This document shows, in pieces, positions 1 to 64,000 of a stretch of DNA of 64,000 nt. The stretch is from Erysipelotrichaceae bacterium (lineage in GTDB: Bacteria > Bacillota_I > Bacilli_A > Erysipelotrichales > Erysipelotrichaceae), in NCBI GenBank assembly GCA_017404205.1, contig JAFRCV010000008.1, positions 62,001 to 126,000 on the forward strand. Direction: 5' to 3'. Position 1 is the stretch's first letter; each line of letters starts with the position of its first letter. Position numbers and translations under genes: made by a program. The notes beneath the pieces were generated by a model. The model searched no databases and had not been told where the DNA came from. It saw only the letters and a list, made by a program, of their open reading frames with translations.

Positions 1-250
1 ACAAAAGAAACATATTTATAAATATAAAGATGTGATCTTTGATACTGTTTCTTCCATATTTATTAATGTAGAATGTTGAATAATTCCAAACTTGAATAAT
101 TATAAGTAAACTCATTAAGTAGGTAAAGAAAACACTCTTTTGAATAAATCCGTTTTCAATAAATTGTAAGAGTTCATTATTTCGACCTAGAATATAAACG
201 AATATTAGATCATAAATAAGTTCAATATATTCGACTTTTCTTTCTTCCAT
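1..250 (-). CDS. LtrA-family membrane protein (partial, runs off window start)
   Basis: This is the 5' part (83 codons) of a minus-strand gene whose 3' end lies outside the window. The translation opens MEERKVEYIELIYDLIFVYI and continues with ILGRNNELLQFIENGF and a hydrophobic stretch, then INKYGRNSIKDHIFIFINMF. The pattern E-x-I-E-L-x-Y-D-L-x-F-V, a GRNN-type motif and an N-K-Y-G segment match the N-terminus of low temperature requirement protein A (PF06772), a multi-pass membrane family of poorly known function. It is divergent from hsp20. No Shine-Dalgarno precedes the ATG; an extended -10 (TGT-TAGAAT, 260-268) ends 9 bases before it. The family call is from memory of the consensus. Confidence 0.75.
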   Translation of the reverse strand, partial: MEERKVEYIELIYDLIFVYILGRNNELLQFIENGFIQKSVFFTYLMSLLIIIQVWNYSTFYINKYGRNSIKDHIFIFINMFLL

Positions 251-259
251 AATAAAAAT

Positions 260-268
260 ATTCTAACA
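260..268 (-). promoter_or_regulatory. extended -10 of the ltrA-like gene, near-leaderless
   Basis: On the minus strand TGT-TAGAAT ends 9 bases before the ATG at 250, and no Shine-Dalgarno fits between. The expected transcript starts within about three bases of the start codon. It lies 8 bases from the CIRCE-like site at 277-303, so HrcA binding could also affect this gene. Confidence 0.45.
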
Positions 269-276
269 TATATAAA

Positions 277-303
277 TTAGCACTCTACACTTGACATTGC
301 TAA
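277..303. promoter_or_regulatory. CIRCE-like HrcA operator
   Basis: TTAGCACTC, a 9-base spacer, then CATTGCTAA. The CIRCE consensus is TTAGCACTC-N9-GAGTGCTAA: the left arm is perfect, the right arm matches 7 of 9, and the spacer is exactly 9. The site covers the -35 of the hsp20 promoter, where a repressor would block RNA polymerase. Confidence 0.75.
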
Positions 304-319
304 AATGTGGGTGTATAAC
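291..319 (+). promoter_or_regulatory. hsp20 promoter (sigma-A type)
   Basis: TTGACA at 291-296, a 17-base spacer and TATAAC at 314-319. The -35 lies inside the CIRCE-like operator. Expected transcription start near 326, giving a leader of about 100 nt. Confidence 0.75.
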
Positions 320-349
320 ATAATTGAACAAGGAAATAAGCAGGCTAAA

Positions 350-420
350 TGCCTTCTACTTACTGACTTGCTTGGAATACATAGTTCATTATGAACAATG
401 AAAGAAAAGTAAAGGAGGTA
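350..420 (+). promoter_or_regulatory. possible RNA thermometer hiding the hsp20 Shine-Dalgarno
   Basis: Leader bases 350-357 can pair with 413-420, which contain the whole AGGAGG; two of the eight pairs are G-U. After a 2-base bulge (358-359) bases 360-364 pair with 408-412. The loop contains a small perfect hairpin (GTTCAT-T-ATGAAC, 384-396). A weaker competing hairpin is AGGC(342-345)/GCCT(351-354). Long leaders with a weakly paired Shine-Dalgarno are typical of heat-controlled small heat-shock genes. Found by reading base pairs, not by folding software. Confidence 0.5.
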
Positions 421-427
421 AATGACT

Positions 428-877
428 ATGTTTGTACCAAAACTATTTACAGAGAATTTCTTAGATGATTGGATGGATGATTTTAGCTGGCCAAAAGGCT
501 TTGATCAAGTTGACCATAAGCTTTATGGTAAACATGCTAATAGGGTAATGCTAACAGATATTCGTGAACATGATGACCATTATGAAGTAGAAATTGATTT
601 GCCAGGATTTAAGAAAGAAGATATTAAAATTGAACTTAATGGTGGTTATTTGAATGTTAGTGTTTCTAAAGGCTTAGATGAAAGTCAAAAGAATAATGAA
701 GGCCATATTGTTAGACAAGAAAGATATCAAGGCACAATGTCTAGAAGCTTCTTTGTTGGTAACGAAATTACTAATGAAGATATCAAAGCTAAATTTGAAA
801 ATGGCGTATTGTCACTTAATATCTTGAAGAAAGACAAAAAAGAAATCATCAATAATAGTCAAATCATGATTGACTAA
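428..877 (+). CDS. small heat-shock protein Hsp20 (alpha-crystallin family)
   Basis: ATP-independent cytosolic chaperone of 149 residues that holds unfolding proteins. The alpha-crystallin domain runs about residues 38-135: DIREHDDHYEVEIDLPGFKK opens it and the GVLSLNI signature closes it; a short C-terminal tail (SQIMID) resembles the I-x-I oligomerisation motif. I chose the ATG at 428 because AGGAGG at 413-418 is then 9 bases away; the in-frame ATG at 422 leaves only 3 bases. A single-gene unit with a CIRCE-like operator and a structured leader upstream and a hairpin terminator downstream, so heat induction is the expected regulation. Confidence 0.93.
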   Translation: MFVPKLFTENFLDDWMDDFSWPKGFDQVDHKLYGKHANRVMLTDIREHDDHYEVEIDLPGFKKEDIKIELNGGYLNVSVSKGLDESQKNNEGHIVRQERYQGTMSRSFFVGNEITNEDIKAKFENGVLSLNILKKDKKEIINNSQIMID

Positions 878-905
878 AAAGGATAGCTTAGGCTATCCTT
901 TTTTA
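877..905 (+). terminator. terminator after hsp20
   Basis: AAAGGATAGC-TTA-GGCTATCCTTT followed by a T run. The rest of the interval to 1133 shows no gene and no convincing promoter. Confidence 0.85.
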
Positions 906-1133
906 ATGATGATAATGATTATAAAATAGGCAATATAGCTTAAAGGTGAGAATAATAATTTGATACTATCTTTATCTGAGTCTCTCATCGCAAAGATATG
1001 ATAGATGCCAATAAAATATTAAATTTTATGGAAAAATTATAACAAATTAAAAAAATAATAAAAAGCATTTTATTGAAGCGCAAATGATTATAAAATAAAC
1101 TCATAAGAGCTTATATACAATAAGGGGCGAGTT

Positions 1134-2060
1134 ATGATTTATACACTGACGTTTAATCCATCATTGGATTATATAATTCATGTCAATGATTTTCGAATTG
1201 GTGAAATCAATAGAACGACATATGAAAAAATATTCGCTGGTGGTAAAGGAATCAATGTTTCTTTAGTATTGAAAAACTTAGGACATGATAGTATACCACT
1301 TGGATTTGTGGCCGGATTTACAGGAAAAGAAATAGTCAAGAGAATTGAAGATGAAGGCATCAAGACAGCATTTATTGAAGTAAAAGAAGGACATTCAAGA
1401 ATAAATGTTAAGATGCGTAGTAATGAAGAAACCGAAATCAATGGACAAGGTCCAAAAATTAGTGATGAAAATATCTTAGAATTATTTAATCGTTTAGATC
1501 AATTACAAGATGAAGATATTTTAGTTATTTCAGGAAGTGTACCTAATACATTGCCTAGTGACATGTATGAACAAATTCTTAATCGTTTAAAAAATAAAAA
1601 ATTAAATATTGTCGTGGATGCCGAAAAAGATTTATTAATGAAATCTTTAGCTTTTCATCCATTTTTAATTAAACCTAATAATAAAGAATTAGGTGAAATA
1701 TATGGTGTTGAATTAAAAACAAGAGAAGATGTGATTCCTTATGCAATGAAACTGCAAGAGCTTGGTGCTAGAAATGTCTTAATATCTCTAGCGGGCCAAG
1801 GGGCAGTATTAGTAAGCGAAAATAAAGAAATTTATCAGAGTCCAGCACCAAAAGGTGTTTTAGTAAATTCAATTGGTGCAGGTGATTCAATGGTTGCTGG
1901 TTTTATTAGTGGTTATCTTGAAAGTGGCAAATACCATTATGCCTTTATTAAAGGATTGTGCACTGGATCTGCAAGTGCCTTTTCTATTGAATTAGCGAAA
2001 AAAGAGGAAGTTGAAAATCTAATTGATAAAGTATTGAAGGAGGAAAACAATGCAAATTAG
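1134..2060 (+). CDS. fruK: 1-phosphofructokinase FruK
   Basis: Phosphorylates fructose 1-phosphate, the product of the fructose PTS, to fructose 1,6-bisphosphate. 308 residues, the usual length for the PfkB/tagatose-6-phosphate kinase group. It starts MIYTLTFNPSLDYIIHV with the FAGGKGINVS substrate-binding motif near residues 35-44, and ends with the anion-hole motif NSIGAGDSMVAGF, whose D251 is the likely catalytic base. The stop overlaps the start of the PTS gene by 11 bases, so the two are translationally coupled. No DeoR-type FruR gene precedes them, unlike many Bacillota fru operons. A 1-phosphofructokinase rather than tagatose kinase role follows from the fructose PTS partner. Confidence 0.93.
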   Translation: MIYTLTFNPSLDYIIHVNDFRIGEINRTTYEKIFAGGKGINVSLVLKNLGHDSIPLGFVAGFTGKEIVKRIEDEGIKTAFIEVKEGHSRINVKMRSNEETEINGQGPKISDENILELFNRLDQLQDEDILVISGSVPNTLPSDMYEQILNRLKNKKLNIVVDAEKDLLMKSLAFHPFLIKPNNKELGEIYGVELKTREDVIPYAMKLQELGARNVLISLAGQGAVLVSENKEIYQSPAPKGVLVNSIGAGDSMVAGFISGYLESGKYHYAFIKGLCTGSASAFSIELAKKEEVENLIDKVLKEENNAN

Positions 2061-3975
2061 AGAACTTTTAAAGAAAGAGGCTATCAAAATTGGCAGTCAG
2101 GCTAAGAGTAAAAATGAAGCTATTGACGAATTGATAGACCTACATTTTGAAGCTGGAAATGTAATTGACAAAGGAAGATATAAAGAAGCAATTTTAAAAA
2201 GAGAAGCGGAAGGTACTACTGGAATGGGCGATGGTATCGCAATACCTCACGCTAGAACTAGTGCTGTTAAAGAAGCCGGTTTGGCATACTTAGGAGTTCC
2301 AGAAGGTGTTGATTTTGAATCGTTAGACGGCTCTTTAGCCAATATCATTTTCATGATTGCAGCACCAGAAGATTCAAATAACCTTTATATGGAAGTATTA
2401 TCTCGTTTAGCTACTTTATTGACTGATGCTGAATTTGTCAAAGCATTAAAGAGTGCTAAGAGCGCTGATGAAGTATTAGAAATAATTGATTCAGCTGAAA
2501 ACATTAAATTAGAAAATGAAAAGAAAAAAGAAGAAAAAAAGGACGATGAATATCCTGAAATCTTAGCTGTAACTGCTTGTCCTACAGGTATTGCTCATAC
2601 ATATATGGCAGCTGAAAACCTTGAAAAGAAAGCTAAAGAAATGGGCATTAGATTAAAAGCTGAAACACAAGGTTCGGTTGGTGCTAAAAATGTCTTAACT
2701 GATGAAGAAATTAAAAACGCTAAAGGCATCATTATCGCTGCAGATAAAAATGTTGAATTAAGCAGATTCAATGGTAAACAGGTATTGATTACTAATGTTT
2801 CAAAAGGCATCAATGAACCAGAAGCTTTAATCAAATCTATCTTAAATAATGAAGCTCCTGTTTATGAAACAAACAAAAAAGTTGAAGTTAAACAAAGTGG
2901 TCAAAAAGATTCTATTTGGCACACAATTTATAAGAATTTAATGAATGGTGTATCGCATATGCTTCCGTTTATTGTGGGTGGTGGTATATTGATTGCGATT
3001 GCCTTCTTGGTAGATAATCAAGCAATCAATCCAGCTAATTTTGGTAGTAATACGCCAATAGCTGCTTTCTTTAAGACAATAGGCGGTGAAGCATTTGGCT
3101 TTATGTTGCCAATCCTTGCTGGCTATATCGCCATGAGTATTGCTGATAGACCAGGGCTTGTAGTTGGTTTTGTCGGTGGTGCATTTGCTAATGCTGGTTA
3201 TTCATTCGCTCATTTATTCAATTCTGAAGTACCACTAGTATCTGCAGGTTTCTTAGGTGCATTATTAGCTGGTTTTGTCGGTGGTTATTTAACACTTGGA
3301 ATTGAAAAATTATGTGATAAACTTCCTGATTCATTAGAAGGACTTAAACCTGTATTAATTTATCCATTATCAGGAATCTTCTTGATTGGCGTTATCATGT
3401 TTGCAGTAAATCCATTAATGTCTAGTATTAATATTGGTATTACTAATTTATTAGATTCAATGGGCACAACTAATCTTATTTTATTAGGAGCAATCGTTGG
3501 TGGCATGATGTCGGTTGATATGGGAGGACCAGTTAATAAAGCTGCTTATGTATTTGGCACAGGTATGTTGGCAAATGGCGGTGATGCCGGCAAGATCATC
3601 ATGGCTTCTGTCATGGTTGGCGGTATGGTACCTCCACTAGTAATCGCTTTATCAACTACTTTCTTTAAAAAGAAATGGACTTCAGAAGAAAGAAAAGCTG
3701 GTGTTGTTAACTATATCATGGGATTATCATTCATTTCTGAAGGTGCTATTCCTTATGCTGCTGGTGATCCAATTCGTGTATTACCATCTTGTATCATTGG
3801 CTCTGCAATTGCTGGTGCAATATCTGCTGCCTTTAAATGCATGTCACCTGCACCTCATGGCGGTCTATGGGTAGTAGCTGTTATATCTAATCCAGTATGG
3901 TATGTAGTTGCCTTGCTTGTAGGATCAATTGTTGGCGCACTTATCTTATCTTTATTAAAGAAAGATAAAGCATAA
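2050..3975 (+). CDS. fruA: fructose PTS transporter, EIIABC fusion
   Basis: Imports fructose across the membrane as fructose 1-phosphate. The 641-residue fusion has IIA at about 1-150 (phospho-His H67 in GIAIPHARTS), a charged linker (155-168), IIB at about 170-270 (phospho-Cys C177 in VTACPTGIAHTY) and a membrane IIC from about 290 to the end, beginning WHTIYKNLMNGVSHMLPF and rich in Gly-Gly loops. The A-B-C order is the standard Bacillota arrangement. Shine-Dalgarno GGAGG lies inside the end of fruK. FruK is its metabolic partner; a terminator follows directly. Confidence 0.95.
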   Translation: MQIRELLKKEAIKIGSQAKSKNEAIDELIDLHFEAGNVIDKGRYKEAILKREAEGTTGMGDGIAIPHARTSAVKEAGLAYLGVPEGVDFESLDGSLANIIFMIAAPEDSNNLYMEVLSRLATLLTDAEFVKALKSAKSADEVLEIIDSAENIKLENEKKKEEKKDDEYPEILAVTACPTGIAHTYMAAENLEKKAKEMGIRLKAETQGSVGAKNVLTDEEIKNAKGIIIAADKNVELSRFNGKQVLITNVSKGINEPEALIKSILNNEAPVYETNKKVEVKQSGQKDSIWHTIYKNLMNGVSHMLPFIVGGGILIAIAFLVDNQAINPANFGSNTPIAAFFKTIGGEAFGFMLPILAGYIAMSIADRPGLVVGFVGGAFANAGYSFAHLFNSEVPLVSAGFLGALLAGFVGGYLTLGIEKLCDKLPDSLEGLKPVLIYPLSGIFLIGVIMFAVNPLMSSINIGITNLLDSMGTTNLILLGAIVGGMMSVDMGGPVNKAAYVFGTGMLANGGDAGKIIMASVMVGGMVPPLVIALSTTFFKKKWTSEERKAGVVNYIMGLSFISEGAIPYAAGDPIRVLPSCIIGSAIAGAISAAFKCMSPAPHGGLWVVAVISNPVWYVVALLVGSIVGALILSLLKKDKA

Positions 3976-3996
3976 TATATAAATAAAACATTATTT

Positions 3997-4026
3997 AATA
4001 AGCGTGTAAACACGCTTATTTTTTAT
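3997..4026 (+). terminator. terminator after the fru operon
   Basis: AATAAGCGTG-TAAA-CACGCTTATT hairpin followed by a T run. Confidence 0.9.
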
Positions 4027-4059
4027 TATTTGTTTACAATAAAATTGGAGGTAGCAAAA

Positions 4060-5316
4060 ATGAAGAAAAAAATAGTATTAGTTCTCTTGTTTCTTGTTTT
4101 ATCTTTAAGTGCATGCACAAAGAAAGCTAGCTATATCATCAATTTTGATAGTGATGGTGGTACTTTTATTGAGGCACAAAATGTAAATGAAGGTGACAAG
4201 GTACTTAAACCTAATAATCCTGTTAAAGATGGTAAAGAATTAATTGAGTGGCAACTTAATGGTCAAACTTATGATTTTGATTTACCAGTAAAAGAATCGT
4301 TTACTTTAAAAGCAATTTATACAAAATTAAATGTCTGTTCAATTGTAATTGAAGGACAGACATATCAATTAGAATGGGAAGGTGATGAAGTACCAGAACT
4401 AAGTAATCCAATTGGAAAAGATGGCAAAGTCTTTAAAGGATGGAAAGTTGATGGTAAAGAAGCACCACTAAGTAGTGCTGTTAATGGTTCAGTAGTAGAG
4501 GCTATATTTATAGATGGTGATATTCCATGTGTTTCTATCAATTCTGAATATAACAGTTTCTATGCTTATGAAGGAACAGGCGCATGGAAACTTCCTATAA
4601 CTGTTTCGCCTGAAGATACAACAGATGAATTAATATTTAAATCAGATGATGAAAATGTTGTTAAAGTTGATAATGAAGGAAATGTAATTGCTCAAAAAGC
4701 AGGAGTCACAAAGATTCATATTACTTGTGGAAAGATTACAAAAGAAATTAAATTTGAAACTAAAGCTAAAACCATTGAAGCAAGTGAAGTAAGTGTTACT
4801 CCTTCAAGTATGAAATTATATGTAGATGCTACAAACATCTTAACTGTTACATTAAAACCAGATAATGCCACAAGTGAAGTTAAATATATATCTAGTGATA
4901 ATAGTGTTGTTACAGTCAGTGATAAAGGCATTGTAAAAGGTGTAGCACCAGGTGTGGCAACAATTACAGTAAAAGCTGGAGAAAAAAGCGCTAATTGTTC
5001 AGTATGTGTAGAAGGTGAAACAGTAGTCTTTGAAATGCAAAACAATGTAAGTGTTAAAGCAGAATCACATGAAAAAATACCATTTAAGGCAACGCATATC
5101 TCATGTTATGACTTTGTGATAAATAAAACTGATGTAACAGATTACGTTGAATTCCATACAGCTTATACTTCCGCACTAATAAATGATGGTGCAGGCAATA
5201 TTGAAGCTGCAGGCGCTGTATTTGAAACAGTTGATATTCCAGTATATTTTACATATTCAGATGGCAGTTCATTCTTTGTTCAATCACCTACATTTAATAT
5301 TCATGTAGAAAAATAA
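4060..5316 (+). CDS. surface lipoprotein with InlB-type and Ig-like (Big_2) repeats
   Basis: 418 residues, start chosen at 4060 where GGAGG lies 8 bases upstream and a lipoprotein signal begins (MKKKIVLVLLFLVLSLSACT, lipid-modified C19); an upstream in-frame codon at 4030 would bury this signal. Residues about 25-90 form a Listeria-Bacteroides (InlB B) repeat (INFDSDGGTF ... EWQLNGQ), followed by a second degenerate one (FKGWKVDGKEA). Two bacterial Ig-like group 2 domains follow, the second at about 245-320 with SVTPSSMKLYVDATN and the SSDNSVVTVSDKGIVKGVAPG pattern cut to its core. The last 90 residues are unassigned. Extracellular and lipid-anchored; probably an adhesin or wall-binding protein. 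No enzymatic domain is seen. Confidence 0.85.
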   Translation: MKKKIVLVLLFLVLSLSACTKKASYIINFDSDGGTFIEAQNVNEGDKVLKPNNPVKDGKELIEWQLNGQTYDFDLPVKESFTLKAIYTKLNVCSIVIEGQTYQLEWEGDEVPELSNPIGKDGKVFKGWKVDGKEAPLSSAVNGSVVEAIFIDGDIPCVSINSEYNSFYAYEGTGAWKLPITVSPEDTTDELIFKSDDENVVKVDNEGNVIAQKAGVTKIHITCGKITKEIKFETKAKTIEASEVSVTPSSMKLYVDATNILTVTLKPDNATSEVKYISSDNSVVTVSDKGIVKGVAPGVATITVKAGEKSANCSVCVEGETVVFEMQNNVSVKAESHEKIPFKATHISCYDFVINKTDVTDYVEFHTAYTSALINDGAGNIEAAGAVFETVDIPVYFTYSDGSSFFVQSPTFNIHVEK

Positions 5317-5338
5317 ATAATTATTTAAAACTGATAAA

Positions 5339-5403
5339 GATGCACAATAAAATGCCTATTTTAAATTCTGTGTTGAAATAGGTAAATAAAATGTGCATTT
5401 TTT
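5339..5403 (+). terminator. two-storey hairpin terminator
   Basis: An outer stem ATGCACA/TGTGCAT (5340-5346 with 5392-5398) encloses an inner stem CCTATTT/AAATAGG, and a T run follows the outer stem. It ends the lipoprotein transcript and lies just before the HAD gene. Confidence 0.7.
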
Positions 5404-5405
5404 AT

Positions 5406-5413
5406 TATAAAAT
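5406..5413 (+). promoter_or_regulatory. -10 element of the HAD-ispF operon
   Basis: TATAAAAT; read as TAAAAT (5408-5413) it ends 7 bases before the ATG at 5421. It lies directly after a terminator, so the HAD-ispF pair probably starts its own near-leaderless transcript. Confidence 0.35.
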
Positions 5414-5420
5414 TATAAAG

Positions 5421-6041
5421 ATGAAATATGTTATCTTTGATTTTAATGGAACTATTGTTGATGATTTAGATATCAGTTTAGAAGCTATTAATCTTACAAT
5501 TAATAAATATCTAGATAGAGGGCCTTTAGATAAAGAAGAATATTATAAATGTTTTACTTTTCCTGTTAAACAATATTATGAAAATGTAGGCTTTGACTTC
5601 GATGTTCTTGATTGGCATGAAGTTGGCCAATATTGGATGGATTATTATGTATCTAATCGTAGGCGTTGCAAGGTACATGAAGGAATAGTTGATTTTCTAA
5701 TTAAAAATCATAAATTAGGAAATAAAAATATTGTTTTAAGTGCTTCAATGAAAGAACATTTAACTCAACAATTAAAAGAATTAGAAGTGTATCAATATTT
5801 TGATGAAATAATAGGACTAGATAATATTTATGCTCATTCTAAATTAGAAAATGGACTAGCTTTCATCAAAGATAAAAATAAAGAAGACTGTATCTTATTT
5901 GGTGATAGCTTGCATGATGCGGAAGTCGCAAAAGAAATGGGAATAAGATGTATTCTAATAGCTAAAGGACATCAAAATAAAGAAAGATTATTACAATCAG
6001 GATGTAAGGTAGTAGATAGTATTAGCGAGGTAACATTATGA
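5421..6041 (+). CDS. HAD-superfamily phosphatase (phosphoglycolate phosphatase-like)
   Basis: 206 residues, start at 5421 ([15 protein letters not shown]); the longer reading from 5391 begins inside the terminator. HAD motif I is D7-F-N9-G-T: the nucleophile Asp is present but the +2 Asp, normally the general acid, is Asn. A helical cap follows, then motif II (VLSAS), a Lys region and motif [13 protein letters not shown] with metal-binding Asp. The C-terminus, [19 protein letters not shown], is typical of Gph/PGP-like HADs. Substrate unknown. The stop overlaps the ispF start (ATGA), so the pair is coupled, though no link to isoprenoid synthesis is evident. Confidence 0.85.
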
Positions 6042-6514
6042 TGCGTATAGGACAATCACAAGATATCCATTGTTTAGTTGAAGGAAGAGATTTAATTATC
6101 GGTGGCGTAAAGATACCTTTTGAAAAAGGCCTATTAGGACACAGTGATGCGGATGTCTTATTACACGCAATCATTGAAGCCTTAATAGGAGCAATGGGCT
6201 TAGGGGATATAGGCAAACATTTTCCTGATAATGATCCTAAATATAAAGATATTTCTTCTTTAAAATTATTAGAATATACAAAAGAATTATTAGATGAGAA
6301 TAACTATAGAATAAACAATATTGATAGTTTAGTTATTATTGAAAAGCCTAAGCTAGCACCTTATATTGAACAGATGAGAAACAATATCGCTTATACATTA
6401 GGCATTGATATTAAACAAATAAATATCAAAGCTACTTGTGCAGAAGGTCTTGGTTTTGTAGGGCAAGGACAAGGAGCAATTGCTCAAGCAGTTGTCTTAA
6501 TTGATGAAAAATAA
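6038..6514 (+). CDS. ispF: 2-C-methyl-D-erythritol 2,4-cyclodiphosphate synthase IspF
   Basis: Converts CDP-methylerythritol 2-phosphate to the cyclic diphosphate in the MEP isoprenoid pathway. 158 residues, normal length. Zinc ligands occur in the first motif (SQDIHCL) and in [26 protein letters not shown] is the conserved substrate-binding segment and the C-terminal [20 protein letters not shown] closes the trimer. ATGATG allows a start at 6038 or 6041; the first overlaps the HAD stop. Together with ispG at 52.7 kb it shows that the organism uses the MEP route. Confidence 0.96.
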
Positions 6515-6539
6515 AAGAAACACTAATGTGTTTCTTTTA
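6513..6539. terminator. shared terminator between ispF and flavodoxin
   Basis: AAAAGAAACAC-TAA-TGTGTTTCTTTT palindrome, usable from both convergent genes. Confidence 0.85.
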
Positions 6540-7037
6540 AATCCAAGCTTCAATTTTTTCATCACAGCTATTTACATCGCTGCCATGAATGGCAATGCCA
6601 GGTTTTACACTTGCACCTTTTAGTTGTGCATTTAATTCAAGAAGGGCAATGCCAAATGAACCTTCATCATTTGTGCAAAATGGTTTAACTGTCTTGCCAG
6701 TAAAATCATAATTGCTTAAGAAAGAAGCAACGATTCTAGGGTATGTACGATACCAAATTGGAAAACCAATATAGATTGTGTCGTACTCTGAAATACTAGG
6801 AAGTAGGTTTTTAATTTCTACTTTTGGATTTTCATCATTTTCTTTTCTTACTACATTTACAACATCTGTATATTTTTTTGGATAAGCAATTGCTGGTTCA
6901 ATTTTATATAAATCAGCATTAGCTAATTTGGCGATTTTTTCAGCGACTATTTCAGTGTGACCTTTTTGAATTTCAACTATTTGACGATTTAATTCTGTTT
7001 CTCCTACATAAGAGAAGTATGCTACTAAACTTTTCAT
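6537..7037 (-). CDS. flavodoxin family protein
   Basis: 166 residues, flavodoxin fold (Flavodoxin_4 group). The N-terminal strand MKSLVAYFSYVGET leads to a phosphate-binding region, here with an insertion before HTEIVAEKIAKLANADLYKI; then YDTIYIGFPIWYRTYPRIVASFL, the conserved FMN-contact loop (FPIWY), and FCTNDEGSFGIALLEL. Such proteins carry FMN and act as one- or two-electron carriers or small quinone reductases; the partner is not shown by the context. Shine-Dalgarno GAGGT. Convergent with ispF, downstream of aldolase but probably separated by its terminator. Confidence 0.88.
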   Translation of the reverse strand: MKSLVAYFSYVGETELNRQIVEIQKGHTEIVAEKIAKLANADLYKIEPAIAYPKKYTDVVNVVRKENDENPKVEIKNLLPSISEYDTIYIGFPIWYRTYPRIVASFLSNYDFTGKTVKPFCTNDEGSFGIALLELNAQLKGASVKPGIAIHGSDVNSCDEKIEAWI

Positions 7038-7067
7038 ATTTTTTACCTCAACAATATAATAACAAAA

Positions 7068-7095
7068 TAAAAGAAGGATTTCTCCTTCTTTTTAT
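7068..7095 (-). terminator. terminator after aldolase
   Basis: On the minus strand AAAGAAGGA-GAAA-TCCTTCTTT plus T-rich tail. Confidence 0.85.
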
Positions 7096-8060
7096 TAAAT
7101 CTTGTTATCGCAGCCAAGAACATCAACGATTTTATGTTTTACCAATTCTTTGATGTTTGCTCTAGCTGGTTTCAAATATTCTCTAGGGTCAAACTTTTCA
7201 GGATGCTCGTTAAAGAATTTTCTAATTGTACCAGTCATTGCAAGACGTAAGTCAGAATCAATATTAATCTTACAAACAGCCATTCTTGCAGCTTGACGAA
7301 GTTGTTCTTCAGGGATACCAACAGCATCTGGCATCTTTCCACCGTTTTCATTAATCATCTTCACATATTCTTGTGGAACAGAACTAGATCCATGTAAAAC
7401 GATAGGGAAGCCAGGAAGTCTCTTAGATACTTCTTCCAAAATGTCAAAGCGTAGTGGAGGTGGTACGAGGATTCCTTTTTCATTTCTAGTGCATTGTTCA
7501 GGAGTGAACTTATAAGCACCATGTGAAGTACCAATAGCGATAGCTAATGAATCACAACCTGTTTCTTTAACAAATCTTTCAACATCATCTGGTTTTGTAT
7601 AAGAAGAATCTTCAGCAGAAACCTTAACATCATCTTCAACACCAGCTAATGTTCCAAGTTCAGCTTCGACTACAACACCGTGAGCATGTGCATATTCAAC
7701 AACTTGTTTTGTGATACGGATATTTTCTTCTAGTGGTTTAGAAGAACAATCAATCATTACTGATGTAAAACCATCATCAACACATTCTTTACAAGTTTCA
7801 AATGAATCGCCATGATCTAAGTGAAGACAAATTGGTAAACCAGTTTCAATTACAGCTGCTTCTACCAATTTAACCAAATAAGTTCTATTAGCGTAAGCTC
7901 TTGCGCCTTTAGATACTTGTAATATTACAGGAGCATTACATTCTTTAGCTGCTTCAGTAATACCTTGAATAATTTCCATGTTGTTTACATTGAAAGCACC
8001 AATTGCATATCCGCCATCATATGCTTTCTTAAACATTTCAGTACTAGTTACTAGTGGCAT
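7095..8060 (-). CDS. fba: class II fructose-1,6-bisphosphate aldolase
   Basis: Zinc-dependent cleavage of fructose 1,6-bisphosphate in glycolysis, cytosolic. 321 residues from the ATG at 8060 (MPLVTSTEMFKKAYDGGYAI), preceded by AAGGAG; an in-frame ATG at 8087 is upstream of this site and unlikely. Key motifs: GAFNVNNMEI, the zinc and catalytic segment LHLDHGDSFETCKECVDDGF, VEAELGTLAG with a metal-binding Glu, and LHGSSSVPQEYV, which holds the phosphate. It is followed by its own terminator and would receive the product of FruK. A ketose-bisphosphate aldolase of tagatose type cannot be excluded, but fructose is more likely because no tagatose genes are near. Confidence 0.93.
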   Translation of the reverse strand: MPLVTSTEMFKKAYDGGYAIGAFNVNNMEIIQGITEAAKECNAPVILQVSKGARAYANRTYLVKLVEAAVIETGLPICLHLDHGDSFETCKECVDDGFTSVMIDCSSKPLEENIRITKQVVEYAHAHGVVVEAELGTLAGVEDDVKVSAEDSSYTKPDDVERFVKETGCDSLAIAIGTSHGAYKFTPEQCTRNEKGILVPPPLRFDILEEVSKRLPGFPIVLHGSSSVPQEYVKMINENGGKMPDAVGIPEEQLRQAARMAVCKINIDSDLRLAMTGTIRKFFNEHPEKFDPREYLKPARANIKELVKHKIVDVLGCDNKI

Positions 8061-8141
8061 ATATTTTTCTCCTTTTTCCTTAATCATTATAATACAAAAA
8101 GCTTAATAATGTGCTATAGTAATACATTTAGTAAAGTAGTG

Positions 8142-8147
8142 TATAAT
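8142..8147 (+). promoter_or_regulatory. -10 element of the ecf operon, near-leaderless
   Basis: A perfect TATAAT ends 9 bases before the ATG at 8157; no Shine-Dalgarno is present. The transcript should start within about 3 bases of the start codon. Confidence 0.5.
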
Positions 8148-8156
8148 AGAATAGTT

Positions 8157-8981
8157 ATGAGTTTTATTGAAGTAAAAGATCTTTGCTTTTCTTATGTTGA
8201 AGATAATCTAGTTTTAGATAATCTTTCTTTTAACATTGAAAAAGGCACATATACATGTATAATTGGACACAATGGTTCTGGTAAATCAACATTAGCTAAA
8301 TTAATAGCTGGTTTATTAGAAGCTAAAAGTGGTTCGATTAAAATTGATGGTTTAGAAGTGAATGCTACAAATATTCATAGCATAAGAAGCAAACTTGGAA
8401 TTGTTTTCCAAAATCCTGATAATCAATTCATTGGTTCAACAGTAAGAGACGATATAGCTTTTGGACTTGAAAACAAACAAATTAAAAGAGAAGAAATGGA
8501 TGATATTATCAATAAATATGCTAAAGAGGTTGGTGTACTAGATTTTTTAGATAAAGAACCAACTGCTTTATCTGGTGGGCAAAAACAAAGAGTCGCAATA
8601 GCTGGTGTTTTGGCTATGAATCCAGAAATTATTATTTTTGATGAGGCAACTTCAATGCTTGATCCTAAAGGGAAAAGCGATATTAAGAAATTAATGAGTC
8701 TTTTAAGTGATACAAAAAAATACACCATTATATCTATTACTCATGATATTGAAGAAGTTTTATTGAGTGACAATTGTCTTGTATTGAATAAAGGAAAGGT
8801 CTATGCATATAGCAAAGCTAAAGATGTCTTTAATAATGCTGAAGAATTGAGAAAAATAGATTTGGATATTCCATTTAGCTTAAAGGTTAAAGAAGCATTT
8901 AATAAACAACATATTAAATTAAAGAGCAATGATTTAGAAGGGATGGCAAAAGAACTATGGCAATTAACTTCAAATCATTAA
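8157..8981 (+). CDS. ecfA1: ECF transporter ATPase EcfA1
   Basis: One of two ATPases of the energy-coupling-factor module that powers vitamin and cofactor uptake through exchangeable S components. 274 residues from 8157 (MSFIEVKDLCFSY). Walker A GHNGSGKSTL, Q-loop FQNPDNQF (typical of EcfA), signature LSGGQKQR, Walker B IIIFDEATSMLD and the switch His in SITHD. The start was chosen because upstream in-frame Met at 8109 lies beyond the only good -10 element. It overlaps ecfA2 by 25 bases. No S-component gene is in the operon, so this is the shared group II module. Confidence 0.93.
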   Translation: MSFIEVKDLCFSYVEDNLVLDNLSFNIEKGTYTCIIGHNGSGKSTLAKLIAGLLEAKSGSIKIDGLEVNATNIHSIRSKLGIVFQNPDNQFIGSTVRDDIAFGLENKQIKREEMDDIINKYAKEVGVLDFLDKEPTALSGGQKQRVAIAGVLAMNPEIIIFDEATSMLDPKGKSDIKKLMSLLSDTKKYTIISITHDIEEVLLSDNCLVLNKGKVYAYSKAKDVFNNAEELRKIDLDIPFSLKVKEAFNKQHIKLKSNDLEGMAKELWQLTSNH

Positions 8982-9814
8982 CATATATCTATGATGAAGG
9001 CATGCCTTATGCTCATAAAGCGTTAGATGATATTAACTTGAGCTTGATAGAAGGCAAAATAACTGCCATTATCGGTCAAACTGGTTCTGGTAAATCAACA
9101 CTTGTTGAACATTTGAATGCTTTATTATTGCCTAGTTTTGGAAGTTTAGAAATACTTGATAGAACAATAGTAGCTAAACAAAAAAACACAGGTCTTAAAG
9201 CGTTAAGAAAAGAAGTTGGTTTGGTTTTCCAATTTTCTGAATATCAATTATTTGAAGAAACGATACTAAAAGATGTAGCGTTTGGACCAAAAAACTATGG
9301 TGCAAGTGAACAGGAAGCAATTCAAAAAGCTAAAGAAGCTTTGAAATTAGTTGGAATTGAAGAAAAGTATTATGATATTTCCCCATTAGATGTTTCTGGT
9401 GGTCAAAAAAGAAGAATAGCTATTGCTGGCATTTTAGCGTTAGAGCCAAAGATATTAGTTTTGGATGAACCAACTGCTGGTTTAGATCCAAAAGGCGCAA
9501 GCGAGATGATTAATATTTTTATTAATCTTAATAAACAAAAAAATACTACTATTATAATCGTTTCTCATGATAATGAAATGGTCTATAACTTTGCTGATAA
9601 TACTGTCTTAATGGATCATGGGAAAGTAATATTCAATGGATTAACATTAGACTTATTCAATAACAAAGAATTATCAGACAAATATAATTTATTAAAACCT
9701 AAAATAGTCTTATTCAAAGAGCTATTAACAAAAAATGGTTTCAAAATTGACCCCAATATTCGAACGATTGAGGAATTAAGTAAATATTTAGCTAAGGAGA
9801 TTAATAAGAAATGA
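8957..9814 (+). CDS. ecfA2: ECF transporter ATPase EcfA2
   Basis: Second ATPase of the ECF module, 285 residues. Walker A GQTGSGKSTLVEHLN, Q-loop FQFSEYQLFEE, signature VSGGQKRR, Walker B ILVLDEPTAGLD and VSHD switch are all intact, as in EcfA2 proteins, whose Q-loop differs from that of EcfA1. The start lies inside ecfA1, and the stop overlaps ecfT (ATGA), so A1, A2 and T are translated as a coupled set in a fixed ratio. Confidence 0.93.
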   Translation: MAINFKSLTYIYDEGMPYAHKALDDINLSLIEGKITAIIGQTGSGKSTLVEHLNALLLPSFGSLEILDRTIVAKQKNTGLKALRKEVGLVFQFSEYQLFEETILKDVAFGPKNYGASEQEAIQKAKEALKLVGIEEKYYDISPLDVSGGQKRRIAIAGILALEPKILVLDEPTAGLDPKGASEMINIFINLNKQKNTTIIIVSHDNEMVYNFADNTVLMDHGKVIFNGLTLDLFNNKELSDKYNLLKPKIVLFKELLTKNGFKIDPNIRTIEELSKYLAKEINKK

Positions 9815-10611
9815 ACGGAATAGTCTTTGGCAAATATTTACCTTTAAATTCGCCAATACATAAAGTAGATCCTAGAGCCAAAATAATTGCGCTATTTATA
9901 TTGATAGCTTCTATTTTTGTCCCTAAATCATGGTGGTGTTATTTATTCCTTGGTATTATTATTTTTAGTGTTGTCTTGATCTCTAAAATAAAAATTTCAA
10001 TGATTTTAAAAGCTTTAAAACCAACAACTTTTATGTTGCTATTTTTGTTAATAATAAATTGTTTGACAATCAAAACAGGTGAAATATGGTTTTATATATT
10101 TAGCTATCCAATATACAAAACGGCTATCTTGAACACATTATTTATAGTTGTAAGAATATTATTAATGATTATGATAACAACAACGCTTACTGCAACAACT
10201 AAACCACTTGATTTAACCTTAGGAATTGAATCTTTATTATCGCCATTAAAGATAATACATTTTCCATATCATGAAATTGCGATGATGATTTCTATTGCTT
10301 TAAGATTTATTCCTACTATTATTGAAGAAACAATGAGAATTATGAATTCACAAAAATCTCGTGGTGTTGATTTTGAAGAAGGAAAACTAAGAGAAAAGAT
10401 TAATGCTATATTAAGTTTAATAATCCCTCTATTTACGGTTGCATTTCAAAGAGCTTTTGAATTGGCAGATGCAATGGAGGCGAGGGGCTATGTACCAGAT
10501 AAAGAGAGAACACGCTATCATCAATTAATATTTACATTTAAAGATTTAATGTTTGTAATTGGATCTTTAGTAATTTTAGGGCTAATGATTGCTTCGAGGT
10601 TTTATCTATGA
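9811..10611 (+). CDS. ecfT: ECF transporter transmembrane protein EcfT
   Basis: Membrane coupling subunit of the ECF module, 266 residues. The N-terminus has the family segment SPIHKVDPRAKIIALF, then several hydrophobic helices (about 25-45, 60-80, 105-130 and 240-262). The two cytosolic Ala-Arg-Gly-type coupling motifs that grip EcfA1 and EcfA2 are seen as SQKSRGVDF and MEARGY. Coupled to ecfA2 and to truA by ATGA overlaps. Confidence 0.93.
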   Translation: MNGIVFGKYLPLNSPIHKVDPRAKIIALFILIASIFVPKSWWCYLFLGIIIFSVVLISKIKISMILKALKPTTFMLLFLLIINCLTIKTGEIWFYIFSYPIYKTAILNTLFIVVRILLMIMITTTLTATTKPLDLTLGIESLLSPLKIIHFPYHEIAMMISIALRFIPTIIEETMRIMNSQKSRGVDFEEGKLREKINAILSLIIPLFTVAFQRAFELADAMEARGYVPDKERTRYHQLIFTFKDLMFVIGSLVILGLMIASRFYL

Positions 10612-11339
10612 GGTATAAAGTTACCTTAGCATATGATGGAAATAATTATGTTGGTTTTCAATCACAAAAGAATGGACTAGCTATTCAAGATGTTATTGAA
10701 AAAGCTTTAAAAATAATATTTAAAGAAGATGTTCGTATTGTTATGGCATCAAGAACAGATGCGAAAGTTCATGCGTATGGACAAGTCTTTCATTTTGATA
10801 ATGAAAAGGAATTTGATTGTTATAAATTAAAAGGTTCAATTAATGCGCTAATACCTAAAGATATTCATATAATTGAAGTTCAAAAAGTAAATGAAGATTT
10901 TCATGCTCGTTATAGTGTTAAATCTAAAACTTATGAATATTTAATTAATACAGGTGAATACAATGTTTTTTTAAATGGTTATGCATATCAAAGTTTTTTT
11001 AAACTAGATTTAAACTTAATGAAAAAGGGCACAGAGTTATTTATTGGTACTCATGATTTTTCATCTTTTAATACAACTCCTTATTCAATTAAAGCTAATC
11101 AAATTAGAACAATCACTGAATTTAAAATAACTAAAAAGGGCGATGTTATTAAAATAAAAGTTACTGGTGATGGTTTTTTAAGAAATATGGTAAGGATTAT
11201 GGTTGGGACTTTAATTGATTTAGGAAGAGGACAAAAAAGCCTTGACGATATTAAAAAAATGTTAAATACACCTAGCAAAAATACAAAGCGTTACAACATT
11301 ACTGGCTGTGGATTATATTTAGTTAAAATTAAATACTAA
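10608..11339 (+). CDS. truA: tRNA pseudouridine(38-40) synthase TruA
   Basis: Isomerises uridines 38-40 in the anticodon arm of many tRNAs. 243 residues, usual length. It begins MRYKVTLAYDGNNYVGFQSQ; the catalytic Asp lies in ASRTDAKVHA, followed by RYSVKSKTYEYLI and the GDGFLRNMVRIMVG core motif. The overlap with ecfT repeats the widespread Bacillota order ecfA1-ecfA2-ecfT-truA, but rplQ upstream and rplM-rpsI downstream, usual neighbours, are missing here. Its last 11 bases overlap the convergent chromate transporter gene. Confidence 0.95.
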   Translation: MRYKVTLAYDGNNYVGFQSQKNGLAIQDVIEKALKIIFKEDVRIVMASRTDAKVHAYGQVFHFDNEKEFDCYKLKGSINALIPKDIHIIEVQKVNEDFHARYSVKSKTYEYLINTGEYNVFLNGYAYQSFFKLDLNLMKKGTELFIGTHDFSSFNTTPYSIKANQIRTITEFKITKKGDVIKIKVTGDGFLRNMVRIMVGTLIDLGRGQKSLDDIKKMLNTPSKNTKRYNITGCGLYLVKIKY

Positions 11340-11901
11340 ATAGAATAATACCTAAAATTGCACTTGTAGCTATCCAGATTACTGGATGAACTTTTTTAAA
11401 TATAAAACTACAGATTAAGATAAAAATAAATATAATTAATCTTCTTATTTCAATTATTGAATTAATTGAAGTAATGCCAGGTACATATCTATCAAGAAGG
11501 ATAACGCTAGATGAAAAAACATTAAAGAAAGCATAAATTATTAAGCCAATGCATACGGCTCTTATGCCAGCCATGGCATTTTTAATATAAATATTGTCTT
11601 TATATTTATAAATAATCTTTGAAATTAACATGATTATTATTACAGAAGGGCTTACTTCCCCAATTGTTGCGACAAGTGAACCTAAAGGACCACCAACATT
11701 AAAGCCTACATATGTTGCCATATTTATACCCATAGGACCTGGTGTTGATTCCGAAATGGCAATCATATTGCTTAACTCTTGCATTGTATACCAGCCAGTT
11801 TTTTGACCTATCTCAGTAAGAAAAGGAATAGTTGCCAAGCCGCCACCAATCGCAAATAAGCCAGTTTTAAAGAATTCAAAGAAAAGTCTAAGATAGATCA
11901 T
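11329..11901 (-). CDS. chromate transporter half-protein (second gene)
   Basis: Half-size CHR-family membrane protein, 190 residues, one ChrA domain. The signature FAIGGGLATIPFLTEIGQ is followed by ISESTPGPMGINMATYVGF and several hydrophobic helices. Split ChrA pairs work as heterodimers; many Bacillota members are annotated as chromate exporters, but the physiological anion is often unknown. Its start overlaps the end of the partner gene by 14 bases, so the two halves are coupled. Confidence 0.88.
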   Translation of the reverse strand: MIYLRLFFEFFKTGLFAIGGGLATIPFLTEIGQKTGWYTMQELSNMIAISESTPGPMGINMATYVGFNVGGPLGSLVATIGEVSPSVIIIMLISKIIYKYKDNIYIKNAMAGIRAVCIGLIIYAFFNVFSSSVILLDRYVPGITSINSIIEIRRLIIFIFILICSFIFKKVHPVIWIATSAILGIILFSI

Positions 11902-12448
11902 TTTTATTTGACCTCACTTTTCCATATAACAACCCAGCTATAATACCAAATATAACAATCAAATATACAGGAACTTTAAAAAACTCTACTGAAATAAAAG
12001 ATAGTACAGCTAATATAAATAAGAAGATCGATTTAATTGAATTATTAAACATCTTAATAATAGAAGGAATAATGATGGCACAAACTCCAGCCCCTAGACC
12101 TTTTAATGCGTTTTGAATAATTGTTAAGGATGCAAAATTTTTAATGAAAGAAGCAATTATCGTAATGATAATAAGTGAAGGACTTATTACACCCAAAGTT
12201 GTAGCAATGCCACCAATAATTCCACGATGTTTATAACCAACAAAAGTTGCTGTATTAACAGCGATAATACCTGGAGTACATTGCCCAACTGCATAATAAT
12301 TTAATATTTCTTCTTCATTACACCAGTGTCGTTTTTCAACAATTTCTTTTTCTAACATCGGAATCATTGCTAAACCGCCACCAAATGTAAATAAGCCAAT
12401 TTTGAAGAAAGAAATATATAAGTCTTTTATACTAATCTTGTTTTCCAT
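11888..12448 (-). CDS. chromate transporter half-protein (first gene)
   Basis: 186 residues, the upstream partner of the CHR pair. Contains FTFGGGLAMIPMLEKEIVEK and AVGQCTPGIIAVNTATFVGY, the paired motif seen in the second half, and about five hydrophobic segments with a short basic tail. It starts 1 base after the stop of the peptidase gene with no clear Shine-Dalgarno, so translation probably depends on that gene. The inverted topology of the halves is family knowledge, not visible here. Confidence 0.88.
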   Translation of the reverse strand: MENKISIKDLYISFFKIGLFTFGGGLAMIPMLEKEIVEKRHWCNEEEILNYYAVGQCTPGIIAVNTATFVGYKHRGIIGGIATTLGVISPSLIIITIIASFIKNFASLTIIQNALKGLGAGVCAIIIPSIIKMFNNSIKSIFLFILAVLSFISVEFFKVPVYLIVIFGIIAGLLYGKVRSNKNDLS

Positions 12449-12450
12449 AT

Positions 12451-13434
12451 TTACTTAAGTTGAAAATTAATACTTCCTTTATTGTCCTCATAATCAACAT
12501 CAATGATAGCACCATTGATTATTGTCATTCTTGGTTTTGTATGACCAATATCTAAATCATAAATATAAGGAATATCTACTAATGCTGTTTTGTAGGCTTC
12601 ATCATAGCTTGTGATTAACTTACTGTCATTTGTACTTTTAAAGGCGACTCTTCCAAATAGTACACCTTTACAGTATTTAAAATAACCAGCATTTTTTAAT
12701 TGTAGAAGACTTAGATATGTTTGATAGGCACTTAAAGAAAATATGTCAAAATACCATATAATGCCATCATCCTTATATTTTTCAATAAAATCATTAACAT
12801 AATCATATTTATTACCAACAAATTTTTCGATTACATCTAAACAGCCACCAATGCATCGACCATTGAAATGAATCTTATTATCTGCTTTCCATTTTACTTG
12901 ATGATACTTATTGTTCTTGTTGACGATATCGATAAAGTCAATATATTTATCAAATGATTTTTGTTCAATTAGATTGCCTTCAATAATATTAAAATTATTT
13001 ATTTGATCTAAATCAAAATTAAGATCATATGATGAAGCATTATATCCATAAATTGTCGCAATATCTAACATTGTCGTTATCGGCAACAATAAATTTGTAG
13101 GATCTGAATAGCCCATAATCCATTTAGGATGTTTTTTTATTTCTTCATAGTTTATATAAGGAATAGTTTCTATTTGACTATCACCACCGCTAGCCATGAT
13201 GATCATTTTAATTTGTTCGTCATTAATTAATTGTCCAAATTCATTAGCTCTTTCAATTGGGCTATTAGCACGTTCGTTGTTTACTCTTACGCTTTTTGTT
13301 TCTACAATATTATAGTTTTGGATATTTAAAACAGCTAATGCTTTTAAATAATCATCTAGTTTTTTTCCTACACCTGCGCTTAATGCACAAATGCCTATAT
13401 AGTCTTCTTTCTTTAAAAAATCTGGATATAACAT
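12451..13434 (-). CDS. S66 peptidase, LD-carboxypeptidase / MccF-like
   Basis: 327 residues, serine peptidase family S66. The nucleophile lies in IMGYSDPTNLL; the N-terminal ICALSAGVG and the IIMASGGDSQIE glycine-rich segment are typical, and the late DIGHTKPRMTIINGA carries the catalytic His. LD-carboxypeptidases trim muropeptides in recycling, whereas MccF-type members cleave microcin C-like nucleotide peptides; the S-D in the active-site motif and the length favour the MccF-like branch. Lies first in a unit with the two chromate transporter genes, divergent from glpK. Confidence 0.82.
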   Translation of the reverse strand: MLYPDFLKKEDYIGICALSAGVGKKLDDYLKALAVLNIQNYNIVETKSVRVNNERANSPIERANEFGQLINDEQIKMIIMASGGDSQIETIPYINYEEIKKHPKWIMGYSDPTNLLLPITTMLDIATIYGYNASSYDLNFDLDQINNFNIIEGNLIEQKSFDKYIDFIDIVNKNNKYHQVKWKADNKIHFNGRCIGGCLDVIEKFVGNKYDYVNDFIEKYKDDGIIWYFDIFSLSAYQTYLSLLQLKNAGYFKYCKGVLFGRVAFKSTNDSKLITSYDEAYKTALVDIPYIYDLDIGHTKPRMTIINGAIIDVDYEDNKGSINFQLK

Positions 13435-13467
13435 ATTTTCGCCTTATTTATATTTTGCCACATTAAA

Positions 13468-13476
13468 TGCTAAAAT
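13468..13476 (+). promoter_or_regulatory. extended -10 of glpK
   Basis: TGC-TAAAAT; the expected start near 13483 gives a very short leader that begins about at the GGAGG (13486-13490). Confidence 0.5.
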
Positions 13477-13496
13477 TAAATTGTTGGAGGCATTTT

Positions 13497-14987
13497 ATGA
13501 AATACATAATGGCACTTGATCAAGGAACTACAAGTTCTCGTTGTATCATTTTTGATAAGAAGGGCAACGTGTTATCAGTTGCTCAAAAGGAATTCAAACA
13601 ATATTATCCTAAACCAGCATGGGTCGAACATGATGCTAATGAGATATTTGAATCAATAGTTGAAGTTGCTAAAAAGGCAATGGATAAAATTGATGTTAAG
13701 CCAAAAGACATCGCTGCTATTGGTATTACTAACCAAAGAGAAACAACGGTAATTTGGGATAAAAATACAGGTGAGCCAATATACCATGCGATTGTATGGC
13801 AATGTCGTAGAACTAGTGAAATTATTGATGATTTAGTTAAAAAAGGTTATAGCGATTTAATTAAAGAAAAAACAGGCTTGATTCCTGATGCTTATTTTTC
13901 TGGTTCAAAGATTAAATGGCTATTAGATAACGTAGAAGGTGCAAGAGAAAAAGCTAATAAAGGCGAATTAAGATTTGGTACTATTGATTCTTGGCTTATA
14001 TATAAATTGACTGGTGGCAAAGTTCATGCTACTGATTATACTAATGCTAGTCGAACAATGATTTTTAATATTCATACATTAAAATGGGATGAAGAATTAT
14101 TAGACTTATTAGATATACCAAGTAGCTTGCTTCCAGATGTTGAACCATCTAGTTACTTATTTGGTGAAACTTATTCTGAATTATTTGGCGAACCAATTAA
14201 GATTGCAGCAGCGGCAGGAGATCAACAATGTGCATTATTTGGACAATGCTGTTTTGAAAGTGGTGAAATGAAAAACACATATGGAACAGGTTGCTTCTTA
14301 TTGATGAATACTGGACATGAGGCCGTTAATTCTAAACATGGACTTGTTACAACCATTGCTGCTAGTTATGATACGGAAGTAAATTATGCACTTGAAGGGT
14401 CTATATTTATTGGTGGTGCTGCCATTCAATGGTTAAGAGATGAAATGCATATCATTGATAAAGCAAGTCAATCAGAAGAATTAGGAAGCCAAGTTGAAGA
14501 TTGTGAAGGGGCGTATATTGTTCCTGCTTTTACAGGACTTGGCGCACCTTATTGGTCTCAACATACTCGTGGAGTAATTGTTGGCTTAACTCGAGGCTTT
14601 AACAATAAGCATCTTGCAAGAGCTACACTTGAATCAATTGCATATCAAACACATGATATTGTAAAAGCAATGGAAGAAGATGCAAATATCAAACTAAAAG
14701 AACTAAAAGTTGATGGTGGAGCTTGTGCTAATGATTTGTTGCTATCCTTCCAAGCCGATATTTTAAATGCCTCGGTTTATCGTCCTTCATGCATTGAAAC
14801 AACAGCTTTAGGCGCAGCTTATTTAGCTGGGTTAGCTATCGATTATTATTCTAATTTAGATGAAATTAGAGCCAATTGGTCTATTGATAAAATATTTGAG
14901 CCAAAGATGAGTGAAATAAAACGTATTGAAAAACTAAATGGTTGGAAAAAAGCTATCAATACTGCACTATATTGGTCAAAGGATTAG
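13497..14987 (+). CDS. glpK: glycerol kinase GlpK
   Basis: ATP-dependent phosphorylation of glycerol to sn-glycerol 3-phosphate. 496 residues, start at 13497 ([20 protein letters not shown]) with GGAGG at a suitable distance. The FGGY kinase pattern is complete: [61 protein letters not shown] and GGACANDLL near the C-terminus. No HPr-phosphorylated His region was checked. Neither glpF nor a glpD gene is adjacent; a GlpA-like dehydrogenase module lies at 43.6 kb. Confidence 0.96.
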
Positions 14988-14990
14988 GAT

Positions 14991-15734
14991 ATGAATATTT
15001 TACTTGTATTAGCGTTCTTGTTTTTTGTTGGATCAATTATTGGCTGGATACTGGAATTCTTTTTTAGAAATCTCATTGCCCATGATGGGCCTAAAGGCTT
15101 ATTCTTTATAAATCCTGGTTTTTGTTATGGTCCATATTTACCGATATATGGTTTTGGTCTTGTAGCGATGTTTCTTGTTACTTATATAAGCAATGAAATT
15201 ATTCAAACTCGAATTGTTATTATACCGATAATCATTATTGGTTTAACAATGACACTAATCGAAATGATAGGTGGATTAATTCTTTTAAAATTCAATATTC
15301 GTTTATGGGATTATAGCCATTTATGGGGCAATTTTAAAGGTGTGATATGTCCAATATTTGGACTATTGTGGACACTACTTGGCGCAATATTTCATTTATT
15401 AATATATCCAATATGTATTAATGGAATTATCTGGCTATCAAATAATTTAGCATTTTCATTTTTTATCGGTTTATTCTATGGTGTTTTTATTATTGATATT
15501 TTCTTTAGTTCTAAATTAATATACAAGATTAAAAAGATTGCGGAAGAATATAATGGCGTAATATTTATTGATCGTTTAAAAGGCGAATTACAAAAATTAA
15601 GATTGTCTGCTCAAGAAAAATTGAAATTCTTTAATCAACTAAAAATTGATCGCAATTCATTAATAATCATCTTGAAAAACAATTATAAAGTAATTGAAAA
15701 GAAAGTATTAAAAAGAAAAGGTCATCATAATTGA
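14991..15734 (+). CDS. membrane protein, putative ABC transporter permease (CmpB-like, PF06541)
   Basis: 247 residues, five or six hydrophobic segments in the first 170 residues and a basic, partly helical cytosolic tail. Conserved family elements include FFVGSIIGWILEFFFR near the start, GPKGLFFINPGFCYGPYLPI, and LRLWDYSHLWGNFKGVICP-like sequence cut here to WDYSHLWGNFKGVICP. The family is named for ABC transport but no ATPase partner is linked here and function is unproven. It follows glpK by three bases and is probably cotranscribed. Confidence 0.75.
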   Translation: MNILLVLAFLFFVGSIIGWILEFFFRNLIAHDGPKGLFFINPGFCYGPYLPIYGFGLVAMFLVTYISNEIIQTRIVIIPIIIIGLTMTLIEMIGGLILLKFNIRLWDYSHLWGNFKGVICPIFGLLWTLLGAIFHLLIYPICINGIIWLSNNLAFSFFIGLFYGVFIIDIFFSSKLIYKIKKIAEEYNGVIFIDRLKGELQKLRLSAQEKLKFFNQLKIDRNSLIIILKNNYKVIEKKVLKRKGHHN

Positions 15735-15742
15735 TGACCTTT
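15717..15742. terminator. shared terminator, CmpB-like gene and purine permease
   Basis: AAAGGTCATCA-TAAT-TGATGACCTTT. The minus-strand side has the better T run, so it mainly ends the permease transcript. Confidence 0.8.
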
Positions 15743-15770
15743 AACTTGTGTAAGATTTTGTTGTTTAAAA

Positions 15771-17105
15771 TTAAACAATGAAATAAACAATAAAGATAAT
15801 ATCTAATACCCAAACTGAAGGGTGAATATCTTTTATTTTGCCACAAACAGCATTAACTAATGTATATACAATAAAGCCTGTAGCAATACCATCAGCAATT
15901 GAATAGCCAAGTACCATTACAAGAATTGTAATAAATGCTGGAGTAGCATCAACTATATTGCCCCAATCAATGTCTTTTAATTGTTGTGCCATCAATACAC
16001 CAACAACAACAAGTGCTGGAGTAGTTACTGATGAAGTGATAATTGAAAGAACAGGCGCAAAAATAATTGCAAGAATAAATAAGATACCTGTAGTTACAGC
16101 AGTCAAACCAGTTCTACCGCCAGCTGCAACACCGCTTCCTGATTCAACAAATGATGTAACGGTTGATGTACCACATACAGCACCAACAACTGTGCCAACT
16201 GAATCAGCTAGTAATGCTTTTTCAACATTTTCCATTTCACCATTTTCATTAACTAAGCCAATATCATTTCCTACAGCGACCAATGTACCAGCAGTATCAA
16301 AGAAATCAGAGAATAGGAATGCGAATGTCATTACAAACCAATCAGGATGATTAAATAAAGTTTTAAATCCATCAAAGAAAGCACCAAATGTTGGCATTGA
16401 GAAATTAAAGCTTAAGCTAAAATTTGAAAGTGATGGAAGTGGATTATTAATTGGATCACCAGAAGTTAAGCCACAAAGTGTCATGATAATACCAACAACA
16501 GCAGTGATTACTAAACCCCAGAATACACCAGCAGGAACTTTTTTAATAACTAAGGCAACGGTAATTAAAATACCAAAGATGGCAAGTATTACTTCTGGGC
16601 TTGTGAAATTACCAAGAGATACTGCAGTAGCAGAATTTGCGACAACAATACCAGCATTTTTTAAGCCAATGAAAGCAATGAAGAAACCAATACCAGCACC
16701 AATAGCAAGCTTCATATTCTTAGGAATTGCATTGATGACAATTTTTCTTAAACCAGTTATAGAAATAATTACAAAAATTACACCAGACAAGAATACAACA
16801 GCTAATGCTTCTTGATACGTATATCCAGCACCTAAGCATAATGTGTAAGAAAATAGGGCATTAGTACCCATACCAGCACTAAGTGCAACTGGATAATTTG
16901 ATAACAATCCCATTAATATACAAGAGATTGCTGAAGCAATGGCTGTAGCTAGGAATACTGAATTAGAATCCATTCCTGAAGCAGATAATACAAGTGGATT
17001 TACTGCCAGGATGTAAGCCATTGCAAGGAAAGTTGTTAAACCAGCGATTAATTCTGTTTTAACGTTAGTCTTTTTTTCTTTAAGTTTAAATAACTTCTCT
17101 AACAT
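15771..17105 (-). CDS. NCS2-family purine permease (AzgA/PbuG-like)
   Basis: 444 residues, 12-14 predicted membrane segments. It begins MLEKLFKLKEKKTNVKTEL, then the AzgA-type AGLTTFLAMAYILAVNPLVL. Further AzgA-type marks are GMGTNALFSYTLCLGAG, SDFFDTAGTLVAVG and ESGSGVAAGGRTGLTAV. These proteins import guanine, hypoxanthine or adenine by proton symport. A guanine-type riboswitch and intrinsic terminator precede the gene, so guanine or hypoxanthine should shut off expression, supporting a guanine/hypoxanthine substrate. Shine-Dalgarno GGGAGG. First gene of the nucleobase/nucleoside region. Confidence 0.93.
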   Translation of the reverse strand: MLEKLFKLKEKKTNVKTELIAGLTTFLAMAYILAVNPLVLSASGMDSNSVFLATAIASAISCILMGLLSNYPVALSAGMGTNALFSYTLCLGAGYTYQEALAVVFLSGVIFVIISITGLRKIVINAIPKNMKLAIGAGIGFFIAFIGLKNAGIVVANSATAVSLGNFTSPEVILAIFGILITVALVIKKVPAGVFWGLVITAVVGIIMTLCGLTSGDPINNPLPSLSNFSLSFNFSMPTFGAFFDGFKTLFNHPDWFVMTFAFLFSDFFDTAGTLVAVGNDIGLVNENGEMENVEKALLADSVGTVVGAVCGTSTVTSFVESGSGVAAGGRTGLTAVTTGILFILAIIFAPVLSIITSSVTTPALVVVGVLMAQQLKDIDWGNIVDATPAFITILVMVLGYSIADGIATGFIVYTLVNAVCGKIKDIHPSVWVLDIIFIVYFIV

Positions 17106-17136
17106 TTTGTCCTCCCATAGTTATTCATCTACATAT

Positions 17137-17180
17137 CGTAAAAAAATAAAAATCTTTCGAACTTACACTTCCGAAAGATT
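17137..17180 (-). terminator. riboswitch expression platform terminator
   Basis: On the minus strand AATCTTTCG and CGAAAGATT form a 9-base stem with a 12-base loop followed by a long T-rich tract. It lies between the aptamer and the permease start. Confidence 0.88.
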
Positions 17181-17189
17181 GATAAAAGT

Positions 17190-17260
17190 TCATCGTAGTC
17201 CCGCGATTAAGGTCACAGGGTAGAAACGCTTTCACCAGATTTGAAAGTATATACGATTAT
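17190..17260 (-). promoter_or_regulatory. purine riboswitch, guanine type
   Basis: Reading the minus strand: P1 ATCGTA/TACGAT (17252-17257 with 17192-17197), P2 TTTCA/TGAAA, the invariant J2/3 core TTTCTACC, P3 CCTGTG/CGCGGG with loop, then GGGACTACG. The specificity base in the J3/1 segment (GACTA) is C, equivalent to C74 of the xpt guanine riboswitch; adenine riboswitches have U. Ligand binding would favour the downstream terminator. Ligand class inferred from this single base. Confidence 0.92.
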
Positions 17261-17273
17261 GTAGGACAATTTC

Positions 17274-17282
17274 ATAATAACA
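17274..17282 (-). promoter_or_regulatory. extended -10 of the permease transcript
   Basis: TGT-TATTAT on the minus strand; a start near 17267 places the aptamer at the very 5' end of the RNA. Confidence 0.5.
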
Positions 17283-17350
17283 CTAAATTACAATTTATTT
17301 CATATAAATTATAAAAATATAAAATATAATAATTTTAGGAGGGCATTCTT

Positions 17351-18736
17351 ATGAAAGCATGGGAAAGAGCAACATCAATATTAAGGAATGAAGTTCCCCA
17401 ATTTTTACAAGATGATAATGAAATATTTTGGGAAGAACAATCTAATGGACCAGAAGAAGCACAAGACTTATTAACTAAGATTCATTGGCATTCTCAAGTT
17501 CCGGGTTCAAGAGCGCATGAGATGATTTGTAATGCTGCAATACAGGCCACGGAGAATAAAGGTTATATTGTAGAAAACAGCAACGAATTAATTGAAAAAG
17601 GACTAAAAGCCTATGATGATAATGATATGGTATTACTTCATAAGTGTGAACAAGATGTATTCAATGCTTGTTATGATGCTAAAAAAGATGAAAACAGTCC
17701 TTATTGGAAACAAAAATTTTATGATTCATTTGAAGAATATGCAAATAGTGTTAAATTACCGATTTATGATGTCGATATTGAAAATAAATTAGATAATTTT
17801 TATGCAGGTTGGTTAGGACAGATTATTGGTGGCGCATATGGAACATGTCTTGAAGGACATACTGGCAAAGCTATTAAAGAATTCTACAATGGTGAAGTAA
17901 GTAAATATGTTCGTAAGCCAAATACTTACAACGATGATATTACTTATGAATTATGTTTATTGTTAGCTTACAAAGAAAATGGTAAAGCTACTAGCGCAAA
18001 AGATATCGCAAGAGAATGGGTAGCAAGAATTCCTAGTGGTTGGTCTGCAGAAGAGTGGGCTTTAAATAATTTGAAGGTAGGTATATTGCCACCTGAATCT
18101 GGACGTTTTCATAATCCATTTAATGAATGGATTGGAGCTCAAATGAGAGGCGCTGTTTGTGGACAAATATATCCTGGAAACCTTTATATGGCTGCAAAAG
18201 CGGCTTGGAAAGATGCGTCAATATCTCATGATCGAAACGGCATCTTAGGCGAAGTGTTTAACGCATTAATGGCTTCACTTGCGTTTGTTAAAAGCGATAC
18301 AAAAGAAATCTTAAAATATTGCATCGAATTAATACCAAGCGATAGTGAATATGGACAAGTAATTAGATATGCATATGAACAATGTTTAAATCATGATGAT
18401 TATTATAGTGCTTGGCTTCCATGTGAGAAGAAACTTGAGAAATATAATTGGATTCATGCCTATCCAAATGCAGCAATTGAAGTAATTGCTATGTATTATG
18501 GAAACAACGATTTTGTCAAAACTTTAGAAATATGTGGTGGGTGTGGGCAAGATGTAGATTGCAATGCTGCTCAAATTGCCACAATTCTAGGCACAATTAT
18601 TGGCTCTAATAATATACCAGAATATTTTAAAGCTCCATTTGGTGATAAATTAGATACATATGTTAGAGGGATAAAACAAATTTCAATTAAACAACTGGCA
18701 AAAGATACCCTTGAAGTAGCAAAAAATCTTAAATAA
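17351..18736 (+). CDS. ADP-ribosylglycohydrolase-family protein
   Basis: 461 residues: an N-terminal helical region (1-150) of unknown role, then an ADP-ribosylglycohydrolase (PF03747) domain. Seen motifs are FYAGWLGQIIGGAYGTCLEG, the metal-binding NDDITYELCLL, MRGAVCGQIYPGN and the late DVDCNAAQIATILGTIIG, whose Asp residues correspond to the paired-magnesium site of the family. Members remove ADP-ribose from proteins or hydrolyse related ribosides. AGGAGG precedes the ATG. It sits immediately upstream of a nucleoside importer operon, so a role in processing imported ribosides or ADP-ribose is plausible; this is inference from position. Confidence 0.85.
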   Translation: MKAWERATSILRNEVPQFLQDDNEIFWEEQSNGPEEAQDLLTKIHWHSQVPGSRAHEMICNAAIQATENKGYIVENSNELIEKGLKAYDDNDMVLLHKCEQDVFNACYDAKKDENSPYWKQKFYDSFEEYANSVKLPIYDVDIENKLDNFYAGWLGQIIGGAYGTCLEGHTGKAIKEFYNGEVSKYVRKPNTYNDDITYELCLLLAYKENGKATSAKDIAREWVARIPSGWSAEEWALNNLKVGILPPESGRFHNPFNEWIGAQMRGAVCGQIYPGNLYMAAKAAWKDASISHDRNGILGEVFNALMASLAFVKSDTKEILKYCIELIPSDSEYGQVIRYAYEQCLNHDDYYSAWLPCEKKLEKYNWIHAYPNAAIEVIAMYYGNNDFVKTLEICGGCGQDVDCNAAQIATILGTIIGSNNIPEYFKAPFGDKLDTYVRGIKQISIKQLAKDTLEVAKNLK

Positions 18737-18753
18737 TTTGTATTATATTTATC

Positions 18754-18783
18754 TTGAAAAAGCATCTTCATTGATAATATAAT
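18754..18783 (+). promoter_or_regulatory. promoter of the nucleoside importer operon
   Basis: TTGAAA at 18754-18759, 18-base spacer, TATAAT at 18778-18783. Confidence 0.7.
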
Positions 18784-18788
18784 AAATA

Positions 18789-18802
18789 TGTTCAAATGAA
18801 CA
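18789..18802. promoter_or_regulatory. inverted repeat at the importer transcription start
   Basis: TGTTCA-AA-TGAACA, a perfect 6+2+6 palindrome starting about where transcription should begin, before the AAAGGAG. Candidate operator; the regulator is not known. Confidence 0.45.
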
Positions 18803-18816
18803 AAAAGGAGAAAATA

Positions 18817-19872
18817 ATGAAAAAACTATTGACTGTTTTATTAGCTTGTTTCATGATTTTTGCTCTAGTTGGTTGTACTAAATCTGAAGGCGGCCAAGAA
18901 GAACAAGGTGAAACTGCTGAAAAACTAAAGATCGCTTATTGTATCAATGGTACAACTGGTGATAAGTCTTTCTTTGATTCAGGTACTGAAGGTATGCAAT
19001 GGATCAACAGAGACTTTGGTGACAAAGTTGAAGCTACTACTATTGAATTCACTTATGATGATTCAACTTGGAGAACTCAATTAGAAAACGCTTTCATGTC
19101 AGAAGAATACGATATTATTATCGTTGGTACTTATGATATGTTAGGCATGACTGTTGAACTAACTGCTGAATATCCTGATCAAAAAGTTTGGTTCTATGAT
19201 GAACAATGGGATTTCGAAGCTAACCCAAGAGAAAATGTTCTTTCTTTATTATTCAAACAAAATGAAGGTTCATACGTTGTAGGTTATATGGCTGCTATGG
19301 CTTCTCAAACTGGCTACATCACATTCTGTGGTGGTATGTCTAACACAGTATTATTAGACTTCTATGCTGGTTACAAACAAGGTGCATTAGCTTATAACCC
19401 TGATATCAGAGTTGAAGAAACTTGGATGAATTCATTCTCAGATCCATCAACTGGTAAGAACGTTGCTACAGCTTCTTATTCTGATGGTGCTGATGTTGTA
19501 TTCGCATGTGGTGGTTCTGCTGGTTTAGGTGTATTTGAAGCTGCATTAGATTTCGAAGGCGCTAAAGTAATCGGTGTTGATGGTAACCAAGGTGCTGCAT
19601 TTGAAGCTGCTGGCGATACAGAAAAAGCTGCTAGAACTATTACTTCTATGACTAAGAACGTTAACCAAGGTTTCTATGATACTTGCAAGAAAGAATTAGA
19701 CGGAACTCTTGAATATGGTCAAAACTATAGATTAGGTCTTAACGGTGGTTACGTAGGTGCTGCTGTTACTGCTGCTACTGAAGCTACATTCACAGCTGAA
19801 CAATTAGCTGCTGTAGAAGATGTTAAAGCTAAGATCGCTTCTGGCGAAATCGTAGTTGATACTGCATTCTAA
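18817..19872 (+). CDS. BMP-family nucleoside-binding lipoprotein
   Basis: Substrate-binding lipoprotein of a nucleoside ABC importer (Med/PnrA family), 351 residues from 18817 (MKKLLTVLLACFMIFALVGC, lipid Cys at 20); AAGGAG precedes this ATG. The mature part has the type I binding-protein fold: KIAYCINGTTGDKSFFDSG, then DIIIVGTYDM, GYMAAMASQTGYITFCGGM and FACGGSAGLGVFEAA and VIGVDGNQG. Its codon use is shifted to AAC, TTC, GGT and GCT compared with neighbours, as expected for a highly expressed gene. A strong hairpin downstream probably reduces read-through to the transporter genes. Confidence 0.93.
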   Translation: MKKLLTVLLACFMIFALVGCTKSEGGQEEQGETAEKLKIAYCINGTTGDKSFFDSGTEGMQWINRDFGDKVEATTIEFTYDDSTWRTQLENAFMSEEYDIIIVGTYDMLGMTVELTAEYPDQKVWFYDEQWDFEANPRENVLSLLFKQNEGSYVVGYMAAMASQTGYITFCGGMSNTVLLDFYAGYKQGALAYNPDIRVEETWMNSFSDPSTGKNVATASYSDGADVVFACGGSAGLGVFEAALDFEGAKVIGVDGNQGAAFEAAGDTEKAARTITSMTKNVNQGFYDTCKKELDGTLEYGQNYRLGLNGGYVGAAVTAATEATFTAEQLAAVEDVKAKIASGEIVVDTAF

Positions 19873-19909
19873 TCTAGAAAAAAATATTTAAACCTAAAAG
19901 GTACTATTG

Positions 19910-19944
19910 TTGCCTCTGGTCTAGTGCCAGAGGCAATTTTCTTT
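19910..19944 (+). terminator. attenuating terminator inside the importer operon
   Basis: TTGCCTCTGG-7-CCAGAGGCAA, a perfect 10-base stem followed by TTTTCTTT, between the binding protein and the ATPase gene. Likely partial termination that gives excess binding protein. Confidence 0.8.
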
Positions 19945-19961
19945 AAGAAGGAGATAATCGT

Positions 19962-21512
19962 ATGGAAGACTATCTTGTAATGCAAGATGTTACTAAGATT
20001 TATAACAACGGTATCATCGCCAACGATAAAGTTAACTTCTCAGCTAAAAAAGGTGAAATTCATGCCATTTGTGGTGAAAATGGTGCAGGCAAAACTACAC
20101 TAATGAAAATGCTATTTGGTATTGAACAACCTGATGAAGGAAAAATAATTATCAAAGGTGAGGAGATGAGATTAAATTCTCCTACTGATGCTATTAAAGC
20201 TGGTATCGGTATGGTGCACCAACATTTTATGCAGGTTCCTACATTAACTGTTGCTGAAAATGTAACATTAGGTATTGAACCAACAAAAGGCTTAAAATTT
20301 GATCACAACAAAGCCGTAGAAATGACAAGAGAATGTTGTGAGAAATATGGGTTTGACATTAATCCAGAGGCTCATATTCAAGATTTATCTGTAGGTGTTA
20401 AACAAAAAGTTGAAATTGTTAAAGCACTTGTAAAAGGATGCGAAATCTTAATACTTGATGAGCCTACTGCTGTTTTAACTCCACAAGAAACTAAAGAATT
20501 GTTTATTCAATTAAAGAATCTAAAAGATTCTGGTTGTACAATCATCTTTATTTCCCATAAATTAAATGAAGTTAAAGAATTATGTGATCGTGTTACTGTT
20601 ATTAAAAAAGGTAAGACGATTGGTGTGTGGAATATCAAAGATGTAACAGAAGCTGATATTTCTCGTTACATGGTTGGTGTAGATGTTGATTTAAATATTC
20701 CAAAGAAACCTGCTGAACCAAAAGAAAATGTATTAGTTGTAAAAGATTTAACAGTTTACAATGAAGCAGGAAAGAAAAAAGTTGATGATGTTTCTTTCTC
20801 AGTAAGAAAAGGTGAAATTGTCGGAATTGCTGGTGTTGAAGGCAATGGACAAAGAGAATTAATTGATGTTATTACAGGTTTAGCTAAATATAATTATGGA
20901 AGCGTTACTTTGATGGGCAAAGAAGTCAAAGACTTAAATATTCATGAATTAAGAAAAGCTGGCTTAGTACATATTCCAGAAGATAGAAATCTTTATGGTT
21001 GTGCAAGAAGCATGTCTATTAAAGATAATATGGTAGCTGATAAGATAGCTAATCCTGAATATAACAAAGGTTTGTTTATTAATGAAAGCGCTATCAAAGC
21101 AGATACTGATAAATGGATTGAAGAATATCGTGTATTATGTGATAATGGCGAACAACTTTGTGGCATGTTATCTGGTGGTAATGTTCAAAAAGTTGTTGTC
21201 GCTAGAGAATTCACAAGCTATTCTGAATTAGTTGTATCTGACCAACCAACTCGTGGTATCGATGTTGGTGCTGCAGAATTTGTTAGACAAAGAATGGTTG
21301 AAATGAGAGATGCAGGAAAAGCAATATTATTAATTTCAGCTGACTTAGCAGAAATTATGAGCTTATCTGATTCATTGATAGTTATGCATGGTGGAAAGAT
21401 TAATGCTTATTTCCCTAATGTAAAAGAATTAACTGAAGAAGATTTAGGTTTCTATATGTTAGGTGTTAAACACATGAGCGATGAAGAAATAGGAGCGGCT
21501 TTACATGAATAA
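19962..21512 (+). CDS. nucleoside ABC importer, double-domain ATPase
   Basis: 516 residues with two ABC domains, as in the RbsA/NupO family. First domain: GENGAGKTTLMKMLFG Walker A, LSVGVKQKVEIVKAL signature region, LILDEPTAVL Walker B. Second domain: GVEGNGQRELIDVI at the Walker A position, so the classic G-K-T/S is replaced, then LSGGNVQKVVVAREF and LVVSDQPTRGIDVGA. A degenerate second site is normal for this family. AAGGAG precedes it. Overlaps the first permease gene by 8 bases. Confidence 0.93.
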   Translation: MEDYLVMQDVTKIYNNGIIANDKVNFSAKKGEIHAICGENGAGKTTLMKMLFGIEQPDEGKIIIKGEEMRLNSPTDAIKAGIGMVHQHFMQVPTLTVAENVTLGIEPTKGLKFDHNKAVEMTRECCEKYGFDINPEAHIQDLSVGVKQKVEIVKALVKGCEILILDEPTAVLTPQETKELFIQLKNLKDSGCTIIFISHKLNEVKELCDRVTVIKKGKTIGVWNIKDVTEADISRYMVGVDVDLNIPKKPAEPKENVLVVKDLTVYNEAGKKKVDDVSFSVRKGEIVGIAGVEGNGQRELIDVITGLAKYNYGSVTLMGKEVKDLNIHELRKAGLVHIPEDRNLYGCARSMSIKDNMVADKIANPEYNKGLFINESAIKADTDKWIEEYRVLCDNGEQLCGMLSGGNVQKVVVAREFTSYSELVVSDQPTRGIDVGAAEFVRQRMVEMRDAGKAILLISADLAEIMSLSDSLIVMHGGKINAYFPNVKELTEEDLGFYMLGVKHMSDEEIGAALHE

Positions 21513-22680
21513 AGAAAAGAAATCATTATTTGGAAAAATGGATGTTGAAGCGCGTTTTGGCTTAATGAGAATGGGTGTAGCTATCGCTATCGGTTTAGGA
21601 CTTGCGGTTGTCTTAATTGTTGTTGCAGCTAAAAATCCAGGTGAATCATTAAAATATTTCTTCGCTGGTCCACTTCAAATATTAAATCCTGCTGTAAAAA
21701 GCGGTTTAGCATGGAACTATTTTGATTTATGGATTCAAAAAATTATTCCATTGCTATTCACTGGTTCTGCTGTTTGTATTATGTTTAGTGCAAACAAATT
21801 TAACTTAGGTCTTGAAGGCGCAATTATTGCTGGTGGTCTATCTTGTGCATGGGTATGTACATTGCTAGATGGCGATATGTTAGCTGCAAATGCTAATCCT
21901 GTACTTTGCGTTATCTTGGGACTAGGTGTTTCAATTATTGCTGGTGCATTAGTAATGTTAGTTCCTGCATTATTAGAAAAATTCTTTAATGCTTCAACAA
22001 TGGTTACATCATTAATGATGAACTATATCTTGCTATATGTATCTCAACACTGCTTATTTGCTACATCATTAAGAGATGCAAAAACATCTAAATATTCTAA
22101 TCAATGGACTGAAGATGTAGTTCTAACAGCAAAAAAATTCTTAGGCACTGACTTTACAATGAGATATGGATTCTTTATTGGCGTTGTAATTGTGATTCTT
22201 GCTTGGGCATTCTTATTTAAAACTAAATGGGGATACAAAATCAGACAAATTGGTCAAAATCCACATTTTGCTAAATATGTAGGTGTTAGTGTAGTAAGCT
22301 TAGGAATTTTAGTTCAAGTTATTGGTGGTGCTATTGGTGGATTAGGTGGCGCAACAGTAATTCTTGGAAACTACAATTATTATTACGGTATTGAAATGAC
22401 AGGTTTTGGTTGGGATGGTGTAACAATGGCAATCTTCTCTGGAAATAATCCTAAGAAATTATTTGCTTCTTGTGCATTCATTGCTTATATTAGAGCTGGT
22501 GCTCAAATCATGGCTACTCAACCAGGTGGACCTATTTCCGAAATGACTAAGATAGTTGAAGGTGTAATTATCTTATTCTTGTTAGCTGAACAATTCTTAG
22601 CTAGAACTCATCGTAAGATGATTGTTGCTGAGGCTAAGAAAAAACAAGCCTTAAAACTTGCAGCGGAGGTAAATGAATAA
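21505..22680 (+). CDS. nucleoside ABC importer permease 1 (NupP-like)
   Basis: 391 residues, BPD_transp_2 family, about ten hydrophobic segments. The core KWGYKIRQIGQNPHFAKYVG matches the cytosolic coupling region of branched-chain/nucleoside permeases, and GGAIGGLGGA follows. The C-terminal 30 residues are charged. The stop overlaps permease 2 (TAATG), so the two permeases are coupled for heterodimer assembly. Confidence 0.92.
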   Translation: MNKEKKSLFGKMDVEARFGLMRMGVAIAIGLGLAVVLIVVAAKNPGESLKYFFAGPLQILNPAVKSGLAWNYFDLWIQKIIPLLFTGSAVCIMFSANKFNLGLEGAIIAGGLSCAWVCTLLDGDMLAANANPVLCVILGLGVSIIAGALVMLVPALLEKFFNASTMVTSLMMNYILLYVSQHCLFATSLRDAKTSKYSNQWTEDVVLTAKKFLGTDFTMRYGFFIGVVIVILAWAFLFKTKWGYKIRQIGQNPHFAKYVGVSVVSLGILVQVIGGAIGGLGGATVILGNYNYYYGIEMTGFGWDGVTMAIFSGNNPKKLFASCAFIAYIRAGAQIMATQPGGPISEMTKIVEGVIILFLLAEQFLARTHRKMIVAEAKKKQALKLAAEVNE

Positions 22681-23690
22681 TGAGCGTTTTTACTGAAATT
22701 TGGAGCATTTTATCTACTGCTTTTTCAACAACTGAATTCTATACAATGATCATTGAATCTACTGCACCAATTTTGCTTGCTGCTTTAGGTTGTGCTATTG
22801 CTGCTAAAGCTAATGCCACAAATATGGGTATGGAAGGTATCATGATGATGTCAGCACTTGTTGCCGTTCTTGTTTCAAGTGCACTTGGCGGTGCAGGCGT
22901 TGGACCTTGGGTTGGCTTAATTGCTGCTGTAGTCGTTGGTTGTATATTAGGATTCTTAGTATCAGTTTTTGCTTTTAGACTAAAAATTGATATTATCCTA
23001 GTTGGTATTGCTATGAATTTAATATGTACTGGCGCTTCTGTCTTCTTAATGTATTCAATAACTGGAGATAGAACAACTACTACATCTTTAATTTCTGGCA
23101 AATTGCCTTCATTATCAATTCCACTTATAAAAGATATACCAGTTATTGGCACGGTTTTATCAGGACGCTTTGTTCTAACTTATCTTGCCTTTATATTAGT
23201 TGCTGTTTTGTCTTTCTTATTATTCAAGACAAAACTTGGCTTAAGAATTAGAGCCGTTGGTGAAAATGAAAACGCTGCTGAATCTGTAGGTATTTCTTCA
23301 CTTAAGATTAAAACAATTGCTTTAATTATCTCAGGTGCATTTGGTGGCTTGGGTGGTGCATTCATGTCACAATGCTACTTGGCATATTTCTCAAGTGGAC
23401 TAATTGCTGGTAGAGGTTTCATTGGACTAGCTGCATGTACAATGGGTTCTGCTAATCCTGGAATCATTTGCTTATGTTGTTTAGCATTTGGTATCTTCTA
23501 TGCTATTTCAATGTTCTCTCAATCAATGAAATTATTCGCAATTTCAAGCTACGCATTACTTGCTTTACCTTATGCAATAGTATTAATTGGTGTTGTAATC
23601 TATTCAATTTATACTAGAAATAAGGAATTAGAAAGATTAAGAGGTCTTGATAGCGAAGAAAAAACCGAGCAAAATAAAGCTGTCGAATAG
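22680..23690 (+). CDS. nucleoside ABC importer permease 2 (NupQ-like)
   Basis: 336 residues, BPD_transp_2 family, partner of permease 1. Seen are ALGCAIAAKANATNMGMEGI, a conserved early motif, KLGLRIRAVGENENAAES as the coupling segment, then SGAFGGLGGAFMSQ. About nine membrane segments. A terminator follows, closing the bmp-ATPase-permease-permease operon. Confidence 0.92.
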   Translation: MSVFTEIWSILSTAFSTTEFYTMIIESTAPILLAALGCAIAAKANATNMGMEGIMMMSALVAVLVSSALGGAGVGPWVGLIAAVVVGCILGFLVSVFAFRLKIDIILVGIAMNLICTGASVFLMYSITGDRTTTTSLISGKLPSLSIPLIKDIPVIGTVLSGRFVLTYLAFILVAVLSFLLFKTKLGLRIRAVGENENAAESVGISSLKIKTIALIISGAFGGLGGAFMSQCYLAYFSSGLIAGRGFIGLAACTMGSANPGIICLCCLAFGIFYAISMFSQSMKLFAISSYALLALPYAIVLIGVVIYSIYTRNKELERLRGLDSEEKTEQNKAVE

Positions 23691-23707
23691 AATAAAATAA
23701 AATCTTC

Positions 23708-23738
23708 AAAGGTTGTTAGTTATCTAACAACCTTTTTT
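23708..23738 (+). terminator. terminator of the nucleoside importer operon
   Basis: AAAGGTTGTTAG-TTAT-CTAACAACCTTT plus a T run. Confidence 0.92.
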
Positions 23739-23790
23739 AATGCTTAATAAAATGAATAATTTAAAATATGTTAATATTTAAATGTAAGAT

Positions 23791-23815
23791 AATTTATTAA
23801 TTTAACTAATAAATT
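23791..23815 (+). repeat. 9-base inverted repeat before the ribokinase operon
   Basis: AATTTATTA-7-TAATAAATT directly before the GGAG of the ribokinase-like gene. Could be an operator or a leader hairpin touching the ribosome-binding site; very AT-rich, so chance is possible. Confidence 0.3.
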
Positions 23816-23827
23816 TGGAGAAATATT

Positions 23828-24706
23828 ATGAAAATACTTAATTTTGGATCTTTGAATTATGACCATGTTTATGAGATGGAACATTTTGTTTTGCCTAAAG
23901 AAACAATTTCTTCTATCAATTATTCACGCAATTTTGGTGGAAAAGGATTAAATCAATCGATTGCTTTAGCAAAGGCTGGGATGGAAATTTATCATGCTGG
24001 AAGAGTTGGAAGTGATGGCCAAGATTTTATTGATTATTTAAATAGATACAATGTCAAAACCGATTATCTATTGAAAGATGAAAATGAGGCAACAGGACAT
24101 GCGATTATTCAAGTTTGTAAAGGACAAAACTGTATTATTTTACATGGTGGCGCAAATCAAAAAGTCGATGATAAACAAGTTGATGAAGTATTAAGTCATT
24201 TTGAAAAAGGTGATGTTTTATTACTTCAAAATGAAATATCTAATATCGCTTATATCATGAAAAAAGCTCATGAAAAGGGAATGAAAATTGTTATAAATAC
24301 TGCACCAATGGATGACAAAATTTTTACATATCCACTAGAATTTGTTGATATTTATATTGTTAATGAAGTTGAAGCAGCTGGTCTTGTTAAAACTAAAACT
24401 AATGATGAAAAAGAAATAATACAATTAATTCAAAAACAATACCCTAATTCAAAAGTAGTTATGACGGTAGGTGAAAAGGGCGCTTATTTTATTGGCGATG
24501 ATAAAGTGATACATGAAGATGCAAAAAAAGTTGAAGCAATTGATACAACAGCAGCAGGCGATACATTTACTGGTTATTTTTTGGCATCTTATTTAGATGA
24601 CAATGATCCAATAAAAGCATTAAAAATAGCGACTTTGGCTAGTTCTATAACTGTTCAAGGAAAAGGCGCTGCAAAATCTATTCCAAGCATTGAGGATTTG
24701 AAATAA
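23828..24706 (+). CDS. ribokinase-like PfkB sugar kinase
   Basis: 292 residues, PfkB family, closest to ribokinase by its NFGGKGLNQSIALAKAG motif, the RVGSDGQDFIDYL segment and the anion-hole/catalytic motif DTTAAGDTFTGYFLA. Expected reaction: phosphorylation of D-ribose (or deoxyribose) at O5. In this region the substrate would be ribose freed by the three nucleoside hydrolases. Its stop and the next start overlap by one base (TAATG), linking it to the PsuK-like gene and PsuG. Confidence 0.82.
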   Translation: MKILNFGSLNYDHVYEMEHFVLPKETISSINYSRNFGGKGLNQSIALAKAGMEIYHAGRVGSDGQDFIDYLNRYNVKTDYLLKDENEATGHAIIQVCKGQNCIILHGGANQKVDDKQVDEVLSHFEKGDVLLLQNEISNIAYIMKKAHEKGMKIVINTAPMDDKIFTYPLEFVDIYIVNEVEAAGLVKTKTNDEKEIIQLIQKQYPNSKVVMTVGEKGAYFIGDDKVIHEDAKKVEAIDTTAAGDTFTGYFLASYLDDNDPIKALKIATLASSITVQGKGAAKSIPSIEDLK

Positions 24707-25638
24707 TGAAGGATTATGTCGTTGGTATTGGTGCTGCCAATATTGATATTTATGGTAAATCACATATCCAAATAAAAGAAAAATATGACCATCCAAGTGA
24801 TATTTTTACAAGCATTGGTGGAGTGAGTAGAAATATATTAGAAAACATTCAATTACTTGGAGTTGATACTGTTTTATTATCGGCTGTAGGCGATGATTTT
24901 TATGGTGATGAATTAATCAAGAAAACTAACGATATCGGCATAGATACAAGTAATATTTTAAAAGTCAAAAATGCTCGAACTAGTGTTTTTATGCAGATTC
25001 AAAACAAGAATAATGATATGCAACTTGCTTTATGTGATATGAATGTCATTAAGAATATTGATTTAAAATATTTAAAGAAGAAAGCTAAGATATTAAATAA
25101 CGCAAAAGCTTTAATTATTGATCCTTCGTTAGATAATGAAAGTATTAAATATTTACTAGATACATATAAAGAAAAAGAAATATTTGTTGATCCTGTTTCT
25201 TGTGAACTTTCAATTAAACTTAAACCATTTTTATCTAAGATTTATTGTTTAAAACCTAATATAAGCGAATTAGAAGCTTTAAGCGACATGAAAATAACTA
25301 ATAATGATGATTTAATTGTCGCTAGTAAAAAAATGATAAAAATGGGCATTAAAAAGCTTTTTGTTTCATTAGGAAAAAACGGTTTCCTATATGTAGATGA
25401 TAGTGGAAACATCATTAAAAGAAAGTTTAAAAGTGTCAAAAAAGTAGTTAATGCATCAGGAGCAGGTGATGCTTGTTTTGCGACAATTGTGTATTGTTTT
25501 ATCAAAAATATCAATATTAGTGATACGATAGATATGGCGCTTGCTGCTGGCATTAGCGCTATAAGTAGTCTAAGTACTACTAATAAAAAATTATCTGTAA
25601 ATCAATTAAAAAGAATTATAAAGGAGTATAAAAAATGA
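24706..25638 (+). CDS. pseudouridine kinase PsuK-like PfkB kinase
   Basis: 310 residues, PfkB family: early GIGAANIDIYGKS, GGVSRNILENIQLLG in place of the ribokinase GGKGxNQ, SAVGDDFYGDELI, and NASGAGDACFATIVY. The G-G-V-x-R-N-I-x-E-N pattern and the adjacency to psuG point to phosphorylation of pseudouridine at the 5' position. Overlaps psuG by four bases. Whether it also accepts other nucleosides cannot be seen. Confidence 0.85.
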   Translation: MKDYVVGIGAANIDIYGKSHIQIKEKYDHPSDIFTSIGGVSRNILENIQLLGVDTVLLSAVGDDFYGDELIKKTNDIGIDTSNILKVKNARTSVFMQIQNKNNDMQLALCDMNVIKNIDLKYLKKKAKILNNAKALIIDPSLDNESIKYLLDTYKEKEIFVDPVSCELSIKLKPFLSKIYCLKPNISELEALSDMKITNNDDLIVASKKMIKMGIKKLFVSLGKNGFLYVDDSGNIIKRKFKSVKKVVNASGAGDACFATIVYCFIKNINISDTIDMALAAGISAISSLSTTNKKLSVNQLKRIIKEYKK

Positions 25639-26555
25639 GTTACAAAGATTATTTAAGTATTACGCCTGAAATTGAAGAGGCTATTAAAGAAGGTAAACCA
25701 ATTGTTGCGCTTGAAAGTACTATTCTTTCTCATGGTATGCCTTATCCAGAAAATGTTGAATTTGCTCATAAGGTTGAAGAAATCGTTAGAGCTGAAGGTG
25801 CAATTCCGGCAACAACAGCTATTATTGGTGGCAAATTAAAAGTTGGGCTAAATAGTGAAGAACTTGAAATTATGTGCAAAGCTGAAGGCGTTGGCAAGGT
25901 TTCAAGAAGAGATGTTGCAGTATTTTTAGCAACAGGTCAAACTGGAGCTACGACTGTTGCAACAACTATGTTAATTGCTTCGCTTGCTGGAATTAGAATT
26001 TTTGCAACTGGCGGTATAGGTGGCGTTCATCGTGGTGCACAAGAAACAATGGATATTTCTGCTGACCTACAAGAATTAGCTCATACACCTGTTTGCGTTG
26101 TTGGCGCTGGATGTAAATCAATTTTAGATATTGGTCTAACTTTAGAGTATTTAGAAACAATGGGTGTTCCAGTTCTTGGCTATCAAACAGAAGATTTCCC
26201 TGCTTTCTATTGCCGTAAATCAGGCTTTAAAGTTGATTATAAATTAAACGATGCAAATGAAGCTGCAAGAATATTAAAAACTAAATGGGATTTAGGTCTT
26301 GAAGGTGGATTCCTAATTGGTAACCCAATTCCAGAAGAATATGCATTAGATTATGATGAAATGGAAAAAGTAATTGTTAAGGCACTTGATATGGCTAAAA
26401 AAGAAGGAATCAGAGGTAAAGCAACTACACCATTCTTATTAGCTCATATTAAAGATTTAACTAATGGCGTAGCATTCGCATCTAATGTTCAACTTGCATT
26501 AAACAACGCAAAGATTGCTAGCCAAATTGCCGTTGAATTATCTAAATTAAAATAA
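25635..26555 (+). CDS. psuG: pseudouridine-5'-phosphate glycosidase PsuG
   Basis: Cleaves the C-C glycosidic bond of pseudouridine 5'-phosphate to uracil and ribose 5-phosphate. 306 residues, typical. Conserved blocks are VALESTILSHGMPYPENVEF, TTAIIGGKLKVGL, KVSRRDV with the Schiff-base Lys region, ATGGIGGVHRGA and VVGAGCKSILDIGLTLEYLE, and the late ATTPFLL. GGAG precedes the ATG. Last gene of the kinase-PsuK-PsuG operon; together they degrade RNA-derived pseudouridine and ribose. Confidence 0.95.
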   Translation: MSYKDYLSITPEIEEAIKEGKPIVALESTILSHGMPYPENVEFAHKVEEIVRAEGAIPATTAIIGGKLKVGLNSEELEIMCKAEGVGKVSRRDVAVFLATGQTGATTVATTMLIASLAGIRIFATGGIGGVHRGAQETMDISADLQELAHTPVCVVGAGCKSILDIGLTLEYLETMGVPVLGYQTEDFPAFYCRKSGFKVDYKLNDANEAARILKTKWDLGLEGGFLIGNPIPEEYALDYDEMEKVIVKALDMAKKEGIRGKATTPFLLAHIKDLTNGVAFASNVQLALNNAKIASQIAVELSKLK

Positions 26556-26575
26556 AAATGGCTTTCGCCATTTAT
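26554..26575. terminator. shared terminator, psuG and azoreductase-like gene
   Basis: AAATGGC-TTTC-GCCATTT palindrome overlapping the stop codon of the minus-strand gene. Confidence 0.7.
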
Positions 26576-27159
26576 TCACTTAAAGATAAAGCTAATTGTT
26601 TAGCTTTTTCTTTTGCTTCATTTAAGGATCTTACTCCATCATAACCTACGATGTCCATTCCATCAGCTGCTATTGAAGTATATTTCTTAAAGCCAAAGAA
26701 TGGTACAAATGATGATAAGTAATGATCAGCAGTTTCTAAAGGACTATCTTTATAGATACCGCCACGTGTTGTAAAGTAAATTAAATTATCAGCTTTACAT
26801 AGTCCTACTAAACCATTAGCACTAGTTCCAAAAGTTATACCATCTACAGATATATTTTCAATATATATTTTTAATAATGCAGGGAAGTTTAAATCCCAAA
26901 AAGGAGCAGCCATTACGACCATATCAGCTTCCGCAAATTCGTGCGCATAATCAAAACGTGGATGATCTAATTCTCCTTTTTCTAATAATTCTTGTCTTTC
27001 AAAGAAGAAGTCTCCTACAAGAGGTTTTAATTCTTCTTCTTCAAGTATTAAATGTTTTACTTCATATCCTTTTAAATTTTCAAAGAAAGCAGCAGCTAAT
27101 TGTTTTGTACGTGATTCATTTCTTCTAATACAGCAATCAATATATAAACATTTTTTCAT
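26572..27159 (-). CDS. FMN-dependent NAD(P)H oxidoreductase, flavodoxin-like fold (AzoR/NQO group)
   Basis: 195 residues, PF02525 type. N-terminal strand and phosphate loop region CLYIDCCIRRNESRTKQLAAA, then the conserved MVVMAAPFWDLNFPALLKIYI, the FMN/isoalloxazine loop, and IYFTTRGGIYKD. Such enzymes reduce quinones or azo dyes. It is coupled to the nucleoside phosphorylase gene (the stop of that gene overlaps its start, TAATG), a pairing with no obvious metabolic logic. The substrate is unknown. Confidence 0.82.
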   Translation of the reverse strand: MKKCLYIDCCIRRNESRTKQLAAAFFENLKGYEVKHLILEEEELKPLVGDFFFERQELLEKGELDHPRFDYAHEFAEADMVVMAAPFWDLNFPALLKIYIENISVDGITFGTSANGLVGLCKADNLIYFTTRGGIYKDSPLETADHYLSSFVPFFGFKKYTSIAADGMDIVGYDGVRSLNEAKEKAKQLALSLSE

Positions 27160-27890
27160 TATTTATTCTCCATTTTATAAAATGCTTCTAAAGCAACTTT
27201 AATTTCTCTTTTTTCTCCAATAGAAGTTATGCTTTCACCATCAACATAATCGCCAATCGATTCAGATGTATCTTGACCATATAAAACGACATTATTTAAT
27301 ATTGATGCACATTTTACTTTTCTTATTCTTCCTACAACAAATAATGCAGCAGACTCAAAATCGGCTCCTAATACACCAAGTTTTGACCATTTCTTTTCTT
27401 CTTCAGTATTTGAATCATGATAAAAAGTTTCATGAGAATGAATTATTCCAGTATGATAAGGAAAATCAAGTTCTTTACAAGATTCAACAATCATTTCTAA
27501 TAATTCATGGTCAGGACAAGCTGGATAGATAGAATCAACATATGCTTTTGAAACGCCATCATCTCTTATTGCGCCTTCACCAATAATTAAATCTCCTAAA
27601 GCAATATTGCTTTGTAAAGCGCCAGCAGAACCAATTCTTATCATGTATTTAACTCCTAAATGAGCCAATTCTTCACAAGCTAAAGAGGCACTAGAACCGC
27701 CAACACCTGTAGATATTGCGATAACTTTAATGCCTTTATATGAACCAATAACGCTTCTAAATTCTCGATTATACATTAATTCTTTTGGGTTTTCTAAAAA
27801 CTCTTTAATAACATCAATTCTTTTTGGATCGCCAGGCATAATAGCATATTTTGCGTCAATAGTTTCTAATTGAATATGGGCTTCTAACAT
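27159..27890 (-). CDS. nucleoside phosphorylase (purine/uridine phosphorylase family)
   Basis: 243 residues, NP-I family. MPGDPKRIDVIKEFL binds phosphate, STGVGGSSASLACEEL is the ribose/phosphate loop, RIGSAGALQSNI follows and VLGADFESAALFVVGRI is the nucleoside-binding segment. Release of the base with formation of ribose 1-phosphate is expected. Uridine phosphorylase is a little more likely than DeoD from the length and the E-S-A-A-L-F stretch, but purine specificity is not excluded. AAAGGAG precedes it; divergent from the nucleoside hydrolase operon. Confidence 0.85.
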   Translation of the reverse strand: MLEAHIQLETIDAKYAIMPGDPKRIDVIKEFLENPKELMYNREFRSVIGSYKGIKVIAISTGVGGSSASLACEELAHLGVKYMIRIGSAGALQSNIALGDLIIGEGAIRDDGVSKAYVDSIYPACPDHELLEMIVESCKELDFPYHTGIIHSHETFYHDSNTEEEKKWSKLGVLGADFESAALFVVGRIRKVKCASILNNVVLYGQDTSESIGDYVDGESITSIGEKREIKVALEAFYKMENK

Positions 27891-27918
27891 ATTATTTTTA
27901 AACTCCTTTTATACTTTT

Positions 27919-27948
27919 AGAATATCGTTTTAGTAAGTCAAGTGTCAA
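27919..27948 (-). promoter_or_regulatory. promoter of the nucleoside phosphorylase gene
   Basis: TTGACA at 27943-27948, 18-base spacer, TATTCT at 27919-27924, minus strand. The -35 abuts the divergent promoter of the nucleoside hydrolases. Confidence 0.6.
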
Positions 27949-27957
27949 TGTTATAAT
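27949..27957 (+). promoter_or_regulatory. extended -10 of the nucleoside hydrolase operon
   Basis: TGT-TATAAT, immediately next to the -35 of the divergent phosphorylase promoter. Followed by a short leader with GAAAGGA. Confidence 0.65.
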
Positions 27958-27983
27958 GATAATAGATTGAAAGGATATCTCTA

Positions 27984-28934
27984 ATGAATCAAATAAAGAA
28001 AAAAGCAATTATACTTGATGGTGATCCTGGCCATGATGATGCTATTGCATTTGTTTTAGCCGCAGCATTCAAAGATTATTTAGATATTAAAGCTATTACT
28101 GCTTGTGGTGGCAATCAAACTTTAGCAAAAACTACATTAAATTATCGAAAGATAGCTACTTTACTTGGCTTAACAAATATACCAATTGCTGCTGGTAGAG
28201 AAAAACCTCTACAAGCTGACTTAGTTATTGCGCCAAATTATCATGGTGAAAGTGGACTTGATGGTCCTAAACTTCCAGATCCTGAAGTAGAATTATCTGA
28301 ATTATCTGCTGTTGAATTAATGGCAAATGTATTAAGAGAATCTGATGAAAAAGTAACAATTGTTGCGACTGGTCCACAAACAAATGTAGCATCTTTATTG
28401 CTTGCTCATCCTGAGCTCAAAGATAAAATTGAAGCTATTTCAATTATGGGTGGAGGACTAGAACATGGTAATTGGACTTCTACTGCTGAGTTTAATATTA
28501 TTGTTGATCCCGAATCTGCTGACATTGAATTTAGAAGCGGTGTTCCAGTAATAATGGCTGGACTTGATGTCACTGAAAAAGCATATATACTTCCAAGTGA
28601 ATGGGATGTATTAAGAGGAGATAATGAGGTGGCAGATATAGTTGCTCAATGGTGCGACTTCTTCTATATTCATTTAAAAGAATTGGGTTGGCCTGGTGCG
28701 CTTATGCATGATCCTTGTTCAATTATGGTATTAGTTCATCCTGAAATATTTGTTTCAAAAGATCTATATGTTCAAATAGATACAAAAGGTGAATTCACAA
28801 GAGGAGCAACTGTTCCTGATTATCATGGCTTATTAGGACAAAAGCCTAATTGCAAATGTCTATTAGATGTTGATAGAGAATTATTTGTTAAATATTTAAT
28901 AGAAGCTTGCCAAAGCTTTAGAAAGGATGCCTAA
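27984..28934 (+). CDS. nucleoside hydrolase 1 (IunH family)
   Basis: 316 residues. Calcium-binding signature LDGDPGHDDAIAFVLA at residues about 11-26, NYRKIATLLG, ATGPQTNVASLLL, the EFNIIVDPESADIEF block and catalytic MHDPCSIMVL His. Hydrolyses N-glycosidic bonds of ribonucleosides to base and ribose; DGDPGHDDA is the form found in pyrimidine-preferring and related hydrolases, so specificity is uncertain. First of three tandem paralogues, overlapping the next by one base. Confidence 0.93.
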   Translation: MNQIKKKAIILDGDPGHDDAIAFVLAAAFKDYLDIKAITACGGNQTLAKTTLNYRKIATLLGLTNIPIAAGREKPLQADLVIAPNYHGESGLDGPKLPDPEVELSELSAVELMANVLRESDEKVTIVATGPQTNVASLLLAHPELKDKIEAISIMGGGLEHGNWTSTAEFNIIVDPESADIEFRSGVPVIMAGLDVTEKAYILPSEWDVLRGDNEVADIVAQWCDFFYIHLKELGWPGALMHDPCSIMVLVHPEIFVSKDLYVQIDTKGEFTRGATVPDYHGLLGQKPNCKCLLDVDRELFVKYLIEACQSFRKDA

Positions 28935-29878
28935 TGAACAATATAAGACCTGTTTGGATAGATACCGATACTGGAGTAGATGATGCCTTTGCTTTAGTTT
29001 CAGCTTTAAGGCTACCTAATATTGATGTTGTAGGCATTTCAACTGTTGCAGGTAATGTTGAAGTTGAAAAGACTTTTAAAAATGCTCGAAATGTAATTAG
29101 TTTATGTCAAAGAGAAGATATTAAAGTTTATAAAGGCGCTGATAAACCACTAATTGTTCCTTTACATACTGCATATGCTGTTCATGGTGAAGATGGATTA
29201 GGTGGAGTTGTTATTCCCAAATCAAAAGCTGATATTGAAAAAGAAAACGCCTATGATGCTTTATATAAAAAAGCAAAAGAATTAAATGGTGAATTAGTTG
29301 TTTGTGCTGTTGGACCTTTAACTAATATAGCGATTACAATATTTAAATATCCTGATTTTGTTAATTATGTTAAAGAGATTGTAATTATGGGAGGCTCTAT
29401 TGGTGTTGGTGGAAATACTACAATTGCTGCCGAATTTAATATTTATGTAGATCCCCACGCTGCCCAAACGGTATTTAAATCAGGACTTAAAATCACATTG
29501 TTCCCACTTGATGTAACAATGAAGACTGTGCTTACTCGTGATGAATTAGAAAGTTTAAAAGATGTCGATAATGATGTCGCAAGATTTTGTTATACATCAA
29601 GTAATGCACCAACATCTTTATATAAACATTTAGGTTTAGGTGATTTAATGTGTCTACATGATACTTGCCCACTTGTATATTTAAATAGTCCTGAATTATT
29701 TTTCGGAAAAGAAGCTGGTGTCTATGTAGAAACTTTATCTGAAATATCATTAGGAAGAACAGTTAGTGATTTATATGTTCATCGTGATGAATTGTTTGAT
29801 ACAAACGCTATGGTCATGTTAGATGTAAAACGTGATGAAGTAGCTAAAATAGTAATTGATACATTTAAAGCATATTAG
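28934..29878 (+). CDS. nucleoside hydrolase 2 (IunH family)
   Basis: 314 residues. Signature WIDTDTGVDDAFALVSAL, STVAGNVEVEKTFKNARN, AVGPLTNIAITIF, IMGGSIGVGGNTTIAAEFNI and LCLHDTCPLVYL-type His motif (CLHDTCPL) with Thr where the paralogues have Pro. The VDDA form and GGSIGVGGN loop resemble inosine/uridine-preferring enzymes. It is clearly diverged from its two neighbours, so the three genes are not a recent duplication. Confidence 0.93.
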   Translation: MNNIRPVWIDTDTGVDDAFALVSALRLPNIDVVGISTVAGNVEVEKTFKNARNVISLCQREDIKVYKGADKPLIVPLHTAYAVHGEDGLGGVVIPKSKADIEKENAYDALYKKAKELNGELVVCAVGPLTNIAITIFKYPDFVNYVKEIVIMGGSIGVGGNTTIAAEFNIYVDPHAAQTVFKSGLKITLFPLDVTMKTVLTRDELESLKDVDNDVARFCYTSSNAPTSLYKHLGLGDLMCLHDTCPLVYLNSPELFFGKEAGVYVETLSEISLGRTVSDLYVHRDELFDTNAMVMLDVKRDEVAKIVIDTFKAY

Positions 29879-29886
29879 GGGTAATT

Positions 29887-30864
29887 ATGACAAGAAAAGT
29901 AATTTTAGATGTTGATACTGGCAGTGATGATGCTGTCGCAATAATGTTAGCTGCTCTTCATCCAGCAATTGATTTATTAGCAGTTTGTTCTGTTAAGGGA
30001 AATCAATCTTTAAAAAGTACTACTGAAAATACAAAAAAAGTATTAGATTTAGTAAATAGTAAAACACCTTTGTACCAGGGCTGTAAAGAAGCTTTTGTAA
30101 GAGAAGTTTGTCCTTGGCGTATTAAATTTGAAGATCGAGCAACCATCGTTGATGAAGAAGGCAAGGAACATTTTATTCATGAAGATTTTGATATGCTTCC
30201 AAAATCTGATCGTAAAGTAGAAGATATGCCTGCTTCGATCTTTTATGTAGATTATTTAAAGAATGCTAAAGAACCAGTAACAATTGTTGCGGTAGGACCG
30301 TTAACTAATTTGGCAGTAGCTTTAGCAATTGATCCAAGCATTACTAAAAATATTGAAGAATTGGTTTTAATGGGTGGGGCAGACGATGAAGCAAATGCAA
30401 CAAGTTCAGCAGAATTTAATTTCTTTAATGATCCTGAATCAGCACAAAAGGTTTTCCAAAGTGGCATCAAAAAAATTACATTATGTCCACTTGATGTTAC
30501 TCATAAGACAATGGTCACAAAAGATGACTGTAAACGTTTTGAAGAAATTGGTACACCAGCTGCGAAGTTTGCGATTGATATGTGCTTAAAGAGAATTGAA
30601 GTACATACGCAAAGACAGCCTCTAACTTTACCAGATGCTTGTGCATTACATGATCCATTATGTGTAGCTTATCTAATTGATCCTAGTGTACTTACTGATG
30701 TTAGATACTTACACTTAGATATTTCTTTAGACGGATTAACTGATGGTGCAACAATCATCGACCATCGTTACTTCCAAGATAATAGAAATGTATATATCGC
30801 ATATGATGGTGACCGAAAGAAGTTTGTAGACATCATGTGTGATGCGTTTAAATTAAGTAAATAA
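29887..30864 (+). CDS. nucleoside hydrolase 3 (IunH family)
   Basis: 325 residues. Signature LDVDTGSDDAVAIMLAAL, VGPLTNLAVALAI, LMGGADDEANATSSAEFNFF and ALHDPLCVAYLID His motif. It carries an insertion after about residue 65 (CKEAFVREVCPWRIKFEDRA) not seen in the other two, including two extra Cys. Preceded by GGGG. Last gene of the operon; a terminator follows. Confidence 0.93.
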   Translation: MTRKVILDVDTGSDDAVAIMLAALHPAIDLLAVCSVKGNQSLKSTTENTKKVLDLVNSKTPLYQGCKEAFVREVCPWRIKFEDRATIVDEEGKEHFIHEDFDMLPKSDRKVEDMPASIFYVDYLKNAKEPVTIVAVGPLTNLAVALAIDPSITKNIEELVLMGGADDEANATSSAEFNFFNDPESAQKVFQSGIKKITLCPLDVTHKTMVTKDDCKRFEEIGTPAAKFAIDMCLKRIEVHTQRQPLTLPDACALHDPLCVAYLIDPSVLTDVRYLHLDISLDGLTDGATIIDHRYFQDNRNVYIAYDGDRKKFVDIMCDAFKLSK

Positions 30865-30870
30865 AAGAAT

Positions 30871-30902
30871 AAAGCGACAGTTATACAATTGTCGCTTTTA
30901 TT
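30871..30902 (+). terminator. terminator of the nucleoside hydrolase operon
   Basis: AAAGCGACA and TGTCGCTTT stem with a 10-base loop, then T-rich sequence. From here to 30992 I see only the upstream region of the surface protein. Confidence 0.88.
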
Positions 30903-30992
30903 ATGCATACCCACTAATAAACAAACATTTGATATAGTGTATTATCCATTAAAATAAAGATGTAAGGGAAACCGTAAAGGCGAGGTTTTATT

Positions 30993-33900
30993 ATGAGAAT
31001 TAAAAGAGTTATTTGCACATTACTAACAGTGCTATTGGTCGTTACTGGATGGCCATCACTGATTCAAGAAGTACAAGCTGATTCATACACTTGGACTGAT
31101 GAAACAAATGGAATTGTTTTTACTTATGAAGACAAAACCGATGGTAGTGTAATCATTACGAAAATCGAACCCGTTAATACAAGCACTGAAGCTGGTAACT
31201 TGGATTTAGTATTCCCAGATATCATTAACGATAAAAACGTAACAGAAATTGCTTTTGATAGCGTTAAGCAAGGCTCATTATATAAAACAGTTACATTTAA
31301 TAAATACATAACAGGAGTTCCATACCATTGGGCTCAAGGATTAACCAATGTAACAAGCATAACTTTCCCAACAGATAGCGAATGTGTAGCCTTAGCAGAA
31401 GAAGCATTTGCTGGCTGTGGTAAATTAACAACTGTAGTATTTGGAAATGGACTTAAAACAATAGGGAAAAAGCTCTTTTACCAATCTGGAAACCTTTCTT
31501 CAGTTACTTTTGGTAATAGTCTTGAATCAATAGGAGACGAAGCGTTCCAAGGCACAAAAGTTACAAACATTGTTATACCTGATAGTGTAACTAATATAGG
31601 TGAAAAAGCATTTTATAGTTGTACCTCACTTGCTACTTTAACCCTAGGATCAGGACTTACAAGTATAGGGGAAGGAGCCTTCCGTAGAATTGCTATATCT
31701 GAACTTGTTCTTCCAAATTCTCTTACAACATTAGGTGTAGATGCTTTTAGAGATATTGGTAATCTAACTTCAATAACATGGCCACAAGGAAACGCAATGT
31801 TTAATACAGTTGATGGATTTAATGGTTGTAGTGCACTTTCTAATGATGTTTTATCAAGTATTCCTTCAACAGTAACTACAATTGCGGATTACGCTTTTGC
31901 AAACTGTCACTTCACTACGGTTACAATTCCACAATCTGTAGAATACGTAGGAGAGTATGCTTTTTCAACTAACTCTTATCTTGAGAGTATTGTAATAAAA
32001 GAAAGTAATGCACCACTTACTATAGATGAATATGCATTTAAAGAAACTTCAAAATTAGTAAGCAAAGACATTATTCTTCCAGAACGTGTAAGCGTGTTAA
32101 AAGACAATGCCTTTGGTTTTGGATATAACACAAATAATACTTTCACGATTTATAACAAAAACATAGTAATAGAAGGAGATCCATGGGACAAAACTCGTTG
32201 GACAACAATAAAGTATCCTTCAGATTTAACTTCTGAAACATCTCCAACATTTATAACATATAAAACAAATAGGGAAGCAAATCCTGGAGACTATCCATTT
32301 GCTTTTGAAACTTTTAATATTATTCAAACTTACACAGTAAGTGGAACAATACCAAATGGTGCTATTTTAACTGCAAATGTAAATGGTACGATTACTTCTC
32401 CAACTCTTACAAGTGGAAGTTTCTCTTTTGAAGCAAATAGTGGAAGTTATGTATCACTTACTATTAGTTTAGATAAATACCAAGATTATGTTTTAACTAA
32501 AAAATCTAGTGAATTTACTTCTGATTTGACGATAGCTGTTAGTATTGCGGATATGGTACCTGTAAGTACTTCTGGAATTCTTGAAATACTTACTGAAGGT
32601 GATGGTGCCATGGATGCAAATGTTTCTATATTTGCATCTGATGGTTCTATAGCAGCTTCTGGCGTTGCAACAGGAGGATTGTTTGTTTCACCTTCATTAA
32701 AACAAGGATCATATACAGTAGTAGCAATTGCTAAAAACTCATATATATCATCTATAACTTCATTAACAAGCTTTGATGAATTAGGTCTTAAAGCTTCTGA
32801 TTACGCAAGAGTAAATGCAATGATTACTGCTGGAGGAACTGCAAAAACAACTCTTAATGTTCCTAATGTCAGTGTTGCTGATTATTCTACTTGGGTTGAC
32901 AGTGTTGGAAGTTTTGTAGATATTGATAGATCAATTGTTACTCTAGGTATGGAATTCTATGCCGATGTATATTATAGAATGGCAGATGACAAAAATGCCG
33001 ATGAAGTTAGAATTGTTATTCCTTCTGGCTTTGATGTTGTATCAGTTACATCTGAATCTACTAAGTATAATGTTTCTGCAATATATAACGCAGGTGTTAT
33101 AACTTTATCAGAATTAAGTGGAAAAGATAAATCTTCTGGTACTGTATATGTTGGTTTAAGATCACAAAAAACTGGTAGTTTTGCAATTAGTGCATCTGTT
33201 ACATCTAGCGATGTAACGATTCCTATCGGAAGTAAGGATTTTGCAGTAGATTCAATAATGATGAAACTTTCTTCTGAATTATTAACTTCTAGAGAGTTTG
33301 GTGTGACTATATATGCTCAACCAGGAAAAACAATAAAATTAAAACCAGGAATTGGTGACGAAATCGTTCTTGGTACTGCAAATAAACTTGGTTATTTAAA
33401 AGCTACTGCAGAACTTCCAACAGATAGCATACCAGGAATTTCATATGGTGTTATTGCAACTGTAACTGATGATGAAGGAACACATAGCGATGTTTCATAT
33501 GTATATCTTGTAGAAGAATCAACATCGATTAAAGATTTCTATTTTATCCATGGTAATCGCCAATATTATCTTGCACAAAACGGAGTCAATAAATCTGGTG
33601 GTTTCTATAACTATATTTCAGACGGAAGTGAAGCAAGTAAAAACTGGACGTTTGGAGTAACTTTTGAAAGTATAACAGCTATATCTGGTAATGTTACTGT
33701 TTCAATAAAGATGGAAGATGGTAGCTTTAGAGACTTAGTATTATCAAAAGTAAGTTCAACTGTACAAAACGGAAAAGTACTAACAGTATATGCAGGAAAT
33801 ATTTATTTAGGTACTGGTGAATATCACGTATTTGATAGTTCAATGATTCCAGCAGGTTTTAATGTTAACTATGAAAGTGAATTTGTTCCTATGGAAACAA

Positions 33901-36854
33901 CTGAAGAATATGATGAAAACCTTTATAAAATAGCTGAAGAAGAATATGATGATAGACTTATGTTTGCGATGAATAAACTACATCCTGGTTATTCTGATAA
34001 CATTGGTGTTTGGACTAAAGAACAAGCAATCAATTATATAGTAACTTCCGGAGATTATAACTCAATCTTTGGCAAAAAGTATTATGTAAGTACTAGTAAA
34101 GACCCAGATGTAGTAGCATTATACAGTTTATTAACTGATGAACAAAAACAAGATGTCATCGCTATGGAAAAAGCCATAGATGATGCATTAGTTGCGCTTG
34201 CTGAATATTTTGGTGACAGCAAACCTTTATATGAATATTCAAGTTGGGATGAGTATATGTTAGATAACTGGATGGATGTTACTGAGCATACACTTAAATC
34301 TAATACGCTTCTAATGAAGAAGGGTTCAGGTGGAGGAGAAGTAGATGTTGAACAACTTATTTCTGCTGGTTACACTATAAGCGGTAATGTAGCATTTAAA
34401 GTTGATAAAAACAATGGTGCATATTCATATTTCTTCCTTGATACGAAAAATAATTCTGCAACTGAATATACGCAAAAGAATAAGGATGTGAATCTCGAAT
34501 TTTGGGATAATGTTAGTGATACAACTTCTACTGCATCAAGTCTTACTGATATAGGCTTAAGTACTTTAGATGCTGCTGCACAAGCCTCAGGTAGTGCCAA
34601 AGCAATTGAAGCTGTCGGAGCAGTAACAAGCAAAGTTGGAACACCATTAGGCTTTATTAATACTATAGCTTCATATGTTGACTTATATAACAGAAGTGAA
34701 ACATATAAGAACAATATGGATGAAGCAAGAAAAATAGAAACCGATATGATGAATGCTGATATGAAATTGGATCAGATTCATAAGCAGTGGTTAGAAGGCA
34801 AGATTTCTGCTGAATGCTATTTTGCAATGCAAGATGAAGCACAAGCTTATAGTTTTGCTAACGATGATGCTAAACTAAGAAACGATATTGTATGGCAAGG
34901 TATGTGTTATGGAGCAGTAAGTGCTACTGTAGGAGCTATTCTATTTGTTCCAGCTGGAGCTGAAGCAATAGGGGCAGCTGCTACGGTTGAATCGTTTGCG
35001 TTTTTAAGTGGTACTGAAGCAGCATGTACTAGCACTTTAGTCGGAGCTTTAAGTTTTGGTGTTGACCAATGCGTTAAGAAGATAACTGCAGATGCTAATA
35101 TTGATGTTGCCTATAATTTAGCGAGAGCAAAATCGGCTCATATGCGTCGTGTAGATGCTTGTGAACGTAACGACTTTAGTGTCGATTACTGGAAAGAAGC
35201 AATCAAAGACCCATCTGGCTTCGTATATGAAGCAGTTGAATCTAATAGAATTGAAGGTGCAACTGCTACACTTGTAAATGTAACAAGTGGTCTTAATTTC
35301 AATGCTACAGATTACGATCAAGAAAACCCATTAACTACTGATGTAGAAGGTCGTTATGCATGGGATGTTCCAAATGGAATTTGGAGAGTAGACGTATCTA
35401 AAGCGGGATACACAACTTCAAGTAGTGCAAACTTGGAAGTTCCACCTCCACGCATGGATGTTAGAATCCCACTAGTTACTAATCAAGCTCCTCAAGTTGA
35501 ATCTGTAAATGCTTATAAAGATTACGTTGAAATAATCTTTGATCAATATATGAAAGTTGATGCTGCATCTGGAATAGTTGCTTCTATAGATGATATTGCT
35601 GCTTCTAGCTATAGTTGGATAGATCCAGAAGAAAGCCCAAGCTCAGAATATTATTCTAAGGTTGTTAGAATTAATACGCCTTCTGGCACTGAAGTAGGTG
35701 ATAACTTACAAATAGTAGTTAATAACGCTAAAAACTATGCAGGTAGTTCAATGTCGTCAGCTTATAACTCAAATGTTGAAGTTACTCATAGACCTAGCAC
35801 TATTGAACTTAATTACGAAACTTCACTTACTATCAAGAATGGTGAAACTAAGAAAGTAATTGTAAAAGTTAAAGATGAAGACGGTAATTACATGAAAGGA
35901 CTAACAGTAAATGCCGTTATAGAAAATACTTTCTTTGCGACTATTGATTCAAGTGGTGTTACCGATAGTAATGGTACAGTAATTCTAAATGCTGAAGGAA
36001 TTTTACCAGGACTAACAAATGTTAAATTTTCTGTTTCTGGAACTACTTTTGAAAAAACAATAGAAGTTAAGGTTGAAACAGAACCTGTAAGAACTAAACG
36101 TCCTACAGCTATAGTAGGCGGCACAACTATTAGTGAAGGAGCTCCTAAAGTTAATAATGTTACTGTTGAAAAAGGTTCTACTTTAACTCTATCAACTGCT
36201 ACTGCAGGAGCTAAGATATACTACATGACAGGAGAAAGCGTTCCATGTTCTAACTGTGTTTTAGAGAAAGAATACACGGGTCCAATAGTACTTAATGAAA
36301 ACGTTAAAATAACAGCTATTGCATACAAGGCAGGTCTTGAATATAGTGAAGATCTTGTTATAAATATTACAGTTACTCAAAAGGCAGATTATACAATTGC
36401 TTATAATCTTAACGGTGGAAGTATTTATGGACTAACAGGAACTATTTATGAAAGCTACAATAAGGGCACAACAATTAATTTATTAGATGCTCCTAGTCGT
36501 GCTGGATATAAGTTCTTATACTGGGATAGTTCTGAATACAAAGCAGGAAGTAGTTATGTAGTTAATGGAAATCGTACTTTTAATGCAATTTGGAAATTAA
36601 TTGATAATAACACTGGTGGAAAAGATACTGGTAAAGATGATACCGGAAAAGGAAGTGATACTGATCCTAAGACATCTGGGAAAGATGATACAACTCCTAA
36701 AAATCCTACTGATAACCCAGTACCTGGTGAAGATACCACAAACAACCAAGGTATAAGCACACCGCTATTAATTACATTAATTGTTTGTGGAATAGGAGTA
36801 CTTACATTTATCTTTATTCTTATTGGTAAAAGAAGAAAGAAAGAAGATGAATAA
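30993..36854 (+). CDS. giant multidomain surface protein (BspA-type LRR, Ig-like, InlB repeat, C-terminal anchor)
   Basis: 1953 residues. A Sec signal (1-30, LLTVLLVVTGWPSLI, then VQADSY) leads to BspA-type leucine-rich repeats (LRR_5, about 45-400; repeated A-F-x-G-C and S-V-T-x-I-G-E-K-A-F units). The centre (400-1300) holds beta-rich repeats and an acidic helical part; 1300-1360 is Ala/Gly-rich and hydrophobic. Then a carboxypeptidase-like regulatory domain (about 1415-1490, DVEGRYAWDVPNGIWRVDVS), Ig-like domains, a chitobiase C-terminal-type module (about 1705-1795), one InlB B-repeat (1800-1870), a D/G/T/K-rich linker, a membrane helix (1919-1945) and a KRRKK tail. No LPXTG is seen before the helix. 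Probably an adhesin held by the membrane helix. Confidence 0.9.
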   Translation: MRIKRVICTLLTVLLVVTGWPSLIQEVQADSYTWTDETNGIVFTYEDKTDGSVIITKIEPVNTSTEAGNLDLVFPDIINDKNVTEIAFDSVKQGSLYKTVTFNKYITGVPYHWAQGLTNVTSITFPTDSECVALAEEAFAGCGKLTTVVFGNGLKTIGKKLFYQSGNLSSVTFGNSLESIGDEAFQGTKVTNIVIPDSVTNIGEKAFYSCTSLATLTLGSGLTSIGEGAFRRIAISELVLPNSLTTLGVDAFRDIGNLTSITWPQGNAMFNTVDGFNGCSALSNDVLSSIPSTVTTIADYAFANCHFTTVTIPQSVEYVGEYAFSTNSYLESIVIKESNAPLTIDEYAFKETSKLVSKDIILPERVSVLKDNAFGFGYNTNNTFTIYNKNIVIEGDPWDKTRWTTIKYPSDLTSETSPTFITYKTNREANPGDYPFAFETFNIIQTYTVSGTIPNGAILTANVNGTITSPTLTSGSFSFEANSGSYVSLTISLDKYQDYVLTKKSSEFTSDLTIAVSIADMVPVSTSGILEILTEGDGAMDANVSIFASDGSIAASGVATGGLFVSPSLKQGSYTVVAIAKNSYISSITSLTSFDELGLKASDYARVNAMITAGGTAKTTLNVPNVSVADYSTWVDSVGSFVDIDRSIVTLGMEFYADVYYRMADDKNADEVRIVIPSGFDVVSVTSESTKYNVSAIYNAGVITLSELSGKDKSSGTVYVGLRSQKTGSFAISASVTSSDVTIPIGSKDFAVDSIMMKLSSELLTSREFGVTIYAQPGKTIKLKPGIGDEIVLGTANKLGYLKATAELPTDSIPGISYGVIATVTDDEGTHSDVSYVYLVEESTSIKDFYFIHGNRQYYLAQNGVNKSGGFYNYISDGSEASKNWTFGVTFESITAISGNVTVSIKMEDGSFRDLVLSKVSSTVQNGKVLTVYAGNIYLGTGEYHVFDSSMIPAGFNVNYESEFVPMETTEEYDENLYKIAEEEYDDRLMFAMNKLHPGYSDNIGVWTKEQAINYIVTSGDYNSIFGKKYYVSTSKDPDVVALYSLLTDEQKQDVIAMEKAIDDALVALAEYFGDSKPLYEYSSWDEYMLDNWMDVTEHTLKSNTLLMKKGSGGGEVDVEQLISAGYTISGNVAFKVDKNNGAYSYFFLDTKNNSATEYTQKNKDVNLEFWDNVSDTTSTASSLTDIGLSTLDAAAQASGSAKAIEAVGAVTSKVGTPLGFINTIASYVDLYNRSETYKNNMDEARKIETDMMNADMKLDQIHKQWLEGKISAECYFAMQDEAQAYSFANDDAKLRNDIVWQGMCYGAVSATVGAILFVPAGAEAIGAAATVESFAFLSGTEAACTSTLVGALSFGVDQCVKKITADANIDVAYNLARAKSAHMRRVDACERNDFSVDYWKEAIKDPSGFVYEAVESNRIEGATATLVNVTSGLNFNATDYDQENPLTTDVEGRYAWDVPNGIWRVDVSKAGYTTSSSANLEVPPPRMDVRIPLVTNQAPQVESVNAYKDYVEIIFDQYMKVDAASGIVASIDDIAASSYSWIDPEESPSSEYYSKVVRINTPSGTEVGDNLQIVVNNAKNYAGSSMSSAYNSNVEVTHRPSTIELNYETSLTIKNGETKKVIVKVKDEDGNYMKGLTVNAVIENTFFATIDSSGVTDSNGTVILNAEGILPGLTNVKFSVSGTTFEKTIEVKVETEPVRTKRPTAIVGGTTISEGAPKVNNVTVEKGSTLTLSTATAGAKIYYMTGESVPCSNCVLEKEYTGPIVLNENVKITAIAYKAGLEYSEDLVINITVTQKADYTIAYNLNGGSIYGLTGTIYESYNKGTTINLLDAPSRAGYKFLYWDSSEYKAGSSYVVNGNRTFNAIWKLIDNNTGGKDTGKDDTGKGSDTDPKTSGKDDTTPKNPTDNPVPGEDTTNNQGISTPLLITLIVCGIGVLTFIFILIGKRRKKEDE

Positions 36855-37170
36855 ACAATCAGCTAAAAAAGTCTTAGATAAACATAAAATCCCATATGAA
36901 TATAGACAAGCTAAAAGAATAACTAAAAATGATTTTGAATACTATGACTATATAATCGTTATGGATGAAAACAGCATTAGATATTTAAAATATTCGTTTG
37001 ATGAAATAGATGTTTTAAAAGCGAAAATGTTATTAAGTTTTACTAACGATAATTAAGATGTAGCTGATCCTTGGTATACTGGCGGATTTGAAATTGCGTA
37101 TAAGGATATCTATAAAGGATGTAAAGCATTACTTGAATATATTAAAGAGAATAATAAAGACAGCTTGTAG
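36847..37170 (+). pseudogene. low-molecular-weight protein tyrosine phosphatase remnant
   Basis: The reading frame from 36847 (MNKQSAKKVLDKHKIPYEYR, then KRITKNDFEYYDYIIVMDEN) matches the middle of LMW protein tyrosine phosphatases (R-x-I-T-x-x-D-F ... D-Y-I-I-x-M-D). A TAA at 37054-37056 interrupts it; after the stop the same frame continues DVADPWYTGGFEIAYKDIYK and ends at 37170 with the family C-terminus, including the catalytic Asp-Pro region (ADPWYTGGF). The first 50 or so residues, with the CxxxxxR phosphate loop, are missing: the homology begins where the surface-protein gene stops. Not a functional enzyme. Confidence 0.88.
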
Positions 37171-37182
37171 CTGTCTTATTAA
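37155..37182 (-). terminator. terminator after the adenosine deaminase-like gene
   Basis: AAGACAGC-TACAA-GCTGTCTT with T-rich tail on the minus strand; overlaps the end of the phosphatase remnant on the other strand. Confidence 0.85.
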
Positions 37183-37186
37183 TTAG

Positions 37187-38206
37187 TTAGAGTAGACTTT
37201 CTAATTCTTTTATCATTGCTTCTTTATATTCTTTAGGAGCGAATGATACATTGAATGAATTTATATTTAGTTTAATAATATCTTTATAATCAAAGCCCAT
37301 TTCATTAATACAATGATCATATTCTTGATCAAGTGTAGTTTTAGCCATGACCATGTTGTCGGTATTGATGGTTACAGGAATTCCTAATTTAAACAGATTA
37401 TATGCAGGATGCATTGGAAATGATAATCTAGTTTTACACTGAATATTTGATGTTGGACAAATCTCTAGAGCAATTCCTTTTTTAGCAGCTAATCTACATA
37501 GCTCAGGATTTTCATAGATATGATGACCATGCCCAATTCTTATAGCGCCCATATTGATTGCATCTTTTACCGTTACCCAGTCTTGAGAATCTCCTGCATG
37601 GCAAATATATGGAGTATTTAATTCACGAGCTTTATCAAATAGGCTTTTGAAATTAGTTAAAGGAACTATTCCTTCTGCCCCAGCTAAATCTAAAGCTACA
37701 ACACCTTTATCTAAGTATTCATGAGTTATCGTAACTGTTTCCATATTGGCTTCCCAGTTAACAGTTTCTGGACCAAATACCATCATGCAGCAGATGATGC
37801 CAATCTTAATTGAAGGGTTTTCTTGTTCACCAATTCTTTTTCCTTCTAGAACCGCTTCGATAGCATCTCTTTGTGTTAAACCTTTTTTAACATGTAATTG
37901 AGGTGCGAATCTAATTTCTGCATATCTTTCACCTTGTGATGCAATATCTTCAATTAATTCTTTAGTTACTCTAATTAATGATTCCTTATCTTGTAATACT
38001 GCAGTAGGGACATCAAACATTTCTAGATATTCATTAACATCTTTTGCATCTGCGTGTTCATCCATCCATTTTCTAAATCCTTCTAGCGAATTTGCAGGCA
38101 AATCAATATTTCTTTCTTTCGCAAGTTCAAACATAGTCTCAAGTCTAAAAGAACCATCTAGATGTAAATGTAAATCTACTTTCGGGAAATCATACTTATT
38201 CATCAT
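37187..38206 (-). CDS. adenosine deaminase-family protein with altered active site
   Basis: 339 residues, adenosine/AMP deaminase TIM barrel. Metal motif VDLHLHLDGSF (13-15), RYAEIRFAPQLH, and RIGHGHHIY are intact. Two key residues differ from classical adenosine deaminase: the catalytic Glu of HAGE is Asp (H203-A-G-D206) and the second Asp of T-D-D, which contacts purine N7, is Asn (T282-D283-N284). It may deaminate a different or modified purine riboside, or have lower activity. Start 38206 or the next ATG at 38203, after AAAGGAG. Nine bases from the MBL gene upstream. Confidence 0.85.
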   Translation of the reverse strand: MMNKYDFPKVDLHLHLDGSFRLETMFELAKERNIDLPANSLEGFRKWMDEHADAKDVNEYLEMFDVPTAVLQDKESLIRVTKELIEDIASQGERYAEIRFAPQLHVKKGLTQRDAIEAVLEGKRIGEQENPSIKIGIICCMMVFGPETVNWEANMETVTITHEYLDKGVVALDLAGAEGIVPLTNFKSLFDKARELNTPYICHAGDSQDWVTVKDAINMGAIRIGHGHHIYENPELCRLAAKKGIALEICPTSNIQCKTRLSFPMHPAYNLFKLGIPVTINTDNMVMAKTTLDQEYDHCINEMGFDYKDIIKLNINSFNVSFAPKEYKEAMIKELESLL

Positions 38207-38215
38207 CGTTCTCCT

Positions 38216-39007
38216 TTATTCAATATTTATTTCTAAGCCAACACCGACTTCATTAACTTTACTTACTTCATATAATAAGTGTTTCGCATATAAAGAAACA
38301 CAATGACATGGATATAATTCTTTGATATTCTCTTCTTTTAAGAATTTAATGGTTTCTTTTAATTGCTCATCATCTTTTAATAAATGGAAGCCACCAATAA
38401 TACCGATGATTTTATTATTTGGGAATAATTCCTTAGCATTTAAGATAATATTACAGATACCACTATGGCTACATGCAGTAATTATAAATAAACCTTCTTT
38501 TCCTTTATAAACTAAAGCAGAATCATCATATAAATAATCAGGATTACCATCTTCTTTAATACCTATAGGTTTATTCTCAAAAGAAGTAATTCTTTTTATT
38601 TGACCTAAATAATATAAATTATCACTTATCTTATATGGATTAATTCCATTGATATATTCTTTTACTTTTAAATCTTCTAATTTGATAGGGCATCCTATAT
38701 TTAAGCCATTATCTTTTCTGCCTATAAAAACATCCTTATGAGCTAATAGTTTTGTCTTAGATAGGTCTTTATCTTTTAGATATAATAGGCCTCCTGTATG
38801 ATCATTATGGCCATGTGATAAGACTAAATAATCTAGACCATTAAGATTAATATTCATCTTAGCTGCATTTATTAAAAAGATATTAGAATAACCTGTATCA
38901 AATAGGATTTTCTGATCATTTTCTTCAATATAAAACGACAAGGCTGGTTCACCTAAATAATATTCATCAATATATGTATTATTATCTGTTAGTACTTTTA
39001 ACCTCAT
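38216..39007 (-). CDS. MBL-fold metallo-hydrolase (COG1237, DHPPP synthase-like)
   Basis: 263 residues, metallo-beta-lactamase fold. Zinc motif LSHGHNDHTGGLLYL (H-x-H-x-D-H), further ligands in TACSHSGICNII and in YPCHCVSLYA. The N-terminus LTDNNTYIDEYYLGEPALSF is typical of the 7,8-dihydropterin-6-methyl-4-(beta-D-ribofuranosyl)aminobenzene phosphate synthase-like group, many of which have unknown substrates. No pterin genes are nearby. TATAAT lies 6 bases before the ATG and no Shine-Dalgarno, so the mRNA is probably leaderless; the gene is divergent from the M20 gene by only 29 bases. Confidence 0.85.
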   Translation of the reverse strand: MRLKVLTDNNTYIDEYYLGEPALSFYIEENDQKILFDTGYSNIFLINAAKMNINLNGLDYLVLSHGHNDHTGGLLYLKDKDLSKTKLLAHKDVFIGRKDNGLNIGCPIKLEDLKVKEYINGINPYKISDNLYYLGQIKRITSFENKPIGIKEDGNPDYLYDDSALVYKGKEGLFIITACSHSGICNIILNAKELFPNNKIIGIIGGFHLLKDDEQLKETIKFLKEENIKELYPCHCVSLYAKHLLYEVSKVNEVGVGLEINIE

Positions 39008-39013
39008 ATAATA

Positions 39014-39019
39014 ATTATA
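39014..39019 (-). promoter_or_regulatory. -10 of the MBL gene, leaderless
   Basis: TATAAT on the minus strand, ending 6 bases before the ATG at 39007. Confidence 0.6.
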
Positions 39020-39021
39020 AA

Positions 39022-39030
39022 TGATAAAAT
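39022..39030 (+). promoter_or_regulatory. extended -10 of the M20 gene, leaderless
   Basis: TGA-TAAAAT, ending 6 bases before the ATG at 39037. Confidence 0.6.
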
Positions 39031-39036
39031 TAATTT

Positions 39037-40278
39037 ATGAAAAACATAAATAAAGAAGAAATATTATCATTAGGAAACAAACTATTAAGGTGTCCTGAAC
39101 TTGGCTATAAAGAATTTAAGACTAAAGAAATTTTAGTTGATTATTTAAAGTTAAAAGGTTTTAAGATTGAAAATGAATGTTTTGAGACCGCTTTTTCTGT
39201 ATCAATTGGAAAAGGAAAACCACACATTGGTTTAATTGCTGAGCTTGATGCTTTGCCAACCCTTGGTCATAAATACGCAAATAAAAATGACAATAATGCT
39301 GCACATGCCTGTGGACACTCTAGTCAATGTGCGATTATGGCAAGTGTAATTAGTCTTTTAAAAGAAGACACATTTAAAGGTAAGGTTACATTGTTCTTTA
39401 CGCCTGCTGAAGAATATACTGATATTAAATATCGTGAAAAACTGATTAAAGAAAAAAAGATAAAATATATTGGTGGAAAAATAAATATGTTAGAAAAAGG
39501 CCTATTTGATGATTGCGATATTATTTATCATCTTCATGCAATGGGTGAGAATAAATTCAAATATTCTATTAATTCAGATTTAGCTGGTTTTGTATATAAA
39601 AAGATTACATTTAAAGGCAAGGCAGCACACGCAGCTGTTGCGCCACACATGGGTATTAACGCTCTTAATGAATATGCATTATTTAATGATGCATTAAATA
39701 TGTTAAGGGAAACATTTAAAGATTCAGATACTGTAAGAATACATGGTTTTGTTTCCGAAGGTGGACAAACAGTGAATTCAATTCCTGAAAAAGTAGTTTA
39801 TGAATGCTATGTAAGGTCATGCAATGAAAGTGCATTATTAGAAATATCAAATAAAGTAGATAATGCAGCAAGATGTTGTGCTAAAGCACTAGGTGGTCAA
39901 GCAATTATAAAAACAAGCCCTGGTTATTTACCATTGATTCAATGTCGAGTAATTAATGAAATTGTTTATAAAGAGATGTTGAAACATGTTAAAGATGAAG
40001 AAATAGATAAAAATAGCCCATCAATGGCTGCAGGTGATATAGGCGATATCTCAATCTTTAAACCAGCAATTCAAATTGGCTATGGTGGTTTTGTGGGTAT
40101 TCCACATGGTAAAAATTTCATGATTAAAGATGAAGAATTAGCATATATTACAACAACCAAAATTATCCATGATTCAGTTTTAGATCTATTAAATAAACCA
40201 CAATATATTAAAGAAATAGTAAAGAACTATAAACCAAGAATGTCTAAAAAAGCATATTTGAATTATATAAATAATTAA
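39037..40278 (+). CDS. M20-family amidohydrolase (AbgB/HipO-like)
   Basis: 413 residues, M20D metallopeptidase group. Metal ligands in IAELDALPTLGHK, HACGHSSQCAIM (H-x-C-G-H) and FFTPAEEYTD (catalytic Glu-Glu), and YHLHAMGE. A lid domain lies at about 195-300 (KAAHAAVAPHMGINALNEY). It hydrolyses an N-acyl or amide bond, possibly of N-acyl amino acids or p-aminobenzoyl-glutamate; the exact substrate is unknown. No Shine-Dalgarno; the expected transcript begins at the ATG. Stands alone with no terminator clearly seen downstream. Confidence 0.88.
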   Translation: MKNINKEEILSLGNKLLRCPELGYKEFKTKEILVDYLKLKGFKIENECFETAFSVSIGKGKPHIGLIAELDALPTLGHKYANKNDNNAAHACGHSSQCAIMASVISLLKEDTFKGKVTLFFTPAEEYTDIKYREKLIKEKKIKYIGGKINMLEKGLFDDCDIIYHLHAMGENKFKYSINSDLAGFVYKKITFKGKAAHAAVAPHMGINALNEYALFNDALNMLRETFKDSDTVRIHGFVSEGGQTVNSIPEKVVYECYVRSCNESALLEISNKVDNAARCCAKALGGQAIIKTSPGYLPLIQCRVINEIVYKEMLKHVKDEEIDKNSPSMAAGDIGDISIFKPAIQIGYGGFVGIPHGKNFMIKDEELAYITTTKIIHDSVLDLLNKPQYIKEIVKNYKPRMSKKAYLNYINN

Positions 40279-40378
40279 TTTATAATCCTTACATCAACAA
40301 TATTTATACTAGACTATATAATATAATTAAATTAGAAGAAGATGAAATTCATTATAAATAAAAGAAAGGAAATTGATA

Positions 40379-40900
40379 ATGAAAAAACAATTCTTAATGG
40401 TAAAAAGAATAATTTCTATTATGTTTATTGTTTCATTATTAACTGCTTGTAGTTCTTCGATAAAAAACGATGTTTTGAAGGCGATTAAAGATAGCTCGAT
40501 AGAAGATTCTTATATTGCATATGACAATAGAAATGAGCGTTGGTATAACTTTAAAGATCAAGAAGAAGATGTTCAAGAATTATATTTGGAATACCTTGAT
40601 AAAATTGTTGAATTCATATCAGAACTTGAATTAGAAGAAGCAAAAGTTAATGAACTAAAGCCAGAGCATCTAACAACTATCAAAATCAAAGTTATTCAAG
40701 ATGATCATGATTATATGTTACATATTACTTATAAATGGGCTAATACACTTTTTTATAAATTCTCTATCGATAAAAAAGAGGTTTATTATAAATTAGATGG
40801 AGCAAAAAGCAATGAATTATCAAAACTAATTACTTCATCTGAATACGCTCCATTTCAAAATATCAGCTTTTATGATTATTTAGATCACGAAAATAAATAA
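40379..40900 (+). CDS. small lipoprotein of unknown function
   Basis: 173 residues, start at 40379 with AAAGGA eight bases upstream. Lipoprotein signal MKKQFLMVKRIISIMFIVSL, then LTAC with Cys 24 as the lipid site. The mature part is charged, with acidic helical (VQELYLEYLDKIVEFISELE) and beta parts (LHITYKWANTLFYKF) and no family I recognise. Exported and membrane-anchored. Ends at a terminator shared with the tRNA-Thr transcript coming from the other side. Confidence 0.7.
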   Translation: MKKQFLMVKRIISIMFIVSLLTACSSSIKNDVLKAIKDSSIEDSYIAYDNRNERWYNFKDQEEDVQELYLEYLDKIVEFISELELEEAKVNELKPEHLTTIKIKVIQDDHDYMLHITYKWANTLFYKFSIDKKEVYYKLDGAKSNELSKLITSSEYAPFQNISFYDYLDHENK

Positions 40901-40901
40901 T

Positions 40902-40925
40902 AAAAACGCATTAAATGCGTTTTAA
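40902..40925. terminator. shared terminator, lipoprotein and femX-tRNA transcript
   Basis: AAAACGCATT-AA-ATGCGTTTT palindrome, usable in both directions. Confidence 0.8.
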
Positions 40926-40934
40926 GAATTGATA

Positions 40935-41010
40935 TGGTGCCGACTAACGGACTTGAACCGTTCACCTACGCGTTACGAGTGCGTTGCTCTACCTGATGAG
41001 CTAAGTCGGC
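40935..41010 (-). tRNA. tRNA-Thr (anticodon CGU)
   Basis: 76 bases with encoded CCA. Acceptor GCCGACT/AGTCGGC pairs perfectly, D-arm GCTC/GAGC, anticodon loop CTCGTAA (anticodon CGU, reading ACG), T-arm AACGG-TTCAAGT-CCGTT. The bases closing the anticodon loop are A31 and C39, an A-C mismatch. The first base of the tRNA (41010) is the last base of the TAG stop codon of the upstream FemAB gene, so it is transcribed as the 3' end of that mRNA unless a promoter within the gene exists. Confidence 0.95.
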
Positions 41011-42263
41011 TATTTTTTTGACATTTTATATATCTTTAACATCATATCATAAATATTCTTTAATGGTTTTTGAATTGTATATTCAAATTGACCAATTAAT
41101 TCTAATACTTCTCCACCATATTGTTTCTTATATGTGTAAAGACCATAATTTTTATTATTTGGATCAAAGTTGCCTGTAATGCCATAAAAATTATAATAGT
41201 CATATCCTTCATTGATTGAAAGTTTTATTAATTCTGAAACAATGATATTTGATGAATTAAAATGTTGTAAATAATCTTCATCATTTCCAGCTAATAACAT
41301 AATTGCTTCTTTGCCATAAGTTAAAAGGCAGACAACACTCAATAAAATATTTTTTCCTTTTTCTTTTTCACAAATATTTAATTGTTTTAATAAATTATTT
41401 AAAGAATTTAATGTAACATTTTCTTCTTTTAATTTTCCGATATTATTTTCTTTATGCTCTGATAATTTTTCGATTCTCTTTTTTATTTTATTTTTTTCAA
41501 TTGAAATATTTTCTCTACATCTATCAACATCAATATAAGCACCCATATATCTTAATATGCCATCATCGTGAAGAGTATCATACATTTGTTTATAGTAGGT
41601 AAGTGGTCTATCAATAAATGATCTTCTTTTTGAAGTATCTTCCATTAAATCTTTAAAATCAGTTATTTCTTCTTTTTTAAGTTCTCTAACACTAATAGCT
41701 AAAAAATCTTTCTTATTTACGCGACGTTTCGTTTCTTTTTTAAAGTCTTTTTCTATTTCTTCATAAGTTTTGTTTTTTAAAGGTAATCTAAATAAAAAAC
41801 GGGGTTGAAGATTTTCATAATTTAAATTATAACCTGTATGTTTGTATCCAATTTTCTTTAGTTCTTCAACAATATATGTATTATCAAAAGAATTAGGCAC
41901 AACATCACCATTGATATCTCTTTGGTTTAATGGAAGATATGGATCAATGATGAGTTCAAAAACATTTTCATTTTTCAAATAAGATATTAGTTCTTTATTA
42001 AAACTTTCCAATTGTTCAAAATCAAAATAATTAATTAAATAACCTCTTGGGCAATATGCCAAAAAGGAGTCAAATATAGGCATGCTTCTAAGTAAAAATA
42101 AGCCAATTCCTAGTAATTTATTATTTTCATAGTAGCCTAAGTAAAGGGGCTTCCAACCAGTAAAAGACTTCAGAGAAGCCCAATTACTTGTTTGATAAAA
42201 AGTGACATTAGGGAATGTTCTTGCTAATCTATTAAACTCTTCTACTTTAATTTCTTTTATCAT
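41010..42263 (-). CDS. FemAB-family peptidoglycan aminoacyltransferase (second gene)
   Basis: 417 residues, FemABX family. Uses aminoacyl-tRNA to add residues to the stem-peptide branch of lipid II. FYQTSNWASLKSFTGWKPLY, then AYCPRGYLINYFDF and RRSFIDRPLTYYKQMYD mark the GNAT-like domains; a coiled-coil arm (about 255-305, CRENISIEKNKIKKRIEKL) is typical of the tRNA-binding arm of FemA/MurM; then LLAGNDEDYLQHFN and YDYYNFYGITGNF complete the fold. Start overlaps the stop of the first femX gene (ATGA). Its TAG is joined to tRNA-Thr. Confidence 0.9.
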   Translation of the reverse strand: MIKEIKVEEFNRLARTFPNVTFYQTSNWASLKSFTGWKPLYLGYYENNKLLGIGLFLLRSMPIFDSFLAYCPRGYLINYFDFEQLESFNKELISYLKNENVFELIIDPYLPLNQRDINGDVVPNSFDNTYIVEELKKIGYKHTGYNLNYENLQPRFLFRLPLKNKTYEEIEKDFKKETKRRVNKKDFLAISVRELKKEEITDFKDLMEDTSKRRSFIDRPLTYYKQMYDTLHDDGILRYMGAYIDVDRCRENISIEKNKIKKRIEKLSEHKENNIGKLKEENVTLNSLNNLLKQLNICEKEKGKNILLSVVCLLTYGKEAIMLLAGNDEDYLQHFNSSNIIVSELIKLSINEGYDYYNFYGITGNFDPNNKNYGLYTYKKQYGGEVLELIGQFEYTIQKPLKNIYDMMLKIYKMSKK

Positions 42264-43522
42264 TGTTTTAGTGAACGATGGTACAATATCCTTCTTCTTA
42301 ATTTAAGTACCTTATTAATTATACTATTCATAATTGGTTTAATGACAAAATCAAATTCACCAATAAATTCATCAAAGTCACCACCAAATCTTAATTTAAA
42401 TAAATAGATTCCATAAATAGGGGAATTTTTATCAACTTTTCCTTCGCTACCATAAAAATCAACATATTGATATCCGTTATTATGAGCATCTAATAAAATA
42501 TGATAATAAAGTTCATAATTTGCGTTTAAAAATTGCAATCTGTCACTATTACCACCATGTATTGTCCAAACTTTGTTGCCAAATTTTGTAGTAATGATCG
42601 AAGACAAAATAATTCTCTGTTCTTTTAGATCATCTACTTCTTTTTTCATTTTAAGAATTTTATTTCTTTTTAAATCTAAATCCTTTAGTTTGTTTTCATT
42701 TTTCTTATTTTTAGTTTTGTTGTTAAATTCATTAATTTCCTTATCAACATCTTTAATTTTATTATCTAAAATATTCTTTAAATCTTGAATATTGACACTG
42801 GCAACATAAACATCTGCTTCATCTTTGTTTTGTAATAATTCAAAAAAATCTTTAAAGTATTCAAATGGTTCTACATATAACTTTTTTCGTATAGAAGTCT
42901 CTTTCATTACTGAATAAAAGTCATCTAAGGCATTTGGATAATTCTTTTCAATTTGAATATTATAAGGATTATTTTCCTTAATTATTTTTTTTGTGGTGTT
43001 ATGAAATAAACTAAATATTTCATCAATGCTTTTAGATACATCAACTCTGAATGTAAAGCGAGGAGCTGATGACTCAGAAAATTTTGTTGTAAATCCGCGA
43101 TGCTTTCCGCCGTTTTCTTTAAAAAAATCTATTAAAGAAAAATTATATTCATCAATATAAGTAGGATTCGCATTATCATCGAGTTTTCTAATTATGATGT
43201 CTGGATTAATCTTAAAATACAATCCTTTATTCTTTTTTGTATATTCTTTAAGTAAGGAAATAATTTGTTTAAGTATATTCTTATCATAATAATTAGCGTT
43301 AAAACCTCTTGGGCAATAAAAGGTTGAATAAACGGGAAGTTTTTTTTCTAATAAAAGAGCACTGCCAACAATCTTATTTTCATCATAAAATCCTAAATAA
43401 TGAGGAATATAATTTCTTTTCTTTGAAACATCTCCAAAGCCACTTGTTTGCATAAAATGTGCATCTTTAATGCTTCTTTGATATTGATCGAACTCTTTTT
43501 CGCTTATTACTTTTAATTCCAT
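42260..43522 (-). CDS. FemAB-family peptidoglycan aminoacyltransferase (first gene)
   Basis: 420 residues, FemABX family. Similar blocks: FMQTSGFGDVSKKRNYIPHY, FYCPRGFNANYY, RKKLYVEPFEYFKDFFELL, a coiled-coil arm at about 245-290 (DNKIKDVDKEINEFNNKTK), IHGGNSDRLQFLNANYELYY and YVDFYGSEGKVD. Two paralogous FemAB genes in a row usually mean that an interpeptide bridge of at least two steps is made. The ATG directly follows TGT-TATAAT and six Ts, with no Shine-Dalgarno, so its mRNA is likely leaderless. The amino acids used cannot be deduced. Confidence 0.9.
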   Translation of the reverse strand: MELKVISEKEFDQYQRSIKDAHFMQTSGFGDVSKKRNYIPHYLGFYDENKIVGSALLLEKKLPVYSTFYCPRGFNANYYDKNILKQIISLLKEYTKKNKGLYFKINPDIIIRKLDDNANPTYIDEYNFSLIDFFKENGGKHRGFTTKFSESSAPRFTFRVDVSKSIDEIFSLFHNTTKKIIKENNPYNIQIEKNYPNALDDFYSVMKETSIRKKLYVEPFEYFKDFFELLQNKDEADVYVASVNIQDLKNILDNKIKDVDKEINEFNNKTKNKKNENKLKDLDLKRNKILKMKKEVDDLKEQRIILSSIITTKFGNKVWTIHGGNSDRLQFLNANYELYYHILLDAHNNGYQYVDFYGSEGKVDKNSPIYGIYLFKLRFGGDFDEFIGEFDFVIKPIMNSIINKVLKLRRRILYHRSLKQ

Positions 43523-43528
43523 AAAAAA

Positions 43529-43537
43529 ATTATAACA
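43529..43537 (-). promoter_or_regulatory. extended -10 of the femX operon, leaderless
   Basis: TGT-TATAAT on the minus strand followed by six T and the ATG at 43522. Confidence 0.7.
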
Positions 43538-43577
43538 TTTAATGAATTGCGAGGTATAACCTTGTCAAATTTTAATA

Positions 43578-43586
43578 TGTTATAAT
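43578..43586 (+). promoter_or_regulatory. extended -10 of the GlpA-like operon, leaderless
   Basis: TGT-TATAAT ending 7 bases before the ATG at 43594, no Shine-Dalgarno. Confidence 0.7.
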
Positions 43587-43593
43587 TAACAAG

Positions 43594-45015
43594 ATGAAAT
43601 ACGATGTAATTGTTATAGGTGGTGGTGTTACAGGTTGCGCCATCTTGAGAGAATTAAGTAAATACAATCTTAAAATTGCTCTATTTGAAAAAGAAGAGGA
43701 CTTATGTTCAGGAACTTCGAAAGCAAATAGTGCTATCATTCATGCTGGATATGACGCTAAAAATGGTTCTTTAAAAGCTAAATTTAATGTTCGTGGATCA
43801 ATTTTAACAAAAAAATTAGCTGAAGATTTAAATTTCTCTTATCGCAACAATGGTTCTTTCGTTGTTTGTTTTAACGAAGAAGATTTGCCTGGTTTAACTG
43901 AACTATATGAAAGGGGAGTTAAAAACAAAGTTGAAGGCTTACAAATCATTAATGGCGATAAAGCTAGAGAATTAGAACCAAATTTATCTAAAAATGTTGT
44001 AGCTGCATTATATGCTCCTTCGGCTGCTATTGTATGCCCATTTGAAATGACTATCGCCCTTGGTGAAAATGCTGTCATGAATGGTGCTGAGATTTTTTTG
44101 AACAAGCCAGTTAATGATATTAAAAAGATTAATGATTATTATTTGATAAATGGCCAATATGAAACAAAATATATCATTAATGCTGCTGGCCTTTATGGCG
44201 ATGTGATTCATAATCTAATTTGTGACGATAAAATTATAATTAGTCCTAGAAAAGGTGACTATTGTTTATTTGATAAAGAAGTTGGAAGTTTAGTAAAACA
44301 TACTATTTTCCAATTGCCAAATAAATTTGGCAAAGGCGTACTTGTCGCTCCTACTGCTCATGGCAATATGCTTATCGGACCTAGCGCAAGTGATGTAGAA
44401 GATAAAGAAGCTAGCGCAACAACCAGTGAAGATTTAGAAATGATTATTGAAAAAGCTAAATTATCAGTCGATAATATACCGTTCAATAAAGTTATTACTT
44501 CTTTTAGCGGATTAAGAGCTAGACCTGAAGGTGATGATTTTATTATTCGTGAAGCTAACGACAATTTCTTTGATGTAATTGGAATTGAATCACCTGGTTT
44601 AAGTAGTGCTCCAGCTATTGGCGAATATGTAAGTGAATATGTTGCGACTAAATTAAATGCTGAAAAAAAAGAGAATTTCCTATCTAAAAGAAAGGGCTTG
44701 AATAAATTAAACAAGATGCCTTTAGAACAAAGAGCATCATTAATAAAAGAAAATCCTTTATATGGAAATATAATTTGTCGATGTGAAGAAATTTCTGAAG
44801 GCGAAATAGTCGATGCTATTCATTCAATTGTTCCGGCAACTTCCTTAGATGCTATAAAAAGAAGAGTTAGAGCTGGTATGGGAAGATGCCAAGGTGGCTT
44901 TTGCAGTCCTAAAGTAATGGAAATAATAGCTAGAGAATTAAATATTCCATTTGAAGATGTAACAAAGAATAATGCTAAATCAAAGTTAGTATTTGGAAGG
45001 CTAGGTGAAGAATAA
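43594..45015 (+). CDS. FAD-dependent oxidoreductase, GlpA-like glycerol-3-phosphate dehydrogenase family
   Basis: 473 residues. N-terminal FAD-binding VIGGGVTGCAILRELSKYN, DAO fold with TSKANSAIIHAGYDAKNGS, second dinucleotide region INAAGLYGD, and FSGLRARPEGDDFIIRE near 305-320. The C-terminus holds a BFD-type [2Fe-2S] domain: CRCEEISEGEIVDAI and RAGMGRCQGGFCSP supply four Cys. The family includes the anaerobic glycerol-3-phosphate dehydrogenase A subunit; with the next two genes it makes the common Bacillota GlpA/GlpB-like/DUF1667 module. Probably oxidises glycerol 3-phosphate made by GlpK; the substrate is inferred. Overlaps the next gene by one base (TAATG). Confidence 0.88.
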   Translation: MKYDVIVIGGGVTGCAILRELSKYNLKIALFEKEEDLCSGTSKANSAIIHAGYDAKNGSLKAKFNVRGSILTKKLAEDLNFSYRNNGSFVVCFNEEDLPGLTELYERGVKNKVEGLQIINGDKARELEPNLSKNVVAALYAPSAAIVCPFEMTIALGENAVMNGAEIFLNKPVNDIKKINDYYLINGQYETKYIINAAGLYGDVIHNLICDDKIIISPRKGDYCLFDKEVGSLVKHTIFQLPNKFGKGVLVAPTAHGNMLIGPSASDVEDKEASATTSEDLEMIIEKAKLSVDNIPFNKVITSFSGLRARPEGDDFIIREANDNFFDVIGIESPGLSSAPAIGEYVSEYVATKLNAEKKENFLSKRKGLNKLNKMPLEQRASLIKENPLYGNIICRCEEISEGEIVDAIHSIVPATSLDAIKRRVRAGMGRCQGGFCSPKVMEIIARELNIPFEDVTKNNAKSKLVFGRLGEE

Positions 45016-46265
45016 TGAAATATGATGTTGTAATTATTGGTGGTGGTCCCGCTGGCCTAGCTGCTGCTTTAGCTGTTAAAAAAGAGGGCGTTGATAATAT
45101 CCTCATTATCGAAAGAGATGATAAGCTTGGCGGCATTTTAAATCAATGCATTCATAATGGTTTCGGGCTTCATACTTTCAAAGAGGAACTTACTGGTCCT
45201 GAATATGCAAATCGCTTTGCTCAAAAAGTAATTGAAGAAAAAATTGCTTACAAGCTTAACTGCATGGTTATTTCTGTTTCTGATGATAAAAAAGTAACTT
45301 ATGTATCAAAAGAAGATGGTTTAAATATTGTTGAAGCAAAGGCAATTATTCTTGCGATGGGTTGTCGTGAAAGACCTCGTGGAGCGTTGAATATTCCAGG
45401 ATTCAGACCTGCAGGTATTTATTCTGCTGGTACTGCTCAAAGATTAATGAATATTGAAGGCTATAAAGTCGGAAATGAAGTTGTTATATTAGGATCTGGC
45501 GATATAGGGCTAATAATGGCTCGAAGAATGACACTAGAAGGCGCAAAAGTTAAATGTGTTGCGGAATTAATGCCATATTCTGGTGGCTTAAAAAGAAATA
45601 TTGTTCAATGTTTAAATGACTACAATATCCCATTACTATTAAGCCATACAGTTGTTGATATTAAGGGAAAAGAAAGAGTAAGTTCTGTTGTTGTTGCTGA
45701 AGTTGATGAAAATCGTAAGCCAATAAAAGGTACAGAAAAAGAATTTAAATGTGATACATTATTGCTTTCAGTAGGCTTACTTCCAGAAAATGAATTAAGT
45801 AAATTAGCTAATGTAGAATTATCAAGAGTTACAAGTGGACCGATTGTTTCTGATAACTTTGAAACTAATGTAAATGGCATATTTGCTTGTGGAAATGTCT
45901 TGCATGTTCATGATCTTGTGGACTATGTTTCTAGTGAAGCAGAATTGGCGGGTACTTATGCTGCCAAATATGTAAAGGAAAATACGGCTCACAATAGTTA
46001 CATTAATGTTGAAGTAAAAGATGGTGTTAGATATACTGTTCCTCAAAAAATTGATATCGATAATATGGCTGATCGTATTATTGTAAGATTCCGTGTTAGC
46101 AATGAATATCGAAATAAACGCATAGTTGTTTTAAAGAATAACGAAGAGATTCGCAGTATTAAAAAGAAAGTTCTTGCGCCTGGAGAAATGGAACAGTTAT
46201 TCTTATCAAAAGATGAATTAAAAGATGCAAAAACTCTTTGCGTATGTCTTAAGGAGAATCAATAA
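45015..46265 (+). CDS. FAD/NAD(P)-binding oxidoreductase, GlpB-like partner
   Basis: 416 residues, pyridine nucleotide-disulfide oxidoreductase fold. FAD motif VIIGGGPAGLAAALAVKKEG, the CIHNGFGLHTFKEELTGPEY segment, NAD motif VILGSGDIGLIMARRMTLEG, and the late FAD motif ETNVNGIFACGNVLHVHD. GCRERPRGALNIPG is characteristic of these GlpA-associated proteins. Likely passes electrons between the GlpA-like subunit and NAD(H) or another carrier. Coupled on both sides by one-base overlaps. Confidence 0.88.
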   Translation: MKYDVVIIGGGPAGLAAALAVKKEGVDNILIIERDDKLGGILNQCIHNGFGLHTFKEELTGPEYANRFAQKVIEEKIAYKLNCMVISVSDDKKVTYVSKEDGLNIVEAKAIILAMGCRERPRGALNIPGFRPAGIYSAGTAQRLMNIEGYKVGNEVVILGSGDIGLIMARRMTLEGAKVKCVAELMPYSGGLKRNIVQCLNDYNIPLLLSHTVVDIKGKERVSSVVVAEVDENRKPIKGTEKEFKCDTLLLSVGLLPENELSKLANVELSRVTSGPIVSDNFETNVNGIFACGNVLHVHDLVDYVSSEAELAGTYAAKYVKENTAHNSYINVEVKDGVRYTVPQKIDIDNMADRIIVRFRVSNEYRNKRIVVLKNNEEIRSIKKKVLAPGEMEQLFLSKDELKDAKTLCVCLKENQ

Positions 46266-46627
46266 TGGAAACTAGAGAAATGATATGTATTGGCTGTCCA
46301 TTAGGTTGTAATTTGACTGTTAAAATAGATGGAACAGATATAATGGTTAGTGGCAATAATTGTGCTAATGGAGAAAGATATGCAAAAAATGAAGTTACTA
46401 ATCCCGTTAGAATAGTTACTTCTACAATTAATGTTCAAAATGGTAAAGAAACAAGAGTATCTTGCAAAACCGAAAATGCAATTCCTAAAGATAAGATATT
46501 TGATTGTATGGATGAAATAAAAAAAGCCCATGTAAATGCACCAATTCAAATAGGGGATATCTTAATCAAAAATGTAGCTGAAACAGGAATCAATGTTATA
46601 GCTACAAAAAATATATCACAAAAATAA
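46265..46627 (+). CDS. DUF1667 protein (third gene of the GlpA-like module)
   Basis: 120 residues. The N-terminal MICIGCPLGCNLTV has the C-x-x-C-P-x-G-C pattern seen in iron-sulfur proteins, followed by NNCANGERYAKNEVTNPVRI with a further Cys; the rest is the DUF1667 fold (TVNVQNG-like strands and IPKDKIFDCMDEIKKAHVNA). Usually found directly after the two oxidoreductases; likely a small Fe-S electron-transfer subunit, though biochemical proof is lacking to my knowledge. Confidence 0.9.
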   Translation: METREMICIGCPLGCNLTVKIDGTDIMVSGNNCANGERYAKNEVTNPVRIVTSTINVQNGKETRVSCKTENAIPKDKIFDCMDEIKKAHVNAPIQIGDILIKNVAETGINVIATKNISQK

Positions 46628-46650
46628 AAGAAGGCGTCTGCCTTCTTTTA
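46625..46650. terminator. shared terminator, GlpA-like module and csp
   Basis: AAAAGAAGGC-GTCT-GCCTTCTTTT palindrome between convergent genes. Confidence 0.85.
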
Positions 46651-46658
46651 ATTGAAAC

Positions 46659-46859
46659 TTAATTAACTGCGCTCACATTTATGGCTTGAGGACCTTTGTC
46701 GCCTTCATTAACATCATAGCTAACAGCTTGGCCGTTTTCTAGTGTCTTGTAGCCTTCAACATTGATAGCTGAGAAATGGACAAATACTTCTTTTCCATCA
46801 TCTCCTGTAATAAATCCGTATCCTTTTGCGGGATTGAACCATTTTACTTTACCAGTCAT
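46659..46859 (-). CDS. cold-shock protein (CspA family)
   Basis: 66 residues, single-stranded nucleic-acid-binding beta barrel. RNP1 (KGYGFIT) and RNP2 (VFVHFSAI) are intact: [20 protein letters not shown] then [21 protein letters not shown] start at 46859 because the AGGGG in the leader lies 6 bases upstream; the ATG at 46865 abuts it. The leader is only about 30 nt, short for a csp mRNA, and holds no cold box that I can see. Single gene with its own sigma-A promoter and terminator. Confidence 0.94.
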
Positions 46860-46897
46860 TCGCATTCCCCTAACTAGCACAAAACTTATGCTTTTTT

Positions 46898-46926
46898 ATT
46901 ATAAAATGAAGGAAATTCATTTTCAA
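46898..46926 (-). promoter_or_regulatory. csp promoter
   Basis: TTGAAA at 46921-46926, 17-base spacer, TATAAT at 46898-46903 on the minus strand. Confidence 0.75.
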
Positions 46927-46982
46927 TATAAAATGTAAGCATTTTCAAAAAAAATAACAATTATTGAAAATATTTACATAAA

Positions 46983-47010
46983 ATATAAGCCACTATATAG
47001 TGGCTTATAT
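46983..47010 (-). terminator. terminator at the end of the threonine aldolase gene
   Basis: ATATAAGCCAC-TATATA-GTGGCTTATAT-type palindrome overlapping the stop codon. Confidence 0.8.
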
Positions 47011-48030
47011 TAATTCTCTTAAATCTTGTGCAAATTCTAATATCGCTTCTTCTCTTGTAGACCATGAAGTTATAAATCTACATACTGAAGAATTTTCGTC
47101 ATATTTTTCCCATATTAGGAATGAATATTTTTGTTTAAGCTTTTTAATTAAATTATTATTTAAAATAACAAAGATTTGGTTAGTTGGTGTTTGTACATAG
47201 AATTTAAAATTTAAAGCTTCAAAAACATATCTTAAAGCATTGGCGGTTTTATTAGCGTGTTTAGCAAGCTTAATGTATAAATTATCAGTAAATAACGTTT
47301 TAAATGTGATACCTAATATTCTTCCTTTAGCAAGCATTTGTCCTTTTTGTTTTAATTCATATCTAAAATCATCTTTTAATTCATCATTAACTATTACGAA
47401 TGCTTCTCCTAAAAGTGCACCATTTTTAGTTCCGCCAATATAGAATAAGTCAAAAATATGTGATATATCTTCAAGCATTAAATTGTTATCAGCAAATGCT
47501 AAAGCATTAGATAATCTAGCACCATCTAAATAGAAATATAAATTATAACGATTACAAATCTCTTTTAAAATTTTTATTTCATCTAAAGTGTAAATTGTAC
47601 CAAGTTCTGTAGGATTAGAAATAAATAACATTTTTGGCTTAACCATATGTTCGTCATTATGTTTTTCACATGCTTCAATGACTGATTTTGGATCAACTTT
47701 ACCATCAATATGATTTACTTCAATTATTTTATGGCCAGTAGCTTCGATAGCACCTGTTTCATGAACGGCAATGTGACCAGTTTTAGCTGCTATTACAGCC
47801 TCATGAGGTCTTAAACAAGAAGCAATTGCCAATATGTTGCATGGTGTTCCACCAGGTATAAAATGAACATCAACATCTTCATTATGAATTGCTTTTTTTA
47901 TCATTGAACTTGCTTGTGAACAATAATCATCTAAGCCATAACCACTTGTTTGTATTGAATTGGTTTTTATTAATTCCTCCATTATTTCAGGAGCACAACC
48001 TTCTAAATAATCACTCTCAAAATTATACAT
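47005..48030 (-). CDS. low-specificity threonine aldolase-like PLP enzyme
   Basis: 341 residues, PLP-dependent beta-eliminating lyase family. YCSQASSMIKKAIHNEDVDV near the start, HFIPGGTPCNILAIASCLRP (cut to HFIPGGTPCNILAI), HETGAIEATGHKI, MLFISNPTELGTIYTLDEI, YLDGARLSNALAF with the PLP-ring Asp, and FYIGGTKNGALLGEAF with the Schiff-base Lys. Interconverts L-threonine (or allo-threonine) with glycine and acetaldehyde. AAGAGG precedes the ATG. Single gene, divergent from the deacetylase. Confidence 0.92.
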   Translation of the reverse strand: MYNFESDYLEGCAPEIMEELIKTNSIQTSGYGLDDYCSQASSMIKKAIHNEDVDVHFIPGGTPCNILAIASCLRPHEAVIAAKTGHIAVHETGAIEATGHKIIEVNHIDGKVDPKSVIEACEKHNDEHMVKPKMLFISNPTELGTIYTLDEIKILKEICNRYNLYFYLDGARLSNALAFADNNLMLEDISHIFDLFYIGGTKNGALLGEAFVIVNDELKDDFRYELKQKGQMLAKGRILGITFKTLFTDNLYIKLAKHANKTANALRYVFEALNFKFYVQTPTNQIFVILNNNLIKKLKQKYSFLIWEKYDENSSVCRFITSWSTREEAILEFAQDLRELI

Positions 48031-48090
48031 AATTAGACCTCTTACATGACTTTATAATAACATAAATAATTTAAAGAAATAATATTGAGT

Positions 48091-48096
48091 TAAAAT
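48091..48096 (+). promoter_or_regulatory. -10 of the deacetylase gene, near-leaderless
   Basis: TAAAAT ending 8 bases before the ATG at 48105, no Shine-Dalgarno. Confidence 0.4.
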
Positions 48097-48104
48097 AATT
48101 ATAT

Positions 48105-49367
48105 ATGGCAAAAAGCAATAATTTTAAATTGGCGGTAAATTTCACAATTAAAGAAACACTTGTAATGCTGGCGGTTGCTTTTTTGGTATTTGGACTACAA
48201 ATTAATTGGCATTTTTTTAACAAGGAATCAGTTCATGAAGATGCTTATAAATATCAAACTAAGACATGTTTGGTATTTTATCCAAAAAGTGTATATGCTA
48301 GAGAAACAGCTGCTAAAATTTGTGAAACAGCACCAAAAAATGCGATTTATGATTATGCATTAATTCCTTATGGAGATTATTATTTAGTTCAATATCCAAA
48401 TGGAGTATCTTACTATTGTGATAAGAATTATGAAGAAATTAAGATTCAAAATATTTCTAGCGAAGGTAAACAAATTGTTTCTGATTATTTAAGATATTCG
48501 ATGAAAAAAGATGAATTAGATGTTGCCTATACATATGAATTTTTAATTGAGACAAAGCCAGATAATATTGATTTAAGTGAATGTAAATATGAAATTGTTG
48601 ATAAGGAATTAAAAATATATTTTCCTAAATACGATTACGATTTATTAATTCCTTTAAAATATATGCAAGAAGCTTGTGATTTAAATTTGGGATATGAAAA
48701 TGAGCTTTATATTAAACCTCGTTATATCTCTAAAAATCGTAAGATGATTTGTTTTACTTTTGATGATGGTCCAGATATGAATTTAAAGACAAGTAAACAA
48801 ATAGTAGATAAGCTATATGAACTTGATTCCGCGGCTACTTTTTTTGTTTTAGGCAATCGCTTAAATTCTAAAACAATTGCTTTTTGTAAAGAATCTGTTG
48901 AAAAGGGAATGGAATATGGATCTCATACTCAAAGTCACGCAAACTTGTTAAAACTATCTTCAAATGATATATATACGGAAATAATGACACCATTTCATGA
49001 TTTATATGATAGTGAATATGGCTTTTCTTATATGATGAAAGTATTTCGTCCTCCTTATGGAAATCATAATAACTTAGTTGATAATGCTACAAATCTTACT
49101 CCAATATTGTGGAATGTTGATTCTTTAGATTGGAAATATCGAACGATGTACAATCATGATGAGTGTGTCAAAGTAATATTTGATAAAGTTGTTCATGATA
49201 GTGATGAAAATGATATTGTTTTATTCCATGATATTTATCAAACAAGCGTTGATGCAGCATGTAATTTAGCTGAACATTATATAAAAGAAGGCTATCAAAT
49301 AGTTTGTGCTAGTGAATTAATGAATGCGTTAGATATATCTAATGTATCTTATTTCTCAGGAAGATAA
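48105..49367 (+). CDS. membrane-anchored polysaccharide deacetylase (NodB domain)
   Basis: 420 residues: cytosolic start, one membrane helix (about 17-33, LVMLAVAFLVFGLQI), an extracellular N-terminal domain (40-200, beta-rich, similar to the PdaC/RsiV type) and a CE4 deacetylase domain (about 210-400). CE4 motifs: TFDDGPD (catalytic and metal Asp), SHTQSH (H-x3-H), RPPYGNHNN, WNVDSLDWKYR and VLFHDIY. Likely removes acetyl groups from peptidoglycan outside the cell, raising lysozyme resistance. Its last 19 bases overlap the convergent regulator gene. Confidence 0.92.
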   Translation: MAKSNNFKLAVNFTIKETLVMLAVAFLVFGLQINWHFFNKESVHEDAYKYQTKTCLVFYPKSVYARETAAKICETAPKNAIYDYALIPYGDYYLVQYPNGVSYYCDKNYEEIKIQNISSEGKQIVSDYLRYSMKKDELDVAYTYEFLIETKPDNIDLSECKYEIVDKELKIYFPKYDYDLLIPLKYMQEACDLNLGYENELYIKPRYISKNRKMICFTFDDGPDMNLKTSKQIVDKLYELDSAATFFVLGNRLNSKTIAFCKESVEKGMEYGSHTQSHANLLKLSSNDIYTEIMTPFHDLYDSEYGFSYMMKVFRPPYGNHNNLVDNATNLTPILWNVDSLDWKYRTMYNHDECVKVIFDKVVHDSDENDIVLFHDIYQTSVDAACNLAEHYIKEGYQIVCASELMNALDISNVSYFSGR

Positions 49368-50272
49368 TTGTTTAATATATCATATAAAAAATTCTGATAT
49401 CGCTTTGTGATATCTTTTTCTTTGATTACAATACTTTTTCCATATGAAACAAGTTTTGAAAAGAAAATATTATTTATATTTACTTTAATAGAATAGCCAT
49501 CTTTAGTTTTTATGGCGTTTGGGAAATCATCAATTAATCTTTCATGAATATATTCTTTTTCATCTTTAACCAATAAAGTGACTGATTCGCTTTTGCCTTT
49601 ATAAAAAGAATTGGATGAAGCCTCAATGTTTTCTAGTATTAAATTCTTTGAAATGCTGATGCTATCTACTTCATCAGTTAAAGATAAATCTAGAATATTA
49701 TCGAAACGATAATGGTAAATTGAATCATTGTTTTCATAATGATAATAAAAATAATAATAATCATTACTTCGATGTAAGAAGATAGGGTAAATTTTCTCTT
49801 TATTATTATTTTTTCTCTTAATTATAATTGCGACTTTAGAGTTAATTGCTTCAAGTATTAGATCTAATCTTTGCAATAATTTTTTATCTTTATGCTTGCT
49901 TTGATAAGAAAGTTTATCTAATATCATTTCTTCATTGTAAGAAATAAATGAATAGAGCTTATCGTTTAAATTATGCAATAAATCAATATCAAAATTTTTT
50001 AATGAATTGAGCGAATCTTGAATAATCTTAATTTCTGACAATGAAAAAGGAGCTTCTAATAAATAATAGCCTTTGTCATCATATTCAATATCATAGCCCA
50101 TAGAATTTAATAATTTTATATCTTCATAAATTGTTTTGCGATTAGGGGGATTAAGTCCTTCATTTTCCAGATAAGAACTTATATCTTCTCTAGAAACTCT
50201 ATTATCTGCATCGCTATTCTTTTTTAAAAACTCTAAAATAAGTAATAATCTTTTGCGGTTGTTATTCTCCAT
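49349..50272 (-). CDS. WYL-type transcriptional regulator
   Basis: 307 residues. N-terminal winged helix (HTH_11, about 7-65: LLLILEFLKKNSDADNRVS then TIYEDIKLLNSMGYDIEYD), a helical middle and a WYL domain (about 135-215) with PIFLHRSNDYYYFYYHYEN in which the W-Y-L motif is replaced by Tyr residues, then YRFDNILDLSL, ending in a WCX-like region. WYL proteins sense a ligand, often single-stranded nucleic acid. A palindrome (50289-50306) upstream of its -10 is a likely autoregulatory operator shared with the divergent membrane protein. Confidence 0.85.
   Translation of the reverse strand: MENNNRKRLLLILEFLKKNSDADNRVSREDISSYLENEGLNPPNRKTIYEDIKLLNSMGYDIEYDDKGYYLLEAPFSLSEIKIIQDSLNSLKNFDIDLLHNLNDKLYSFISYNEEMILDKLSYQSKHKDKKLLQRLDLILEAINSKVAIIIKRKNNNKEKIYPIFLHRSNDYYYFYYHYENNDSIYHYRFDNILDLSLTDEVDSISISKNLILENIEASSNSFYKGKSESVTLLVKDEKEYIHERLIDDFPNAIKTKDGYSIKVNINNIFFSKLVSYGKSIVIKEKDITKRYQNFLYDILNNYLPEK
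49396..49422 (+). terminator. probable terminator of the deacetylase, inside the regulator gene
   Basis: GATATC-GCTTTGT-GATATC stem followed by TTTTTCTTT on the plus strand. Lies within the coding sequence of the convergent regulator. Confidence 0.5.
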
Positions 50273-50278
50273 AATTCA

Positions 50279-50286
50279 ATTTTATA
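50279..50286 (-). promoter_or_regulatory. -10 of the WYL-type regulator, leaderless
   Basis: TATAAAAT on the minus strand; read as TAAAAT it ends 6 bases before the ATG at 50272. The upstream edge is 2 bases from the palindrome at 50289-50306. Confidence 0.5.
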
Positions 50287-50288
50287 CC

Positions 50289-50306
50289 TGTCCAAATAAT
50301 TGGACA
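50289..50306. promoter_or_regulatory. palindromic operator candidate
   Basis: TGTCCAA-ATAA-TTGGACA, two perfect 7-base arms. It lies between the regulator and the divergent membrane protein, immediately upstream of the regulator's -10. Confidence 0.6.
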
Positions 50307-50351
50307 ATATATATTGTAATAAAAGTTATATTTAAATCAGGAGGAAGAAAT

Positions 50352-50873
50352 ATGAAAAAGATTATGATATACAATTTCTGGTTTATTATTATCGCTTGGA
50401 CATTAATGCTATACCATCATCCTTATTTGGCTATAGGTGTTTGCTTTATCGAATTACTTTATAATTATTATATTTATAAAAAAATTAATCTCTGGCGTCT
50501 TTCACTTATATATCTATTATTAACAGTATTTACGATTTTTTTAGCTAACAAATCAAGCCTTCCAATAATGTTTGCTGGTTTTATCCCTTTCCTTGTAATT
50601 GTAAATTTAAATAATGTGATTCTAAATGAAGTCTTTTATTTATCTAATATAAAAAAGATGAATAATATTTACATTTATCTTGCAATTACTACTTTTGCCG
50701 CATTAATTATGGCACTCATAATGCCTGAGCATCCATTTGATCAAAATTTAAAATACGATATATTAACTGCTGTATTTCTAATCTTTTTCCCTTCCTTTAT
50801 TGAAATGAGCATTTGTTTAGCAAGTAAACATTTGCGTAGAATTGAAATAAAAAAAGCTATAAAAACTAATTAA
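50352..50873 (+). CDS. integral membrane protein of unknown function
   Basis: 173 residues from 50352 (MKKIMIYNFWFIIIAWTLML); AGGAGGA at 50339-50345 fixes the start, and the in-frame extension upstream would cross the operator. About five hydrophobic segments: 6-22, 25-42, 50-68, 72-95 and 110-130, then 145-160; basic C-terminus. No family recognised. Divergent from the WYL-type regulator and probably controlled by it. A terminator separates it from the ABC exporter gene downstream. Confidence 0.65.
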   Translation: MKKIMIYNFWFIIIAWTLMLYHHPYLAIGVCFIELLYNYYIYKKINLWRLSLIYLLLTVFTIFLANKSSLPIMFAGFIPFLVIVNLNNVILNEVFYLSNIKKMNNIYIYLAITTFAALIMALIMPEHPFDQNLKYDILTAVFLIFFPSFIEMSICLASKHLRRIEIKKAIKTN

Positions 50874-50896
50874 CCATCTTAGATGGTTTTTTAAAA
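50871..50896 (+). terminator. terminator after the membrane protein
   Basis: AACCATC-TTA-GATGGTT plus a T run. Confidence 0.85.
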
Positions 50897-50915
50897 TGTA
50901 AAAAGATAATAATTA

Positions 50916-50924
50916 TGATATTAT
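50916..50924 (+). promoter_or_regulatory. extended -10 of the ABC exporter, leaderless
   Basis: TGA-TATTAT ending 6 bases before the ATG at 50931, no Shine-Dalgarno. Confidence 0.6.
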
Positions 50925-50930
50925 TTCTTT

Positions 50931-52652
50931 ATGTTTAAAAGATTTATACAGTATTATAAACCGCATAAAAAAGTATTCATATTAGTTATGGCTGTTGATT
51001 TAGCGATATGTATTATAAATATGCTATATCCAATTATTAATCGCCATATGCTAAATGATCTTATACCAAATAAAAGAATGAATCTAATTATAATTTTTGG
51101 TATATCGCTTTTTGCCATATATTTAATAAAGGGCTTTTTAAAATATTTATTTGATTATTATGGTCATGTAGTTGGAACCAATATTCAAGCAGATATGCGA
51201 AAAGAATTATTTTGTAAATTGGAAAAACTGCCTTTTAGTTTTTATGACAACAACGATACAGGAAAAATAATGTCAAGAATCATAAACGATCTTCAAGAAG
51301 TTTCTGAACTTGCACATCATGGGCCTGAAAATGTCTTTATGGCAATCTGTATGTTGATATTTTCTCTTGTCTATTTATCACATATACATTTGCCTTTAAC
51401 ACTAATTATCTTTTCTAGTTTACCAATTCTTGTTTATATTTCTTTAAAACTTCGTATAAAACACTCAGCATCAACAAGAATAGCTCGCAATGCTTTAGCT
51501 CATATTAATGCTAATGTGAATTCATCTATTTCTGGAATTCGTGTTACAAAAGCTTTTAACACTAGTGATTTAGAGATTAAAAAATTCGATAGCGGAAATA
51601 AAGAATTTATTAATGCCAAAAAGAAACAATTTCATACAATGTCTTTATTTCATGCTTCAAGCATTTTAATAACTGATGTATTTAATGCAATTTGTTTGTT
51701 GTCTGGTGGTATCTTTTTATTTAATGGACAAATATCTTTTGGCGATTATTCAGCATTTATAATATCTATTAATTTCTTTGTATCACCAATCAATACCTTG
51801 ATTAATTTTGCTGAAGTATTTCAAGAAGGCGTTACCGGCTTTGAAAGATTTATAGAAATTATGGATTTACCGATTGAGGAAGATTTGCCTAATGCTAAAA
51901 TGATTAATAAATTAAATGGTGATATTGAATTTAAAAATATTAATTTTTCATATATAAAAGATGACAAAAATGAAGTTTTAAATGATATTAGTTTTAAAAT
52001 CAAAAAAGGTGAAACCTTGGCTCTTGTTGGACCATCTGGTGGCGGAAAAACAACAATTTGTCATTTGTTGCCTAAATTTTATAAAGCTGACAGTGGCGAT
52101 ATTTTAATAAATAATATTAATATTAATGATATCAAAATGGAGTCTTTGCGAAATAATATTGGAATTGTTCAACAAGATGTTTTCCTATTTAATGGAAGTA
52201 TTTATGACAATATATTATATGGAAAACCAAATGCTTCAAAAAAAGAAGTAATTAATGCTAGTAAAAAGGCCAACATTTATGATTATATTATGTCTTTACC
52301 AAACGGTTTTGATAGTGAGGTTGGCGAAAGGGGAGTTAAATTATCAGGTGGGCAAAAACAAAGAATAGCCATCGCTCGTGTATTCTTGAAAAATCCTAGT
52401 ATTTTAATTTTGGATGAGGCAACATCTGCTTTAGATAATACAACTGAATTAATGATACAAGAATCTCTTAATGATTTAAAAATAGGACGTACGACAATAG
52501 TCGTTGCCCATCGACTTTCAACAATTAAAAACGCTGATGAAATTCTTGTTTTAGATCAGGGAAAGATAATAGAAAAGGGCACTCATTCACAATTGATTAA
52601 AAAAAGAAAAGGTCTATATTATCGTTTATATAAAGACCAATTCAAGGATTAA
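50931..52652 (+). CDS. ABC exporter, fused membrane-ATPase half-transporter
   Basis: 573 residues: six-helix exporter domain (about 1-310) followed by an ATPase domain. N-terminal MFKRFIQYYKPHKKVF, membrane segments at 17-35, 55-75, 130-150, 155-172, 245-265 and 270-290. ATPase: Walker A GPSGGGKTTI (a Gly where most have S-G-S/C-G), Q-loop IVQQDVFLFN, signature LSGGQKQR, Walker B SILILDEATSALD, VVAHRLS. Forms a homodimer unless a partner lies elsewhere. Substrate unknown, multidrug or lipid-type. The TAA abuts the TAA of the convergent ispG. Confidence 0.9.
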   Translation: MFKRFIQYYKPHKKVFILVMAVDLAICIINMLYPIINRHMLNDLIPNKRMNLIIIFGISLFAIYLIKGFLKYLFDYYGHVVGTNIQADMRKELFCKLEKLPFSFYDNNDTGKIMSRIINDLQEVSELAHHGPENVFMAICMLIFSLVYLSHIHLPLTLIIFSSLPILVYISLKLRIKHSASTRIARNALAHINANVNSSISGIRVTKAFNTSDLEIKKFDSGNKEFINAKKKQFHTMSLFHASSILITDVFNAICLLSGGIFLFNGQISFGDYSAFIISINFFVSPINTLINFAEVFQEGVTGFERFIEIMDLPIEEDLPNAKMINKLNGDIEFKNINFSYIKDDKNEVLNDISFKIKKGETLALVGPSGGGKTTICHLLPKFYKADSGDILINNININDIKMESLRNNIGIVQQDVFLFNGSIYDNILYGKPNASKKEVINASKKANIYDYIMSLPNGFDSEVGERGVKLSGGQKQRIAIARVFLKNPSILILDEATSALDNTTELMIQESLNDLKIGRTTIVVAHRLSTIKNADEILVLDQGKIIEKGTHSQLIKKRKGLYYRLYKDQFKD

Positions 52653-53690
52653 TTATATTTTTTCAATTTCTTCTTTTAAAGTTGAAACGATATCATTTTG
52701 TGGTATCGTTTTTATTATTTTTCCCTTTTTAAATAGAATTGCGCAATCTTTACCACCTGCAACACCAATATCAGCTCTTGAAGCTTCTTGTGGGCCATTT
52801 ACAGGACAGCCCATAATCGCTACATCAATTTTTTTATTTATGGTTTCTAAATATTTCTCAATTTCTTCAGCAATTGGCAACATATCATATTGTATTCTTC
52901 CACATGTTGGACAAGATATTAAATTTGGAACGTCATCTTTTAATTTACATGCTCTAAGTATTTTTTTAGCGATTATTACCTCTTTTACTGGATCATCACT
53001 TATTGAAATTCGAATTGTATCGCCAATACCATCTAATAATAAATTACCTAAAGCTAATGAAGACTTAATTGAACTATCAATAAGTGTTCCAGCCTCTGTT
53101 ACACCTAAGTGTAAAGGATAAATAAATTCTTTACTCGCCAATTTGTAGGCATTGATACATTCAATTGGGTCTGATGACTTAAATGATAGGCAAATATCAT
53201 GAAAATCTAAAGCTTCAAGAATTCTTAAATGATCTTTAGCACTATCGATCATCGCTTCTTCAGAATGCTTATATTTTTTATTCAATGATCCGCCATTGAT
53301 ACCAATTCTTATAGGAATATTCCTTTCTTTACAAAGATATACAATTTCTTTTATTTTATCTTCATTTTCAATGTTACCTGGATTTAATCTAATTTTATCG
53401 ATGCCATTGTTTATAGCGGCAATTGCAAAGTCAGGATTAAAATGAATATCACCGACAAGAGGAATATTAACTTCCTTTTTTATTGCGCTTATAGCTTTAG
53501 CATCTTCTAAATCAAGAATCGCCATTCTTACAAGTTCACAACCATTATTCTCCAATTCTTTAATTTGTTTAACCGTGGCAGCAACATCTTTTGTTTTGGT
53601 ATTGGTCATTGATTGAATAACAACTCTATTTTGGCCACCAATTTGTAAAGACTTAATTTTGATAGGACGCGTATTTGTTCTAATTGTCAT
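52653..53690 (-). CDS. ispG: 4-hydroxy-3-methylbut-2-enyl diphosphate synthase IspG
   Basis: Penultimate step of the MEP pathway: reduces the cyclodiphosphate made by IspF with a [4Fe-4S] cluster and flavodoxin or ferredoxin. 345 residues, compact bacterial form. TRPIKIKSLQIGG near the start, VIQSMTNTKTKDV, RIGINGGSLNKKY, and cluster ligands in SCPTCGRIQYDM and MGCPVNGPQEAS. The start overlaps the csoR stop (ATGA), so it belongs to a copper-regulated operon. The flavodoxin at 6.5 kb is a possible electron donor, by inference only. Confidence 0.95.
   Translation of the reverse strand: MTIRTNTRPIKIKSLQIGGQNRVVIQSMTNTKTKDVAATVKQIKELENNGCELVRMAILDLEDAKAISAIKKEVNIPLVGDIHFNPDFAIAAINNGIDKIRLNPGNIENEDKIKEIVYLCKERNIPIRIGINGGSLNKKYKHSEEAMIDSAKDHLRILEALDFHDICLSFKSSDPIECINAYKLASKEFIYPLHLGVTEAGTLIDSSIKSSLALGNLLLDGIGDTIRISISDDPVKEVIIAKKILRACKLKDDVPNLISCPTCGRIQYDMLPIAEEIEKYLETINKKIDVAIMGCPVNGPQEASRADIGVAGGKDCAILFKKGKIIKTIPQNDIVSTLKEEIEKI
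52685..52725 (+). terminator. terminator of the ABC exporter, inside ispG
   Basis: AAACGATA (52685-52692) pairs with TATCGTTT (52704-52711), followed by a T-rich tract on the plus strand. It lies antisense within the 3' end of ispG. Confidence 0.65.
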
Positions 53691-53944
53691 ATTTGTTTCT
53701 CCAAAGCTTTTATTACTTCATCCAATTTATCTTCATCACCACTTTTAATAGCATTTTTAACACAATTATCTATATGATTCTTCAATATGAGGTTATTTGC
53801 TTTTTTTAAAATAGCAATTGTTGCCATAATTTGATTAGAGACATCCATACAATAACGGTCTTCATCTATCATTTTATTTATGCCTTCCATTTGTCCTTTG
53901 GCAATATTTAAATATTTTCTTATTGATTTATTATCTTTAACCAT
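53687..53944 (-). CDS. csoR: copper-sensing repressor CsoR
   Basis: 85 residues, four-helix CsoR/RcnR repressor. The Cu(I) ligands C32 (DRYCMDV), H57 and C61 (NHIDNCV) give the C-H-C pattern; KGQMEGINKMID in helix 1 is typical. Copper binding releases DNA. Overlaps copZ by 8 bases and ispG by 4. The operator at 54150-54166 controls the operon, so it is autoregulated. No copA ATPase lies in the window. Confidence 0.92.
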   Translation of the reverse strand: MVKDNKSIRKYLNIAKGQMEGINKMIDEDRYCMDVSNQIMATIAILKKANNLILKNHIDNCVKNAIKSGDEDKLDEVIKALEKQI

Positions 53945-54137
53945 TTATTATTTCCTTCACCTTATATCCTGCATCATTTATAGCATCAATTATCTTTTTG
54001 TCATCGAATTCTTGATCAATAATCGCTTTTTTATCTTGTAAAGAAACATTTGCTTTTATTCCTAAATTTAAAAATGCATCTTCGACATGTTTTTTGCAAT
54101 GTTCACACATCATACCTTCAATATAGATAGTTTTCAT
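53937..54137 (-). CDS. copZ: copper chaperone CopZ-like
   Basis: 66 residues, heavy-metal-associated (HMA) ferredoxin-like fold with the MxCxxC metal site (GMMCEHCKKHVE, C11 and C14). Binds Cu(I) in the cytosol and delivers it to a Cu ATPase or to CsoR. AAGGAG precedes the ATG. First gene of the copZ-csoR-ispG operon. Since no copA is close, the ATPase partner must lie elsewhere or be absent. Confidence 0.9.
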   Translation of the reverse strand: MKTIYIEGMMCEHCKKHVEDAFLNLGIKANVSLQDKKAIIDQEFDDKKIIDAINDAGYKVKEIING

Positions 54138-54149
54138 CTTAAACTCCTT

Positions 54150-54166
54150 ATACCCCCTAAGGGTAT
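54150..54166. promoter_or_regulatory. CsoR operator
   Basis: ATACCC-CCTAA-GGGTAT, the pseudo-palindromic G/C-rich core typical of CsoR operators in an otherwise AT-rich region. It covers the expected transcription start of the operon. Confidence 0.85.
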
Positions 54167-54170
54167 TAAT

Positions 54171-54199
54171 ATTATATATTTTGTTCTATATTAACTCAA
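54171..54199 (-). promoter_or_regulatory. copZ operon promoter
   Basis: TTGAGT at 54194-54199, 17-base spacer, TATAAT at 54171-54176 on the minus strand; the start lies within the operator. Confidence 0.7.
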
Positions 54200-54210
54200 G
54201 TTTGTTTTAG

Positions 54211-54216
54211 TATAAT
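54211..54216 (+). promoter_or_regulatory. -10 of dnaE, leaderless
   Basis: TATAAT ending 6 bases before the ATG at 54223, no Shine-Dalgarno in the gap or just upstream. Confidence 0.6.
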
Positions 54217-54222
54217 AAATTT

Positions 54223-57200
54223 ATGGGATGTCCATTATATATAAGAAGTGTCTATACTTTGCTATCTAGCATGTGCACTATTTCAAAAATTATATCTAAA
54301 GCTAAAGAATATGGCTATGCTAGTGTTGGACTTGTAGATCGAAATGTTTTATCGGGTTCAATGGCTTTTAAAAAAGAGGCTTTAAAAAACGGTATTAAGC
54401 CCATTTTTGGTTTGGAATTTGATATAGAAATAGATTCTAGAATATATACGATGCTTTTATATAGCAAAAATGATGATGGCTTTAAAAATTTAATGAGCTT
54501 GTCATCATATATTAATACATCTGAAAATAAAGTAATTAATATCGATATATTAAATGAATATCGAAATAATAATTATTTAGTTTTATTATCTGATAATATG
54601 CCATTAACTATCGCCTTACAATCAAATGGTGATATACAAAAAGCATTTGATAGGCAACAAGAACTATTTGGCTCTTATATTGTTGGAATTGTGGACAATG
54701 ATTTAGCTGGGAATAGGGTTTTAAATAATAAAATAAAAGATTTTTTAATTGATAAGAATATCAATACAGTAGCACTATCAAGAACATTTTATATTGATGC
54801 TCAAGATTATAAAGAATACGAAATTCTAAAATGTATTAGAGATAAAAAAGTATTAGATAAAAATGAAACTTATTATGATGAAGGACGTTATTTTTTAAAT
54901 AAAGAAGAATATAAAAGATTATATGATGAAAAAGATATTCAAAATTCTGATATCTTGGCATCATCTTGCAATGTTGAAATTAATTTTAAAACTGAATTGC
55001 CTAAATTCCCTTGTCCAAAAAATATCAAAAGTAAGGATTATTTGATTGCTTTATGTAAAGAGGGCTTAAAAAGAAGATTAAAGAATAGTGTTAATCAAGA
55101 ATATGTTAAAAGGCTAGAGTATGAATTAAAGACCATTATTGATATGCATTTTGAGGATTATTTTTTAATTGTCTATGATTTTATTCTTTATGCTAAAAGA
55201 AATAATATTTTGGTTGGCCCAGGAAGAGGATCTGGTGCAGGATCTTTAGTTGCATATTGTCTTGGCATAACTGAAATCGATCCAATAAAATATGGTTTGT
55301 TATTTGAAAGATTCTTAAATCCTGAAAGGATATCTTTGCCTGATATAGATACTGATTTCCCTGATAATAGAAGGGATGAGATGTTTGAATACATAAAAGA
55401 AAAATACGGAAATGAACATGTTGGACATATTATTACTTATGGAACCATGAAGGCCAAACAAGTTTTAAGAGATGTCGCAAGAGTTTTAGCTTACAGTACA
55501 AACGAAGTTGACCTCTTAGCAAAAGCAATTCCAAATACTATTGGTATAACTTTAAAAGGTGCATATGATAATTCTGAATTATTTAGAAATCGTATAGAAT
55601 CTAGTTCAAAATATCGTGAATTATATAAAATTGCTTTAAAACTTGAAGGCTTTCCGCGTCATGAATCAACTCATGCTGCTGGTATTGTAATGTCTTCAAA
55701 GCCTCTAAAACAAGTTGTTCCAGTTATTAAAATTGAAAACGATTTAGATTCAACACAATATACAATGGAACACTTAGAAGAACTTGGCTTAATTAAAATG
55801 GATTTCTTAGCTATTAAAAACTTAAGTACAATAGCGGAAATTGTCGATGATATTAAAAATAATTTAAAGGCTGATTTTGATATTAGAAAAATTCCCTTAG
55901 ATGATGCAAAGACTTTTAAATTAATTGATGATGTTAATCTTTTGGGCGTTTTCCAATTAGAATCTGCTGGTATGCAAAATCTTGCTAGAAAAATGAAGCC
56001 AAATTCATTTGAAGAACTTGGAATGATGATTGCTTTATTTAGACCAGGACCTATGGAAAATATTCCTCAATTCTTAAAAAATAGAGCAAATCCCAACAAT
56101 ATCCATTATTTAGTTCCTTCTTTAATGCCAATCCTAAAAGAAACATATGGAATCATTGTTTATCAAGAACAAATAATGAATATTGCTAGAATATTAGCTG
56201 GTTTTTCTTATGGAAAGGCTGATATTTTAAGAAGAGCGATGTCAAAAAAGAAGGCCGAAGAATTAGAGAAGCTTGAAAATGATTTTATTAATGGTTGTAT
56301 AAAGAATTCATATTCAAAAGAAGTAGCCGTTGAAATTTATAATTTAGTTTTAAAATTTGCTAATTACGGTTTTAATAAATCACATTCAATCGTTTATTCT
56401 TTAGTTGCATATCAATTAGCGTATTTAAAAGCTAATTATCCTTTATATTTCTATAAAGCTTTATTAAACAGTGTAATTGGTTCTACAACCAAGACATATG
56501 ATTATATTCAAGAGTGTTTAAGAATTAAACAAGATATTAAACTTCCATCTATTAATAAATCATTAAATTCATATATTATTGATGGTAATTCTTTGTTAAT
56601 GCCGTTTGACGTATGCAAAGATGTTGGAAGAATTAGTGGAATAAAAATAATCGAGGAGCGTAACAAGAACGGCCAATTTAAAGATTATGTGGATTGTGTA
56701 TGTAGATTAAACAGTGTTGGAATTGAAAAAAATGTAATTGAAAATTTAATTAATGCCGGGGCTTTTGATGAGTTTTCTTTAAGCCGCTTTTCAATGACAA
56801 ATTCTTTAAATAATGTTTTGAAATATGCCAACGCACATAAAGGCGAAATATCTTTATTAGAAAACTTAGATGATGCACCAATTATTGAAGATTTAAAAGA
56901 TGATAAATACGTTAAAGCGAACAAAGAAAAAGCAGTAATTGGCTTTTATTTCTCGTTTAATCCAATACTCGATGTCAAAAATAAAAATAATATAGTCACA
57001 AAATCACTTAGTGAATTAAATGTTTTTGGCACATATATCAAAGGTTTTGGTATGATAAGAAGAATAAAGACACATCGTACAAAAAAAGGTGACATGATGG
57101 CTTTTGTTGATATATACGATGATAGTGGAGATATGTCTCTTGTTTTGATGCCAGATATTTATCGTTTATTACAAGCTGATTTATTAAATGATAGGTATAT

Positions 57201-57264
57201 TGAATTTGAAGGAAAAATTGAAAAGGAAGCATCAACTCTAGTTAAAAAAGCTAGAATAATCTAG
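54223..57264 (+). CDS. dnaE: DNA polymerase III alpha subunit DnaE
   Basis: 1013 residues, C-family polymerase. An N-terminal PHP domain (about 1-200) has lost the usual metal-binding His residues (VRSVYTLLSSM-like where HSEYSLLDG is expected, and LVDRNVLSGSMAF for H-T-D-H-G). Polymerase palm: GPGRGSGAGSLVAYCLGIT, catalytic D374 and D376 in LPDIDTDFPDNR; LFRPGPMENIPQFL, YQEQIMNIARILAGF, and YGFNKSHSIVYSLVAYQLAY. A C-terminal OB domain ends at VKKARII. The form is the short Gram-positive DnaE. It starts right after TATAAT plus 6 bases. Upstream of a two-component system. Confidence 0.95.
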   Translation: MGCPLYIRSVYTLLSSMCTISKIISKAKEYGYASVGLVDRNVLSGSMAFKKEALKNGIKPIFGLEFDIEIDSRIYTMLLYSKNDDGFKNLMSLSSYINTSENKVINIDILNEYRNNNYLVLLSDNMPLTIALQSNGDIQKAFDRQQELFGSYIVGIVDNDLAGNRVLNNKIKDFLIDKNINTVALSRTFYIDAQDYKEYEILKCIRDKKVLDKNETYYDEGRYFLNKEEYKRLYDEKDIQNSDILASSCNVEINFKTELPKFPCPKNIKSKDYLIALCKEGLKRRLKNSVNQEYVKRLEYELKTIIDMHFEDYFLIVYDFILYAKRNNILVGPGRGSGAGSLVAYCLGITEIDPIKYGLLFERFLNPERISLPDIDTDFPDNRRDEMFEYIKEKYGNEHVGHIITYGTMKAKQVLRDVARVLAYSTNEVDLLAKAIPNTIGITLKGAYDNSELFRNRIESSSKYRELYKIALKLEGFPRHESTHAAGIVMSSKPLKQVVPVIKIENDLDSTQYTMEHLEELGLIKMDFLAIKNLSTIAEIVDDIKNNLKADFDIRKIPLDDAKTFKLIDDVNLLGVFQLESAGMQNLARKMKPNSFEELGMMIALFRPGPMENIPQFLKNRANPNNIHYLVPSLMPILKETYGIIVYQEQIMNIARILAGFSYGKADILRRAMSKKKAEELEKLENDFINGCIKNSYSKEVAVEIYNLVLKFANYGFNKSHSIVYSLVAYQLAYLKANYPLYFYKALLNSVIGSTTKTYDYIQECLRIKQDIKLPSINKSLNSYIIDGNSLLMPFDVCKDVGRISGIKIIEERNKNGQFKDYVDCVCRLNSVGIEKNVIENLINAGAFDEFSLSRFSMTNSLNNVLKYANAHKGEISLLENLDDAPIIEDLKDDKYVKANKEKAVIGFYFSFNPILDVKNKNNIVTKSLSELNVFGTYIKGFGMIRRIKTHRTKKGDMMAFVDIYDDSGDMSLVLMPDIYRLLQADLLNDRYIEFEGKIEKEASTLVKKARII

Positions 57265-57273
57265 GAGGACAAA

Positions 57274-57939
57274 ATGATTAAGCTATTAATTGTTGATGAT
57301 GAAATAAAGATTCGTGAAGTAGTTAAAGAATATGCAAGAGTTAATGGTTTTGAATGCTTAGAGGCATCTAATGGAAAAGAAGCTGTTGACTTAGCTTTTA
57401 ATAATGATTTTGATTGTATAATTCTTGATATTATGATGCCAGAACTAGATGGTTTTAGCGCTTGTAAAAAAATTAAAAAATATAAAAATGTGCCAATAAT
57501 TATGTTAAGCGCTAGACAAGATGAAGAAGATAAATTGTTAAGCTTTGAAATGGGCGTTGATGATTATGTGACAAAGCCTTTTTCGCCAAAAGAATTAATG
57601 GCACGCATTAAAGCGATATTGTTAAGAAATAAAAAATCTGAAAACGAGAAATTCATCTATAAAGGATTAGAAGTAGATATTGATGGCCATAATGTGTTAA
57701 TTGATGGCAAAAAAGCTAATATGACACCAAAAGAATATGATTTATTATTTTACTTAATTGAAAATAAAAATGTTGCTGTTTCAAGAGAACAAATATTAAA
57801 TGCTGTTTGGAAGATTTATACATATTATGGTGATGATCGAACTGTTGATACACATATCAAAATGTTAAGAAAATCTCTTGGACCATATCGAAATCTTATA
57901 TATACAGTAAGGGGAATGGGGTATAAGCTTGAAGTTTAA
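57274..57939 (+). CDS. OmpR-family response regulator
   Basis: 221 residues: receiver domain (1-115) with acidic pair in LLIVDDEIKIRE, phospho-acceptor D52 (CIILDIMMPELDGF), Thr/Ser in IIMLSARQDE and Lys in DYVTKPFSPKELMARI; then a winged-helix DNA-binding domain (about 125-221, MTPKEYDLLFYLIENKN and RTVDTHIKMLRKSLG, YTVRGMGYKLEV). AGGAGG precedes it. Partner of the histidine kinase, which begins before it ends. Confidence 0.95.
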   Translation: MIKLLIVDDEIKIREVVKEYARVNGFECLEASNGKEAVDLAFNNDFDCIILDIMMPELDGFSACKKIKKYKNVPIIMLSARQDEEDKLLSFEMGVDDYVTKPFSPKELMARIKAILLRNKKSENEKFIYKGLEVDIDGHNVLIDGKKANMTPKEYDLLFYLIENKNVAVSREQILNAVWKIYTYYGDDRTVDTHIKMLRKSLGPYRNLIYTVRGMGYKLEV

Positions 57940-59383
57940 TTTTAAAGGAATTAAATTTAAAACCTGGTTATATTTCTTTATTTTTTCAATAGTGATACTA
58001 TCGCTTTTGGGCTTTTTATTAGTCGCTTTTATTAAGCCATATTATCGTGAAAACCGAATTGAAACAATCGATATTTTAGTTGATAAAATTGAAAACGACT
58101 TAATTAATCGAGAAAAAAATGAAGAGGGAATTGAAGAAACAAATCGCTTATTAGCTGGCAATAATGTTTGTGCCATTATTTATAATCAAAACGCAAGATC
58201 AATATATCAAACCGATTCACTTGGCGAACTTTGTATGTTAGATGAACAAATCAATATTGAAGGCGAGAATGTCATTGTTAATAAGGAGTCTATTAAAATA
58301 ATTGATATTTTAAATAGATATAATTTGCTAAATATAAGTGTTATATCACCAATTACTGGCAACGAAATGCTTTTATATGGAAAAAAGATCACAAATAATC
58401 TAGCAAATTATTATTTAATTATTAATACTCCTCTAGAATTGCTAGAATCATATATTGATTTTATTCTAAATCAGTATTTATTATTATCTATCTTTATTAT
58501 TATATTGGCGCTTGTGATTGCATTTTTATTAGCAAGCCGCATAACCTCACCGATATTAAAAATGCGAAAAGAAGCTAATAAATTAGCTGATGGCAATTAC
58601 AATGTCCATTTTAAAGAAAAAGATTCTTATACCGAAATTAATGATCTAGCTAATACACTTGATTATGCGACTTTAAAGCTATCAAAAGTTGATGAATTAA
58701 GAAAAGACTTAGTTGCAAATGTATCTCATGATATTAAAACACCTTTAACTGTCATTAAATCATATGCTGAAATGATTAAAGATATTTCTGGTGATGATCC
58801 TATAAAAAGAAATGAACATTTGGATGTTATTGTTCAAGAAAGTGAATATTTGACAAGATTAATTAATGACATGCAAGAGTATTCAAAGATGCAAGCTGGA
58901 TATATTGAACTTAAAAAAACCAATTTTGATTTACAAGAAGTTGTTAATAATGTCTGTGATTTATTGGAAAGTTTAATAGTTGAAAAAAATATTGAATTAA
59001 TTAAAAATATTAAAAGTGTAATTGTTTACGCTGATGAATTAAAGATTTCACAAGTTGTATACAATTTTGTATCTAATGCTATAAAGCATTCTAATGATAA
59101 TGGAAAAATCATCATAAATATCATCGATAATGAAAACTCAGTGCGCTTAGAAGTTATAGATAATGGTGAAGGAATATCTAAAGAAGCTCTTCCATATGTG
59201 TGGGATCGCTATTATAAAATTGATAAACAGTTCAAAAGAAATGCAAATTCTACTGGACTTGGTTTAGCAATCGCCAAAGCAATTCTTGAAGGACATAAAG
59301 CGAGTTATGGAGTTAACTCAAAAATAAAAGAAGGTTCTACTTTCTATTTTGAATTGTCAAAGGATTATGAAGATTATGAATGA
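57929..59383 (+). CDS. sensor histidine kinase
   Basis: 484 residues starting with TTG at 57929 inside the regulator's last codons; GGGG lies 7 bases upstream and no ATG is near. Membrane helices at about 13-35 and 180-203 flank an extracellular sensor domain of about 145 residues without recognised fold. Then HAMP (205-255), HisKA with H267 (NVSHDIKTPLTVIKSYAEMI), and HATPase with VVYNFVSNAIKHSND, IDNGEGISKEALPYVWDRYY and STGLGLAIAKAILEGH. Resembles WalK/PhoR-type kinases. Signal unknown. Confidence 0.93.
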   Translation: MKFNFKGIKFKTWLYFFIFSIVILSLLGFLLVAFIKPYYRENRIETIDILVDKIENDLINREKNEEGIEETNRLLAGNNVCAIIYNQNARSIYQTDSLGELCMLDEQINIEGENVIVNKESIKIIDILNRYNLLNISVISPITGNEMLLYGKKITNNLANYYLIINTPLELLESYIDFILNQYLLLSIFIIILALVIAFLLASRITSPILKMRKEANKLADGNYNVHFKEKDSYTEINDLANTLDYATLKLSKVDELRKDLVANVSHDIKTPLTVIKSYAEMIKDISGDDPIKRNEHLDVIVQESEYLTRLINDMQEYSKMQAGYIELKKTNFDLQEVVNNVCDLLESLIVEKNIELIKNIKSVIVYADELKISQVVYNFVSNAIKHSNDNGKIIINIIDNENSVRLEVIDNGEGISKEALPYVWDRYYKIDKQFKRNANSTGLGLAIAKAILEGHKASYGVNSKIKEGSTFYFELSKDYEDYE

Positions 59384-60029
59384 TTATCTAAAATATATAA
59401 ATTATCCATTTATTCAAAACGATGCTGTATTTAAGATAAATACCGATACAGCAATTTTAGGGATGTTTCTTGAAGATTTACATAAAAAAACAGTTCTTGA
59501 TATTGGAACTGGTTCCGGTGCTTTATTGTTATATGCCCATTATCATAATGCTGGAAAATTAATTGGCATTGATATACAAGATGAAGCATTAAAACTTGCA
59601 CAAATTAATATTTCTAGATATAGCGATAATTTTGAATTAATAAACTGTTCTATCCAAGAACTTAAGATTGATCCTGTTGATGTAATTATCTGTAATCCTC
59701 CATTTTTTGAAATTGGAAATTTAAGGAAATCTGACAATTGGAATAAAGCTATGTTTGAAAAAACTATGCCATTAGATGATATGTTTAAGGGCATACGCAA
59801 TAATTTAAAGGACAATGGTGAAGCATATATTCTTTATCCTGCTGAAAGATTTCCAGAATTTTATCAATCTTGTCTAAAACATAAAATGAAAATCATGAAA
59901 ATTCAATTTGTATATGATGAAAAAAGGCCATATGCAAATCGCTTTGTCGCTAAGTTAAAGATTGGTCCTTTTAAAAAACTTAAAGTATTAAAACCATTAA
60001 TTATTAAAAATGGTAATTTTCTTTATTAA
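59376..60029 (+). CDS. tRNA1(Val) adenine-N6 methyltransferase-like (TrmN6/YabB family)
   Basis: 217 residues from 59376 (MNDYLKYINYPFIQNDAVFK); an in-frame ATG at 59367 is possible. SAM-binding motif TVLDIGTGSGALLLYAHY, acidic loop GIDIQDEALKLAQIN, and the N6-adenine catalytic motif NPPFFEIGN. The pattern FKINTDTAILGMF near the start is typical of the family that methylates A37 of tRNA-Val. It overlaps the kinase gene by 8 bases, hence coupled to it. No GIY-YIG/RsmI pair follows, unlike in bacilli. Confidence 0.85.
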   Translation: MNDYLKYINYPFIQNDAVFKINTDTAILGMFLEDLHKKTVLDIGTGSGALLLYAHYHNAGKLIGIDIQDEALKLAQINISRYSDNFELINCSIQELKIDPVDVIICNPPFFEIGNLRKSDNWNKAMFEKTMPLDDMFKGIRNNLKDNGEAYILYPAERFPEFYQSCLKHKMKIMKIQFVYDEKRPYANRFVAKLKIGPFKKLKVLKPLIIKNGNFLY

Positions 60030-60078
60030 TATAATCTTAATTGCTATTGTTATATAATTTTATTAAGGAGGTAATAAT

Positions 60079-60990
60079 ATGATTTTATATGTTATTATTG
60101 CTATTTTAGTTATAGTTTTATTTTTAGGGCTACGTATTGTTCCAGAATCTTATGCATTTGTTGTTGAAAGATTAGGAAAATATTATACGGTATTAAATCC
60201 AGGTTTACATTTTATTGTTCCAATTCTTGATAAAGTAAGAAGAAGAGTTTTATTAAAGGAACAAGTTGCTGACTTTGCACCTCAACCAGTTATCACAAAA
60301 GATAATGTTACGATGCAAATTGATTCTGTTGTATATTTTAAAGTTTCTGAGCCTCGTCTTTATACATATGGTGTTGAAAATCCTATTATGGCAATGGAGA
60401 ACTTAACGGCAACAACATTACGTAATATTATTGGTGATTTAACTCTTGATGAAACATTAACTTCTAGAGATCGTATTAATTCACAAATGCTTGCGATAAT
60501 TGATGAAGCTACTGATGCTTGGGGTATAAGAGTTAACCGTGTTGAACTTAAAAACATTCAACCTCCAACTGCTATAAGAGATGCAATGGAAAAACAAATG
60601 AAGGCTGAAAGAGAAAAACGTGCTGCAATTCTAACTGCTGAAGGTGAAAAACAATCTATGATTCTTAAAGCCGAAGGTACAAAAGAATCTGCGGTATTAA
60701 ATGCCGAAGCTAAAAAACAAGCTACAATTTTAGCTGCTGAAGCTGAAAAAGAAAAAGAAGTTAAAGAAGCAGAAGGTAAGGCTGAAGCTATTAGACTTGT
60801 GCATGTCGCAAAAGCTGAAGGTTTAAAAGCTTTAAAAGAAGCTGGTGCTAATGATGAAGTTATTAAACTAAAGAGTTTAGAAACAATGGAAAAAGTAGCT
60901 GATGGTCAATCAACAAAAATAATTATCCCATCTGACTTACAAAATCTTGCAGGTCTTGTTTCAACAATTAAAGAAGTAGGCAAAGAATAG
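60079..60990 (+). CDS. SPFH/stomatin-like membrane protein
   Basis: 303 residues: an N-terminal hydrophobic helix (2-18), then the SPFH domain (about 20-200; VPESYAFVVERLGKYYTVLN, GLHFIVPILDKVRRRV, TLRNIIGDLTLDETLTSRD and GIRVNRVELKNIQPP), and a long coiled coil with Ala/Glu-rich repeats (about 185-275, AAILTAEGEKQSMILKAEG). It closes with KIIIPSDLQNLAG. Stomatin-like proteins form membrane rings and scaffold proteases. AAGGAGG precedes it. The usual NfeD-type partner is missing; a small unknown protein follows. Confidence 0.93.
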   Translation: MILYVIIAILVIVLFLGLRIVPESYAFVVERLGKYYTVLNPGLHFIVPILDKVRRRVLLKEQVADFAPQPVITKDNVTMQIDSVVYFKVSEPRLYTYGVENPIMAMENLTATTLRNIIGDLTLDETLTSRDRINSQMLAIIDEATDAWGIRVNRVELKNIQPPTAIRDAMEKQMKAEREKRAAILTAEGEKQSMILKAEGTKESAVLNAEAKKQATILAAEAEKEKEVKEAEGKAEAIRLVHVAKAEGLKALKEAGANDEVIKLKSLETMEKVADGQSTKIIIPSDLQNLAGLVSTIKEVGKE

Positions 60991-60991
60991 A

Positions 60992-61264
60992 ATGGTTGTT
61001 GTAATTCCAATACTTGTTTATTTTCTTTTAATGGCATTTATCATTACTTTAGCTAAAAAAAGTCAAAAAAGAAGAATTGTTTTATCTGATGATGGCCATG
61101 AAGTTAAGCAAAGTGAAGATTTGACTTGTGAAACAAAAGAGGGTCATTGCCATCCAAAAAATAATGATTTTGGTCCTCGTTATATAGTTCATAATGAGCC
61201 ATCTGAAGGCTATGTAACTTTAAATGGTATTGTAAGAAAAATAGAAGACTGTAAAGACTTATAA
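60992..61264 (+). CDS. small membrane protein paired with SPFH protein
   Basis: 90 residues, not recognised. One N-terminal helix (about 2-20, VVVIPILVYFLLMAFIITL) and a polar cytosolic tail with Cys and His (LTCETKEGHCHP, then RKIEDCKDL at the end). It starts one base after the SPFH stop without a clear Shine-Dalgarno. Position is that of NfeD in other bacteria, but there is no NfeD OB domain. Confidence 0.6.
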   Translation: MVVVIPILVYFLLMAFIITLAKKSQKRRIVLSDDGHEVKQSEDLTCETKEGHCHPKNNDFGPRYIVHNEPSEGYVTLNGIVRKIEDCKDL

Positions 61265-61301
61265 TATTTATTATTTTTATAGTAATTTAAATATTATTTT
61301 G

Positions 61302-61310
61302 TGGTAAAAT
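61302..61310 (+). promoter_or_regulatory. extended -10 of the rplU operon
   Basis: TGG-TAAAAT; start expected near 61317, giving the L21 leader a 90-nt RNA. Confidence 0.55.
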
Positions 61311-61317
61311 ATTTAAT

Positions 61318-61393
61318 GTTGTCTCCCTATAGGGTCTCAACCGCTCAGAAAAGGTTTTAAGCATAGCACCTTTATGGCGAGTCTAAATCAAAG
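61318..61393 (+). promoter_or_regulatory. ribosomal protein L21 leader
   Basis: Structured leader directly before rplU: a CCC-TATA-GGG hairpin, then GCTCAGAAAAGG and a second arm with AAGCATAGCACCTTT. Position and start (TGTCTCCC) fit the L21 leader class of Bacillota, where L21 is thought to repress its operon. An in-frame ATG at 61374 within it is not the start of rplU. Confidence 0.65.
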
Positions 61394-61406
61394 AAAGGAG
61401 AAAATT

Positions 61407-61715
61407 ATGTACGCTATTATTGAAACTGGTGGTAAGCAACTTAAAGTTGAAGAAGGCCAAGAAATTTATGTTGAAAAATTAGATGTAAATGAAGGCGATG
61501 AATATGTCTTCGATAAAGTTGTAGCTGTTAGTAATGATGGTTTAACTCTAGGAACACCTTATGTTGATGGAGCTAAAGTTACTTGCAAAGTTGTTAAACA
61601 AGGTAAAGAGAAAAAAATCGATATCTTCAAGTACAAACAAAAGAAGGGCTCTACTCGTAAGAAACAAGGTCATCGTCAACCATATACTAAATTAACTGTT
61701 AGTAAGATTGCTTAA
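61407..61715 (+). CDS. rplU: ribosomal protein bL21
   Basis: 102 residues, 50S subunit protein. Start at 61407 ([20 protein letters not shown]) with AAAGGAG at 61394-61400. The end [20 protein letters not shown] is the conserved 23S rRNA-binding tail. Overlaps prp by one base. Part of the standard rplU-prp-rpmA cluster. Confidence 0.97.
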
Positions 61716-62023
61716 TGATTAAAGTTAAATACAAAATCAATGATGATAACAAAATCATATATTTAGATGTTAAAGGCCATGCTAATTATGCATTACATGG
61801 AGAAGATCTAATATGTGCATCTGCATCAAGTATTGTTTTTGGATTATTAAATGGTTTGGATGAACATAAAGATAATATTCAAATCAAAGAGTTAAAAAAT
61901 CATATTGAAGTTATAAACAACTCTAATTCAGAAATTGTATACAATTATCTTGAATTAGCCATTATTCAACTTAAGACTATTGAAGAATCTTATGCTGAAT
62001 ACATCAAAATAGAAAGGATATAA
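61715..62023 (+). CDS. prp: ribosomal-processing cysteine protease Prp
   Basis: 102 residues. Cleaves the N-terminal extension of L27. Catalytic pair H22 ([17 protein letters not shown]) and C34, at the positions known in Staphylococcus aureus Prp. Sits between rplU and rpmA, the gene of its substrate, as is usual. The rpmA product carries the cleavage motif, so substrate and protease are matched within three genes. Confidence 0.95.
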
Positions 62024-62025
62024 AT

Positions 62026-62310
62026 ATGAGATATATATTAGATATTCAATTCTTTGCTTCTAAAAAAGGTGTTGGTTCTACAAAGAACGGCCGTGATTCT
62101 CATTCTAAAAGATTGGGCGCAAAGATAGCTGATGGTCAATTTGCTACTGCTGGTTCTATTATTTATCGTCAAAGAGGAACTAAAATTCATCCTGGCACAA
62201 ATGTTAAAAAAGGTGGAGATGATACATTGTTCTGCACTTGCGATGGCGTAGTAAAATACGAACATTTAGGAAAAGACAAGAAAAAAGTTTCTTGTTATCC
62301 ACAAGCTTAA
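62026..62310 (+). CDS. rpmA: ribosomal protein bL27 with Prp-cleaved extension
   Basis: 94 residues. The N-terminal extension [11 protein letters not shown] ends at residue 11, followed by [14 protein letters not shown], the start of mature L27; the L-x-x-x-Q-F-F-A motif is the Prp site. The mature N-terminus reaches the peptidyl-transferase centre, so removal is needed for function. GERYQ-type body: [20 protein letters not shown] and CDGVVKYE. Terminator downstream. Confidence 0.97.
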
Positions 62311-62312
62311 TA

Positions 62313-63662
<1,350 letters not shown>

Positions 63663-63679
63663 TGTACATTTTATATGTG

Positions 63680-63688
63680 TGTTATAAT
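63680..63688 (+). promoter_or_regulatory. extended -10 of ruvA, leaderless
   Basis: TGT-TATAAT ending 6 bases before the ATG at 63695; no Shine-Dalgarno. Confidence 0.65.
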
Positions 63689-63694
63689 CAAATT

Positions 63695-64000
63695 ATGATT
63701 GGTTTTCTAAGAGGTACTATTCATCACTTTGGATTAGATTACCTATTGATTGATGTAAACGGCGTTGGCTACCGCGTTAGTTTTTTTCACCCTGATAAAC
63801 TATCTATAGGTCAAGAAATGCTTATTTACACATATGATAATGTTCGTGAAGATGAAAGAACACTTTATGGTTTTTTAACTATTGATGAATACGATATGTT
63901 TGTAAAACTTATTTCAGTTAAAGGCTTAGGCCCTAAGATTGCTTCAAATATATTAACTGTTGCAAGTGTTGAAGCGTTAACTGAAGCTATTCAAAATGAA
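63695..64000 (+). CDS. ruvA: Holliday junction DNA helicase subunit RuvA (partial, runs off window end)
   Basis: First 102 residues of RuvA. OB domain MIGFLRGTIHHFGLDYLLID, then NGVGYRVSF and VREDERTLYGFLTIDEYDMF; the helix-hairpin-helix motif KLISVKGLGPKIASNIL binds the junction, and ALTEAI starts the next HhH. Tetramer that holds Holliday junctions for RuvB. The rest of the gene lies beyond the window. Confidence 0.95.
   Translation, partial: MIGFLRGTIHHFGLDYLLIDVNGVGYRVSFFHPDKLSIGQEMLIYTYDNVREDERTLYGFLTIDEYDMFVKLISVKGLGPKIASNILTVASVEALTEAIQNE

Follow-up and report, generated by a model that had tools for sequence, protein, structure and literature searches.

tRNA-Thr(CGU) at the stop codon of femX in an Erysipelotrichaceae bacterium: probably a tRNA carried as the tail of a protein operon

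Introduction

Why should a tRNA gene begin within the stop codon of a gene encoding a FemAB-family aminoacyltransferase? This question is raised by a locus of an Erysipelotrichaceae bacterium (assembly GCA_017404205.1) situated in a 64,000-nucleotide stretch of contig JAFRCV010000008.1 (positions 62,001 to 126,000), which is called the window here. FemAB enzymes draw amino acids from aminoacyl-tRNA (PMC4052509), and the first-pass annotation of the window suggested that FemX2 uses the Thr-tRNA(CGU) encoded next to it for inserting threonine into the peptidoglycan bridge, while cotranscription matches the supply of this tRNA to the demand. The pair of an aminoacyl-tRNA user and a neighbouring tRNA is suggestive; it is also explicable by a general genome habit. 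The locus represents a natural case of bacterial protein genes welded to tRNA genes, in which over 40 junctions of two unrelated hosts can be compared, and it allows one to test whether tRNA excision at the stop codon influences the stability of a bacterial mRNA and the end of its translation.

The femX–tRNA-Thr(CGU) locus

The genes follow on the minus strand in the order femX1 (42260–43522, 420 aa), femX2 (41010–42263, 417 aa), tRNA-Thr(CGU) (40935–41010, CCA encoded) and an intrinsic terminator (40903–40923). The two femX genes overlap by 4 nt (42260–42263), and the femX2 reading frame ends in ...AAA AAA TAG, so that base 41010 is both the G of this stop codon and G1 of the tRNA. This shared base, claimed in the first-pass annotation, is confirmed by the reading of the ORF and by two tRNA calls, from ARAGORN and from Rfam (RF00005, 62.3 bits). 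The terminator claimed past the CCA end was also found: its hairpin, with a 9-bp stem and a T-rich tail, begins 11 nt downstream and is common to femX1, femX2 and the tRNA. Since the tRNA gene is codirectional with femX2 and the only terminator lies 3' of the tRNA, with none in between, the locus has the arrangement of an mRNA–tRNA cotranscript. The source genome (1.62 Mb in 23 contigs, 99.7% complete) was found to contain three tRNA-Thr genes, one each for UGU, GGU and CGU; the count proposed in the first-pass annotation thus gives a single CGU copy.

Both proteins match PF02388 across almost the whole profile (E 6.2e-70 for FemX1 and 2.2e-84 for FemX2). FemX2 was aligned with the structures 1lrz, 6snr and 4ii9, and a FemX2-like profile matched Staphylococcus aureus FemA (1lrz, E 7e-99), S. 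aureus FemX (6snr, E 8e-74) and Weissella FemX (E 1e-25). Residue K379 of FemX2, invariant in our alignment (A1), corresponds to Lys305 of Weissella FemX (1ne9), the proposed catalytic lysine (PMC12945691). Judged from these comparisons, FemX1 and FemX2 are ordinary, sequence-complete FemAB members. This completeness, together with the abutting tRNA and the known dependence of the family on aminoacyl-tRNA, speaks for the supply of Thr-tRNA to FemX2, while the search with Rfam for a T-box leader naming an amino acid, which gave none at the gathering score, speaks against it.

Some other features of the window and of the family are worth mentioning. Rfam detected a purine riboswitch (17176–17276, minus strand) and a ribosomal protein L21 leader (61329–61394, plus strand), and positions 30993–36854 of the plus strand encode a secreted, leucine-rich-repeat-like surface protein of 1953 aa, which has a membrane anchor at its C-terminus. 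Separate FemAB-like proteins of about 350 aa, which match only the second half of the FemAB profile, adjoin a glycosyltransferase gene in relatives (L224, L226, L227, L228). Partial FemAB matches in five genomes (G003, G021, G023, G025, G034) were considered as split FemX halves, and this was rejected after the four loci read proved to encode such ~350-aa proteins. A search for FemX on viral contigs found none.

Conservation of the junction within the genus

The survey of this genus of gut bacteria included 36 genomes with our own and was made by fetched stretches, in which each tRNA-Thr(CGU) junction was read. We infer that this genus is Bulleidia in GTDB, which unites Solobacterium, Bulleidia and Lactimicrobium in a single genus of this name (PMC12786226). 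By a strict pattern tRNA-Thr(CGU) was detected in 29 of the 36 genomes; it was found in addition in G008 by similarity and in G020 as a partly masked copy. In 18 species the stop of a FemAB-family ORF lies between –1 and +2 nt from this tRNA. Roughly estimated from a density near one gene per kb, with half of the genes on the given strand, a given tRNA would start so near a stop with a chance of about 2 in 1000, and the junction is not a matter of chance: it is real, conserved and mildly unusual. The neighbours are thus not random, which would have spoken against the first-pass annotation; they are conserved in the genus, though not as aminoacyl-tRNA consumers. Of 80 FemAB loci from named genomes only three, all belonging to the same genus group, have tRNA-Thr behind FemAB, and no tRNA was found directly behind it in the 77 other loci sampled.

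The conserved linkage of FemAB-family genes with tRNA-Thr(CGU) is the further argument for the supply of Thr-tRNA, and the spacing in different lineages argues against it. The junction is tightest with short FemX homologues, where spacing is –1, 0 or +1 nt in 16 of 16 species. With full-length FemAB genes it is –1 in the source genome (G000), +2 in G018, 6 in G007, 10 in locus L135 and 19 in G025, and looser values are 40 (L136), 43 (G014), 777 (G001) and 799 nt (G020), the genes being unlinked in G008. The clade of the window's FemX2 itself (G000, G007, G014, G001, G020 and G008) covers this range from –1 nt to unlinked, and the weld is tight in just two of its six members. Moreover, the tRNA is kept in four species that have no FemX at this place, where it lies 5–9 nt past the gene of the CCA-adding enzyme (Pfam PolyA_pol). 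The base shared by stop and tRNA occurs only in G000 and G017, and nearly all others would retain the whole stop codon after the tRNA is cut out. In G012, G016 and G026 the tRNA lies at a contig edge, which is compatible with the junction.

The usual order in the genus is pnp (opposite strand), cca in some cases, short femX, tRNA-Thr and truA–ecfT (opposite strand). In the window and in G014 the femX–tRNA unit is flanked by FAD-dependent oxidoreductase genes on one side and by a gene for an M20-type peptidase on the other, while the full-length femX1–femX2–tRNA unit of G025 adjoins truA–ecfT; the unit therefore occupies two different genomic neighbourhoods. Among these neighbours cca alone was named by family search; for pnp, truA, ecfT, the oxidoreductase and the peptidase we take the names from sequence recognition. 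The partner upstream of the tRNA also varies and may be femX2, a gene of the femX1 branch of the tree (G018), short femX or cca, so tRNA-Thr(CGU) remains at the end of whichever gene comes last. At seven loci (L116, L125, L229, L111, L095, L099, L112) cca directly precedes the short femX–tRNA-Thr pair or the tRNA itself, and with truA and pnp nearby the cca–tRNA-Thr loci appear as a cluster of RNA-maturation genes.

FemX at the tightest junctions

The short FemX homologues (L042, L044–L058, L229) occur in most of the genus, have 295–332 aa and diverge rapidly. Their match to PF02388 is confined to the first 110–190 positions, and the short and full-length profiles align end to end (E 4e-36) with deletions. 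These deletions include the FYGxxGxF...NYGLYxYKK segment, which bears the catalytic lysine, and no conserved lysine is found there. The short proteins form one clade (support 100/100, in a tree rooted at the midpoint). Their dN/dS is 0.06–0.24 for pairs with at least 59% identity, dS being near saturation, and this purifying selection suggests that they have some role. Nevertheless, the FemX of the tightest welds is probably not an active transferase, as its sequence suggests, which is difficult to reconcile with a tRNA supplied for transfer.

Structure and use of tRNA-Thr(CGU)

Bridge-dedicated tRNAs of the S. aureus tRNA-Gly type follow a rule: loss of G18 and G19 and/or a weakened T-arm permits escape from EF-Tu (PMC4052509, PMC9976931). 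In the window and in the aligned relatives tRNA-Thr(CGU) keeps G18 and G19 and its T-arm pairs are regular, so nothing in its sequence suggests an escape from translation. The codon ACG accounts for 53 of the 956 Thr codons in the ORFs of the window, and hence the tRNA has ordinary work.

This tRNA has a peculiarity of its own at the 15:48 pair, for which a purine at 15 and a pyrimidine at 48 are the rule, the G15-G48 of E. coli tRNA-Cys being atypical (PMC9976931). The pair is U15:G48, that is, a reversed Levitt pair, in 26 of 33 sequences, G15:C48 in six and C15:A48 in one. The other tRNAs read in our genome all have a purine at 15, and all have a pyrimidine at 48 except Arg(UCU) with G15:A48. 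Since U15:G48 is present also where FemX is absent, it gives no argument for a FemX role.

The dUTPase–tRNA-Arg(CCG) junction

The decisive comparison is provided by a second weld. The lone tRNA-Arg(CCG) of the source genome (L217:3768-3844) begins 2 nt past the dUTPase ORF, and the spacing is 0, 1 or 2 nt in all 24 junctions of dut with tRNA-Arg(CCG) that were read (23 species; L234, L236–L258). The signature at these junctions, "TGA T" or "TAA", is the same as at the femX junctions. We know of no use of aminoacyl-tRNA by dUTPase. Among about 30 independent tRNA starts in G005, only those of Thr(CGU) and Arg(CCG) abut an ORF, each at a distance of 1 nt. In G051, which represents a different family of the same order, no such case occurs among about 23 starts, the nearest being at 26 nt. 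Therefore, the weld does not mark FemX but is a way in which this genus habitually places certain minor tRNAs.

There are further tRNAs near ORF ends in the source genome. tRNA-Ser(CGA) (L214:991-1079) lies 7 nt past an aminotransferase-like ORF, and, like Thr(CGU) and Arg(CCG), it is a C34 isoacceptor. Another C34 tRNA, Glu(CTC), lies 23–38 nt past a small ORF resembling ribosomal protein L20 (L022:1501-1576 in our genome; L282 in G005), and in our genome it is immediately adjoined by a hairpin that resembles a terminator and carries a T run.

Taken with the short FemX, the tRNAs without FemX, the loosened welds of the FemX2 clade and the retained G18 and G19, the dut junctions leave the supply of Thr-tRNA to FemX2 unsupported, and with it the predicted threonine in the bridge. 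After the comparison of relatives and the dut control we rejected it as the main explanation and regard it as most improbable.

Promoters

A probable operon promoter with an extended –10 (TGtTATAAT, 43529–43537, minus strand), recognised by its match to the consensus, precedes the start codon of femX1 by 6 nt. Upstream of the tRNA, the last codons of femX2 contain a weak –10-like sequence, TATAAAAT (41023–41030, minus strand), in which TATAAA/TAAAAT can be read 13–20 nt before the tRNA. It has no good –35 and lies in AT-rich DNA, where promoter-like sites are not above chance (21 found, 21.9 expected), and it may be a promoter of the tRNA, though a doubtful one.

We scored the best match to TATAAT 7–45 nt upstream of tRNA genes and counted at least 5 of 6 positions as a box. 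A box precedes 40 of 47 other independently placed tRNAs (G000 and G005) versus 5 of 22 at the Thr–femX junctions and 0 of 25 at the Arg–dut junctions, a comparison partly confounded by base composition, as the expectations after shuffling are 0.50, 0.27 and 0.11, respectively. These counts support, short of proof, that the welded tRNAs lack a promoter of their own. The absence of a visible separate promoter, noted in the first-pass annotation, is thereby strengthened at the level of the genus and only partly secure for the window, where the TATAAAAT box is present.

One can suggest that the tRNA has its own promoter within the 3' end of the upstream gene, the abutment being mere genome compaction and no notable cotranscript. 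The box of the window agrees with this, as do TATAAT in G001, a promoter-like box in G020 and TATTAT/TAGAAT in the cca cases (all four cca–Thr upstreams score 5), and separate transcription of the tRNA is possible in a part of the genus. With 17 of the 22 Thr–femX upstreams below 5/6 and none of the 25 Arg–dut upstreams reaching it, we consider this very unlikely as a general explanation.

Discussion

The presented data are best explained by a minor tRNA whose own promoter is weak or lacking and which probably rides as the 3' tail of an upstream protein operon. RNA polymerase would start before femX1, transcribe femX1, femX2 and the tRNA and stop at the shared hairpin, so that the tRNA would be made mainly by readthrough from the femX1–femX2 operon. 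Cotranscription, as proposed in the first-pass annotation, is indeed likely given the lack of a terminator between the genes, the shared one after the tRNA and the scarcity of boxes. RNase P would cut at base 1 of the tRNA and leave a femX mRNA that ends at the stop codon, in the window inside it. The suggestion that this enzyme must cut at the stop codon is supported as a consequence of the shared base. The cut in the window would leave an mRNA ending in UA with an incomplete stop, while in nearly all relatives it would leave the whole stop and 0–2 bases.

We suppose that this arrangement permits a minor, wobble-redundant C34 tRNA to be expressed although it lacks a strong promoter itself, and that at least two such uses exist in the genus, for Thr-CGU behind femX and Arg-CCG behind dut. 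FemX would then be a host gene and no privileged customer, with tRNA-Thr(CGU) presumably serving ordinary ACG decoding and no supply function.

Hitch-hiking on an operon does not require a spacing as strict as –1 to +2 nt in about 40 junctions, and the junction may itself be functional. Perhaps the 0–1 nt spacing is selected, and tRNA excision at the stop governs the life of the host mRNAs (femX, dut) or the end of their translation. The constancy of spacing behind genes as unrelated as femX and dut, whose proteins have diverged strongly, is in line with this; however, a junction without a spacer cannot shrink, and its constancy may merely reflect the rarity of insertions. The full-length FemX relatives tolerate 6–800 nt, and the stop mostly remains intact after the cut, the base being shared in just two species. 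We regard such coupling, a bacterial analogue of the tRNA punctuation of organelles, as rather unlikely; the papers found describe this punctuation in mitochondria only. The same idea can be formulated as bacterial tRNA punctuation in which excision of two minor tRNAs by RNase P sets the femX and dut mRNA ends exactly at the stop under selection for the 0–1 nt spacing; in the window the cut would remove the last stop base, and tRNA processing would thereby limit the finished FemX per transcript. This we consider unlikely.

In open-licence papers we found none on FemX with tRNA-Thr and none on stop-abutting junctions of this type in bacteria, and the comparison with known systems places the operon-tail arrangement as follows. 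The FemX, FemA and FemB enzymes of PF02388 are the family to which FemX1 and FemX2 of the window belong as sequence-complete members, by sequence criteria, while the FemX next to tRNA-Thr is, in most of the genus, a shortened homologue lacking the catalytic-lysine segment. The S. aureus non-proteinogenic tRNA-Gly dedicated to the bridge is comparable in concept, as a tRNA committed to FemX; in contrast, tRNA-Thr(CGU) keeps G18 and G19 and reads a codon in use. In mitochondrial punctuation tRNA excision also sets mRNA ends and the stop may be cut short, with completion by polyadenylation, but it is genome-wide, whereas here it would concern two or three genes with an intact stop in most species. 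The closest likeness is to the E. coli units secG-leuU, whose RNase P processing was reportedly studied by Mohanty and Kushner in 2008 (cited in PMC3985628), and thrU-tyrU-glyT-thrT-tufB, an operon joining tRNA genes and a protein gene: a tRNA lies in the unit of a protein gene, is freed by processing enzymes and is followed by a Rho-independent terminator. The junctions studied here differ from them in that a tRNA, being a minor C34 isoacceptor, is placed at or within the stop with no spacer, and in that the spacing recurs throughout a genus behind two host genes unrelated to each other. The femX and dut junctions probably add a variant to the known bacterial mRNA–tRNA cotranscripts.
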